A DNA stretch of 45,880 nucleotides from positions 1 to 45,880 of the forward strand of contig PVWI01000006.1 of NCBI GenBank assembly GCA_003003725.1, read 5' to 3'. The notes below the pieces were generated by a model. It did not search any database, had not been told where the DNA came from, and saw only the letters and a program-made list of their open reading frames with translations. This document shows positions 1 to 45,880 of this stretch, one piece after another (the first letter of the stretch is position 1; each line of letters begins with the position of its first letter). Source of the DNA: a filamentous cyanobacterium Phorm 6 (GTDB taxonomy: Bacteria > Cyanobacteriota > Cyanobacteriia > Cyanobacteriales > Microcoleaceae). A program made the position numbers and the translations under genes.

Positions 1-613
1 TGCTTTGGATACTAACCGACTTCAGCGCGTTACAGAACCGTTGGTAAACGAACAAATGCTCGGTTCGGCTTTGATTTCTCCGTCGGTTAAGTTGTTGAGT
101 CTCCCGGAAGTTGTGGCGATCGACCAAATTCAAGCTTTGCGCGATTTGCCGACTGGGGGCTATGCTATTTTTGCGGTGGAAAGTATCAGCAGCGGGATGC
201 AGGGCTTTTTTAACCGCACTCAAGGGCGATCGGTGCGTTCCACGAATGCTACGGAACCGATTCCTTACCGACAGCCGTTTGCTGCTGCGGCTTCGCGGTA
301 TACTGCTCTCAAGCAGGAATGGAGTTTTTTGTTGGCTAACAATCAGTTGCGGGTGTCGGAATCTGAACTGAAAGTGCTCAAAAGTCGATCGGACGAATTG
401 GCGCAAGCTTTCAGCAAATTGGCGGCCAATCCTTCTACCGAAAGTTTAGCAACTGCTAAAAGATTGTTGGCGAGTTTTCAATCTCAATTTCAATCTTCCA
501 TGCGCTTGCATTCTGCCGACAATAGCTATCAGGTGCAAACTTGGCAAAATCGTTTGGAGAGTTTGGATATGCTATTGCGTTACGGCGAAAGAGTAGAGTT
601 GAATCGCAGGTAA
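1..613 (+). CDS. C-terminal part of an unrecognised protein (cut by left edge)
   Basis: The frame is open to the left edge (first complete codon at base 2) and stops with TAA at 611-613, so the start lies outside the window. About 203 residues are visible. I do not recognise the family. The visible part is mostly helical and soluble: a region rich in small residues (TGGYAIFAVES), then a long Gln/Ser/Leu-rich stretch with heptad-like spacing from about residue 90 onward that could form a coiled coil. No membrane segment or catalytic motif is evident. Codon use resembles the neighbours, so it looks like a genuine gene end rather than a spurious frame. Confidence 0.75.
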   Translation, partial: ALDTNRLQRVTEPLVNEQMLGSALISPSVKLLSLPEVVAIDQIQALRDLPTGGYAIFAVESISSGMQGFFNRTQGRSVRSTNATEPIPYRQPFAAAASRYTALKQEWSFLLANNQLRVSESELKVLKSRSDELAQAFSKLAANPSTESLATAKRLLASFQSQFQSSMRLHSADNSYQVQTWQNRLESLDMLLRYGERVELNRR

Positions 614-775
614 AATCAGCTTATTGGGGTGAGCGCGGCTCCCGATAGTGCGATTCACGCTCGGGATAGCTTCGCTCGCGCGTACTCTCCCCAGAAATAC
701 GCTATAGTAATTTAAATTCATATCCTGTAGTGTTGTCAGTAGGGTAAAATCCCAGCCCTGCACTCATAGTAATCT

Positions 776-912
776 AATACGCTTGGGATAAGCCCGATCT
801 CCCTGGCACACCCCTTAAAAAAGGGGGGACAAGAGTATTCTCAAAGTCCCCCTTGCTTTCGGGGGATTTAGGGGGATCTCCGGGCAATAAACAGCGCTAA
901 CCCAAGCGTATT
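776..912. mobile_element. MITE-like element with 12-bp terminal inverted repeats
   Basis: The element begins with AATACGCTTGGG and ends with the exact reverse complement CCCAAGCGTATT. The 10-mer ATAGTAATCT occurs just outside both ends (766-775 and 915-924), as expected of a target-site duplication apart from a 2-nt offset on the right. Inside are a C-rich/G-rich hairpin and phrases such as GACAAGAGTATTCTC and GGATCTCCGGGC, which recur in diverged form at 12240-12315. It encodes no protein, so it would be non-autonomous. The mobile interpretation is inference from the ends. Confidence 0.5.
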
Positions 913-1006
913 GTATAGTAATCTCCATTGCCTGCAATAAGTGGTGGACATGATAAAGCACTTTTTAGGTAAGTGCTTTATCGTGTCCCCTCGAACAACC
1001 ACAATA

Positions 1007-1077
1007 AAATTGGTTTGTAGTGAGGACTAAAGTCCTCAGATTTTATGAGGACTAAAGTCCTCACTACAAACCAATTT
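1007..1077. repeat. Perfect 32-bp inverted repeat with 7-nt loop
   Basis: Arms 1007-1038 and 1046-1077 are exact reverse complements around the loop GATTTTA. Each arm contains the smaller palindrome GAGGACT-AA-AGTCCTC. The same GTAGTGAGGACT..AGTCCTC core recurs near 15391-15420 and in tandem at 39037-39210, so this is one member of a dispersed palindromic family. Confidence 0.85.
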
Positions 1078-1176
1078 TTCTTAGGTAATTAACCGGATTT
1101 GAGATGACTCGCTCGTGTATCGCTCCAAGATTTTAATATCTACTAATTTACTAGGCAAATTTCAATTACTCTTAGG

Positions 1177-4100
1177 ATGAATATGTTTCCTAAACAGCTC
1201 AATCGCTTTGCTACCAAAATTATCGGCAAAGTTCCATTACAAACAGTGCTCGTGGTTCCTTTTTTAGTGCAAATTGTCGGCACCGTAGGAGTTGTCGGTT
1301 GGCTGTCATTCCAAAACGGTCAGCGCGCGGTTAACGATGTTGCTACTCAGTTGCGGGGAGAAATTAGCGATCGCATCAAAGACCGCATGGAAAATTATAT
1401 GTCTATCCCCCACATTGTCAATCACCTGAACGTTCAAGGCGTAAGATTGGCGCAACTGAACCTAGAAGACAAGCAAAAATTAGAAATTCATTTTCTCGAA
1501 CAAATTCAATATTTTGATACAATCAGCATCATTTACGTAGCCACAGAAAATGGAGAACACTCTGGAGCAATTCGCACTAAAGATCGGATTCTCATCTCTG
1601 CTGCTGACAAATCTACTGGCAACAAATTAGCTCGATATACTGGTGATTCTCAAGGAAACCGCGTTAAATTAGTAGAAATATCCAATAATATTTACGACCC
1701 GCGAATTCGCCCTTGGTACATAGCAGCGGCGCTCGCAAAAAAACCTATTTGGACTCCAATTTATACAGATTTTTTGACAAGAGAACTGGCAATTACTGCT
1801 GCTATGCCTATCTACAACGACGCTGGCAAACTGTTAGGAGTAGCTGGCAGCGATTTGCTATTTTCCAAAATCAAAGAGTTTCTCGTCAGCCTCAAAATTG
1901 GTAAGTCGGGGCAAACTTTTGTGATGGAGCGATCGGGAATGTTAATTGCCACTTCCACGCCTGGTCAAGAATTCGCGGTGGAAGGTCAAGAAACAAGACG
2001 CATAAAAGCTTCTGAAAGCGAAAATCCCGTAATTCGCCAAACCGCACAGCATTTAGAGAAATCCTACGACAGCTTAGCTAAAATCAAGAATTCTCAACAG
2101 CTTAATTTTGATGTTGATGGCAAGCAAAATTTTATTCAGGTAACTCCTTTTCAAGACGATCGGGGGTTAGATTGGCTGATTGTGGTAGTTGTGCCAGAGT
2201 CCGACTTTATGGATCAAATTAACGCCAATACGCGCACCACTTTTTTGCTATCGGTTGCAGCTTTGCTCGGGGCGACAATTCTGGGTATTCTGACTGCTAA
2301 ATGGGTGGTACGGCCGATTTTAAGATTGAATGCAGCGGCGAAAGCTTTGGCAAAGAATGAATGGGATACAAAGCTCGCTCTGAATCGCGAAGATGAACTC
2401 GGAGAACTTGCGGCTGCTTTTAACAGCATGGCAGAGCAATTGCAGCACTCATTTACTTCGATCTCGGAAAGCGAAAACCGAGTTAAACAATTTCTCAATG
2501 CAGTACCGCTAGGCATTTTTATTGCAGATACAAACGGTCAACCTCACTACATTAATCCTACAGGAGAGCAACTTTTAGGTCAAGGAATTATAGCAGCAGA
2601 TTCCGAAAATTTGCGCCAAGCTTACAAAGTTTATTTAGCTGGAACTCAGGAAATTTACCCGGCGGAACGCGACCCAGTTTTAAATGCTTTCCAGGGCAAA
2701 AGTGTCACTGTTGATGACATGGAAATCTGCTCGCCTGACCAAACTGTTCCCCTGCAAGTTTGGGGAACTCCTATTTATGATGCTCAAGGAAATATTATCT
2801 ACGGGATGTGCGCTTTTCAAGATATTACGGAACGCAAACTAGCGGAAAAACTGTTAAAGGAATACAACGAAAATTTAGCAGTGCAAGTTGCAGAACGCAC
2901 GTCCGATCTTGCCAAGGCAAAAGAAAAGTTTTCTAAAGCTTTTCGTTCCAGTCCCAATGCGATTACAATCACGAGAATCAGTGACGGTCGCCACATAGAA
3001 GTTAATGACAGTTTTTGCCGGATGATTGGCTACAGTCAGGAGCAAATTATTGGTAAAACAGCGGTAGAACTAAATTTTTGGGCGACTTTAGCAGAACGCG
3101 ATCGCATGATTCAAATGTTGAAAAACAAGACGGCAATTCACAATTATGAGCTGAGGTTTCGTAATAAAAGTGGTGCAGAAAGAACGGCGTTGCTGTCGAT
3201 TGAAACTATTGATATTGAAGGAGAAGCTTGTTTTCTGTCGATTTCTAGCGATATTACCGATCGCCAAAAAGCAGAAGCCGCCCTCCGCGAAGCAGAAGAA
3301 AAGTACCGCAACATTTATCAAAATGCTTTAAACGGCATTTTTCAGACTGCTGGTGACGGGAAATACATCAGCGCTAACCCGGCTTTAGCTGAGCTCTACG
3401 GTTACGAATCCCCCGCAGAATTAATCGCAGCACAGCCGAATTTCAAGAACCAGCTTTACGTGAATCCCAACCGCCGCAGCGAATTTGCAGCGCTGATGAA
3501 CGAGTACGGGATACTGTCAAACTTTGAAGCGGAAATTTACCGCAAAGATGGCAGCATAATCTGGATTTCCGAAAATTGTCGCGCTGTCTGCGATGCCGCA
3601 GGAAATCTAGTTTACTACGAAGGTTTTATCAAAGATATTACTGATAGCAAAGAAGCGGAATTCAGAATGCAGCAGGCGAAAGAAGCCGCCGAAGCAGCAA
3701 ACCAAGCTAAAAGTACCTTTCTCGCCAATATGAGTCACGAATTGCGATCGCCCCTGAATGCAGTTATCGGGTTTGCTCAAGTCATGATCCGCAGTAAAAC
3801 TCTGTCTCAGGAAAATCAAGAAGATGTCGGAATTATCCTACGCAGCGGCGAACATTTACTAGCTTTAATTAACCAAGTTTTAGACTTGTCAAAAATCGAG
3901 GCCGGACGCACTACTATCTATGAAAAAAGCTTCGATTTGTATCGATTGCTCGGCGATTTAGAAGATATGTTTGCTCTCAAAGCCGAGGAAAAAGGCTTGC
4001 AATTAATGTTCGATCGGGACGCGGAAGTTCCCCATTACATTTGCACCGATGAAGTTAAATTGCGCCAAGTCTTAATTAATTTGCTCAACAATGCCATTAA

Positions 4101-5127
4101 ATTTACTTCCGAAGGGGGAGTGTCGGTGCAAGTCAAAGGAGGAAGGCGAAAGGTACACAAAAACAGCACTGACCAATTGCCAGGTCGCTACTGGCTGCAT
4201 TTTGAAGTTCAAGATACTGGTGCAGGCATTGCTGCTGAAGAAATCCATCAGTTGTTTGAAGCATTTGTGCAGACAAAAACTGGTAAAGATTCTCAGGAAG
4301 GAACGGGTTTGGGTTTAGCGATAAGCCGTCAATTTGTGCAATTAATGGGAGGTGAAATTACTGTGATCAGCGAGGTCGGAAAGGGTGCAATGTTTCAGTT
4401 TGACATCCAAGTTCATCTGGTTGAAGCGGCTGATATTGAAAGCAAAAAAACTATACGGCGAGTTGTTGCCCTCGAACCGAATCAACCGAGTTACCGCTTG
4501 CTAATTGTGGACGACAAACCTTTGAACCGCCAACTTTTGGTAAAGCTTCTGAGTCCACTCGGATTTGAGTTGAGAGAAGCGAATAACGGTAAAGAAGCTG
4601 TGGATATTTTTAGGGAGTGGGAACCGCATCTGATTTGGATGGACATGAGAATGCCTGTGATGGACGGGTACGAGGCAACGAAACAGATTAAAACTACAAC
4701 TGGCGGGCAAGCAACGGCGATTGTGGCCCTGACTGCTAGCGTTTTGGAGGAAGAACGGGCGGTGATTCTTTCGGCGGGTTGCGATGATTTTATGCGGAAA
4801 CCGTTCCGAGAGGAGGATATCTTTGCGGCAATGGGGAAACATTTAGGAGTACGTTATATTTATGAAGATCCAACAGCAGTCAGTGTGGTGGGTATAGGGG
4901 AGTCAAGTCAGGAGGTGCTGACACCGGAGGCGATCGCCTCTCTTTCTCCAGAATGGATGGTTGAATTCAAGCAAAATATTTTGAGTGTGGACATGGAGGC
5001 GATCGCTAGTTCGATCGCACAAATCCACACTGTCAACCCATCTCTTGCGGACACACTTCAAGATTGCATTAATAATTTTGAATACGACAGAATTTTGAAT
5101 ATAATTGATCGCAGCGAAAACCATTAA
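1177..5127 (+). CDS. Membrane hybrid sensor histidine kinase (Cache-HAMP-PAS-PAS-PAS-HisKA-HATPase-REC)
   Basis: A 1316-residue hybrid kinase of the inner membrane. Two membrane segments (about 20-45 and 354-378) bracket an extracytoplasmic Cache-like sensor domain (YDPRIRPWY is typical of dCache). A HAMP domain (about 379-430) and three PAS domains (about 440-555, 590-705, 715-835) follow. The phosphoacceptor is His854 in NMSHELRSPLN. The HATPase domain has a GTGLGLAISRQ G2 box, and the C-terminal receiver has phosphoacceptor Asp1156 in MDMRMPVMDG. About 90 helical residues follow the receiver and resemble the tail of the hybrid kinase ending at 9842. It is the first gene of a same-strand signalling block; the next gene starts 7 bases after its stop. 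The ligand is unknown; Cache domains usually bind small organic molecules. Confidence 0.93.
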   Translation: MNMFPKQLNRFATKIIGKVPLQTVLVVPFLVQIVGTVGVVGWLSFQNGQRAVNDVATQLRGEISDRIKDRMENYMSIPHIVNHLNVQGVRLAQLNLEDKQKLEIHFLEQIQYFDTISIIYVATENGEHSGAIRTKDRILISAADKSTGNKLARYTGDSQGNRVKLVEISNNIYDPRIRPWYIAAALAKKPIWTPIYTDFLTRELAITAAMPIYNDAGKLLGVAGSDLLFSKIKEFLVSLKIGKSGQTFVMERSGMLIATSTPGQEFAVEGQETRRIKASESENPVIRQTAQHLEKSYDSLAKIKNSQQLNFDVDGKQNFIQVTPFQDDRGLDWLIVVVVPESDFMDQINANTRTTFLLSVAALLGATILGILTAKWVVRPILRLNAAAKALAKNEWDTKLALNREDELGELAAAFNSMAEQLQHSFTSISESENRVKQFLNAVPLGIFIADTNGQPHYINPTGEQLLGQGIIAADSENLRQAYKVYLAGTQEIYPAERDPVLNAFQGKSVTVDDMEICSPDQTVPLQVWGTPIYDAQGNIIYGMCAFQDITERKLAEKLLKEYNENLAVQVAERTSDLAKAKEKFSKAFRSSPNAITITRISDGRHIEVNDSFCRMIGYSQEQIIGKTAVELNFWATLAERDRMIQMLKNKTAIHNYELRFRNKSGAERTALLSIETIDIEGEACFLSISSDITDRQKAEAALREAEEKYRNIYQNALNGIFQTAGDGKYISANPALAELYGYESPAELIAAQPNFKNQLYVNPNRRSEFAALMNEYGILSNFEAEIYRKDGSIIWISENCRAVCDAAGNLVYYEGFIKDITDSKEAEFRMQQAKEAAEAANQAKSTFLANMSHELRSPLNAVIGFAQVMIRSKTLSQENQEDVGIILRSGEHLLALINQVLDLSKIEAGRTTIYEKSFDLYRLLGDLEDMFALKAEEKGLQLMFDRDAEVPHYICTDEVKLRQVLINLLNNAIKFTSEGGVSVQVKGGRRKVHKNSTDQLPGRYWLHFEVQDTGAGIAAEEIHQLFEAFVQTKTGKDSQEGTGLGLAISRQFVQLMGGEITVISEVGKGAMFQFDIQVHLVEAADIESKKTIRRVVALEPNQPSYRLLIVDDKPLNRQLLVKLLSPLGFELREANNGKEAVDIFREWEPHLIWMDMRMPVMDGYEATKQIKTTTGGQATAIVALTASVLEEERAVILSAGCDDFMRKPFREEDIFAAMGKHLGVRYIYEDPTAVSVVGIGESSQEVLTPEAIASLSPEWMVEFKQNILSVDMEAIASSIAQIHTVNPSLADTLQDCINNFEYDRILNIIDRSENH

Positions 5128-5134
5128 ATACCTG

Positions 5135-6559
5135 ATGAATTCAACCTTGCCAAAAACCAATCGAGCTAATATTTTAGTAGTGGATGACACGCCAGAAAAC
5201 CTGCGGCTGCTGGCAGGAATTTTGAGCGAAAAAGGCTATCAAGTTCGCCCGGTTCCCAACGGCAAGCTAGCACTGTCTGCCGCTCAAAAAATGCCCCCGG
5301 ATCTAGTCCTGCTGGATATTATGATGCCCGATATGGATGGCTATGAAGTTTGTCAGCGGCTCAAAGATTCTGAAATTACAAAAAATATTCCGGTGATTTT
5401 TATCAGTGCGATTAATGACGTGATGGATAAAGTCAAAGCTTTTGAAGTCGGGGGAGTAGACTTTATTACCAAACCGTTTCAAGTTGAAGAAGTTTTAGCC
5501 CGGATCGAAACTCATTTAAAAATTTGTTCGCTACAACAAACTTTGCAAGAAAAAAATCAAGATTTAGCAACTGCCATCTACCAACTGCAAGCCACCCAAG
5601 AGCATTTGATTCAATCGGAAAAAATGGCGGCACTGGGACAACTGATTGCCGGCATTGCTCACGAAATCAATACCCCGCTGGGCATCATAGGTTCCTCTAT
5701 TGATAATATAGCTAATTTTTGGGATGATAATCTACCAAAAATGCCTCAATTTTTTCAAGAACTTTCTGAAGAGAGTCAAGGTTATTTTTTAAGTTTACTT
5801 TACAGAGCTACTCATCAAGAAACGTTATTTACTAGCAGAGAGAAGCGAAAATTTAAGCAGCAGTTGACTAGCGATTTGAGGGCAGGATCTATTAAAAATG
5901 CTGAACAAATTGCGGATACTTTAGTTGACATGGAAATCTACGATAACATAGAAAAGTTGTTGCCACTTTTTAAATTGCCGGATTGGGAAGTAGTTTTCAA
6001 TACTGCTTACCAGTTTGTGAGCTTTAAAAAAAGTGTTAACCTGATCCAAAGAGCGACAGCTAAGTCAGGAAAAGTAGTATTTGCCTTGAAAAGCTATGCT
6101 CATTTTGATAGCAAGCAAGAAAAAATTCAGGCGAACTTGCACGACGGCATTGAAACGGTGTTAACCCTATATCAAAATCAACTGAAACACGGTATTGAAG
6201 TAGTTAAAAATTATGGAAATTTACCCAAAATAGTCTGCTATCCCGATGAATTGAATCAAGTGTGGACGAATCTAATTTACAATGCCCTGCAAGCAATGGA
6301 TTATCAAGGTATTTTGACGATTGAAACTCTGCTGCAAGAGGCAAATATTTTGCTCAAATTTACTGATAATGGCAAGGGTATTCCCCCAGAAATTATTCCC
6401 AAAATTTTTCAGCCATTTTTTACGACTAAATCTGCGGGCGAAGGTAGCGGTTTGGGGTTGGATATTGTGAGAAAAATTGTTGAAAAACATGAAGGTACAA
6501 TTGCTGTAGAATCGGTACCGGGGCAGACAACCTTTACCGTCTCGCTGCCAATCTATTAA
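5135..6559 (+). CDS. Soluble REC-histidine kinase
   Basis: A 474-residue cytoplasmic protein with an N-terminal receiver (phosphoacceptor Asp61 in LLDIMMPDMDG, Lys in the TKPF motif) followed by a histidine kinase core. The likely phosphoacceptor is His176 in GIAHEINTPLG, an NtrB-type H box rather than the SHELRTPLN type used by its neighbours. A long helical insert precedes an HATPase domain ending in GEGSGLGLDIVRKIVEKHEG. I chose ATG 5135 because the in-frame TTG at 5105 would overlap the previous stop and add residues unlike a receiver start. It probably relays signals from the upstream hybrid kinase, with which it is likely co-transcribed. It has no membrane segment or sensor domain besides the receiver, so it is an intermediate rather than a primary sensor. 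Confidence 0.9.
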   Translation: MNSTLPKTNRANILVVDDTPENLRLLAGILSEKGYQVRPVPNGKLALSAAQKMPPDLVLLDIMMPDMDGYEVCQRLKDSEITKNIPVIFISAINDVMDKVKAFEVGGVDFITKPFQVEEVLARIETHLKICSLQQTLQEKNQDLATAIYQLQATQEHLIQSEKMAALGQLIAGIAHEINTPLGIIGSSIDNIANFWDDNLPKMPQFFQELSEESQGYFLSLLYRATHQETLFTSREKRKFKQQLTSDLRAGSIKNAEQIADTLVDMEIYDNIEKLLPLFKLPDWEVVFNTAYQFVSFKKSVNLIQRATAKSGKVVFALKSYAHFDSKQEKIQANLHDGIETVLTLYQNQLKHGIEVVKNYGNLPKIVCYPDELNQVWTNLIYNALQAMDYQGILTIETLLQEANILLKFTDNGKGIPPEIIPKIFQPFFTTKSAGEGSGLGLDIVRKIVEKHEGTIAVESVPGQTTFTVSLPIY

Positions 6560-6876
6560 CCAAAACTTACACCCGTTTAAAAAAAAGAAGACAAATGTAA
6601 GCCCGTGATCCAAACCATGATAGTTATTAGTCATGCTCAATCGAAAATGCCCAATGCGAAAATCTCAAATGCTATTACCCGCAGGGCGTGATTCTCGGTG
6701 AGACTCGCGGCTGTCTCGCTGACAAAGACAAGATTTATGACGATTAACCGGGTTTATTTTCAGAAGTGCTATTAAAATAAGATACAGGACAGATATCGTG
6801 CATCCTCGCCGGAAATCAATCACACAGCAGCAAGTCATGTCGGTAAACCCACTAAAATAATAGCAGAGAGGAAAAG
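6560..6876. other. Intergenic gap within the signalling block
   Basis: 317 bases. I see no gene, tRNA or convincing terminator. A ribosome-binding stretch (AGAGAGGAAAAG) precedes the ATG at 6877. The gap could hold a secondary promoter for the downstream three genes, but no clear -35/-10 pair stands out. Confidence 0.5.
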
Positions 6877-7272
6877 ATGAATAAGCCTGTAATTCTTTGC
6901 GTTGACGATGAACCCGATATATTGAAGACTCTCAAGATGCAGCTCAAGAATGAATTTAAAGATGATTATTTTTACGAATTAGCTGAAAGTGGTGATGAAG
7001 CTTTAGATTTACTTGAGGATTTTGAAGAAGAAGCTGAGGTGATTGTGATTGTTTCTGATTGGCTGATGCCGGGAATTAAAGGTGATGAACTTTTAATTAG
7101 AGTTCACCAAAAATATCCTAAAATTATTACGGTGATGTTGACTGGACAAGCGGATGCAGCGGCAGTTGAGCGGGCAGTACAAGAAGCTGATTTATATTGC
7201 TGTTTGTACAAACCGTGGAATAGCAAACAGTTAATAGATACGATCAAATCTGGGCTGGCAAAGTTATTATGA
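6877..7272 (+). CDS. Single-domain response regulator
   Basis: A stand-alone receiver of 131 residues. The acidic pocket is VDDEPD at residues 9-14, the phosphoacceptor is Asp61 in VSDWLMPGIKGDELL, and LTGQAD and YKPW carry the conserved Thr and Lys. There is no output domain, so it acts as a phosphorelay shuttle or by protein contact. A good Shine-Dalgarno (AGAGAGG) precedes the ATG. Its stop overlaps the next start (ATGA at 7269-7272), which indicates translational coupling. Its SDxxMPxxKGDELL signature closely resembles the N-terminal receiver of that next kinase, suggesting local duplication. This receiver type (LTGQAD, KPW) is common in kinases and regulators linked to cyclic-nucleotide or HD-GYP signalling. 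Confidence 0.92.
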   Translation: MNKPVILCVDDEPDILKTLKMQLKNEFKDDYFYELAESGDEALDLLEDFEEEAEVIVIVSDWLMPGIKGDELLIRVHQKYPKIITVMLTGQADAAAVERAVQEADLYCCLYKPWNSKQLIDTIKSGLAKLL

Positions 7273-9842
7273 AAAAACCTGTGATTGTGTGTATTGATGA
7301 CGAACCTGATGTTTTGAACAGTTTAAAGATTGAATTGAAAAAGGCGATCGGCGATCAATGTATTATTGAAACGGCGGAAGGAGGGCAAGATGCTTTAGAG
7401 TTGCTGGCAGATTTGCAGGCAGATGAATACGAGATTGCTTTGGTGCTTTCGGATTATATTATGCCGGATATTAAAGGGGACGAATTGCTCAAGCAAATTC
7501 ACGAACGCTCACCGGATACGCTGACGATTATGCTAACGGGCCAAGCAGATTTGGAAGCTTTGAGTAATGCTATCAAGTATGCTAAGTTGTACCGTTATAT
7601 CCCTAAACCTTGGCAAAATGAAGACTTGAAATTAACGGTAGTAGAAGCTGTTCACAGTTATTTGCAAGACCAAAAGTTAACAGATGAAATCGTGAAGCGG
7701 CAAGAAGTAAATGAGGAGTTAAAGCTAGTAAATGCGGCGCTGTCTGCGAGTGAAAGCCGCCTGAATCAATTTTTAGAAGTTTTGCCAGTGGGGGTGTGCG
7801 TTTACAATGCCGACGGCTCGATCGCCTATTTTAACCAGACAGCGCGGGATTTGCTTGGTGCAGATACGATTCCAGAAAGCACGGCGGAACAATTAGCTGC
7901 AACTTATCAACTTTATGTTGCTAATACTGATGAGCTTTACCCGCCGGATAATTTGCCAATTTTGCGCGCCCTGAAAGGAGAATTTGTCAAGGTTGATGAT
8001 GTGGAAATCCATCAAGATGGCAAAATAATTGCGATCGAGATCAATACTACGCCGATTTTTGACGCTAGCGGAAATATTATTTATGCGATCGCAGCTTTTC
8101 AAGATATTAGCGATCGCAAACAAGCCGAAAAAATCCTAGCAGATTACCAGCACACCTTAGAAGCCCAAATTGACGAACGCACAGAACAACTGCAACAAGC
8201 CGCCTTAGCTGCTGAAGCCGCAAACAAAGCTAAAAGCACGTTTCTTGCCAATATGAGCCACGAGTTGCGCACCCCTCTCAATTCCATACTCGGGTTTGCA
8301 CAAATCATGGAACCCAGCCCCAATTTGACTGTCGAAAACCGAGAAAATCTGAGAATTATTCACCGCAGCGGCGAACACTTGCTGACACTGATCAATCAAG
8401 CCTTAGACTTGTCAAAAATCGAAGCGGGGCGGATGATGATTGACCCGAAAAACTTCGACCTCTACCGCTTGCTTGACGACTTGCAAGATATGTTTCAACT
8501 GCGGGCACAAAGTCAAGAATTGCAGTTGCTTTTCGAGCGCGAGGCTGACGTTCCCCAGTACGTGCGAACGGATGATGTTAAACTGCGGCAAGTGCTAATA
8601 AATCTCCTCAGCAATGCCATAAAATTTACGCAAAGTGGTGCGGTAGTATTAAGAGTTAGAAAATTAGAAAAATCGGGAGTTGTTGATTTATTGGATAGTC
8701 CAAAAGTTGTCTTTGATACCACAACAACTATTCGGGATTTTTCGATAATTAGCAGTGATTCTGCAACTGTTGAATTGAGGGAGGAGGCTGAGGATTCAAC
8801 TCAGTTTCAAGTAATTTTTCTTCAGTTTGAAATAGAAGATACAGGAGTTGGCATTGCTCCGGAAGAATTGGGTCAGGTTTTTAATGCCTTTGTGCAAACA
8901 GCTTCCGGTCAAAAAACTCAGAAAGGCACGGGTTTAGGATTGACGATCAGCCGTCAATTTGTCCGCCTGATGGGAGGAGAAATCGTCGTAGAAAGTCAAC
9001 TGGAAATCGGCACTACTTTTAAATTTGAGATTCCAGTCGGTGCGGTTTATGCTGCTGATGTTCCCGCCCCGCAAATTAACCGCGAAGTTACTGGGTTGGA
9101 ACCAAATCAACCCTGCTACCGGATTTTAATTGTGGACGATCGCGAAGACAATCGCGAACTTTTAGTCAAAATGCTTTCTCCTTTGGGTTTGGGCCTGCAA
9201 CAAGCCACCAATGGCCGCGAAGCCATAGAAATTTGGGAAAATTGGCACCCGCATTTAATTTTGATGGATGTGCGAATGCCAGTGATGGACGGCTACGAAG
9301 CTACTAAACAAATTAAGAGCAGAATACAGCAGAGAGAGCAAGAGCAGCAAGGAAATGGGGAAAGGAGTATTTCCCATCCCGAATCCCCGATTCCGAAGAT
9401 TGTGGCTTTGACAGCTAGTACAATTGAAGGCAGGCGATCGTTTGCTTTATTGGTTGGCTGCGATGATTTTATTAGTAAACCTTTCCGCAAAACAGAAATA
9501 TTTGATACTCTCAACAAACATTTGGGGGTGAGCTATATCTACTCTAACTCAACGGATTTTATCTCCACAGCCGATCGAAGCAATCAATCTGACTCCACAT
9601 CTAATGCTGTGCTTGCTTATTTACCCAAACTTCCCGCAGAATGGGTAGAGAATATGAAGCAGGTAATCCGCAATGCGGATTTTGACTTAATTGCCAGGAC
9701 AATCGAGGAAATAAGGGATGCTCATCCTGAATTTGCCGAAACCCTCCAGGGTCATTTGAATAATTTTGATTACCAGAAAATTCTCAATTTAATTGCCGAG
9801 GCGGAGGAATCAGATAATGCAGGTGAAGGCGGAGCAAACTGA
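7269..9842 (+). CDS. Soluble hybrid histidine kinase (REC-PAS-HisKA-HATPase-REC)
   Basis: An 857-residue cytoplasmic hybrid kinase. The N-terminal receiver (about 1-125) has phosphoacceptor Asp62 in LSDYIMPDIKGDELL. A PAS domain spans about 158-275, followed by a coiled linker. The HisKA domain has His331 in NMSHELRTPLN. The HATPase domain carries a roughly 40-residue insert between its N and G1 boxes (about 475-515). The second receiver has Asp667 in LMDVRMPVMDG. The final 90 residues (PAEWVENMKQ... FDYQKILNLIAEAE) match the tail of the first hybrid kinase (stop at 5127), so the two kinases share ancestry. It overlaps the preceding receiver by 4 bases and the following cyclase by 26 bases. 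This arrangement suggests that the lone receiver, this kinase and the cyclase form one phosphorelay controlling cAMP. Confidence 0.93.
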   Translation: MKKPVIVCIDDEPDVLNSLKIELKKAIGDQCIIETAEGGQDALELLADLQADEYEIALVLSDYIMPDIKGDELLKQIHERSPDTLTIMLTGQADLEALSNAIKYAKLYRYIPKPWQNEDLKLTVVEAVHSYLQDQKLTDEIVKRQEVNEELKLVNAALSASESRLNQFLEVLPVGVCVYNADGSIAYFNQTARDLLGADTIPESTAEQLAATYQLYVANTDELYPPDNLPILRALKGEFVKVDDVEIHQDGKIIAIEINTTPIFDASGNIIYAIAAFQDISDRKQAEKILADYQHTLEAQIDERTEQLQQAALAAEAANKAKSTFLANMSHELRTPLNSILGFAQIMEPSPNLTVENRENLRIIHRSGEHLLTLINQALDLSKIEAGRMMIDPKNFDLYRLLDDLQDMFQLRAQSQELQLLFEREADVPQYVRTDDVKLRQVLINLLSNAIKFTQSGAVVLRVRKLEKSGVVDLLDSPKVVFDTTTTIRDFSIISSDSATVELREEAEDSTQFQVIFLQFEIEDTGVGIAPEELGQVFNAFVQTASGQKTQKGTGLGLTISRQFVRLMGGEIVVESQLEIGTTFKFEIPVGAVYAADVPAPQINREVTGLEPNQPCYRILIVDDREDNRELLVKMLSPLGLGLQQATNGREAIEIWENWHPHLILMDVRMPVMDGYEATKQIKSRIQQREQEQQGNGERSISHPESPIPKIVALTASTIEGRRSFALLVGCDDFISKPFRKTEIFDTLNKHLGVSYIYSNSTDFISTADRSNQSDSTSNAVLAYLPKLPAEWVENMKQVIRNADFDLIARTIEEIRDAHPEFAETLQGHLNNFDYQKILNLIAEAEESDNAGEGGAN

Positions 9843-11487
9843 AGACTATCAAGCAGATATTTTAGTAGTTGACGATACGCCAGATAATCTGCGTTTGTTG
9901 ATTAGAATTTTGCAAAAAAACGGCTATAAAGTGAGACCTGTTACTAATGGTTTTTCTGCCATAGATGCGATCCAATCGAGCGCGCCGGATTTAATTTTGC
10001 TCGATATTATGATGCCGGATATTAACGGCTACGAACTATGTAAAAGATTGAAAGCTCAACCGCAATTCAAGGAAATTCCGATCATTTTTCTCAGCGCGCT
10101 AGAAGAAGGAATAAATAAGGCACAAGCTTTTGAAGTGGGCGGAGCCGATTATATTACAAAACCTTTTCAGGTGAAAGAGGTATTGGCACGAGTGAGCAAT
10201 CAACTTACTGTGCGTTCCTTGCAAATGCAATTGCAAGATAAAAATCAAAAGTTGACGGATCAAAATCTCCAGTTGCACCAGGAAATTGCGGAACGCCGCC
10301 AGGTTGAGATGGAAACGAGGTTGCTGCTGAAGGCAACTCAAGCTATTAGCAAATCTGAGGATTTTGAGTCTGCTATAGATGTGATTTTAGGCTTAATTTG
10401 CGAAACTATTGAATGGAATCTGGGCGAGGCTTGGATTCCTTGCAGTGAAGGCGTTTTGAAATGCGCTACAGGCAGGTACGTCAGCGACTTGAGCTTTGCC
10501 CAATTCCGACAGACAAGTTGGCAGTTAACTTTTGCTCCCGGTGTGGGACTCCCGGGGAGGATTTGGCAGTCGCAGCAGTCGGAATGGATCGAGGATGTTT
10601 CTAGTGCACCGGAACAAGTTTTTTTGCGATCGGAAATTGCGGTGAATGTGGGATTGAAAGCGGCTTTTGGGGTGCCAATTTTGGCGGAAAATCAAGTGTT
10701 AGCTATTTTGATTTTTTATCGCGAAAAAGTTTTGGAATGTCAGCCGCGCTTGTTGGAATTAGTGAGTGCTGTTGCTATGCAGCTCGGTGCACTGATTCAG
10801 CGGAAACAAGCTGAGGCCGCGCTGAAATTGCAGCAAGAGCAAACCGAGAAATTGCTGCTGAATATTTTACCGAAACGTATTGCTGAGCGCTTGCAAAGAG
10901 AGCAAAAGTTGATCGCGGATCATTTTGATGAGGTGACGGTATTGTTTGCTGATTTGGTTGGTTTTACAGAGTTTTCGGCTCACAAAAGTCCGACGCAGTT
11001 GGTGGAAATTTTGAACGGGATTTTCTCGGAGTTCGATAGGTTGTCTGAGTTGCACGGGTTGGAGAAGATTAAGACGATTGGGGATGCTTACATGGTGGTT
11101 GGGGGTTTGCCGACGGCGCGGGAGGATCACGGGCAGGCGATCGCACTTTTAGCTTTGGAGATGCAGACAGCTTTGAGGAGGTTTAATGTCAAAGTAGGAG
11201 AAAACTTTCAATTGCGGATCGGAATTCACAGCGGTTCGGTGGTGGCGGGAATTATTGGGATTAGCAAATTTAGCTATGATTTGTGGGGAGATACTGTTAA
11301 TGTTGCTTCGCGGATGGAGTCGAACGGATGGCCCGGTAAAATTCAAGTGACGGCGGCGACTTACGAGCGTGTCAAAGAGCAGTTTGTTTTTGAAGAACGC
11401 GGTCATATCTCGGTTAAGGGTAAAGGAATAATGCTGACTTACTGGTTGATTGAAGAACAAATTCAACAGTTGACAGTTGACAGTTGA
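9817..11487 (+). CDS. REC-GAF class III adenylate cyclase
   Basis: A 556-residue predicted cytoplasmic cAMP synthase. The receiver has Asp63 in LLDIMMPDING, a GAF domain lies at about 170-330, and a class III nucleotide cyclase domain occupies the C-terminus. Catalytic residues are all visible: metal-binding Asp379 (FADLVGF) and Asp423 (TIGDAY), adenine-selecting Lys419 and Asp488 (SYDLWGD), and transition-state Asn495 and Arg499 (VNVASRM). The Lys/Asp pair predicts ATP, not GTP, as substrate. I chose ATG 9817 because GGAGG lies 9 bases upstream; it overlaps the upstream kinase by 26 bases. As the last gene of the block it is the likely output of the kinases upstream. Its final codons (QLTVDS, stop) lie inside a heptanucleotide repeat. 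Confidence 0.93.
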   Translation: MQVKAEQTEDYQADILVVDDTPDNLRLLIRILQKNGYKVRPVTNGFSAIDAIQSSAPDLILLDIMMPDINGYELCKRLKAQPQFKEIPIIFLSALEEGINKAQAFEVGGADYITKPFQVKEVLARVSNQLTVRSLQMQLQDKNQKLTDQNLQLHQEIAERRQVEMETRLLLKATQAISKSEDFESAIDVILGLICETIEWNLGEAWIPCSEGVLKCATGRYVSDLSFAQFRQTSWQLTFAPGVGLPGRIWQSQQSEWIEDVSSAPEQVFLRSEIAVNVGLKAAFGVPILAENQVLAILIFYREKVLECQPRLLELVSAVAMQLGALIQRKQAEAALKLQQEQTEKLLLNILPKRIAERLQREQKLIADHFDEVTVLFADLVGFTEFSAHKSPTQLVEILNGIFSEFDRLSELHGLEKIKTIGDAYMVVGGLPTAREDHGQAIALLALEMQTALRRFNVKVGENFQLRIGIHSGSVVAGIIGISKFSYDLWGDTVNVASRMESNGWPGKIQVTAATYERVKEQFVFEERGHISVKGKGIMLTYWLIEEQIQQLTVDS

Positions 11488-11500
11488 CAGTTGACAGTTT
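11467..11500. repeat. Heptanucleotide tandem repeat (CAGTTGA) overlapping a gene end
   Basis: Four exact CAGTTGA units (from 11467) plus a partial fifth. The stop codon of the adenylate cyclase is the TGA of the third unit. The same unit or its variants recur at 19871-19933, 30249-30275, 34856-34924 and 42711-42784. This matches the short tandemly repeated repetitive sequences long known in filamentous cyanobacteria. Confidence 0.9.
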
Positions 11501-11680
11501 GAGAGCGACCTCTACCTAAAAAGAAGAGGATTGGAGTAATGAATAGTCTGATTTTTATTTCTCCCTCAAAGTGAGAGGCTTTCAACCAATTATTTCTGGT
11601 AAATCTTTTTAATTTTTCTAGGTCAACTTCAATTAATATTAAAATTAGATCGAATTTACACTTTCAGGAGAGCTCATCTT

Positions 11681-12196
11681 TTGCAAACAGTTGAAACAAA
11701 ATCGCCGACAGCATTGAAACGAGTCCTAGTTGTTTTAATATCGCTGGTAGCTGTAGCGGTACTGTCGATCGCTACTCTTATCCTAATTCCCGGAGAAAAA
11801 ACAATGTTTGCTGGAAAAAGACCTGCCAATATCGGCATTGTGTCAGGAAAACTCGCCGCGTGTCCCAGTTCCCCCAACTGCGTCAGCAGCTTCAGTCAAG
11901 ATGCCGAACACCAAGTTCAGCCTTTGGCATACACTTCGTCGGCTACAGAAGCAATGGCAAAGCTCAAAGGGGCGATCGAGTCCTTGGGCAAAACTAAAAT
12001 TATCTCCGCAACTGATAATTACCTCTATGCGGAGTTCACGAGTGCTTTGATGGGGTTTGTGGATGATGTGGAATTTTTGGTAGATGATGGGGCAAAGGTG
12101 ATTCATGTGCGATCGGCTTCGCGTCTGGGAGAGTCGGATTTAGGAGTTAACCGCAAACGGATAGAAACAATCAGAGCTCAACTAAATCAACTGTGA
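11681..12196 (+). CDS. DUF1499 family membrane-anchored protein
   Basis: A 171-residue protein with an N-terminal hydrophobic anchor (about residues 14-36) followed by a compact domain containing CPSSPNCVSS, YAEFTSALMGFVDDVEF and the terminal HVRSASRLGESDLGVNRKRIE. These are hallmarks of the DUF1499 family, whose function is not established. The start is TTG, supported by AGGAG about 10 bases upstream; the first in-frame ATG (11804) would delete the anchor. It stands alone, with nearly 200 bases on either side, so it is probably a single-gene unit. Confidence 0.85.
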   Translation: MQTVETKSPTALKRVLVVLISLVAVAVLSIATLILIPGEKTMFAGKRPANIGIVSGKLAACPSSPNCVSSFSQDAEHQVQPLAYTSSATEAMAKLKGAIESLGKTKIISATDNYLYAEFTSALMGFVDDVEFLVDDGAKVIHVRSASRLGESDLGVNRKRIETIRAQLNQL

Positions 12197-12507
12197 GCTA
12201 ATTTCTAGCTGTCAAGGAAGCTCCTCACCTACCAGATGAAGGGGTGGGACAAGAGTATTCTCTTTCGTCCCCCTACAACCAGGGGGATGCTGCAAGGGAT
12301 CTCCGGGCCATAAATAGATAAGACGCGGCTTCAACCGATCGGTCTTTTTGATCAGGTTCTGAATAGCTGAGCGCGCTCACACCGACACTAGGCTGTATTC
12401 CTATAGTATTAAACGCCCTCAATTGTACACTTCAGACTTTAGGGAGAGGGAAGTTAACCAATTAATTTCTACTATTAATTTAAGTAGAGCTCAAGAGGAA
12501 AAAACAC
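12197..12507. other. Intergenic gap with a diverged repeat
   Basis: 311 bases. The stretch 12237-12315 is a diverged relative of the core of the element at 776-912 (GACAAGAGTATTCTC, GGATCTCCGGGC). Nothing else is recognised. The downstream gene has an AGAGG ribosome-binding stretch close to its ATG. Confidence 0.5.
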
Positions 12508-13365
12508 ATGGCACTTCAAAGAATAGAAGAATTTTATCCTAATTATCAGGAAGAAATTTTTGCAGGAGACGACATCAAGGGATTTGATGTTTATGCAGGC
12601 GACTCTGATGAAAAAGTAGGCAGCGTTTATGACGCTTTGGTTGATGAAACCGGTCGTTTCCGCTATTTGGTAATTGATACCGGTATTTGGATTTTTGGCA
12701 AAAAGGTATTGCTGCCCATCGGCTCTGCCCGCTTCGACTACGGAGCTCGTCGCGTCCACGCCACAGGTCTTCGCAGCAAAGAGCAAGCAGAACAATTGCC
12801 GGCTTACAATGAATTAGAACCCGTAGATTACGATCGCGAAGAAGAGGTAAGAGGCGTTTACCGCAATCAAGACACAGCAGGAGCAATCACAGCAGTTCCT
12901 GCTAGCTACGATCGCAGCAACTACAGCTATGATATCGATCGTCCCCTCTACGAAACCAACGAACAGAACCACCAAAATCTCAAGCTTTATGAAGAACGCT
13001 TGGTGGCTAACAAAAACCGCGCCAAAACAGGCGAAGTAGCAGTTGGCAAGCGCGTGGAAACTGAAACAGCAAAAGCTTCAGTACCCATTGAAAAAGAACG
13101 AGTCGTAATCGAGCGAGTAACACCTGTAGAAGCGGGTAGAGTAGTTTCAGTCGGTGAAGCTGACTTCCAATCAGGGGAAGTTGCACGCATGGAAGTCTAC
13201 GAAGAAACGGCCGACATTCACAAAGAAGCTTTCGTGCGCGAAGAAGTCAACGTCAGAAAAGAAGTTGTTCGCAGCACGGTTGACGCTGAAGAAAGCTTGC
13301 GCCGTGAAGAATTAGACATTAAGACCGATGGAACTCCGGTTGTAGATGATAAGAAAGCTATCTAA
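12508..13365 (+). CDS. PRC-barrel plus DUF2382 (YsnF-like) stress protein
   Basis: A 285-residue soluble acidic protein. A PRC-barrel (about 18-90, IKGFDVYAGDSDEKVGSVYDALVDE...RYLVID) is followed by a charged linker and a DUF2382 domain (about 155-275), with LKLYEERLVANK, TGEVAVGKRVETE and VRKEVV. Proteins of this architecture are usually general-stress or desiccation-related and their molecular role is unknown. The start is supported by AGAGG upstream. A second protein with the same two domains follows 206 bases downstream, so this is a duplicated pair. Confidence 0.88.
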   Translation: MALQRIEEFYPNYQEEIFAGDDIKGFDVYAGDSDEKVGSVYDALVDETGRFRYLVIDTGIWIFGKKVLLPIGSARFDYGARRVHATGLRSKEQAEQLPAYNELEPVDYDREEEVRGVYRNQDTAGAITAVPASYDRSNYSYDIDRPLYETNEQNHQNLKLYEERLVANKNRAKTGEVAVGKRVETETAKASVPIEKERVVIERVTPVEAGRVVSVGEADFQSGEVARMEVYEETADIHKEAFVREEVNVRKEVVRSTVDAEESLRREELDIKTDGTPVVDDKKAI

Positions 13366-13571
13366 ACCAACCGCAGCAGGTATTGCATAGGAATTGCGCA
13401 TACGTAGATCGCATAATTCTGTCAGGGTGCAGGTTTGATTTTTGCGATCGGGCAATTCCTAGATAACGGGGCGGGTGGAGTACAAAACTTGTCTGGTTTG
13501 GGCAAAGTTTATGCACTTTCCCCGCCTTTACTAATTGATAATAAAAATCCCTAAGCAGGAAAGTTTAAAAG

Positions 13572-14483
13572 ATGAACGGTCAAGCATCAGCCGAAAAAAT
13601 AGCAACTGCCAAATCAATTACCCGTCTCAACCGGGTTCCCGAAAAAGTCAGAACTAAGCTAAAGAGTTTTACAGTCAAAGACAACCAAGGTCTTTTAATT
13701 GGCAAAATTAAAGATGTATATTTTGATGCTAACGGTCAGCTAAACTTTGTGGTAGCAGGGCTAGGTATCGAAAACACGCGGATTTTTTTAGTAAGTATTA
13801 AGCTGCTAAAAAAAGTAGATTATCACCAAAAAGCGCTGTTTGTAAGTATTAATTCAGAGCAAGTCGAACTCCTCCCCGGAATTTCGGCAAATGCCGGGAT
13901 TGAGTCTTTAGAAATTCCCTCGGCACCGCTGAGTGAATTGAGCAATACCGAGTCCACCAATCCCCCAAAAGTTATGTTAAATCCCACAGATACCGATCGC
14001 CCAAATGAACATTTAGAGACAACTCAGGATGAGGAAGACTTTGATATTGTAGATCAAGATGTAATTCGCTTGCTAGAAGAACGATTGGTGATCAATCGCA
14101 GCAAGCGCAAAGTCGGCGAAGTCATTGTCCGCAAAGAAATTGAAACTCGGATGGTACAAGTGCCCATCCAGTGGGAAAAGCTGATTGTCGAACAAGTCGG
14201 CGATGATCCGAAGGTGTTGGCAGAAATAGATTTGGGCGAGGGACACATCACCGGTGTAGACTTGACGGAGATTAAGAGCGATCGCCAGGAACCGACAGTT
14301 AAGGCTGAATATACCTCTGTGCAGAAAGCGAGCAAAATTTTAAATGCGATCGCTTCTCAGCCCCGTCACGGTTGCGTAAAAGTCCGCATAGAGCTGGTTT
14401 TGGAAGACAAGCAACTGGAGGAAACTTACCAAAAATGGATGACGGAAAACCACTCAGATGACCACAATCAAAAATTAAATTAG
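13572..14483 (+). CDS. PRC-barrel plus DUF2382 protein (second copy)
   Basis: A 303-residue diverged paralogue of the preceding gene. It has an N-terminal PRC-barrel (about 30-105, FTVKDNQGLLIGKIKDVYFDANGQLNFVVAG) and a DUF2382 core (IRLLEERLVINRSKRKVGEVIVRKEIETR). The C-terminus carries an extra segment (HGCVKVRIELVLEDKQLEETYQKWM) absent from the first copy. AGGA precedes the ATG. A stress role is inferred only from family and pairing. Confidence 0.85.
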   Translation: MNGQASAEKIATAKSITRLNRVPEKVRTKLKSFTVKDNQGLLIGKIKDVYFDANGQLNFVVAGLGIENTRIFLVSIKLLKKVDYHQKALFVSINSEQVELLPGISANAGIESLEIPSAPLSELSNTESTNPPKVMLNPTDTDRPNEHLETTQDEEDFDIVDQDVIRLLEERLVINRSKRKVGEVIVRKEIETRMVQVPIQWEKLIVEQVGDDPKVLAEIDLGEGHITGVDLTEIKSDRQEPTVKAEYTSVQKASKILNAIASQPRHGCVKVRIELVLEDKQLEETYQKWMTENHSDDHNQKLN

Positions 14484-14569
14484 TTGGAAATTTTGAGCGA
14501 TCGGCATCTGCACAAAATAGTACCAAATTGCGGTAAAATTGCGGTGGTCAAATTTAGAAGTATTTGAAA

Positions 14570-15055
14570 ATGCCCAGCACAATCTCCGACATTACAGTAA
14601 AAACGATCGCAGGCGCAGACAAGCAGCTAGGAGAGTACGCAGGCAAGGTACTCTTGATCGTTAACGTAGCTTCCCAATGTGGCTATACACCTCAATACAA
14701 AGGACTCGAAGAATTGACCCAGAAGTACGGTGCTGCGGGACTCTGCGTGTTAGGATTTCCGTGCAACGACTTCGGAGCACAAGAACCCGGAAGTAACGCA
14801 GAAATCGTCAATTTCTGTACTACAAAATACGGTGTCAGCTTTGAATTATTTGACAAAGTACGCGCTAAAGGCAGTCAACAGCACCCGCTGTACGCTAAGC
14901 TTACGAGTGCAGTCGATCCCAAAGGTGAGGTTTCGTGGAATTTTGAGAAATTCTTAGTTAGCAAACAAGGTGAAGTGGTTGCCAGATTCCGCAGCAGCGT
15001 GGGGCCAGATTCGCCAGAACTGATCGCGGCTATTGATAAAGAATTGGCCAAATAA
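14570..15055 (+). CDS. Glutathione peroxidase family (thiol peroxidase)
   Basis: A 161-residue enzyme that reduces hydrogen peroxide or lipid hydroperoxides. The peroxidatic Cys37 lies in VNVASQCGYTPQY (Cys, not selenocysteine). Gln71 (CNDFGAQEPG) and Trp123-Asn124 (VSWNFEKFLV) complete the catalytic tetrad. The candidate resolving Cys is Cys65 or Cys83, as in thioredoxin-dependent plant and cyanobacterial GPX-like enzymes, so thioredoxin or NADPH is a more likely source of electrons than glutathione. ATG 14570 gives the usual N-terminus; an in-frame TTG lies two codons earlier. Its position after two stress-type genes fits an oxidative-stress role. Confidence 0.92.
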   Translation: MPSTISDITVKTIAGADKQLGEYAGKVLLIVNVASQCGYTPQYKGLEELTQKYGAAGLCVLGFPCNDFGAQEPGSNAEIVNFCTTKYGVSFELFDKVRAKGSQQHPLYAKLTSAVDPKGEVSWNFEKFLVSKQGEVVARFRSSVGPDSPELIAAIDKELAK

Positions 15056-15096
15056 GAAGTTCGGCAACGGATTGTGTAACGGATTTAACGGATGTT
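15056..15096. repeat. 41-bp dispersed repeat, copy 1
   Basis: A 41-nt stretch starting GAAGTTCGGCAACGG and ending GGATTTAACGGATGTT, directly after the glutathione peroxidase stop. An almost identical copy (one mismatch) lies at 31395-31435 upstream of znuB. It contains the imperfect internal duplication AACGGATT/AACGGATG. Confidence 0.7.
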
Positions 15097-15234
15097 GAGG
15101 GAAGAGAGAAGAAGTTAATCTGCTTTTTTGTCTAAGTTTAGAGCTGGTTTTTTTCTGCTCTTCCCGATTGTTTCCGCTTAGCAGAAATTAACAAATACCG
15201 ATGATTGGCTTTAATGGGAAAATAATTTAATTTA

Positions 15235-15348
15235 ATGGAAAATACATCGGGATTAGATTTAGCAGTAGGTTTATTGGCCTTCGCGATTCTGGGAGGCGGG
15301 CTGGCAATGCTATTTGTAGGTATGGCATCGTTCCCTAAAGAAAAGTAG
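15235..15348 (+). CDS. Small single-pass membrane protein (37 residues)
   Basis: ATG to TAG encodes 37 residues: a short polar N-terminus (MENTSGLD), a continuous Gly/Ala/Leu-rich hydrophobic helix (about 8-31) and a short basic end (FPKEK). The length and shape resemble the tiny subunits of cyanobacterial photosynthetic complexes. I cannot match it to PetG, PetM, PetN, PsbN, PsbX, PsaM or Psb30 from memory. No clear Shine-Dalgarno is visible. It lies alone in a 570-base gap between the peroxidase and the VOC gene. A coding role is inferred from the clean membrane-helix composition. Confidence 0.55.
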   Translation: MENTSGLDLAVGLLAFAILGGGLAMLFVGMASFPKEK

Positions 15349-15625
15349 CAATAATTGAGATTATATCCTGACTGCGACTCCAATCAAATTGGTTCGTAGT
15401 GAGGACTTCAGTCCTCCAATTTCTATGAAAAGTGAAGTCCGAACCATCAAAATGTGAATAAATTTAAAAACCTTCATTTTTATAGCAACCGCCAAAAAAA
15501 TTAGGAAGTTATTAATTTAGGAAAGCCTTGATTTGATTGCTTCTTTATTCTTTCTTCTTTTTTATTCCTAATGACTAATGACCAATGACTAATGACTTCT
15601 TCTATAACATTCGCAATTGACACTC

Positions 15626-16087
15626 ATGCAAACTACCGAAAACACAGTAAAAATTGCCCTCGCGCCGGGGGATTTGCGCCGCGTTCACCATATCGCTTTA
15701 AATGTGCGCGATATGAATGCTTCCCGCAATTTCTACGGTACAATTCTGGGGTTGCACGAACTCACAGGTGCAGAAATTCCCGCAAGTTTAACCGAAATGG
15801 TAGCTGCGGGTAAAGTTGCTAATTTCATCACGCCAGACGGGACTGTGATTGACTTATTTTGGCAGCCAGACTTGGAACCGCCTAACCCTGACCCGGAAAA
15901 GGCTTTTACTCGCGCTAACCACTTGGCTTTTGATATCGATCGCGATTTGTTCGATCGCGCTCTGGAAGTGCTAAAGTCTAATCAAATTGCGATCGACAGT
16001 GGCCCCGTCACGCGCGCTACAGGACGCGGCATTTACTTTTACGATCCCGACGGATTTATCATCGAAATCCGCTGTGATGCAGTTTAA
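15626..16087 (+). CDS. VOC superfamily protein (glyoxalase/dioxygenase fold)
   Basis: A 153-residue protein with the paired beta-alpha-beta-beta-beta modules of the vicinal oxygen chelate superfamily: VHHIALNVRDMNASRNFYGTILG at the N-terminus and NHLAFDIDRDLFDRALEVL, then GIYFYDPDGFIIEIRCD. Metal ligands expected for the fold (His in HHIAL, His in NHLAF, Glu in IEIRC) are present, so it is probably a metal-dependent lyase, dioxygenase or resistance protein of unknown substrate. ATG 15626 is preferred over the TTG three codons earlier. It precedes a convergent minus-strand kinase. Confidence 0.85.
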   Translation: MQTTENTVKIALAPGDLRRVHHIALNVRDMNASRNFYGTILGLHELTGAEIPASLTEMVAAGKVANFITPDGTVIDLFWQPDLEPPNPDPEKAFTRANHLAFDIDRDLFDRALEVLKSNQIAIDSGPVTRATGRGIYFYDPDGFIIEIRCDAV

Positions 16088-16148
16088 ACAGGCGCGCTCG
16101 GTCTTTCGGTGCGCACGGAGCACCACACATTTACTCTCCCCCTCTCTC

Positions 16149-18734
16149 TTACTTTCCCTCTTTGCTAATAGGTTGCTTCGGCCAAGTAAAGCGAAAAGTT
16201 GCTCCCTCACCTTCGGCAGATTCCAGCGAAATACTGCCGCCTTGAGCTTCGACAATTTTCTTCACCAGCGACAAACCAATGCCAGTATTTTCAACTTTAT
16301 CGCGAGCTTCCAAGGTCTGAAAAATCACAAAAACTTTATCGTGATATTGAGGAGCAATCCCCGGGCCATCATCCGCTACAGCAAACTCGTAAAAAGTCTC
16401 TAACTCTTTAACCGATATATTTACGTAACCGGATTCACTTCTATTGTGTTTGATGGCGTTACTAATTAAATTAGCAAAAACCTGCTGCAACGGCAATTTT
16501 TCGGTCACAAAAGTTGGCATTCCGGCTTCAACTTTTACCTCAAATCCCGACGGCGGAGCCAAGGAATCAATAATTTCTGCTAATAAATTCTCAACTTTTA
16601 CCGTTTCTGAAGCTACTTGAATGCGTCCGACGCGGGAATATTGCAGCAGTCCCTCAATCAAACCTTCCATCCTGTGAACTCGGCCGCGCAGCAGATTCAT
16701 TTGGTGCACAGTATCCTCTGTCATCGCGTCGCTGAGGTCTTCTTCTATCCAACTGCTGAGATTGGCGATCGCCCTGAGCGGCGCTTTCAAATCGTGAGAA
16801 ACTACATAAGCAAACTGGTCTAATTCTTGATTCCGCTTTCTCAAAACATTGCTCGTTTTAGCCAGAGAGTTCGCCATCCAAGTCAATTCTTGTGCGCGCA
16901 ACCTGAGCGATTCTTCAGCTTGTTTGCGTTCCCTAATATCTTCTACCACACCCATCAGAAATTGAGTGCCATTTTGTTTTCGCAGCAGCGAAACCGTCAA
17001 GTTTGACCACACGCACTCTCCGTCTTTGCGGATGTAGCGCTTTTCCACACAGTAATTTTCAATTTCTCCTGCTAACAATTGGCTCAATAATTCCAGTTCG
17101 TTTCCCAAATCTTCGGGAAAAGTAATCTCCTGAAATTTTTTCTCGATCAATTCTTGGTGGCTGTAACCCAAAATTTCGCAAAGTTTTTGATTGACTAACA
17201 GCAACTTGCCATCTACACTCGATTGAGCCATGCCCACTGCCGCTTGTTCAAAGGTATCGCGAAACCGTTGTGCGCTTTCGGCTAAGGCAATTTCTGAGCA
17301 TTTGCGATCGCTAATATCGTTGCTGATTTCCAAAATAGCCAGCGGTTGATCTTGCTCGTCGCGCTGCAAAGTCCACCGGCTCGCCACCGTGATTTTTGTG
17401 CCGTCTTCCTTGGTTCGCACCAGTTCCCCTTGCCAAGAACCCAGCTCAAAAAATACTTTTTGAATTTCCTCGAAAGGCTGCGGCCATTCTGTTTGCAAAA
17501 GCTCGTGAATATTTTTTCCGATTGCTTGCGACTTCCGCCACCCGTAGAGCCACTTCGCCCCCAAATTCCAATAATAAATCTCCCCGTTCAAGTCTAGTAC
17601 CGCGATCGTATCGTTCGCCAAATCCAGCATTTGCGCTTGCTTGCGTAGAGTTTCTTCGGCTTGTTTCCGTCCTCGCACATCGCGGCAAATTGCAATAAAC
17701 AACTGTTGATTTGCCAGACGCATTTCGCTCAGCGCCAACTCCATCTGAAACTTGATTCCGTCGCTGCGCACTCCCACTGTTTCTTGCTGGTACGTCTTCA
17801 GTTTAGCATCGGGATTTAACACAAAATATTCGATCGAATAATCCCCGGCGCTGATGTGCGGCTGCGGTTTAGCTATCAGTCTGCGGAGGTTCGAGCCAAT
17901 TGCGCGATCGGCTTTCTCGCCAAAAATCTTTTCGGCGGCCGCATTAAAAGACTCAATCTTTCCCCGTTCGTCCAAAGTAATAATCCCGTCAGCCGCATTA
18001 TCTACCACTGCTTGAATGCGAGTTTTACTTTCTTCCAACCCAGCTTCCCGTTTCCTCAATTCCTGCTCTAAACTATCAAATAAATACCAGGCAGCCCCTG
18101 CACCCAAACAGCCGACAAGCAAACCACCTACTTGCAGGAAATTAGTTAAATCTCTCAACTCCCGTATTTGTCGCTCTTGAGCTTTCTGGTAAGCTTTGTT
18201 GGCATCAGCAAACGCATCAATTTTGTCGCGTATCTTATCCATCTTCAATTTGCCTTGAGCCAACACCTGATTTATTTCTGGCGACGGCACTCTTGTTGCC
18301 GAACTGTCGAGCTTCTTCAAAGTGTTTTGCAAGAAATTGATGTGTTGTTCGGTAATTTTTTTAATTTCTGCTAATTCCTGAGCTTGCGGTTTATTTTTTC
18401 CAACCATCAACTTGAGTTTAGCTAGCAGCGGAGGCAAACTCTTTTTTCCTTCTAAATATGGTTCTAGAAATTCGCGGCGCTTCGTCAACCCGTAACCGCG
18501 AATTCCAGTTTCTGCATCCACCATCGCTGTTAACAAGCGGTTAGTTTCCTGAAGTATTTCCTGATTAATATTTGCTTGATTTCTGAGCTGTATGGCACTC
18601 TCCCGGAGTCCTGAAATTGCGATCAGCGAGGCAAACATACCAATAAGGGGGATGGCAACGATGACTGTTCCCCGCTGGCGAATTGGTCGGTTTGTCCAGA
18701 TAAGTTGGACGAAGCGATCGAGCAAATACTTCAC
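16149..18734 (-). CDS. Membrane sensor histidine kinase (CHASE3-PAS-PAS-PAS-HisKA-HATPase)
   Basis: An 861-residue inner-membrane kinase. TM1 (about 22-42) and TM2 (about 193-220) enclose a CHASE3 extracytoplasmic domain (LLTAMVDAETGIRGYGLTKR is diagnostic). Three PAS domains follow (about 225-355, 370-480, 487-605). The H box is FAYVVSHDLKAPLRAI with His647, the variant found in cyanobacterial phytochromes and CHASE3 kinases. The HATPase has ISNAIKHN, DDGPGIAP and NTGIGLSLVKKIVEAQGG. There is no receiver, so an unlinked response regulator (Rcp1-like in related systems) must be the partner; none is adjacent. The signal is unknown. Confidence 0.93.
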   Translation of the reverse strand: MKYLLDRFVQLIWTNRPIRQRGTVIVAIPLIGMFASLIAISGLRESAIQLRNQANINQEILQETNRLLTAMVDAETGIRGYGLTKRREFLEPYLEGKKSLPPLLAKLKLMVGKNKPQAQELAEIKKITEQHINFLQNTLKKLDSSATRVPSPEINQVLAQGKLKMDKIRDKIDAFADANKAYQKAQERQIRELRDLTNFLQVGGLLVGCLGAGAAWYLFDSLEQELRKREAGLEESKTRIQAVVDNAADGIITLDERGKIESFNAAAEKIFGEKADRAIGSNLRRLIAKPQPHISAGDYSIEYFVLNPDAKLKTYQQETVGVRSDGIKFQMELALSEMRLANQQLFIAICRDVRGRKQAEETLRKQAQMLDLANDTIAVLDLNGEIYYWNLGAKWLYGWRKSQAIGKNIHELLQTEWPQPFEEIQKVFFELGSWQGELVRTKEDGTKITVASRWTLQRDEQDQPLAILEISNDISDRKCSEIALAESAQRFRDTFEQAAVGMAQSSVDGKLLLVNQKLCEILGYSHQELIEKKFQEITFPEDLGNELELLSQLLAGEIENYCVEKRYIRKDGECVWSNLTVSLLRKQNGTQFLMGVVEDIRERKQAEESLRLRAQELTWMANSLAKTSNVLRKRNQELDQFAYVVSHDLKAPLRAIANLSSWIEEDLSDAMTEDTVHQMNLLRGRVHRMEGLIEGLLQYSRVGRIQVASETVKVENLLAEIIDSLAPPSGFEVKVEAGMPTFVTEKLPLQQVFANLISNAIKHNRSESGYVNISVKELETFYEFAVADDGPGIAPQYHDKVFVIFQTLEARDKVENTGIGLSLVKKIVEAQGGSISLESAEGEGATFRFTWPKQPISKEGK

Positions 18735-18864
18735 GGATCTTGAAGGAGAAAGTTTGCTGGAATCATATCAGTTTTTGGCAATTTATGCTAGGAATAAGTT
18801 TGTTTGTTTTTTTTGGCGATCGCCGGAGACTAACCGTGGATACTAGATTAGGCTCCTGCAATCG

Positions 18865-19134
18865 CTACCTGCTGAGCATGACAGCAGATTTTCTAGTAAG
18901 GTTTTTAAGCGGAGGCAAGGAGAAGGAAAGGCGTTTTTTCGGCAGTGAGACAGTAGGTGCAGCAGAAATAGTTTTTTCTACTTTACGGTCGTTTTCGCCT
19001 TCAGTTGTTGCTTTCAAACTACAGTCTGTTTCGTGATTCTGAACAGTTGGAACTACACTCCACCGGCCTGTCGCGGGATCGCGATAAGAAGTGAAAGGAT
19101 TTATTTTTAGCGGTTGATTGCAAGGTTTAATCAT
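18865..19134 (-). CDS. Small conserved cyanobacterial protein (89 residues)
   Basis: The N-terminus (PLKINPFTSYRDPATGRWSVV) resembles a motif I recall from small uncharacterised cyanobacterial proteins, where an NPF..YRDP.TG.W block is conserved. The rest is Ser/Lys/Pro-rich and probably disordered. A Shine-Dalgarno AGGAG lies about 10 bases upstream of the ATG on the minus strand, which supports translation. No function is known to me. It lies alone upstream of the CHASE3 kinase, on the same strand with a 130-base gap, so co-transcription is possible. Confidence 0.65.
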   Translation of the reverse strand: MIKPCNQPLKINPFTSYRDPATGRWSVVPTVQNHETDCSLKATTEGENDRKVEKTISAAPTVSLPKKRLSFSLPPLKNLTRKSAVMLSR

Positions 19135-19527
19135 GGTAGATGCACTCCTGTGATTTTGAGAACTTGCGCACTGATGAAGCTGGCATTGCTATCTCGGCAG
19201 TAGAGGCCAGTTTGAAGGCTTAAAGGATTCGGCAAAAGGTACCCATGATGTTTCTGCGTCGTGAGACCTTTGATAAGTCCTGATTTCCTGTTAACTTTTG
19301 CCTTCTACTGGTGCGCGACCATAGCATTACTTTTACCAAATTGCCTTTGTACAAGCAACCCCCCACCCCCCCTTAATTAGGTTGAGGTGCGACTTTTGAA
19401 TGCAGCGAGGCGCTATATCTTACTTGCGGCACAAATTTGGGATAATACAGGTCATTCTAGGCTGGGAAAAAATGCTATTTTGTGATGAGTAACAACGTCG
19501 ATCGCGATCGGTGTCACAATTATCAAT

Positions 19528-19617
19528 AGGAATCGGGAATTGGGAATTGGGAATTGGGAATTGGGAACTGGGAATTGGGAATTGGGAATCGGGAATCGGG
19601 AATCGGGAATCGGGAAT
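19528..19617. repeat. GGGAATT/GGGAATC heptamer array
   Basis: About a dozen consecutive 7-nt units, mainly GGGAATT early and GGGAATC late, with one GGGAACT. The change of variant along the array suggests stepwise expansion from two seeds. Confidence 0.9.
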
Positions 19618-19870
19618 TATTCCATCTTCCACCCATCCGTTATGTCAATTCCGGCTGCGCCGGAATGATAGAGAGGACACGGCAGTGCCGTTTCCCTACC
19701 ATAATTTATTGTAGGGACACGGCAGTGCCGTTTCCTGATTTCTTAGGCACTCGCGGTTTCTTCTGTCATTTTTGGGTGCAACCGAAATTGATATAATATC
19801 AATTCCACTCTTCATCGGAATTGTAAAATCAAGTCAACAGTCAACACTCAATCATCATTCAGTTTTTCGA

Positions 19871-19933
19871 GTCAACAGTCAACAGTTAACAACAGTTGAC
19901 AGTCAACAGTCAACAGTCAACAGTCAACAGTCA
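19871..19933. repeat. CAGTCAA heptamer array
   Basis: Repeated GTCAACA units with a few variants (TTAACAA, GTTGACA), just beyond the 3' end of the minus-strand kinase gene. Same family as the array at 11467-11500, on the opposite strand. Confidence 0.85.
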
Positions 19934-19945
19934 CCGAACTTCCTT

Positions 19946-22084
19946 CTAACCATCAACTTTTGCCTTTAATTGAACAGTAAAAGTAGAGCCAACACCCAAC
20001 TCACTCTCAACCGTGATATCACCGCCCATCATCTGACAAAACAAGCGGCTAATCGCCAATCCCAAACCGGTGCCACCGTACTTGCGAGTAGTCGAAGCAT
20101 CCCCTTGCATAAAAGGTTGAAACAAACCCTGCTGCTGTTCTGCCGACATTCCAATCCCCGTATCAGATACCTGCAAATAAACCCAATCGCTCCCGCCTGA
20201 TTGTTGGCGAGTCGCGCTCAGGATCACAGTTCCACCTTCGGTAAACTTCAGGGCATTCGAGAGCAAATTGAACAGAATTTGCCGGACTTTAGTCAAATCT
20301 GCATACATCACTCCCAAATTCACAGAGCAAGAAACTTGTAATTGATTGTGATTTTTTTCGACCAAAGGGTGCAAAGTTGCAACGACTTCTTCTATTAAAT
20401 TTGCGAGGTCGAATTTTTCTAAGTAAAGCTCCATCCGACCGGCTTCTATCTTAGAAAGGTCGAGAATATCGTTAATTAAAGTCAGCAAGTGTTTGCCGGC
20501 GTTATGAATTTTTTGGGTATCGGGAATGATGTCTTTGAGTCCCGATTCCAGTGCTTCTTCTTCTAGCATTTCGCTGTAACCGATAATGGCGTTGAGCGGC
20601 GTCCGCAGCTCGTGGCTCATATTGGCTAAAAAAGTGCTTTTAGCTCTGGAAGCTGCTTCAGCTTTGTGTAAGGCTTCTTGCAAGGCGATTTCGGCTCTTT
20701 TGCGCTCGGCAATTTCGATGCGGAGCAGTTTATTGGCGGTGGTGACTTGAGCGGTGCGCTGATCGACGGTCATTTCTAGCTGGGCTTTGGCTTTGGAGAG
20801 TGCTTCCTGAGCCCGCTGGCGTTCAAATCCTTCGATCGCCAGTGCGACCAAATTTGCCAAAGAATCGGCGAAGGTGCGTTCCTCCAGAGCCCACTGGCGG
20901 GGCGCGCCGATATGTTCCAGAGAGAGGATGCCTACGATCTGGCCGCTGAGTCTAATTGCTACATTTAAGATCGATGAATTTGGCTTGCTGGCATTCGGCA
21001 TCACAGCGGAATGTTCGGCCACCGATGATAAGTGGCACAAATTTGTTTTTAGAGAGTTTGGAGTATTTGTTGCAGGTTCTAAAGCTTTGTCCTCAGCTAA
21101 GTTTTCGCCCGGTGCATCGGCTTCGAGCTCTAAAACTGAAAATTTTAAATCGCTTGCGGATATGGACTGGCGGCTTAAATGATTCTCGCGGGTGCGATCG
21201 TACAAGTCGAGACAAACTAATTTGAGGTTGGGAATTTTAAACTTGGAACGATCGACCGACTCGTGGTTTTCTGGGGCGGCCGCCTCTGTATCGACTGGCT
21301 GTGTTTGGTTGCGGGCGATCGCTCTGTGGGTAAAATTTAGCTGGGGATCGATCGTCGGGTAGCGAGTGCCAAATCTGAGATGGTTGTAAAGCCAGACGCT
21401 GACTTTTTCCACTTCCAAAGTGCGGGATGCCGCCTCGGTAATTTCGCGAATTCCCACATTCAGCGCACCGGTGTTGAGAGTCCTCTGCCGACCTAGCTGC
21501 AACAAAGCCAGACTCTGGCGGCGGAGTCGCTTTTCGCTTTCTTGGAGAGTTTGTTCTGCTTGCTTGCGCTGGGTGAGGTCGTACAAGGCGCACAATGCTG
21601 TCGGCTGACTGTTGAACAGCAGCGGCTGAACCGAAATCATTGCCCAGAAAGGGATGCCGTCTGACTTTTTGCAGAGGAGTTCGTAGTCTTGGAGGTATCC
21701 GTCTTTGTCGAGGGCGCCGAGTACCTTTGGGCGATCGCCCGGGTTGAAGTAAAAGTCTTCGGTGCTACTACCGATCAATTCTTCTAGGGGTATGTTCAAC
21801 AGAGAAGCCGATTGAGCGTTCGCATACAGAATTAAGCCGTCCGAGAGACTAGAAACCAATACCGGAACGGGAGTTGCCGAGGCGATCGCCCGAAACTGCT
21901 GTTCGCTTTCGCGCACTGCTAGCTCAGCTTTGACAAGCAAGTGAGCTTCCATCGTATCCGAATGTTCGGTGTTAGTCTCCAGCAAAATTTCTAGGTCAGC
22001 CTTTTCGCGCTTCAAGTTTTCAAGTTCCGCACTCAGCCGCTGAACGTCCAAAAGTAGCTGTTCTCTCGATGGTTCTTCCTGCAT
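19946..22084 (-). CDS. Soluble sensor histidine kinase (PAS-GAF-HisKA-HATPase)
   Basis: A 712-residue cytoplasmic kinase. An N-terminal coiled coil (about 1-65) leads to a PAS domain (about 65-185) and a GAF domain (about 190-425). The GAF domain is interrupted by a roughly 110-residue low-complexity insert (about 245-360) before NVAIRLSGQIVGILSLEHIG. A coiled linker leads to a HisKA domain with His491 in NMSHELRTPLNAIIGYSEML. The HATPase ends with KYGGTGLGLAISRLFCQMMGG. No receiver is fused and no regulator is adjacent, apart from the STAS protein just upstream on the same strand. The ligand is unknown. The 3' end abuts a heptamer array. Confidence 0.92.
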   Translation of the reverse strand: MQEEPSREQLLLDVQRLSAELENLKREKADLEILLETNTEHSDTMEAHLLVKAELAVRESEQQFRAIASATPVPVLVSSLSDGLILYANAQSASLLNIPLEELIGSSTEDFYFNPGDRPKVLGALDKDGYLQDYELLCKKSDGIPFWAMISVQPLLFNSQPTALCALYDLTQRKQAEQTLQESEKRLRRQSLALLQLGRQRTLNTGALNVGIREITEAASRTLEVEKVSVWLYNHLRFGTRYPTIDPQLNFTHRAIARNQTQPVDTEAAAPENHESVDRSKFKIPNLKLVCLDLYDRTRENHLSRQSISASDLKFSVLELEADAPGENLAEDKALEPATNTPNSLKTNLCHLSSVAEHSAVMPNASKPNSSILNVAIRLSGQIVGILSLEHIGAPRQWALEERTFADSLANLVALAIEGFERQRAQEALSKAKAQLEMTVDQRTAQVTTANKLLRIEIAERKRAEIALQEALHKAEAASRAKSTFLANMSHELRTPLNAIIGYSEMLEEEALESGLKDIIPDTQKIHNAGKHLLTLINDILDLSKIEAGRMELYLEKFDLANLIEEVVATLHPLVEKNHNQLQVSCSVNLGVMYADLTKVRQILFNLLSNALKFTEGGTVILSATRQQSGGSDWVYLQVSDTGIGMSAEQQQGLFQPFMQGDASTTRKYGGTGLGLAISRLFCQMMGGDITVESELGVGSTFTVQLKAKVDG

Positions 22085-22236
22085 AGCAATTGACTATTGG
22101 TAATTTTTAGTCTGTTCTGAAGTTTTTTAAGGTTTGCCACTAAATTAACTATGACTTATTCCCATTCACTTCCCTTGCCCTCATTCCGGCGATCGAACGC
22201 GGGTATGGGATTCTCCTTTACCTTTTTTCAATGTGA

Positions 22237-22581
22237 CTATTCCAATTCTAAATGCAGGGAAGGCATCAGCCGCTGCAAGTTCTTCAGCGATTTTCCCTGC
22301 CAGGGGATCAGTTTAGAGCCTTTTACGGCGATTTGAATATTCTTTTGCTGACGCACTTTAATCACAAATTTTGAGACTATGTTAATTCCCGAGCTATTTA
22401 AGAATTCTAGCTTTCGCAAGTCTAGAGTAATTGTATTTGGCGATGAGTCTGTCACTGCGTTGAGCAGTTCGACGATCGGCGCGTATTCTTCCATCTGGCT
22501 GAGCCGGAACGAGCCGCAGCAGGTGACTGTTTGGGTAGCGCGATCGTACTCGATGCTGTAGTCTTTGGTCTGAATCTCCAT
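22237..22581 (-). CDS. STAS-domain protein, Slr1659-like anti-anti-sigma-type regulator
   Basis: A 114-residue protein beginning MEIQTKDYSIEYD, with the STAS core ITLDLRKLEFLNSSGINIVSKFVI. The Ser pair in LNSSG corresponds to the site phosphorylated by a partner-switch kinase in SpoIIAA-like proteins. It resembles the cyanobacterial Slr1659 group. The open frame extends 42 residues upstream, but that part is low-complexity, so the internal ATG at 22581 is preferred. It lies upstream of the PAS-GAF kinase with a 152-base gap on the same strand. A link between the two is plausible, but the kinase is of the His, not the RsbW, type. Confidence 0.82.
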   Translation of the reverse strand: MEIQTKDYSIEYDRATQTVTCCGSFRLSQMEEYAPIVELLNAVTDSSPNTITLDLRKLEFLNSSGINIVSKFVIKVRQQKNIQIAVKGSKLIPWQGKSLKNLQRLMPSLHLELE

Positions 22582-23014
22582 ACTTTTGTCAGTTGCTGGT
22601 GGTGAGCGGTAAAGAGGCTTTGGCTGCGGGAGCGCTTGATTGAGCCCTGTGGCGGGCGCGATCGAATTTTGGCTGTTTGCCGAGAATTTGTGTAGTTTGT
22701 AATACACATACTGCCAACTGTACCATTGCCATAGGGCAGTTATCAGTTATTTGGGGACTTATGCAGTTGCCAGTTGTGGGGGTTGAGGAGACCAGCTTTT
22801 GCAGAAGTTCCGAGTTATAGCAAAAGTTCGATGGAACTCGCAAGAAGAAAGAACGAAGAAGCAATCGACCGCATGGGTTTGGCGGTTAAGAACATCCTAA
22901 CTGTCTTGGCAGTTGCTAGATCAATTCAGTTTTTTTTCTCAAATTTCTATTGACAAAATCCCCAAAATGTGAGACATATTTGATATCTTGCACCGCAGAG
23001 TAGGAGAATATTTA
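22582..23014. other. Intergenic region between divergent STAS and cyanase genes
   Basis: 433 bases. No gene is supported; open frames across 22589-22864 have no homology-like features. The right side holds a candidate cyanase promoter (22950-22979). No GTA-N8-TAC site for NtcA was found by eye. Confidence 0.55.
22950..22979 (+). promoter_or_regulatory. Candidate promoter for cynS
   Basis: A perfect -35 hexamer TTGACA (22950-22955) with a weak -10 (ACATAT at 22974-22979, 18-nt spacing). The cyanase ATG is about 35 bases downstream, with TAGGAG in between. The -10 is poor, so this is a tentative call. Confidence 0.35.
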
Positions 23015-23458
23015 ATGGCAATTTCAGCAATTACAGAAAAGCTTTTGGCTGCTAAAAAAGCTCAGGGAATTAGTTTTGCAGATTTAGAAAAAGTTTTGGG
23101 TAGGGACGAAGTTTGGATTGCTGCGGTTATTTATCGTCAAGCTACCGCATCGGTTGATGAAGCCGAGAAAATTGGTTCGGCTTTGGGACTAGACAGCCAG
23201 ACGGTGGCGATTCTGTGCGAACCTCCGCTAAAAGGTTCTTTGGATGCTGCTGTTCCAGTCGATCCTCTGATTTATCGCTTTTATGAAATTATGCAGGTTT
23301 ACGGGATGCCGCTCAAAGCAGTGATCCACGAAAAATTTGGTGACGGAATCATGAGTGCGATCGATTTTACTATGGATGTGGAAAAAGAAGCAGACCCAAA
23401 AGGCGATCGAGTGAAAATAATTATGTCGGGGAAATTTTTATCCTACAAAAAATGGTAA
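23015..23458 (+). CDS. cynS: Cyanate hydratase (cyanase)
   Basis: A 147-residue enzyme that converts cyanate and bicarbonate to ammonia and CO2. The N-terminal helical DNA-binding-like domain and C-terminal catalytic domain are both present. Catalytic Arg88, Glu91 and Ser114 ([20 protein letters not shown]) are spaced exactly as Arg96, Glu99 and Ser122 of the E. coli enzyme. The start at ATG 23015 is supported by TAGGAG 9 bases upstream; the frame is open to a TTG further up. No cyanate/nitrate transporter genes flank it, so cyanate probably enters by a transporter encoded elsewhere or arises internally from carbamoyl phosphate. Confidence 0.96.
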
Positions 23459-23686
23459 GCCAGTTTGCTAAACTCGGCCGGTGTAAATTAATTTTTTTTA
23501 ATTCTGTCGAATGACAGATCGCTAATCACTAATGCCTCACAAGTGTTAAGTTAGAAATAGAGTCCGCGAAGCTTGACTGGTGTTGGTGTGCGATCGGGAA
23601 ACCGTTCTAGGGCTGAACACTCGATCGATCCCGCGGCAAATTTCCCAGTCAAAACAAGCAACCGCAACCTAAAGTAAGAGGCAAAT

Positions 23687-25072
23687 ATGTCAAAATATGA
23701 CTCCCATCTCAGATGCTCCTTTTGCGGCAAGTCGCAGGAGCACGTCCGCAAGTTAATAGCTGGGCCCGGCGTCTACATTTGCGATGAATGCGTGGAACTG
23801 TGCAATGAAATTTTAGAAGAGGAGTTTTTTGACTCCAGCAAAACAATTGGTCAACAGATTCCCCAGTCAGAGGTGCGAGAGTCTCAAGGACAAGGAACGA
23901 AACGCGCGAGTCGATCATCGAACAAATCGAAAATCGTTCTAGCTCAAATTCCGAAACCCACAGACATTAAACAACATTTAGACAACCACGTCATCGGTCA
24001 ACACTCAGCAAAAAAAGTTCTTTCTGTAGCAGTTTATAACCACTACAAACGCTTAAGTGTTGACCAAGCCAAAGAAAGCGGCAAATCTTCCCCTGACAGC
24101 GATGTCGAACTGCAAAAATCTAACATCATGCTAGTCGGGCCGACAGGTTGCGGCAAAACTTTGTTAGCGCAGAGTTTGGCGCAAATGCTGGAAGTGCCGT
24201 TTGCGGTAGCCGATGCGACGACGCTGACAGAAGCCGGCTATGTCGGTGACGATGTAGAAAATATCTTGCTGCGGCTGTTGCAAATGTCCGATTTTGATGT
24301 CGAATCGGCCCAGCGCGGGATTATTTATATTGACGAAATTGACAAGATTGCTCGCAAAAGCGAAAACACTTCGATCACCAGGGATGTATCGGGAGAAGGA
24401 GTGCAACAAGCGCTGCTAAAAATGTTGGAAGGAACGGTAGTTAACGTGCCCCCGCAAGGTGGCCGCAAGCATCCTTACCAAGATTTTATTCAAGTTGACA
24501 CTAGCAAGATTCTATTTATTTGCGGCGGTGCTTTTGTCGGTTTGGAAAAAATAGTTGAACAGCGTTTGGGTAAAAAATCCTTGGGCTTTATTCAGCCAAC
24601 AGAAAGCGACAGCAACTCGACTTTGCCGGCGAAGGATAAGCGGGCGGCAGATATTTTGCAGCAAGTACAACCCGATGATTTAGTCAAGTTTGGTTTAATT
24701 CCTGAATTTGTCGGGCGGATTCCGGTGGTAACGGTGATTTCGCCGCTGGATGAGGCGGCTTTGATGCAGATTTTGACTGAGCCCCGCAATGCGCTGGTGA
24801 AGCAGTATCAAAAGCTGTTGAAGATGGATAGTGTGGAGTTGGAATTTGAGCCAGATGCGCTACGGGCGATCGCCCAGGAAGCCTATCGGCGCAAAACCGG
24901 CGCGAGAGCTCTCCGCAGCATTTTAGAGGAGTTAATGCTCGATGTGATGTACGAATTGCCTTCTCGCAAGGATGTTGCTAACTGTACGATTACTGCGGAA
25001 ATGGTCGAGAAGCGATCGACTGCTGAATTGCTGTGGCATCCCGCATGGCACCAACAGCACGAAACTGCATAA
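23687..25072 (+). CDS. clpX: ClpX ATPase subunit of the Clp protease
   Basis: A 461-residue AAA+ unfoldase that recognises and threads substrates into ClpP. The N-terminal zinc domain has Cys10, Cys13, Cys32 and Cys35. Walker A is GPTGCGKT (151-158) and Walker B ends with Asp216-Glu217 in [10 protein letters not shown]. The pore GYVG loop ([10 protein letters not shown]), the ClpP-contact LGF loop (KSLGFI) and the sensor-2 region ([15 protein letters not shown]) are all present. It is slightly longer than the usual 420-450 because of a Ser/Arg-rich linker after the zinc domain. Upstream genes often found beside it (tig, clpP) are absent here. A TAAGAGG Shine-Dalgarno precedes ATG 23687. Confidence 0.98.
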
Positions 25073-25268
25073 TTTGTAATCCGTAAGGTGCGCACTGCGC
25101 ACCCTACAAAATGAGGAGAAATCAGCGACAAGACAGTCGTGTCCCTACAATTAATCTGCTGGCGTAGGGAAACGACTGTCTTGTCCTCTATATCATTCCG
25201 ACGCAGCCGGAATTGATATAATTTATGTGGTTAGATATTGAGCGATCGACATTACCAACTTAACTTTT
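25073..25268. other. Palindromic repeats between clpX and the cobalamin riboswitch
   Basis: Contains the palindromic unit GGTGCGCACTGCGCACC (25087-25103) and a perfect 14-bp inverted repeat (25127-25140 and 25172-25185, GACAAGACAGTCGT and its complement) with a 31-nt loop holding GTCCCTAC and GTAGGGAAAC. Either could fold in the RNA after clpX, but neither is followed by a clear T-run. Confidence 0.6.
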
Positions 25269-25297
25269 TTGAAAAATGGCGGCAAGTGCGGTATGAT
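25269..25297 (+). promoter_or_regulatory. Promoter of the cobalamin riboswitch transcript
   Basis: TTGAAA (25269-25274), a 17-nt spacer and TATGAT (25292-25297): a near-consensus sigma-70 type promoter placed about 12 bases upstream of the first paired riboswitch base. The transcript would start almost exactly at the riboswitch. Confidence 0.6.
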
Positions 25298-25308
25298 GTG
25301 AATTCGCG

Positions 25309-25426
<118 letters not shown>

Positions 25427-25462
25427 ATCTAACTCACTTTTGAACGCATCTGCGAGGTACGG

Positions 25463-25873
25463 ATGATGGATGGAATTAATGCGGCTGTGCGCACAAAGCA
25501 CAGTCTGTTTGTTTGCACTGCTTGCGCGAGTGTTTGGAAAAACGGCAAGCGAGAAGGCAAAAGCGGCGGCCAACAATTCATGGAAGATTTGTCGAAACTG
25601 GCTAAAGATTGGGAATTTTCCGATAAATTTGATATTCAAGAAGTTGAGTGTATGAGTGCTTGCAGTCACTCTTGTGCTGTGTCTTTTGCTGCTGCTGGAA
25701 AGTACACTTATCTGTTTGGTGACTTGCCTGTAAATGAATCGGAAAGTGTCGAGGCTGTGCTGGAATGTGCGGGTCAATACTATGCTAAACCGGACGGTTT
25801 GTTGCCTTGGTCGGAGCGTCCTCAAGCTCTGAAAAAAGGCGTTTTGGCGAAGATTCCGCCGCTGGGGAATTAG
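25463..25873 (+). CDS. DUF1636 (COG5469) predicted metal-binding protein
   Basis: A 136-residue protein. Conserved cysteines are Cys18 and Cys21 (FVCTACAS) and Cys63, Cys67 and Cys71 (VECMSACSHSC), a thioredoxin-like ferredoxin arrangement suited to an iron-sulfur cluster or another metal. The family has no established reaction but is often found near cobalamin genes. Here it is the first gene after a cobalamin riboswitch and is followed by CobW. GCGAGG lies about 7 bases before the ATG. I infer a role in cobalt or cobalamin metabolism from this context only. Confidence 0.85.
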   Translation: MMDGINAAVRTKHSLFVCTACASVWKNGKREGKSGGQQFMEDLSKLAKDWEFSDKFDIQEVECMSACSHSCAVSFAAAGKYTYLFGDLPVNESESVEAVLECAGQYYAKPDGLLPWSERPQALKKGVLAKIPPLGN

Positions 25874-25916
25874 AGATAAGATGAGGCGATAAGTTCTCGC
25901 TTTTACTCAAAGTCTA

Positions 25917-25965
25917 GATCCCCCTAAATCCCCCTTAAGAAGGGGGACTTTGAGTATTTCGAGTT
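25917..25965. repeat. C/G-rich palindromic repeat (CCCCCTAAAT...GGGGGACTTTGAGTA)
   Basis: A hairpin-forming repeat (CCCCCTTA-AGAAGGGGGAC) in the gap between the DUF1636 and CobW genes. Relatives occur at 796-885 and 30371-30497. It may act as an intra-operon mRNA element. Confidence 0.65.
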
Positions 25966-26019
25966 TCTTCCTGTTTAAAACAGACTTTGAACCCTCTTCG
26001 CCCTTTCTTAAGGGGAGTT

Positions 26020-27102
26020 ATGGGAGATTTGGATAATAATTCTCAACCTGAAAATAATTTAATGCACAAAATTCCTGTTACGGTTATCACTGGTTTTCTC
26101 GGTAGTGGCAAAACTACCTTAATTCGCCATTTGTTGCAAAACAATCAAGGCCGCCGTATTGCTGTTCTGGTTAATGAATTTGGCGAAATCGGAATTGACG
26201 GAGAGTTGCTGCGCGATTGCCAAGTTTGCGATGATGATGATGCAGAAAATGTGACTAGCAATATTGTAGAACTCACAAATGGCTGTCTTTGCTGCACTGT
26301 TCAAGAGGAATTCTTGCCGACTATGCAGGAATTGTTGAAGCGCCGAGAACAAATTGATTGTATCTTAATTGAAACTTCTGGCCTCGCACTTCCTAAGCCT
26401 TTGATTCAAGCTTTCCGCTGGCCGGAAATTCGCACGGGCGCTACTGTGGATGGTGTTGTTGCTGTTGTCGATTGCGAAGCTATTGCTAGCGGTAATTTTG
26501 TGGGCGATATCGATGCTTTGATGGCGCAGCGGCAGGCTGATGATAGTTTGGATCACGAAACTCCGATCGAGGAATTGTTTGAAGACCAGTTGGGCTGTGC
26601 CGATATGGTACTGTTAACGAAGGTCGATCGCGTGGATGCGGAAACTCAACAGAAAGTTCAAACCTGGTTGCAGCAAGAGTTACGTCCGAGTGTGAAAATT
26701 GTGCCTTGCAAGGGTGGCGAAATTAACCCTGATGTGCTGTTGGGATTTAATGCGGCGGTTGAGGATGATTTGGATTCTCGCCCGAGTCACCACGACACTG
26801 AGGAGGAGCACGAACATGATGATGATATTAACTCTACTTTCTTTATTGCCGATCGCCAATTTGAACCTGAAGATTTGGTCAAAAAACTCAAATCGTTGAT
26901 GGAAAGTCAAGAAATCTATCGGATTAAAGGGTTTGTGGCGGTTCCGAACAAGTCGATGAGGATGGTGTTGCAGGGTGTGGGCGATCGGATAGAATATTTT
27001 TACGATCGACCTTGGCAACCTTCGGAACTTCGGCAAACCAAACTGGTGTTTATCGGTCGGGAGCTCGATCGCGATCGAATTGCAGCTATAATTGGCAATT
27101 AA
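26020..27102 (+). CDS. cobW: CobW-type GTPase (COG0523)
   Basis: A 360-residue G3E-family GTPase. Walker A is GFLGSGKT (25-32), the metal-binding CxCC motif is NGCLCC (89-92), the switch region is ETSGLALPKP and the base-recognition motif is TKVD. A His/Asp/Glu-rich loop (SHHDTEEEHEHDDD) precedes a CobW C-terminal domain. Members deliver metals; placement behind a cobalamin riboswitch and DUF1636 points to cobalt or cobalamin assembly rather than zinc. ATG 26020 has GGGGAG close upstream; ATG 26062 is an alternative, and a TTG at 25987 is also in frame. Confidence 0.92.
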   Translation: MGDLDNNSQPENNLMHKIPVTVITGFLGSGKTTLIRHLLQNNQGRRIAVLVNEFGEIGIDGELLRDCQVCDDDDAENVTSNIVELTNGCLCCTVQEEFLPTMQELLKRREQIDCILIETSGLALPKPLIQAFRWPEIRTGATVDGVVAVVDCEAIASGNFVGDIDALMAQRQADDSLDHETPIEELFEDQLGCADMVLLTKVDRVDAETQQKVQTWLQQELRPSVKIVPCKGGEINPDVLLGFNAAVEDDLDSRPSHHDTEEEHEHDDDINSTFFIADRQFEPEDLVKKLKSLMESQEIYRIKGFVAVPNKSMRMVLQGVGDRIEYFYDRPWQPSELRQTKLVFIGRELDRDRIAAIIGN

Positions 27103-27117
27103 TCGCACGCTGACCTC

Positions 27118-27182
27118 AGAAACCGGGTTTCTTTCTATATTTCTCATTCCTGTTTGCAAAACTCGTAGAAACCCGGTTTCTA
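27118..27182. repeat. Inverted repeat AGAAACCGGGTTTCT / AGAAACCCGGTTTCT
   Basis: Two 15-bp elements, each itself nearly palindromic, separated by 35 bases just after the cobW stop. The GAAACCGGGTTTCT unit recurs at 44175-44190. It could form alternative hairpins and may end the cobW transcript, although a T-run is lacking. Confidence 0.7.
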
Positions 27183-27283
27183 ATCTCATACGTTAGCCCT
27201 TAACCAAACACTACCTATTCCTCTAGTCAAAAACTCTTAATATTATTTAATGTATTGCTAGCAGTAAGTCTGGTATAACATAC

Positions 27284-27298
27284 CGATAATGGTTATCA
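27284..27298. promoter_or_regulatory. Zur-like operator upstream of the second COG0523 gene
   Basis: CGATAATGGTTATCA, with the palindromic core GATAA-TGG-TTATC, matches the form of cyanobacterial Zur boxes (TGATAATNATTATCA). It lies 20 bases before the ATG. The same sequence pattern on the opposite strand (CGATAATCGTTATT) occurs before znuA, which strengthens both calls. Confidence 0.65.
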
Positions 27299-27318
27299 TT
27301 TCACAATAGAGGTCAAGT

Positions 27319-28290
27319 ATGGTGACTGCTAGAGCGATCGAATCAGTACCCGTAACAGTTCTCACAGGCTATCTGGGTGCAGGCAAAACTACGCTACTGA
27401 ACCACATCTTAACACAAGAGCACGGCAAAAAAGTTGCAGTAATTGTCAACGAATTCGGCGAAGTAGGCATCGACAACCAACTGATAATTGATGCCGACGA
27501 AGAAATTTTCGAGATGAACAACGGCTGCATTTGCTGTACAGTCCGAGGTGACTTGATTCGGATTATCAACAACTTAATGAAGCGGCGAGACAAATTCGAC
27601 CACATAGTCATCGAAACCACAGGTTTAGCCGACCCTGCGCCCGTAATTCAGACATTCTTTGTAGACGAAGATATGCGGGACAAATTGCTGCTAGATGCAG
27701 TTGTTACCGTAGTTGATGCCAAGCACGTCTGGCAGCACTGGGACGCAGAGGAAGTTCAAGAACAAATTGCCTTTGCTGATGTAGTTTTGCTCAACAAAAC
27801 AGACTTAGTAACTGCCGAAGAATTGGCAGAACTAGAAAACCGAATTCGCGCAATGAATGCACTGGCAAAAATCTACCGCACCCGCAATTCTGAATTAGAA
27901 ATCGATGCTTTGTTGGGCGTAAAAGCATTTGATTTGAACCGGGCTTTAGAAATCGAACCAGACTTTTTGGGCGAACACGTTCACGAGCACGATCCAAGTG
28001 TAAAATCAATAGCAATAGTAGAATCCGGTGCTATTGATGGGGACAAATTTAGCGATTGGATCGGCGAATTGTTGCGAACTCAAGGCACAGATATCTTTCG
28101 GACAAAAGGCATCTTGAATATGGCAGGAGAAAACAAGCGATTTGTTTTTCAAGGAGTGCATATGTTGTTCGACGGTAGACTGGATAGACCTTGGAAAGCC
28201 ACCGAAACTCCGAAAAATGAACTCGTATTTATCGGCCGCAACCTAAACCAAACTCAATTAACAGAAGATTTTCGTAAGTGTCTGGTTTAA
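27319..28290 (+). CDS. Zur-type COG0523 GTPase, putative zinc chaperone
   Basis: A 323-residue G3E GTPase. Walker A is GYLGAGKT (17-24), the metal-binding motif is NGCICC (70-73), the switch is ETTGLADPAPV and the base-recognition motif is NKTD. A short His cluster (EHVHEHDP) precedes the CobW C-terminal domain (IFRTKGILNMAGENKRFVFQGVHM). A Zur-like box sits directly upstream, so the gene is expected to be induced by zinc starvation and to allocate zinc to client proteins. It is only about 30% like its upstream neighbour by eye. AGAGG lies 6 bases before the ATG. Confidence 0.92.
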   Translation: MVTARAIESVPVTVLTGYLGAGKTTLLNHILTQEHGKKVAVIVNEFGEVGIDNQLIIDADEEIFEMNNGCICCTVRGDLIRIINNLMKRRDKFDHIVIETTGLADPAPVIQTFFVDEDMRDKLLLDAVVTVVDAKHVWQHWDAEEVQEQIAFADVVLLNKTDLVTAEELAELENRIRAMNALAKIYRTRNSELEIDALLGVKAFDLNRALEIEPDFLGEHVHEHDPSVKSIAIVESGAIDGDKFSDWIGELLRTQGTDIFRTKGILNMAGENKRFVFQGVHMLFDGRLDRPWKATETPKNELVFIGRNLNQTQLTEDFRKCLV

Positions 28291-28404
28291 TCTAAATTGA
28301 AAGTGGGGTGAGAATTATTCATCCCTTTCTTCTCTTCCTCTGTGTTCTCTGCGGTCTCTGCGGTTAAATCATTCCAAATTCATGACAAAAGCAAAAATGA
28401 ACTA

Positions 28405-29463
28405 ATGCTGGAACTTCATGGCAAAAAAATTCTATCTGATTATATAACTGCTATTACTTGGTCGCCCGATCGCAAAAATTTTGCAGTCTGTTCCGCCGCC
28501 GGTGAAGTGATGCTAGGAAATGTCGCAGCCATCAATAAATTGTCCTTGCAGCCATTGCAAATAGCAACCGATCATTCAATAGATTGTTTAGCTTTTTCTG
28601 CCGATGGTCAATTCCTAGCTGCTGGCGGACAAGACGGAAAAGTGCCAATTTGGCGCTCTAATTCTGGCGAATTAATTGCTAATTTGGACAATCAGCGCGT
28701 CTGGGTTGATAAGTTAGCTTGGAGTCCGAACTGCAATCAGTTAGCTTTCAGTATGGGCCGCTGCGTTCAAGTCTGGAATGCTGATGATAATGTGGTGGAA
28801 GTAACGCTGAATTTCGATTCATCATCTATCCTCGGTTTAGCATGGCATCCTATTGTTAAATCTCTGGCTGTTAGCGGCTATCAAGGCGTTAAAGTTTGGA
28901 ACGGCGAAGATTGGGACGAAGACCCGCACGTCTTGTCAGTACCGTCTGCAACAGGTGCAATTGCTTGGTCGCCGTCAGGGCAATATTTAGCTTGTGGCAA
29001 TATGGACAATACCCTAATTGTTAATGAATGGGGTAGTTCTGAACCTTGGGTAATGCAGGGTTTTCCGGGGAAGGTTCGGGAGTTGGCTTGGTCGAATCAA
29101 ACTAATTCTTTGGGTGCGCCTTTGTTAGCTGCTTCGAGTTCTCAAGGGATTTCTGTTTGGGAAAGAGATGCTGATGAAAGTGTCGGTTGGGAAGGTTGGG
29201 CTTTAGAAGTGCATGAAAATGTCGTAAGTGCGATCGCCTTTCAACCTACCACCTTTTTATTAGCTTCTGCCGCCGCAGACGGTCAAATTTGTTTGTGGGA
29301 GGAAGCAGAACAATTGCTGCAAATTCTAGAAGGTGCAGAGGGCGGTTTTTCCTGTCTCGCATGGCATCCTGACGGTCAATTTCTGGCGGGGGGCGGATGC
29401 GGCGGCGAATTGCTGGTTTGGTCGAAATCTATGCGCGGCAAAGGATTCGGGCGATCGCGCTAG
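28405..29463 (+). CDS. WD40-repeat beta-propeller protein
   Basis: A 352-residue soluble protein built of about seven WD40 repeats (recurring IAWSPSGQYLACGNMDN, LAWHPDGQFLAGGG, LLVWSKS), enough for one complete propeller. No catalytic motif is present, so it probably scaffolds protein contacts. I chose ATG 28405 because the longer frame would begin in CTCTGTGTTCTCTGCGG, which looks like non-coding repeat. It lies 114 bases after the Zur-regulated GTPase on the same strand and may share its control, which would make it part of the zinc-starvation response. The propeller's partner is unknown. Confidence 0.85.
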   Translation: MLELHGKKILSDYITAITWSPDRKNFAVCSAAGEVMLGNVAAINKLSLQPLQIATDHSIDCLAFSADGQFLAAGGQDGKVPIWRSNSGELIANLDNQRVWVDKLAWSPNCNQLAFSMGRCVQVWNADDNVVEVTLNFDSSSILGLAWHPIVKSLAVSGYQGVKVWNGEDWDEDPHVLSVPSATGAIAWSPSGQYLACGNMDNTLIVNEWGSSEPWVMQGFPGKVRELAWSNQTNSLGAPLLAASSSQGISVWERDADESVGWEGWALEVHENVVSAIAFQPTTFLLASAAADGQICLWEEAEQLLQILEGAEGGFSCLAWHPDGQFLAGGGCGGELLVWSKSMRGKGFGRSR

Positions 29464-29563
29464 GGAACCAAAAACGTAAACAATTGAAAACTTGCTCTTT
29501 ACAAAATCCTAGATTACTGTAACATTTTAGTGGCTGCACTATCCTCAAGGGCGATCGACAATT

Positions 29564-30244
29564 ATGAACCAACAGCAATTTCTCGAACAACTCAACAGCA
29601 TTCTTGACCAAAACCACCTGCTGAAACACCCGTTCTACCAAATGTGGAACGAAGGCAAACTAGACATCGCAATGCTGCAAGAGTACGCACAAGAATACTA
29701 CCTGCAAGTCCACAACTTCCCCACCTACGTCAGCGCTACCCACGCCGCCTGTGACGACATCAAAATTCGTCAAATGCTCCTCGAAAACCTGATAGAAGAA
29801 GAGCGAGGCGCTGCAAATCACCCCGAACTGTGGCTGCGCTTTGCCGAAGGTTTGGGTTTAGATAGAAACGCAGTTCTCGAACGCGAACACTTAGAAAAAA
29901 CCACCGAATCCGTCCGCATTCTCAAAGACTTAGCACGCAGCGAATCTCCCGCCAAAGGTTTAGCCGCCCTTTACGCTTACGAAGCGCAAATCCCCGAAGT
30001 TTCCACAACCAAAATCGCTGGTTTAAAGGAATTTTACGGTATCGATTCACAAGCAGCTTTATCTTTCTTTCAAGTTCACGAAAAAGCCGATGAGCTCCAC
30101 TCCGAAGCCACTCGCGAAGCTTTGTTACAGCTTTGTGAAACTGAAGAATCACAACAGGAAGCGCTATTAGCAGCCGAGAAAGCAACTTTTGCTCTTAATT
30201 TACTGCTTGATGGTGTTTACGAAACCTATTGTCAAGCTAAGTAA
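29564..30244 (+). CDS. CADD-family heme-oxygenase-like diiron protein
   Basis: A 226-residue all-helical protein of the TenA/PqqC-like fold, CADD group. Candidate metal ligands are Glu79, His86, Glu140, His172, Asp176 and His179 (IEEERGAANHPE, YAYEAQIPE, VHEKADELHS). With Tyr25, Tyr41 and Lys150, all fall at a constant offset of two from the residues I recall as essential in Chlamydia CADD, which makes p-aminobenzoate from its own tyrosine. It may therefore supply pABA for folate, but TenA-like or other oxidase roles remain possible. The ATG at 29564 gives the normal N-terminus. It follows the WD40 gene with a 100-base gap. Confidence 0.85.
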   Translation: MNQQQFLEQLNSILDQNHLLKHPFYQMWNEGKLDIAMLQEYAQEYYLQVHNFPTYVSATHAACDDIKIRQMLLENLIEEERGAANHPELWLRFAEGLGLDRNAVLEREHLEKTTESVRILKDLARSESPAKGLAALYAYEAQIPEVSTTKIAGLKEFYGIDSQAALSFFQVHEKADELHSEATREALLQLCETEESQQEALLAAEKATFALNLLLDGVYETYCQAK

Positions 30245-30248
30245 GCTT

Positions 30249-30542
30249 CAGTTGACAGTTGACAGTTGACAGTTGCTTTCTGGTAAAAAACGCATATTTG
30301 CAGGGCGGGTTGAAAAGCATTGGTGTCAACTTACTGTCAAACGTAGTAATAACTTTCTTGTTTGACGACTGGCCCAGATCCTCCCTAGCCCCCCTTAAAA
30401 AGGGGGGAACCGGAAAATATCAAAGTTCTCCTTCAAAAGGAGAGAACCGGATAGGATCAAAGTCCCCCTTCTTAAGGGGGATTTAGGGGGATCTAGACTC
30501 AGCTAGCAGCGAGATTTATCAAAATGTTTACACTGAATAGGA
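30249..30542. repeat. Repeat-filled gap between the CADD and znuB genes
   Basis: A CAGTTGA heptamer array (30249-30275) is followed by an extended C/G-rich hairpin repeat (30371-30497) with three C-run/G-run hairpins (CCCCCCTTAAAAAGGGGGG, TCTCCTTCAAAAGGAGA, CCCCCTTCTTAAGGGGG). The hairpins may insulate the two convergent genes. Confidence 0.7.
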
Positions 30543-31382
30543 CTATTCTCCTCTCTTTCTTGTCAAAATTCCTTGACTGGGACTGAACAGCAAAGCTATT
30601 AAAAATAACCCAAAAACAACTAATACAATTGCCGCACCAGATGGCATATTAAAATAATAGCTGAGATACATCCCAGTTACACTAGCTGTAATTCCAATAA
30701 TTGCTCCCAATCCCATCATTAAATGTAACTCTTTTACCAACAAATACGCCGTAATTCCAGGCCCGATTAACAGCGAAATTACTAACAGCGCCCCCACAGT
30801 TTGCAAACTCGCCACAATCGTTAGTGTAATCGCCGAAATCATCCCCAAATAAATCAAGTTTACAGGTAAACCGGATGCTTGCGCTCCCAGCGGGTCAAAA
30901 GTATAGAATAGTAGTTCTTTGTAAAAGACTTTAACCGCCACCAAAATAATCACAGTTATGATAAAAGTCTGCTGCACATCAGACGGTGCAACTGACAAGA
31001 TATTGCCGAACAGAAACCCGTCTAAGTCTAATTTTGTTGTCCGCAAAAGGCTAATCAATGTGACGCTAATTGCTAAAAAAGTAGACAAGATCAATGCCAT
31101 GACTGCATCAATTTTAATTCGCGATTGTGATTGAATCCATGCCATAATTACGGCGCTGATGATTCCTGAGATAAATGCGCCGATGGAAATATTGAAACCT
31201 AAAGAAAATGCAACGGGCAATCCTGCTAATACGGAATGGGCAATCATGTCTACCATCATTCCCATTTGTTGTACAATTAAATAGGAGCCGACTACGGCGC
31301 AGACAATTCCTAGCAGAATGCCGACGGCGATCGCATTTCGCATGAACTCGAATTTGAGCGGCTCGATTAGTATGTTTAACAT
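30543..31382 (-). CDS. znuB: Zinc ABC transporter permease
   Basis: A 279-residue permease of the ABC-3 family with about eight membrane helices. Typical landmarks are VGSYLIVQQMGMMVDMIAHSVLAGLP (the metal-transporter signature near the N-terminus) and LLVISLLIGPGITAYLL near the C-terminal half. The ATPase gene lies upstream on the same strand with a 153-base gap and the binding protein is divergent. Homologous manganese permeases look alike; zinc is inferred from the Zur-like box and the His-rich binding protein. Confidence 0.92.
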   Translation of the reverse strand: MLNILIEPLKFEFMRNAIAVGILLGIVCAVVGSYLIVQQMGMMVDMIAHSVLAGLPVAFSLGFNISIGAFISGIISAVIMAWIQSQSRIKIDAVMALILSTFLAISVTLISLLRTTKLDLDGFLFGNILSVAPSDVQQTFIITVIILVAVKVFYKELLFYTFDPLGAQASGLPVNLIYLGMISAITLTIVASLQTVGALLVISLLIGPGITAYLLVKELHLMMGLGAIIGITASVTGMYLSYYFNMPSGAAIVLVVFGLFLIALLFSPSQGILTRKRGE

Positions 31383-31394
31383 TTATAGAGGAAG

Positions 31395-31435
31395 GAAGTT
31401 CGGCAACGGATTTTGTAACGGATTTAACGGATGTT
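31395..31435. repeat. 41-bp dispersed repeat, copy 2
   Basis: Matches 15056-15096 with one mismatch. It lies between znuC and znuB, 13 bases upstream of the znuB start. Confidence 0.7.
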
Positions 31436-31535
31436 CGGCAGCGGATTTAGCTGTTGTGTCGCTATTGAAAAATTATCAAGGGAAATTGACAATCTCGTAG
31501 CGACGCACCCTACGGTTAGAATATTTCAATTTGTG

Positions 31536-32255
31536 TCACGCGGAAACTAAGCTTAAATCGTATCCATAGGCTTTTTGAATATTAGCAGCAGTCAGCACTT
31601 CTCGGCTGGAACCAACGGCAATTAATCCTTTGTTGAGTAACAATAAATTATCGTATTGTTTTAAGGTTTCGCCTAAATCGTGACTGATTACTAGCAATGT
31701 TTTATTTTCGGCTTTGAGTTCGGCAAAAATATCGAAAATAATTTCTTCTGTTGCTTTGTCGATCGCATTAAAGGGCTCGTCGAAGAAGAATAAATCGGCT
31801 TGTTGGGCGATCGACCTTGCTAAGAAAATCCGCTGCTGCTGGCCGCCGGAAAGTTCGCCAATTTGCCGATCGCGCAAATCCCACATTCCCACCCGCAACA
31901 AAGCAGTTTTCACCAATTCCCGCGACTGCTTCGAGGGGCTGCGAAACCAACCGGTTTGCACGGTTCGCGCCATCATCACCGCATTCCACACCGTAATCGG
32001 ATAATCCCAGTCAATTTGCGATCGCTGCGGCACATAGGCCACCCGCGACAACTGTTCCTTCAACAACCGCCCCTGATATTTTACCAAACCCCGACACGCC
32101 GGAATCAATCCCAGCATCGCTTTCACCATCGTGCTCTTCCCCGCGCCGTTGGGCCCGAATACACCGGTTAATTGTCCGGGTTCTAACTGGAAACTCACGT
32201 TGTTAAGGGCCGAAATTCCTCGATAATTCACAGCCAAGTCTTGCACTTCTAACAT
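31536..32255 (-). CDS. znuC: Zinc ABC transporter ATPase
   Basis: A 239-residue ABC ATPase. Walker A is FGPNGAGKST, the Q-loop lies in YVPQRSQIDWD, the ABC signature is LSGGQQQR, Walker B is DLFFFDEPF and the switch His is in VISHD. YVPQRSQIDWDYPITVWNAVMMAR is typical of zinc and manganese importers. It is the first gene of a znuC-znuB unit divergent from znuA; the Zur-like box between them could control both directions. Confidence 0.94.
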   Translation of the reverse strand: MLEVQDLAVNYRGISALNNVSFQLEPGQLTGVFGPNGAGKSTMVKAMLGLIPACRGLVKYQGRLLKEQLSRVAYVPQRSQIDWDYPITVWNAVMMARTVQTGWFRSPSKQSRELVKTALLRVGMWDLRDRQIGELSGGQQQRIFLARSIAQQADLFFFDEPFNAIDKATEEIIFDIFAELKAENKTLLVISHDLGETLKQYDNLLLLNKGLIAVGSSREVLTAANIQKAYGYDLSLVSA

Positions 32256-32317
32256 AATTGGAGATTTTGAGAACCATTCTTGTTCGTAGCTACTACAATA
32301 GGATAACTCGAAAAAGC

Positions 32318-32333
32318 AATAACGATTATCGTT
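32318..32333. promoter_or_regulatory. Zur-like operator between znuC and znuA
   Basis: AATAACGATTATCGTT contains the palindrome AACGAT-T-ATCGTT (32321-32333). Its complementary strand reads CGATAATCGTTATT, matching the box at 27284-27298. It lies 12 bases upstream of the znuA ATG and about 60 bases from the znuC start. Confidence 0.7.
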
Positions 32334-32344
32334 CCAAAGGTGAA

Positions 32345-33415
32345 ATGTTAAAAAAATTGTCTGGAAAAACTGGCAGATTTTGCAGTACGGCTGTTTTGGC
32401 GATCGGTTTCGGACTGGTTGGGTGCACTTCCGCCCCCCAAGCCAGCAATTCCACGCCCCAGAGTCCCAGCGCCACTCAAACTCAAGTGAGTCCCGTGGCT
32501 AACTTACCGAAAGTCGTCGCCACGACTGGTGTGATCTGCGATATTACTAAGGAAATTGCCCAAAGCTCGATCGACACCACCTGTCTAATCAAGCCCGGAG
32601 AAGACCCCCACGCCTATCAGACTAAGCCGGAAGACCGCAAAGCGATTGAAACAGCAAATTTGATTTTATACGCCGGCTACGACCACGAACCCAGCATCAT
32701 TAAATTAATTAAATCCAGCAATAATTCCGCACCCAAAATCGCCGTACACGAACTCGCCGTTCCCAAACCGCTGATGGGCGAACACGAACACGGCGAAGAG
32801 AAAGCGGAAGACAAACCCCATGCAGCAGGCGAAAAAGTTCCCGACCCTCACGTATGGCACAACGCTCAAAATGGCATCCGCATGGTAGAAACAATTCGCG
32901 ACGAATTGATCAAAGTTGCTCCAACTAATGCTCAACTCTATACCACAAATGCCGCGAAATTAACCAATGATTTAGCAAAAATAGATACTTGGATCAAGGC
33001 TCAAATCGCGACAATTCCTGCGGATAAACGCAAATTAGTCACAACTCACGATGCTTTGAGTTACTATGCCGATGCTTACGGTTTAGAGGTTGCTGGAGCT
33101 TTGCAGGGAGTCACAACAGAGGAACAGCCCACAGCCGCCAGAATTGCCGAATTATCATCACAAATTAAGACTGCAGGAGTGCCAACAATTTTTGTAGAAA
33201 CCACAACTAATCCCAAGTTAATGGAGACTGTAGCAAGGGAAGCAAATGTCAAAATTTCTGACAAGGAACTTTATAGCGACGAGTTGGGTGGCCCCGGTAC
33301 CGGTGCTGATACCTATGAAGGGATGCTGACAACTAATACTTGTGCGATTACTACTGGCCTCGGCGGCAATTGTACTTTGTTTGCAGGACAAGCAACACCG
33401 ACTTCTAAACCATAG
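32345..33415 (+). CDS. znuA: Zinc-binding lipoprotein of the ABC importer
   Basis: A 356-residue cluster A-I substrate-binding lipoprotein. The signal peptide ends in the lipobox LVGC, with Cys27 as the lipidated residue. Zinc ligands are the His of DPHAYQT, the His of DPHVWHN, the His of VTTHDALSYY and the Asp of YSDELGGPG. A His/Glu-rich loop (GEHEHGEEKAEDKPH) between the first two ligands is characteristic of zinc rather than manganese carriers. AAGGTG precedes ATG 32345; an in-frame codon at 32258 would add a non-signal extension across the Zur-like box and is unlikely. Confidence 0.95.
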   Translation: MLKKLSGKTGRFCSTAVLAIGFGLVGCTSAPQASNSTPQSPSATQTQVSPVANLPKVVATTGVICDITKEIAQSSIDTTCLIKPGEDPHAYQTKPEDRKAIETANLILYAGYDHEPSIIKLIKSSNNSAPKIAVHELAVPKPLMGEHEHGEEKAEDKPHAAGEKVPDPHVWHNAQNGIRMVETIRDELIKVAPTNAQLYTTNAAKLTNDLAKIDTWIKAQIATIPADKRKLVTTHDALSYYADAYGLEVAGALQGVTTEEQPTAARIAELSSQIKTAGVPTIFVETTTNPKLMETVAREANVKISDKELYSDELGGPGTGADTYEGMLTTNTCAITTGLGGNCTLFAGQATPTSKP

Positions 33416-33423
33416 AAAAGTCG

Positions 33424-33562
33424 GCGGTTGAAACCAGGTTTAGACAAACAAAAACCGCCTCCGCGGTTTGAAGACAGGGCGGTTAAAATTATATTATTTT
33501 CTTCAGTCCGCGGAGGCGGACTTGGTTTTTATAGGCGCGGTTTCAACCGCCGTCTTATCTAC
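33424..33562. repeat. GGCGGTTgAAACC / TCCGCGGAGGCGGA palindromic repeat
   Basis: A roughly 140-bp composite palindrome after znuA. Outer arms are GGCGGTTGAAACC and GGTTTCAACCGCC; inner motifs are GCCTCCGCGG and CCGCGGAGGCGGA. Related copies lie at 40063-40125 and 41025-41254. It may serve as a bidirectional terminator between znuA and the convergent small gene. Confidence 0.75.
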
Positions 33563-33572
33563 TGCGATGACT

Positions 33573-33833
33573 TTAAGGCGAATTTTCCTCATCAGTAGTG
33601 GGGGGTTTTTGGCCAATGCCCAATTGCTTCTTAGAGGATTTTAAGTCTTTCCAAAGCGCTTTAATATCTTTATAGGCTTTCTCAGCAGTAATTTTGCCAC
33701 CAGTTTCTAGCGAGCAAATGTATGTTATTTTCTGAGCAAATTCCTGCAAATTGGCATTAAATGTCAAGTTTTCTGGCGTGAAATCACCATAGTAGCGATG
33801 GCGAGGATGTAAAAAATCTTCTCGTTCTCTCAT
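33573..33833 (-). CDS. Small conserved cyanobacterial protein (86 residues)
   Basis: An 86-residue soluble protein with the block RHRYYGDFTPENLTFNANLQ, then EFAQKITYICSLETGGKI and KAYKDIKALWKDLKSSK. I recall a small cyanobacterial family of unknown function with this pattern (possibly the one named DUF7219, but I am unsure of the number). A purine-rich AGGAAGGGG lies immediately upstream of the ATG. It has no evident metal motif and may be unrelated to the zinc genes around it. Confidence 0.75.
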   Translation of the reverse strand: MREREDFLHPRHRYYGDFTPENLTFNANLQEFAQKITYICSLETGGKITAEKAYKDIKALWKDLKSSKKQLGIGQKPPTTDEENSP

Positions 33834-34048
33834 TGCCCCTTCCTAATTTAAGTTTTGGTGTTCAACTTTTGGTTGTGTCTCTGCTGTTAATAGAACTATT
33901 TGTACTGAGTATCAAGTCGCTAACTTGCTTTTATTGTATTACGTAATTAGTAATTGTGGTTTGTGGCTCTGTACTTTAGTCTATTAATGCAGTCTTAACC
34001 TTAAATTAGTTTTATTTTAACTTTTCTTTAACCTTAATGCAAAAGATT

Positions 34049-34073
34049 GGGAGATGCGAACAGCGCATCTCCC
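34049..34073 (-). terminator. Candidate terminator after smtA
   Basis: A perfect 10-bp stem (34049-34058 and 34064-34073, GGGAGATGCG/CGCATCTCCC) with a 5-nt loop, 50 bases after the smtA stop. On the minus strand it is followed by AATCTTTTGC, a weak T-tract. Confidence 0.5.
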
Positions 34074-34122
34074 TTTAGATATACTTTACAGGTTTTTCTT
34101 AACTTTTGCGGAAGCTCAGCAA

Positions 34123-34290
34123 TTACTTGTGGCACTCGCAACCGGTGTGGCCGCAGCCGGTGCCGTTGGGGTGGCCGGTGGCGCAAGCAGTTGAACAGTA
34201 AGATTTGCCGCTTTTTTCGATGGCTTCAGTCAGGCTGACAACGCACAAGCAAGAAGGACAGGCGCATTTCATTTGGGTGACGGTGGTCAT
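34123..34290 (-). CDS. smtA: Bacterial metallothionein
   Basis: A 55-residue Cys/His-rich zinc-sequestering protein. The pattern KCACPSCLCVV, SYCSTACATGHP and GCGHTGCECHK matches cyanobacterial SmtA/BmtA with nine cysteines and C-terminal His residues, enough for a Zn4 cluster. ATG 34290 is preceded by AGGAG at good spacing; an upstream in-frame ATG at 34332 would lie in the operator. It is divergent from smtB, with the operator between them, so it is induced when zinc excess releases SmtB. Confidence 0.95.
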   Translation of the reverse strand: MTTVTQMKCACPSCLCVVSLTEAIEKSGKSYCSTACATGHPNGTGCGHTGCECHK

Positions 34291-34324
34291 TTGGGGTTCT
34301 CCTGATAAGTTGGTTTTCCTATAC

Positions 34325-34356
34325 ACATACATCTGAACATATATTCAGATGTATGT
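34325..34356. promoter_or_regulatory. SmtB operator between smtA and smtB
   Basis: The 13-nt arms ACATACATCTGAA (34325-34337) and TTCAGATGTATGT (34344-34356) are perfect complements around CATATA. The TGAA..TTCA core matches the ArsR/SmtB 12-2-12 type site. On the minus strand the -35 hexamer TTGACA (34354-34359) of smtA overlaps the outer arm, so bound repressor would block the promoter. Confidence 0.8.
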
Positions 34357-34405
34357 CAAGGGAATGTAAAAAATCTGTAACAAATGGTGGGCGAATAGCG
34401 CTAAT

Positions 34406-34849
34406 ATGAAAATGAGAATTAAAACCAGCCGATCAAAGATGTCACCAAACTCTGCTGTTAACGGAGCGATAAGTCAGCCTCACCAAGAGAACGATACACC
34501 AACGTGCGATCCCCTGCACGTAGTTGACTGTTCGCGGGTCGGGGACATCCAAACACAAGTGCTCAACACGGCAAAAGCTCAGCGGATGGCAGAGTTTTTC
34601 AGCCTTTTGGGAGATGCGAACCGCTTGCGACTGGTGTCTGTATTGGCAAAACAAGAATTGTGCGTGTGCGATTTGGCCGCCGCTTTGGGCATGAGTGAGT
34701 CAGCAGTATCGCACCAGTTGCGCGCATTGCGGGCGATGCGGTTGGTGAGTTACCGCAAGGTTGGGAGACAAGTTTTTTATAGTTTACTCGATCGGCACGT
34801 TTTGGAACTTTACCGAGCAGTCGCCGAACACTTGGACGAAGAATCTTAA
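34406..34849 (+). CDS. smtB: Zinc-responsive ArsR/SmtB family repressor
   Basis: A winged-helix repressor of 147 residues if it starts at ATG 34406; ATG 34439 is a plausible shorter start. The alpha-5 zinc ligands Asp129, His131, His142 and Glu145 (DRHVLELYRAVAEHLDE) match Asp104, His106, His117 and Glu120 of Synechococcus SmtB in spacing. The N-terminal Cys34/His38 and Cys86 match its alpha-3N site. It also has Cys42 and Cys88, giving ELCVCDLA, the CxC form seen in CadC/ArsR-type cadmium, lead and arsenic sensors. The DNA-recognition helix is SESAVSHQLRALR. Zinc binding should release it from the operator upstream. Confidence 0.94.
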   Translation: MKMRIKTSRSKMSPNSAVNGAISQPHQENDTPTCDPLHVVDCSRVGDIQTQVLNTAKAQRMAEFFSLLGDANRLRLVSVLAKQELCVCDLAAALGMSESAVSHQLRALRAMRLVSYRKVGRQVFYSLLDRHVLELYRAVAEHLDEES

Positions 34850-35069
34850 TTAGTCTATTGACTGTTGACTGTTGCCTGTTGACTGCTGACTGCTGACTGT
34901 TGACTGTTGACTGTTGACTGTTGTCATTGGTGAATTCTGTAGGGGCGAGTTCACCGATATCTATGATGCACATGGACAATACTGATAAACTCGCCCTCCC
35001 CAACCAAAGATTCATGCAAGCGATTATCTGTAAAGGGGCCCTGACTGCCAACCAGGGCTGATCCTAATA
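34850..35069. repeat. CTGTTGA heptamer array and gap between convergent smtB and atx1-like genes
   Basis: About ten CTGTTGA/CTGCTGA units at 34856-34924. The rest (34925-35069) shows no gene; open frames crossing it only read the array. Confidence 0.75.
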
Positions 35070-35270
35070 TTAGGCTTCGAGGACAGTGTGGCCCGTAGCG
35101 ACAACAGCTTGTTTAATTGACTCTTCCGAGGCTTTAGCTTCCACAGTCACAGTCTTAGCCGCTATATCCACATTGATAGAAGCATCGGATTCAACAGTTT
35201 GGATGGCTTTGGTAATTGTATCACCGCAGCCGGAACAGACGATCGAGGGAACATGAAGTTTGAGTGCCAT
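35070..35270 (-). CDS. Atx1-like heavy-metal chaperone (HMA domain)
   Basis: A 66-residue ferredoxin-like HMA domain. The metal motif is CSGC (Cys12 and Cys15), and His61 sits in the loop where Synechocystis Atx1 uses His61 for copper transfer (VVATGHTV). It probably delivers Cu(I) to P1B ATPases of the plasma and thylakoid membranes. Its location next to smtAB also allows a zinc or cadmium role. No strong Shine-Dalgarno is visible. Confidence 0.88.
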   Translation of the reverse strand: MALKLHVPSIVCSGCGDTITKAIQTVESDASINVDIAAKTVTVEAKASEESIKQAVVATGHTVLEA

Positions 35271-35344
35271 AATTAAGAGAAATATTGTAGATGACAGGAT
35301 TGATTCTTCTTTTATATTAATCTAATTTAGGTTTTATATTTGAG

Positions 35345-35453
35345 GCATCGGAGGAAACGGCATTGCCGTTTCCCTACAAATATTTTCGGTTAGGGAAACG
35401 GCACTGCCGTGTCCGGCATCGGAGGAAACGGCATTGCCGTTTCCCTACAAATA
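35345..35453. repeat. Triple GGAAACGGCATTGCCGTTTCC palindrome
   Basis: Two direct copies of GGCATCGGAGGAAACGGCATTGCC..., and between them an inverted copy (GGGAAACGGCACTGCCGTGTCC), all flanked by CCCTAC. The GGCAGTGCCG core also occurs at 19676-19734 and 45500-45524. It directly follows the aroF stop. Confidence 0.85.
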
Positions 35454-36314
35454 TCACCTCAAACTTAATACCTTTGAATGCAAATTAGCATCTGGTACCA
35501 ACCGCCCAACGGCCGCCGCCACAGGCCGCAAACTCGCAACTAAATCTACCATATCTGCTAAAGAAAGAGCTTGCCGCGCGTCTGAAACCGATTTTTCCGG
35601 TTGCGGGTGACACTCAATAATTAACCCGTCAGCACCGCAAGCAACGGCTGCTTTGGCTAGCGGTGCGACTAATTCTCGCTTGCCGGCGGCGTGAGAAGGG
35701 TCTACAATTACTGGCAAATGAGTTAACTGTTTCAGCGCTACTACTGCACCTAAATCCAATACGTTTCGCGTATAGTTGTCGAAGCTGCGGATGCCTCTTT
35801 CGCACAGAACTACATCGGGATTTCCGTGGCTGAGAATGTATTCGGCGGCCATCACAAATTCTTCGATTGTGGCTGATAAACCGCGTTTTAGCAGGACTGG
35901 TTTTCCGGCTTGACCGATCGCCTTTAACAACTCAAAATTCTGCATATTGCGACTACCCACTTGTAGCATATCAGCATAGGTGACCACTGATTCGATTTGG
36001 GCGATCGACATTACCTCCGTTACCACGGGCAAACCGTAACGCCGACTGACATCCGCTAAAATTTCTAGTCCCTCAATTCCCATTCCTTGGAAAGCATAGG
36101 GAGAAGTGCGGGGTTTGTAGACTCCCCCACGCAAGGCTTGCACCGATGTGGTCCAGAGTTCGCTGGCGACTGTTTCCATTTGTTCTGAGCTCTCTACGGT
36201 ACAAGGCCCGCCAATGATTAGCAATTCTGTGCCACCGACTGAGACTGTTTTTGATAGTTCGACAATTGTCTGGTGTTCTGGATGAGATTTGGTGACGAGT
36301 TTGGCATCTAACAT
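35454..36314 (-). CDS. aroF: DAHP synthase (3-deoxy-7-phosphoheptulonate synthase), core-only type I-beta
   Basis: A 286-residue enzyme for the first step of the shikimate pathway, condensing PEP and erythrose 4-phosphate. Signatures are GGPCTVES (metal-binding Cys), YKPRTSPYAFQG, LLKRG, VIVDPSHAAG and IECHPQPEKSVSDA. Only about 30 residues precede the barrel, so it lacks the N-terminal ferredoxin-like or fused chorismate mutase domain that confers feedback inhibition in many I-beta enzymes. ATG 36314 has CAGGAAA upstream; the longer open frame to 36401 would run through a terminator hairpin. Expression probably depends on the two attenuators upstream. Confidence 0.93.
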   Translation of the reverse strand: MLDAKLVTKSHPEHQTIVELSKTVSVGGTELLIIGGPCTVESSEQMETVASELWTTSVQALRGGVYKPRTSPYAFQGMGIEGLEILADVSRRYGLPVVTEVMSIAQIESVVTYADMLQVGSRNMQNFELLKAIGQAGKPVLLKRGLSATIEEFVMAAEYILSHGNPDVVLCERGIRSFDNYTRNVLDLGAVVALKQLTHLPVIVDPSHAAGKRELVAPLAKAAVACGADGLIIECHPQPEKSVSDARQALSLADMVDLVASLRPVAAAVGRLVPDANLHSKVLSLR

Positions 36315-36344
36315 GAGAGTATTTTCCTGATAAATTAGGTGGTT

Positions 36345-36383
36345 GACAACAAAAAACCCGGAACTTTTAAGGAGTTCCGGGTT
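36345..36383 (-). terminator. Attenuator terminator 2 (aroF leader)
   Basis: The minus-strand hairpin AACCCGGAACT-(7 nt)-AGTTCCGGGTT (36373-36383 and 36355-36365) is followed by a T-rich run, a classical Rho-independent terminator 31 bases before the aroF start codon. Its upstream arm (ACCCGGAACTCC) can alternatively pair with GGAGCTCTGGGT at 36410-36421, inside leader peptide 2, with one mismatch and one G-U pair. That alternative would abolish the terminator. Confidence 0.85.
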
Positions 36384-36407
36384 GGCGCGAAAAGACAGCA
36401 CGACAAT

Positions 36408-36470
36408 TTACCCAGAGCTCCTGTGGGGCCAAAAATAAAAGCCGTAGTACCAGTTAGTGGATAGTGTCAT
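36408..36470 (-). CDS. Leader peptide 2 of the aroF attenuator (20 residues)
   Basis: ATG to TAA encodes MTLSTNWYYGFYFWPHRSSG. Seven of eight consecutive residues (7-14) are Trp, Tyr or Phe, the expected sensor for charged aromatic tRNAs. The last five codons form the 5' strand of the candidate antiterminator. A ribosome reaching the stop would cover it and let terminator 2 form; a ribosome stalled at the aromatic codons would expose it. No Shine-Dalgarno is obvious. Confidence 0.8.
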   Translation of the reverse strand: MTLSTNWYYGFYFWPHRSSG

Positions 36471-36515
36471 TGCTGTTTTCGCTTGTAGTTGATTTGTGGT
36501 TGAGAAAAAAGCTAG

Positions 36516-36549
36516 AAAAAAACAAAACCGCAGGTGTTAGTCTGCGGTT
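36516..36549 (-). terminator. Attenuator terminator 1 (aroF leader)
   Basis: The minus-strand hairpin AACCGCAG-(8 nt)-CTGCGGTT (36542-36549 and 36526-36533) is followed by TTGTTTTTTT. The first three bases of its upstream arm are shared with the 3' strand of a perfect 11-bp pairing (GTTCGCCCGGA at 36583-36593 with 36547-36557). That pairing begins inside the last codons of leader peptide 1. Confidence 0.8.
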
Positions 36550-36578
36550 CGCCCGGATGTTCACAGTGAATTATCAAT

Positions 36579-36635
36579 TCACTCCGGGCGAACTTCAGGA
36601 TGCCAAAAATAAAAATAGCTGTTGGTTGTGAACAT
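36579..36635 (-). CDS. Leader peptide 1 of the aroF attenuator (18 residues)
   Basis: ATG to TGA encodes MFTTNSYFYFWHPEVRPE, with Tyr-Phe-Tyr-Phe-Trp at residues 7-11. Its last codons (Val-Arg-Pro-Glu) are the 5' strand of an 11-bp pairing that competes with the base of terminator 1. The start segment ATGTTCACA is also complementary to TGTGAACAT, 70 bases downstream in the loop of that hairpin. It lies about 40 bases after the predicted transcription start. Confidence 0.78.
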   Translation of the reverse strand: MFTTNSYFYFWHPEVRPE

Positions 36636-36680
36636 TAGTAAAGCGGAGGGATTTGTGGATTAAACACAATACTGATTCAA

Positions 36681-36709
36681 AACATAGCACAGATGAATAG
36701 TAATGTCAA
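36681..36709 (-). promoter_or_regulatory. Promoter of the aroF leader transcript
   Basis: On the minus strand, TTGACA (36704-36709), a 17-nt spacer and TATGTT (36681-36686) form a near-consensus promoter. Transcription would begin near 36674, giving a leader of roughly 360 nt before aroF with two peptides and two terminators. Confidence 0.75.
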
Positions 36710-36737
36710 GCTATTTTTAGCAAAAGAGTCTATCTAC

Positions 36738-37709
36738 CTAATTTTGTGGAACAATCTGCTGCTTAAACTCAAATACATTGGGATTTTTCGGATCGTAAAA
36801 AGCCCGCAACCAATGCACGTTTGGAGAACCAAAAGTTTCAACTCTGGTAAAATTTTTAAGTCTGGGGAGTTGAGTTTCGTCTGTAAAACGGGGTAAAGGT
36901 TTATCGATGCGGAAGTAGTGAGTATCACCGTGTACGAAGACAACTTGTCCTGAAAAATTGCGCGTCTCGGCTTCCAAAGTTGCTATAAAATCGTTGTAGC
37001 CGCTTCTTCTTTTGTCCGTCGGATCGAGTTCAAATCCGGGATTTGCTTGGGCGATCAACATGATTCCTTTGCTTTTGTCGCGTTTGGCTAAGGCAAAACA
37101 TTCTTTAATCCAAGCTAAGTTAGCTGAATTGCGATCGGCATATTCTAAATCGTCCTCGGGAGTGCGGCCAAAATTGTTGTTGCTTCCGGGCATATTAATC
37201 CCAGAAAACACAATACCATGATAAATCCAGCGGACATTTTCGCGGTATTTAGCAAACTGTGGAATTTCGCTTTGGCGGGTGAGAGTCAAAGTGCGCTTTC
37301 CCTGACTTTGACTACCTTGACTAAAAATTTCCCGCAGTTTAGCAAGTCTTTCTATCGGTTTGTAATTGCCTTGACGGTAACAGTCAGTCCATTCATTGTC
37401 ACCGTAAATTAGAATAAACGGCATCTCGAAATTTTGAAATAACTGCTGGCGGCTGACAAAAGTTGCATCATCGCAGAGAGTCCCACCGCTTTTGATATCG
37501 CCGTTGTGGACAACAAACGCTGAGGGCGATCGATTGATATCTGCAATCAAATTCGGAAACTTTGCTTCTTGTTCTGCACTGTAGGGCAAATCGCCAATTA
37601 AAGCAAATTCAAAAGGTTTATCTGCCGAACTTTGGGCGTAACTTAAAGTACCTAAACCGATCACCGATACAAAAATTATAAATCCAACAATTAAAGATTT
37701 TTTAATCAT
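36738..37709 (-). CDS. Exported metallophosphoesterase
   Basis: A 323-residue protein with a signal peptide (MIKKSLIVGFIIFVSVIGLGTLSYAQ). It has calcineurin-like phosphoesterase motifs: IGDLPYS (Asp40), NGDIKSGG (Asp71), YGDNEWTD (Asn105) and VHGDTHYF near the C-terminus. The His after GD in the last motif is shifted from the usual GHxH, so activity is likely but the substrate is unknown. ATG 37709 is chosen because the longer frame only adds a non-signal extension. It ends 29 bases before the aroF promoter and is probably its own unit. Confidence 0.87.
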   Translation of the reverse strand: MIKKSLIVGFIIFVSVIGLGTLSYAQSSADKPFEFALIGDLPYSAEQEAKFPNLIADINRSPSAFVVHNGDIKSGGTLCDDATFVSRQQLFQNFEMPFILIYGDNEWTDCYRQGNYKPIERLAKLREIFSQGSQSQGKRTLTLTRQSEIPQFAKYRENVRWIYHGIVFSGINMPGSNNNFGRTPEDDLEYADRNSANLAWIKECFALAKRDKSKGIMLIAQANPGFELDPTDKRRSGYNDFIATLEAETRNFSGQVVFVHGDTHYFRIDKPLPRFTDETQLPRLKNFTRVETFGSPNVHWLRAFYDPKNPNVFEFKQQIVPQN

Positions 37710-37835
37710 TTTTAAAAATTGGTATAAATATCGATTACTGATGATACCATAAACACGATAAACTATAACAGTAGTAAGGTGTGCCATAAGCACCCTACAA
37801 ATAGAATCTGTGCGTAATTCCTATATAATTAAATT

Positions 37836-39038
37836 ATGAAATTTCGCGTCACGCTCTCAATAATAGTCTTTTTTGTGATTGGTGGCTGCAATGTCCAGCC
37901 TCCAAAAAATAACACCCAGCGTACAGAAAGTCAAGCACCAATTGCAGCCGCTGTTCGCGTGAAACCAAAGCCGGAAATCAAAGAAGCAACATTAATCGCT
38001 GTCGGCGACATTATGATGCACAGTACCCAAACGCGATCGGGCTACGATGCAAAACGCCAAACATACAACTTTGACAGTTTTTTCACACCAGTTAAGAATA
38101 TCCTGTCAAAAGGCGATTGGGTAATCGGAAATCTCGAAACACCTTTAGCGGGCGAGGATGCGGGCGGATATACGGGATATCCGCTATTTAACGCACCGGC
38201 TGAATTGGCGGATGCTGCTAAAAAAGCTGGATTTAATATCTTGACAACGGCTAACAATCATGCTTTGGATAGGGGAGAAAAAGGAGTAATTAGGACGATC
38301 GCCAATTTGCGCGATCGCAAAATTCCTTCCACAGGAACAGCCGGATCTGTCGCTGAGGCTTCACGCACTTTAATCAGCACCAAAAACAACATTTCACTAG
38401 CCATTCTCGCTTATACCTATGGCACAAACGGCATTCCCATACCTCAAGGCAAAGATTATTTAGTTTCGCTAATCGATGAAAAAAAGATCATCAAAGATAT
38501 TGCCAAAGCGCGAAAACAAGGAGCGGATATTGTGACAATTTCCCTGCACTTCGGCGATGAATATCAGCGACAGCCAAACCCCCAACAAAAACAATTAGTT
38601 GAAAACCTTTTAAAAGCAGGCGCAGACATTATTCTGGGTAGTCATCCCCACGTCGTTCAACCTTACAAAATATTTAAATTTTCGGGCAAAAATGGCAAAA
38701 CTAGAAAGGCTGTTGCAATTTATTCGATGGGAAACTTCATTTCCGGTCAGACGAAAGATTATACAGACTTAGGCGTAATATTTCAAGTAAGTATTCGCAA
38801 GAGATTTCCCGAAAAAACCACAGAGATTACCAGCATCAAAACAATTCCAACTTGGGTACACCGCTACACTCTAAATAATAAAACTAACTATCGCATTTTG
38901 CCGTTAGAAACAACTATCAGTCAGAAAAAAGACTCGCTGTTGGCAACTTCCCAGTATCCAGTATTAAAAGGATATTTACAAGAAATGAACAATCATCTTA
39001 ACTCATTGAACAGCACTCCGAAAAAATCCCTCAAGTAG
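37836..39038 (+). CDS. CapA/PgsA-like lipoprotein
   Basis: A 400-residue protein with lipobox VIGGC (Cys18). The metallophosphatase-like CapA fold shows VGDIMMH, IGNLETPLAG, NILTTANNHALDRGEKG, SLHFGDEYQ and LGSHPHVVQPYK, then YSMGNFIS. The family was named for poly-gamma-glutamate capsule synthesis, but most cyanobacterial members have no capsule operon and may act on cell-envelope polymers. It is divergent from the exported phosphoesterase, with a 126-base gap. Confidence 0.9.
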   Translation: MKFRVTLSIIVFFVIGGCNVQPPKNNTQRTESQAPIAAAVRVKPKPEIKEATLIAVGDIMMHSTQTRSGYDAKRQTYNFDSFFTPVKNILSKGDWVIGNLETPLAGEDAGGYTGYPLFNAPAELADAAKKAGFNILTTANNHALDRGEKGVIRTIANLRDRKIPSTGTAGSVAEASRTLISTKNNISLAILAYTYGTNGIPIPQGKDYLVSLIDEKKIIKDIAKARKQGADIVTISLHFGDEYQRQPNPQQKQLVENLLKAGADIILGSHPHVVQPYKIFKFSGKNGKTRKAVAIYSMGNFISGQTKDYTDLGVIFQVSIRKRFPEKTTEITSIKTIPTWVHRYTLNNKTNYRILPLETTISQKKDSLLATSQYPVLKGYLQEMNNHLNSLNSTPKKSLK

Positions 39039-39210
39039 GTTCGTAGTGAGGACTTCAGTCCTTCTTTAGACAGGTTCGTAGTGAGGACTTCAGTCCTTCT
39101 TTAGACAGGTTCGTAGTGAGGACTTCAGTCCTTCTTGATGCGGACTAATAGGTTCGTAGTGAGGACTTCAGTCCTTCTTGATGCGGACTAAAGTCCTCAC
39201 TACAAACCTG
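39037..39210. repeat. Tandem array of AGGTTCGTAGTGAGGACTTCAG units
   Basis: Four copies of a unit starting AGGTTCGTAGTGAGG at 39037, 39072, 39107 and 39149/39150 (periods 35, 35 and about 43), closed by an inverted partial copy (GGACTAAAGTCCTCACTACAAACCT). It begins two bases before the end of the CapA gene, so the stop codon TAG is part of the first unit. Confidence 0.88.
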
Positions 39211-39276
39211 CTTCTGCACAAAAAAATAAAATTGTGTAAGGTGCGCACTGCGCTACAATTAACAATTAACAATTAA

Positions 39277-40041
39277 CTACTGACTAATCAGCCAAGAAAT
39301 CGCTCCTTCCACATCAGCAACCTGCTCGACATCGGGAATCGGCGGCCGCTGCACCATCACAACCGGAATTCCCATTTCCCTCGCGGCGATAATTTTGGCA
39401 TAAGTAGCAGCACCGCCGCTGTTTTTGCTAACAATTGTATCAATGTGATATTCCAGTAGCAATTGCCGTTCGTCTTCCAATGAAAAAGGCCCCCTTGCTA
39501 ATAACAATTTACCGTTAGGAACCGGAGTATTTGGTGCAGGAGGGTCGATCGCCCGCATCAAAAACCACATAACATCCAAACCCGCAAAGGCAGCCAATTC
39601 CTGCCTCCCAATGGTCAAAAACACGCGCTGAGACTGCGCTGATAAAGCCGTTGCAGCCTCAGAGTGGCTGGCGACTTCAATCCAGCGATCGCCCTCCACC
39701 ATCTCCCAAGCTGGGCGCACCAGCATCAAATAGGGGATATTGCACTCAGCAGCAGCAACCGCAGCATTGGCAGAAATCTGATCCGCAAACGGATGAGTTG
39801 CATCAATCAACAAGTCGATCGGGCGATCCTCTCCGAGGGCTGCGCTAACGAGCAAAAACGCCACCAGCCCAGCCACCCCGCCAAACCCCCCAATTCGCAC
39901 CGTACCCATTTTTGGGGTCAAAGGCTGCTTAGTCCGTCCTGCTAGCGAAGATACGACCTCAATGTCAGCGATTTGAGATGCTCTTATAGCAAGGAAAGCA
40001 GCATCCCCCGTTCCACCCAAAATTAGCAAGCGTTTTTTCAC
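39277..40041 (-). CDS. cobK: Precorrin-6A / cobalt-precorrin-6A reductase
   Basis: A 254-residue NAD(P)H-dependent reductase of corrin-ring synthesis. The nucleotide-binding N-terminus is KKRLLILGGTGDAAFLA; other signatures are DLLIDATHPFADQISANA, FLTIGRQEL, LLARGPFSLEDE and IVSKNSGGAATYAKI. GTG 40041 is chosen because AAGGA precedes it and the longer frame upstream runs through a dispersed repeat (TCTGCGGAGGCAGG). It stands alone with no other cob genes beside it and no second cobalamin riboswitch in front. Confidence 0.92.
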   Translation of the reverse strand: MKKRLLILGGTGDAAFLAIRASQIADIEVVSSLAGRTKQPLTPKMGTVRIGGFGGVAGLVAFLLVSAALGEDRPIDLLIDATHPFADQISANAAVAAAECNIPYLMLVRPAWEMVEGDRWIEVASHSEAATALSAQSQRVFLTIGRQELAAFAGLDVMWFLMRAIDPPAPNTPVPNGKLLLARGPFSLEDERQLLLEYHIDTIVSKNSGGAATYAKIIAAREMGIPVVMVQRPPIPDVEQVADVEGAISWLISQ

Positions 40042-40160
40042 AAAAATATCCTTAAGGGTTCTACAATCTGCGGAGGCAGGTGAGTGCCTGTGTAGTCGCG
40101 ACTTAAGCCGCCGAGGCTTTTCAAACATCCTCTAACAAACACTCACACTTTCGGTTAATA

Positions 40161-41012
40161 ATGTATTCAGTAAAGTTTAAACTACCAACATCTATGATGC
40201 GATCGCTCTTGAGATTTTTTACAGTATTAATTTTCACCGGGTTAGTTTGCTTCGGAAATATCATGCCCGCAGCAGCACAAGTTGAGACTACAAATATTAC
40301 CGATCCTCAACAGGAATTAGGAGAACTAATTCAAAAAGCTTTTGAAGCCACAAATGAAGGCAAATTTCCCAGCGCTGAAAAGGTTTGGACAGAGATAATT
40401 GAAAAATTTCCCGAACAAGCCGCCGCTTGGAGCAACCGAGGCAATTCTAGAGTAAGCCAAAACAAGCTAGAAGCAGCAATTTCTGACTACGAAAAGGCAA
40501 TGGAACTAGCTCCAAATGCCCCCGATCCATACTTGAATCGCGGTACAGCATTAGAAGGTTTAGGACGCTGGTCAGAAGCGATCGCCGACTACAACCACGT
40601 GCTAGAATTAGAGCCGAAAGATCCAGCAGCCTACAACAACCGAGGCAACGCCGAAGCAGGTTTAGGACAATGGAAAACAGCAATTGCCGACTACAGCAAA
40701 GCCTTTGAATTAGCGCCGGAATACGCCTTTGCGCGCGCCAACCACGCCCTCGCACTTTATCAAAATGGGCAACCTAAAGAAGCAATTCGCAATATGAAAA
40801 ATATCGTCCGCAGATATCCTCAATTTGCCGACATGAGAGCCGCCCTCACCGCCTGTCTTTGGGAAGCCGGAGATCGCGGTGAAGCTGAGAGCAATTGGGT
40901 AGCCGCAGTCGGCCTCGATTCCCGCTACAAAGACCTCGATTGGGTTGCGAAAACCCGTCGCTGGCCGCCAGTTGTAGTCAGCGCCTTAGACAAATTCTTG
41001 AACTTGAAATAG
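40161..41012 (+). CDS. Secreted TPR-repeat protein
   Basis: A 283-residue protein with a signal peptide (MRSLLRFFTVLIFTGLVCFGNIMPAAAQ). About five tetratricopeptide repeats follow (AAAWSNRGNSRVSQNKLEAAISDYEKAMELAPNAPDPYLNRG and similar). The C-terminus (LDWVAKTRRWPPVVVSALDKFL) is often conserved in cyanobacterial lumenal or periplasmic TPR proteins. It probably scaffolds complexes. ATG 40161 is the longest start; ATG 40194 would give a more standard signal peptide. Confidence 0.85.
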   Translation: MYSVKFKLPTSMMRSLLRFFTVLIFTGLVCFGNIMPAAAQVETTNITDPQQELGELIQKAFEATNEGKFPSAEKVWTEIIEKFPEQAAAWSNRGNSRVSQNKLEAAISDYEKAMELAPNAPDPYLNRGTALEGLGRWSEAIADYNHVLELEPKDPAAYNNRGNAEAGLGQWKTAIADYSKAFELAPEYAFARANHALALYQNGQPKEAIRNMKNIVRRYPQFADMRAALTACLWEAGDRGEAESNWVAAVGLDSRYKDLDWVAKTRRWPPVVVSALDKFLNLK

Positions 41013-41024
41013 ATCGGACATACG

Positions 41025-41254
41025 GTTGAAACCGCGTCTATACAAACAAAACCTGCCTCCGCAGGTTGAATATCAAAGGGTTAAAATTATGTTATATTCT
41101 TGAGTCCGCGGAGGCGGACATCGTTTGTGTAGGCGCGGTTTAAACCGCCACTTGAGTCCGCGGAGGCGGACATCGTTTGTGTAGACGCGGTTTAAACCGC
41201 CACTTGAGTCCGCGGAGGCGGACATCGTTTATGTAGACGCGGTTTAAACCGCCG
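41025..41254. repeat. Composite palindrome with three 52-bp tandem repeats
   Basis: Tandem units start CTTGAGTCCGCGGAGGCGGA at 41099, 41151 and 41203, each ending with GGTTTAAACCGCC. A variant half (AAACCTGCCTCCGCAGGTTGAA) lies upstream at 41048-41072. The units are more than 90% identical, indicating recent expansion. The third copy provides the stop codon of the following minus-strand gene. Confidence 0.9.
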
Positions 41255-42038
41255 TCTTAACCAATACTTCAATCCGCGCGGTAGTCAATTCTTCGACATT
41301 TCTGAAAACTGCTGCTGCACCAGCATTTTTTAACGCAGTAGCATAAGCCTCACAGCGCACAGTATCATCCAAAACATGAGGTGGCAATATTCCCATTCCC
41401 AGCCAAACTCGATTCGGTTGTAATTCTCGTGATTTGACAACAGTGTAAATATCGGCAACAGTATCTCCAGCGTAAATTACGGGTAAATTTTTGGGTAAAT
41501 TGTGCAGGCTTTCTAACTGTTCAATAGCCATGAAAAGTCCAGTCGGATCGGGTTTTCCCGGTGCATCTTCCATCGCCACTAACACAGGGGAATTTAAACT
41601 CAGTTTTCCTGACAAAACATAAGCAGCTTCATCACGCATTGCGCCGCTAAAAAAGCCCCAAATAACTCCTCCAATGATTAAATCTTCTAGGTAAGCCGGA
41701 CTTAACAGCAGCGGTTCGTCACAAATGTAACCAGTCCAATTTTGATCGTCGGGGCCGCGATAGCGACTTTGGAAAAAAGCGACTAATTCGTCATAGTTAA
41801 AAGAGAGTTCGTTTCTCGATCGCCCAATCCCCTCAAAATAACGGCAAACAAACTCGAAAGATGCTTCCCAATCATTATTCCACACTCCCTCAGACTTCAG
41901 AGAGTCGATATCGATCGAATTCGGGCGAAAAGCCCCAGCCGTGAAATGTTCCCCCGCATCCGCCAGCGCCCGCCGGTAGGAACCAGATACATCGCGCACC
42001 ACACCGTCAATATCAAAAACTAAAATAACTCTGTTCAC
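41244..42038 (-). CDS. HAD superfamily hydrolase (TIGR01548-like)
   Basis: A 264-residue soluble phosphatase. Motif I is FDIDGVVRDV with Asp9 and Asp11, the Lys motif is in EDAPGKPDPTGL and the acidic motif is YAGDTVADI. The N-terminal pattern and length match the plant/cyanobacterial HAD-IA subfamily hyp1, whose substrate is not established. The final residues (KTAV, stop) fall in the last unit of the 52-bp repeat, so the natural end has probably been replaced by repeat sequence. Confidence 0.87.
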   Translation of the reverse strand: MNRVILVFDIDGVVRDVSGSYRRALADAGEHFTAGAFRPNSIDIDSLKSEGVWNNDWEASFEFVCRYFEGIGRSRNELSFNYDELVAFFQSRYRGPDDQNWTGYICDEPLLLSPAYLEDLIIGGVIWGFFSGAMRDEAAYVLSGKLSLNSPVLVAMEDAPGKPDPTGLFMAIEQLESLHNLPKNLPVIYAGDTVADIYTVVKSRELQPNRVWLGMGILPPHVLDDTVRCEAYATALKNAGAAAVFRNVEELTTARIEVLVKTAV

Positions 42039-42218
42039 AACTTAACTATCCTTGTACTATCGGTGCGGGTGAAAACCCAAATTTTATCTCTTCCCAGCCC
42101 TAAACTCAGCCGCGCGACAAAACTTTTAATCACCAATCACTCATTTTTGAACAGAATGTGCTACGCTTAGCGATTGTAGAAATTTTTAACAAGTTCGATC
42201 GGAACCCTGGAGGTTTGC

Positions 42219-42518
42219 TTGTCCAAGTTCATCTTAAAAGTTCTCTGGCTAGAAGAGAATGTTGCCCTCGCCGTTGACCAAGTTGTCGGTAAAGGAACTA
42301 GCCCGCTGACAGCTTACTTTTTCTGGCCCCGCAAAGATGCGTGGGAAGAACTCAAAAACGAACTCGAAGCCAAACACTGGATTGCTGACAACGATCGCGT
42401 CGAAGTCCTCAATCAAGCCACAGAAGTAATCAACTACTGGCAAGAAGAAGGCAGACGGCGCCCGATGACTGAAGCTCAGTCAAAGTTCCCCGAAGTGACT
42501 TTTACCGGCAGCAACTAA
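42219..42518 (+). CDS. ycf65: Ycf65 / plastid-specific ribosomal protein 3 homologue
   Basis: A 99-residue protein of the PSRP-3/Ycf65 family, which binds the 30S ribosomal subunit in cyanobacteria and plastids. Signatures are [40 protein letters not shown] and [14 protein letters not shown]. The start is TTG at 42219, supported by GGAGG 6 bases upstream; no in-frame ATG would preserve the conserved N-terminus. Confidence 0.93.
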
Positions 42519-42899
42519 GCCCAGCTTTAAGTTGCTCCCCATATAAATTGTCTGTTCTAGCTGACGTGGGGAAGGAGAGAGGGAAGAAGCCGAGAAAATT
42601 TAACGCTTTGCTTTTTCCACCTCGCCGCTAAAAATACAATTTAAATTCACTACAGCCGATCAAAATACTAACTCCGATTTTTAGACATACTCGGGTTTTG
42701 GGTGGTGAGTGTTAACTGTTAGCTGTTGACTGTTAACTGTTAGCTGTTAACTGTTGACTGTTAGCTGTTGACTGTTGACTGTTTGAATAATACCGATGCA
42801 ACCGGAAACGATATGACAAATAACTAACAAATAACAAATAACAAATAACAAATAACTAACAACTAACAACTAATTACCAATAACCTCTTCCCGGAAATT
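42519..42899. other. Non-coding gap with two heptamer arrays
   Basis: 381 bases. CTGTTGA/CTGTTAA/CTGTTAG units occupy 42711-42784 and CAAATAA/CAACTAA units occupy 42815-42880, ending shortly before the methyltransferase ATG. No gene is seen. Confidence 0.8.
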
Positions 42900-43973
42900 A
42901 TGGGTGCTGAAACGACGATCGACAAAAGCGGACAATTACCGCTGGTAGTAAATCCTGACATTCTCCAGCAAGCTATCCTCTACAAAGTTAATACTCGCGT
43001 AAACGCTCGTGGAGAATTAATTTTCCCCTGCATACCGGGAATGCTCAGTGAGTATCTGAAGGCGATCGAAAAGCTATTTAGCACTCTCGACAGACCCCTG
43101 CCAGAAGAGCGCAAAGACGAACTCAACAAGCTTTTAGCGATTAAATTAGAACAAGGCTACCGCCACTCCACAGCATCGGTGCTGATCTTGCAATACGAAT
43201 CAGTGCAGCCGCCACAAACTGGTTTGGCTTGCAAATTGATTGTTAGTAGCTCAACGGTTGGAGAACAGTACAAACACTGGATAGACACCCGAGAACCTCC
43301 GCTCTTTGGCTCTCATCCCGATGCAAAATTGATGGCAACGGCTGCTAAATTGGGAAATCCCGATCGCATCCGAATCTTAGACGTGGGGGCTGGTACTGGC
43401 CGTAATACCTTGCCACTGGCGAGATTGGGCTATGCTGTGGATGCGATCGAACTAACCTCCGCTTTTGCAGAACAATTGAAAACTGCCGCCGAGGCCGAAA
43501 ACCTTCCCGTGACTGTCACCGAAGGCGATGTGCTCGACCCCTTAATGCGAATGAAACCAGCGCGCTACCAGTTAGCAGTTGCCGCCGAAGTCATCTCACA
43601 TTTTCGAGACAGCGATCAAATACGGCTGTTTCTAGCTAAAATGTGCGATTTTCTCTGTCCCGGAGGCGTGTTGCTATTCAGCACCTTTTTAACCGTCGGC
43701 GACTATCAGCCCGATGCCCTCGTGCGACAAGTGGCCCAACTCTCCTGGTCTACTTTATTTACACCCCGAGAACTTGCTGTGGCAATGGAAGGGTTGCCCT
43801 TAGTCCAAATATCCGACGAAGTGGTGATGGAGTACGAGCGCCACCACCTGCCGGCAGGAGCTTGGCCCCCGACGCCCTGGTTTTCCAGTTGGGCCACGGG
43901 TAGAGATGTCTTCCCGATGGCAAATGCCCGCCCGCCTATGGAATTGCGCTGGATTTTGTGCCGCCGCAGTTAA
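42900..43973 (+). CDS. SAM-dependent methyltransferase with N-terminal extension
   Basis: A 357-residue protein with a Rossmann methyltransferase domain. Motif I is ILDVGAGTGRNTLPLA, followed by an acidic residue in AIELT, then VTEGDVLDP and LAVAAEVISHF. An unusual N-terminal region of about 150 residues without recognised motifs precedes it; the C-terminus is Pro/Trp-rich. The substrate is unknown. The start at ATG 42900 has only a weak Shine-Dalgarno. Confidence 0.8.
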   Translation: MGAETTIDKSGQLPLVVNPDILQQAILYKVNTRVNARGELIFPCIPGMLSEYLKAIEKLFSTLDRPLPEERKDELNKLLAIKLEQGYRHSTASVLILQYESVQPPQTGLACKLIVSSSTVGEQYKHWIDTREPPLFGSHPDAKLMATAAKLGNPDRIRILDVGAGTGRNTLPLARLGYAVDAIELTSAFAEQLKTAAEAENLPVTVTEGDVLDPLMRMKPARYQLAVAAEVISHFRDSDQIRLFLAKMCDFLCPGGVLLFSTFLTVGDYQPDALVRQVAQLSWSTLFTPRELAVAMEGLPLVQISDEVVMEYERHHLPAGAWPPTPWFSSWATGRDVFPMANARPPMELRWILCRRS

Positions 43974-44398
43974 AAGATTTCGATACAGACACAGCAAGCA
44001 CGACTCTTGACAGACGAGAACAGTTGCATTAGCTTTTTTGATTTCAAAAGCATAAAGCCGACTTGCTGTCAAGATTGTTTTGTCGATACACAAAAATTTA
44101 CAAATATATATATTAGTATGTAAATGCAGGGAAGCTCGTAGGCGTAAGCCGGGGCGTAGCCATCGCCCTGCGTGAGAAACCGGGTTTCTGATTAGATCCT
44201 ATGTTGGCAAACCTGTGATTTCTTCCGAAAAATTAGGTCGATCGGGCCGCAAGTCAAATTCGATCGCCATCTCGAATCGGTGCAACTGTAGTTAAGATGA
44301 ATCAGACAAACCTATTCCCCCAGACAGATGACATTGTAGGGGAATCGGATTATTCAATAAATTAGCTCGCCGACAGGCGACGCTCCTGAGAAACAAAT
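43974..44398. other. Intergenic gap
   Basis: 425 bases with no gene seen. It holds a GTAGGCGTAAGCCGGGGCGTAGCC phrase near 44139-44162, a GAAACCGGGTTTCT unit (44175-44190), and short AT-rich sequence (TATATATATTAG) near 44104. Confidence 0.5.
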
Positions 44399-45274
44399 AT
44401 GCTTTTAACACGTCCACTACAAGCGTTTGGAGCAATCTTCAGGCACAAACCTTCAACAAATAAACCGATCGAGCAAAAAAACAGTAAGAATTATTTAGGG
44501 GGGAATATTGATCCCGCTTTAAATCAACAACTTGACTGGTATATCCAACTCGAAATACTGATGAGTAACGCGAAATCTTCCTGCACTGATGAAGAGATTA
44601 CCGCTTGGCTGCGGGGATTGCTGACAATTGCTTGGGCTGACGGCAACTTTGACGAAAATGAGCAAAAAATGATTGCGAATCTAACTCAGGATCAACTACA
44701 TCCAGTATCTTTTGAGACAGATTTTGAACCGATTACCGCAGAGGAACTAGCTGCTGTATTAGGGAAAGGCACTGCCAACGGCGAGAATTTTTTGAGAACA
44801 GCCGTAATGGTAGCCTTAGCAGACGGTACGTACTCGCTCTCCGAAGACGAGATACTTTACAAGTTTTGCACAGCTTTGGGTCATAACGTCGAGGCGATCG
44901 AATCTCTGCGACACACCATCGAAAACAGCAACTATCAGCCCCAGGGCCCAAGCAGCCAATCAACCGTTAATTATGCAGCAACACCGCTTTCGGCGCGGCC
45001 ACCTCAACCTCACCACAAAAATGTCCTGCAACCGGTTAAAGACTGGCTTGACGGCTGGGAAGTTCACGATCCCAGAGTGGCACGCTTTGTCTGCAAAATG
45101 ATTCCGTCTCAGTGTCCGTTTGAGCGAGATATCCTGTTATTTGGTCGCAAAATCGTCCACATTCCAGCGATGTGCAAGATTAACCCGCTTTACGAACAAT
45201 TGGTGGGGATGCGCTTTCGAGCTCTTTGCTATTTGGCAGATGATTGCAAGGAAGATGTATCGACATATTGTTAG
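44399..45274 (+). CDS. TerB-like and Mo-dependent nitrogenase C-terminal domain protein
   Basis: A 291-residue protein. Residues about 60-175 resemble a TerB-like helical domain (LRGLLTIAWADGNFDENEQKMI, TAVMVALADGTYSLSEDE). Residues about 205-285 match the Mo-nitro_C domain (VKDWLDGWEVHDPRVARFVCKMIPSQCPFERD, HIPAMCKINPLYEQL), with conserved Cys residues. Despite the domain's name, such proteins occur in cyanobacteria without nitrogenase genes nearby; none are visible here. The function is unknown, and a metal or stress role is only suggested by TerB. Confidence 0.82.
   Translation: MLLTRPLQAFGAIFRHKPSTNKPIEQKNSKNYLGGNIDPALNQQLDWYIQLEILMSNAKSSCTDEEITAWLRGLLTIAWADGNFDENEQKMIANLTQDQLHPVSFETDFEPITAEELAAVLGKGTANGENFLRTAVMVALADGTYSLSEDEILYKFCTALGHNVEAIESLRHTIENSNYQPQGPSSQSTVNYAATPLSARPPQPHHKNVLQPVKDWLDGWEVHDPRVARFVCKMIPSQCPFERDILLFGRKIVHIPAMCKINPLYEQLVGMRFRALCYLADDCKEDVSTYC

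Positions 45275-45880
<606 letters not shown>

Follow-up and report, generated by a model that had tools for sequence, protein, structure and literature searches.

The window examined in this work, a stretch of 45,880 nucleotides from the filamentous cyanobacterium Phorm 6 (contig PVWI01000006.1), contains a gene for a core-only DAHP synthase, aroF, and raises the question of how the expression of such a gene is controlled. Short (core-only) DAHP synthases are not known to be feedback-inhibited. Classical attenuators (viz. those of the E. coli trp, pheA, and his type) combine a leader ORF containing codons for the product of the pathway, an antiterminator formed by the end of this ORF, and an intrinsic terminator ahead of the gene. 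The region upstream of aroF resembles these systems in all three respects, as it contains ORFs with codons for the products of the pathway, a candidate intrinsic terminator between ORF and gene, and an antiterminator joining the end of the ORF to the terminator. It differs from them in that two units apparently answering to the same signal are placed in series, in that all three aromatic amino acids are called upon at once, in that the gene downstream encodes a DAHP synthase, and in its occurrence in cyanobacteria. Based upon the evidence discussed below, we regard it as highly probable that aroF is controlled by two ribosome-mediated transcription attenuators arranged in series.

Organization of the aroF locus

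An earlier sequence-only reading of the window placed a promoter, a leader peptide, a terminator, a second leader peptide, a second terminator, and aroF in this order on the minus strand, and each of these elements was located where that reading had put it (Table 1). A scan of positions 36200–37000 yielded two terminators, which are those listed in the table, compared with 0.8 expected in shuffled sequences, and two promoter-like sites (the site at 36709 among them), compared with 1.2 expected in shuffles. Since such a scan proves little by itself, the case made here rests on comparison among related sequences. When the segments from the antiterminator through the T-rich tract were folded and compared with shuffles, that of unit 1 was found to be by far the more stable fold (z of -6.8), and the same tendency was less pronounced for unit 2 (z of -2.3).

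Table 1. Features of the aroF leader and gene, numbered from the first nucleotide of the window
Feature	Positions	Strand	Details or basis
Promoter, sigma-70-type	36681..36709	-	TTGACA-17-TATGTT, with TG ahead of the -10; 10/12 matches
Leader ORF 1, MFTTNSYFYFWHPEVRPE followed by stop	36579..36635	-	Tyr-Phe-Tyr-Phe-Trp run
Unit 1 antiterminator 5' strand, GTTCGCCCGGA	36583..36593	-	Last codons of ORF 1; covaries with 3' strand
Unit 1 antiterminator 3' strand, TCCGGGCGAAC	36547..36557	-	Shares its last 3 nt with the start of the terminator 1 stem
Terminator 1 hairpin, AACCGCAG / CTGCGGTT	36526..36549	-	Followed by T-rich tract to ~36513
Leader ORF 2, MTLSTNWYYGFYFWPHRSSG followed by stop	36408..36470	-	Trp-Tyr-Tyr-Gly-Phe-Tyr-Phe-Trp
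Unit 2 antiterminator 5' strand, AGGAGCTCTGGGT	36410..36422	-	Last codons and first base of stop codon; 12/13 positions pair with 36370-36382
Unit 2 antiterminator 3' strand, doubling as terminator 2 5' strand	36370..36382	-	Pair counts
Terminator 2 hairpin	36355..36383	-	Followed by T-tract to ~36350; pair counts
aroF, core-only type-I-beta DAHP synthase, 286 aa	35454..36314	-	Pfam PF00793; NCBIfam PRK08673; chain 1vs1

The description of the enzyme as core-only is confirmed by its alignment to positions 70–335 of the 338-position NCBIfam model. The protein also has a Pfam match, and the nearest solved chain is 276 aa in length. Among the best 80 of its 426 relatives, the nearest are from an uncultured cyanobacterium, an Oscillatoriales cyanobacterium, and Microcoleus. 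The genome of Phorm 6 also encodes a longer paralogue (G000:C288; open frame of 364 aa) which is 51% identical to AroF and in which 92 residues precede the part that aligns with it; an aromatic codon run is absent from the 600 nt ahead of the start of this paralogue in this one genome.

Several other features are found in the surroundings of the gene. A palindromic repeat, GGAAACGGCANTGCCGTTTCC, is located just 3' of aroF (window positions ~35353–35444), where two full copies start on the plus strand at 35353 and 35424, with a shorter copy at 35394 between them; similar short forms are present near 19695, 19735, and 45520. The gene also adjoins a metal-homeostasis patch (32258–35270), in which Pfam identifies ZnuA (32258, plus strand), an ArsR-family regulator (34406, plus strand), and an HMA-domain protein (35070–35270, minus strand), and where a small Cys-rich ORF (34123–34332, minus strand) resembles bacterial metallothionein by eye. 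A cobalamin riboswitch (25294–25440, plus strand; Rfam RF00174, E 2e-11) precedes two ORFs (25987 and 27319, plus strand) that resemble CobW/COG0523 GTPases by eye. This riboswitch, which lies outside the leader, is the only gathering-level Rfam match in the window; the leader itself matches no Rfam family (leader families and T-box included) at threshold and gave two chance-level matches to other families.

Conservation of the leader and its linkage to aroF

Our comparison was based upon 110 loci, consisting of 80 from the best 80 of the 426 AroF relatives and a further 30 taken from the family's 61 genomes; four of these loci have less than 330 nt upstream and 14 are duplicates, leaving 92 unique upstream regions. 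Both aromatic codon runs are retained in 90 of these 92 regions, which excludes a lack of conservation in close relatives, and both peptides are intact in 88. The exceptions are L090 and L107, which keep both runs and have a premature stop in ORF 1 just past the aromatic run, L009, in which unit 2 alone is found, without its start codon, and L098, in which neither unit is present. Unrelated DNA, mobile- or insertion-element-like by eye, replaces the leader in L009 and L098, which represent natural losses of one or both units.

For the counts that follow, the comparison was widened to 117 unique upstream regions, in 110 of which both units were assigned by script. This assignment failed to detect unit 2 in L160 and unit 1 in both L011 and L090, and it omitted L098, where the start of AroF is missing; in addition, ORF 1 of L017 was mis-anchored, so that the row for this locus in alignment A3 is shifted at its ends. 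Alignments A3 and A4 exclude rows more than 84% alike as well as the two ORFs 1 with premature stops. As the sequence-only reading had claimed, codons for all three aromatic amino acids are present twice: Phe, Tyr, and Trp all occur in 110/112 copies of ORF 1 and 113/113 copies of ORF 2, and these counts, like all others over 112 or 113 ORFs, take in close relatives and are therefore non-independent. The mean diversity of the aromatic codons at codon positions 1, 2, and 3 is 0.012, 0.084, and 0.168 in unit 1 (40 rows) and 0.009, 0.078, and 0.265 in unit 2 (44 rows). Nearly all of the position-2 changes are Phe-Tyr swaps, and forms of the run include YFYFW, YFYYW, YLYFW, and FYFYW.

A promoter of the same form as that in the window, which had been described as near-consensus, is located no more than 190 nt upstream of ORF 1 in 111 of the 112 regions, compared with 1 of 112 when each region was shuffled once. 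A Shine-Dalgarno-like motif was found ahead of none of the 112 copies of ORF 1 and 44 of the 113 copies of ORF 2, a weak point which counts against our interpretation; such motifs are missing from many cyanobacterial genes. One further observation concerns L165, in which the frame of ORF 2 meets no stop codon ahead of the terminator and, at 44 codons, extends through the hairpin, so that translation would enter the terminator. The second unit of this locus is possibly a decaying or altered gate.

The phylum-wide distribution of the leader was determined in a sample of 386 genomes, with the aroF clade defined as AroF proteins at least 71% identical to that of the window. This clade is present in 38 of the 386 genomes, which are spread over ten family codes (f1, f4, f5, f6, f10, f13, f18, f19, f22, and f26). 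The model of unit 2 (R2) matches 37 of the 38 at E <1e-4, missing G174, and no other match is that strong, while the model of unit 1 (R1) matches 37 of the 38 at E <1e-9, missing G200, and picks up one further genome, G090. Both units are found in 36 of the 38 genomes and at least one unit in all 38, unit 1 standing alone in G174 (locus L177) and unit 2 in G200 (locus L168). Judged by their coordinates, the R1 and R2 matches immediately precede aroF and share its strand. In G090 a remnant of unit 1 precedes a decayed aroF fragment (L181; G090:C48, 2805–3089, minus strand), and no other copy from the aroF clade was detected in this genome at the 71% identity cut-off. Weaker R2 matches elsewhere number 32 (E 1.5e-4 to 0.01), the six that were inspected being terminator-like sequence or chance, and the sole weak R1 match (G066) has no leader ORF of the aromatic kind by eye; searches of this scope (more than 40 genomes) use stricter filters, by which some weak matches are lost. 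The leader is thus conserved far beyond chance and closely linked to this clade of aroF. A separate observation was made for L178 (G431), where aroF is in two pieces about 5.8 kb apart (869–1480 and 7302–7532) and the leader is found by the N-terminal piece.

The sequence-only reading had also suggested, from phrases shared between the two units, that they arose by duplication of one unit. This idea is not supported. Of the 110 regions with assignments for both units, only one has CCACAAATC ahead of each of the two ORFs, so that this phrase gives no sign of duplication, and the other shared phrase, TATTTTTGG, belongs to the aromatic codon run itself. The longest string common to the 40 nt before each ORF has a mean length of 5.5 nt (a raw value, with no chance baseline), and in the genome of the window neither R1 (E up to 1) nor R2 (E up to 0.01) ever picked up the other unit.

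Alternative RNA pairing and the proposed mechanism

The unit 2 antiterminator joins AGTTCCGGGT, at the end of the ORF, to the 5' arm of terminator 2. Across 52 sequences 92.5% of its cells are paired, compared with at most 55.4% when the partner is slid, and terminator 2 itself is paired in 95.3% of cells. When the last 16 nt of ORF 2 are matched against the terminator arm, the longest complementary run has a mean of 9.6, compared with 3.8 when these 16 nt are shuffled. Two-sided changes in the antiterminator are present in 14 cells, compared with 3.3 in shuffles (0/500 as high); pairs showing such a change were at least as numerous in 19/500 shuffles and further pair types in 174/500, and the two outermost pairs fail in 16/52 and 13/52 sequences. 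Conserved candidates for a 1:2 (pause or protector) hairpin are also found, with almost no covariation.

The antiterminator of unit 1 is formed in relatives by GGTTCACCGGG at the end of the ORF and CCCGGTGAACC, the last four bases of which are also the foot of terminator 1; the window has A in place of the first G, and only three bases serve in this way there. Among 38 diverse sequences 92.8% of cells are paired, compared with at most 54.7% when the partner is slid by 1–3 columns, and one of the overlap pairs is G-C in 38/38; for terminator 1 the figure is 99.0% of cells. Two-sided changes occur in 37 cells, compared with 12.9 in shuffles (0/500 as high); pairs showing such a change were at least as numerous in 94/500 shuffles, and further pair types in 24/500. 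The base ahead of a conserved GTT codon in ORF 1 is a codon-third G in 98 of 113 copies, across 11 amino acids, the window having an A.

As cells count sequences and not events, changes of pair type, one-sided changes included, were also counted on a quick tree of 65 AroF proteins. For unit 1 this gave at least 7, 8, and 6 changes at pairs 50-87, 51-86, and 52-85, respectively, with purely two-sided changes numbering at least two at 48-89 and at least one at 47-90. For unit 2 there are at least four changes at pair 27-86 and at least three at 28-85, the latter purely two-sided. Alignment of orthologous leaders, which had been put forward as a check on the sequence-only reading, has therefore revealed conserved aromatic codons and compensatory stem changes for both units. 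The claim that the antiterminator overlaps both the end of the ORF and the terminator was found to apply in full to unit 2, where the whole 5' arm of the terminator is involved, and must be narrowed for unit 1, where the overlap is only 3 nt in the window and usually 4 nt.

The consequences of a ribosome on each ORF were explored with an occlusion model. Before strand 4 exists, the predicted probability of the unit 2 antiterminator (n=113) is 0.94 with the ribosome stalled at the first aromatic codon and 0.86 at the last; the value of 0.00 with the ribosome at the stop codon is not an independent test, because the ribosome footprint covers the 5' strand. Once strand 4 is present, unit 2 of the window always favours the terminator at equilibrium, and the switch would therefore have to be kinetic. 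The E. coli trp attenuator is a kinetic switch. For unit 1 (n=112), the predicted probability of the outer four terminator pairs is 0.49 with the ribosome stalled at the first aromatic codon, 0.75 at the last Trp, and 0.92 at the stop; the rise from the first aromatic codon to the stop exceeds 0.1 in 84/112 and 0.3 in 64/112, with a fall in six. Unit 1 of the window is among the weaker ones, with values of 0.69, 0.76, and 0.83 for the same three positions. In terms of this model unit 1 is a partial switch, its antiterminator reaching the foot of the terminator only, and is weak in the window itself. The classical topology ascribed earlier to both units consequently remains an apt description of unit 2, which is of the textbook form, while unit 1 is modelled as a weaker switch.

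The mechanism that we propose is as follows. Transcription would start about 40 nt ahead of ORF 1, and where Tyr-, Phe-, or Trp-tRNA is poorly charged, a ribosome translating this ORF would stall among its aromatic codons. This would leave the end of the ORF free to pair downstream and form the antiterminator before the terminator is complete, and transcription would continue. With well-charged tRNA, the ribosome would reach the stop codon and cover the 5' strand, allowing the terminator to form and transcription to end. ORF 2 would repeat this gate, so that aroF would be transcribed only by polymerases that pass both, at a rate approximating the product of the two read-through rates.

The short stretch that antiterminator and terminator share in unit 1, the weak switch predicted for this unit in the window, and the genome carrying unit 2 alone (L168) would also fit an arrangement in which only unit 2 works as an attenuator. 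Unit 1 would then serve as a terminator under weak regulation or give rise to a short RNA, with its ORF kept for another reason. We consider this unlikely, as it is unit 1 that shows the stronger covariation and the invariant G-C overlap pair, its ORF carries the codon-third G signature and in nearly all copies (110/112) all three aromatic codons, and it stands alone in L177.

The remaining alternatives concern the signal and the target. Good conservation of the peptides around the aromatic run is consistent with nascent-peptide arrest of the TnaC type, in which the peptide together with free aromatic amino acids, and not low tRNA charging, would arrest the ribosome; however, the conserved peptide ends are explained by RNA pairing, the Tyr/Phe swaps seen in places are more readily understood if aromatic codons are required than if the arrest sequence is fixed, and arrest by excess amino acids would raise aroF expression when it is unneeded, all of which makes this explanation very improbable. 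There is an even slighter chance that the leader exerts its effect chiefly on translation or in trans, either through small regulatory RNAs, for which the two discrete short RNAs predicted here could be candidates, or through leader ORFs that feed ribosomes to aroF. Against this, strong matches to the unit models all lie before aroF, with a single exception before a decayed aroF, and the end of ORF 2 is separated from aroF by 75 nt or more, with a terminator between them. Ribosome-mediated attenuation at two successive units is therefore the interpretation that we carry forward.

Relationship to known systems and significance

The closest published systems in the literature searched, which covered few subscription papers, are the uORFC-13-1 motif and the mgtCBR leader. 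As described (PMC8632094), uORFC-13-1 comprises a predicted uORF that contains Phe codons, together with a terminator, located before aroF of Acholeplasma, and thus shares with the present leader a DAHP synthase gene downstream; the same source mentions a former hypothesis of attenuation at E. coli aroF. Compared by this published description only, the motif differs in having a single unit, with one Phe codon or more, in being found in Acholeplasma and environmental sequences, and in that no tandem arrangement is described there. The Salmonella mgtCBR leader, as presented in PMC3641672, contains tandem attenuators responding to two signals (ATP and proline) and is called a singular example. 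It is similar to the aroF leader in having two leader ORFs in one leader, one of them responding to amino-acid charging (Pro), but its signals differ from each other, whereas in both units described here the leader ORF carries codons for the same three amino acids, and the gene that follows is biosynthetic. As far as we have searched, the tandem same-signal aromatic design is new. We think it reasonably likely that the aroF leader represents a same-signal two-stage attenuator, each stage of which senses all three aromatic amino acids, and that it is a near-constant partner of a core-only DAHP synthase in ten family groups of the sample.

A publication from 2016 stated that there were no reliable data on attenuation in cyanobacteria (PMC4833913). 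The leader described here provides a concrete and testable case that is conserved in named, culturable strains and, if our interpretation is correct, would represent the first amino-acid attenuator of these bacteria to have good support. It would further imply a close coupling of transcription and translation (i.e., of ribosome and RNA polymerase) in cyanobacteria, and unit 1 would show that an antiterminator seizing only the foot of a terminator is sufficient. A natural two-gate switch of this kind could be of use for work on aromatic production in cyanobacteria, and its presence would explain how a DAHP synthase that lacks the N-terminal part of the longer paralogue could be restrained.
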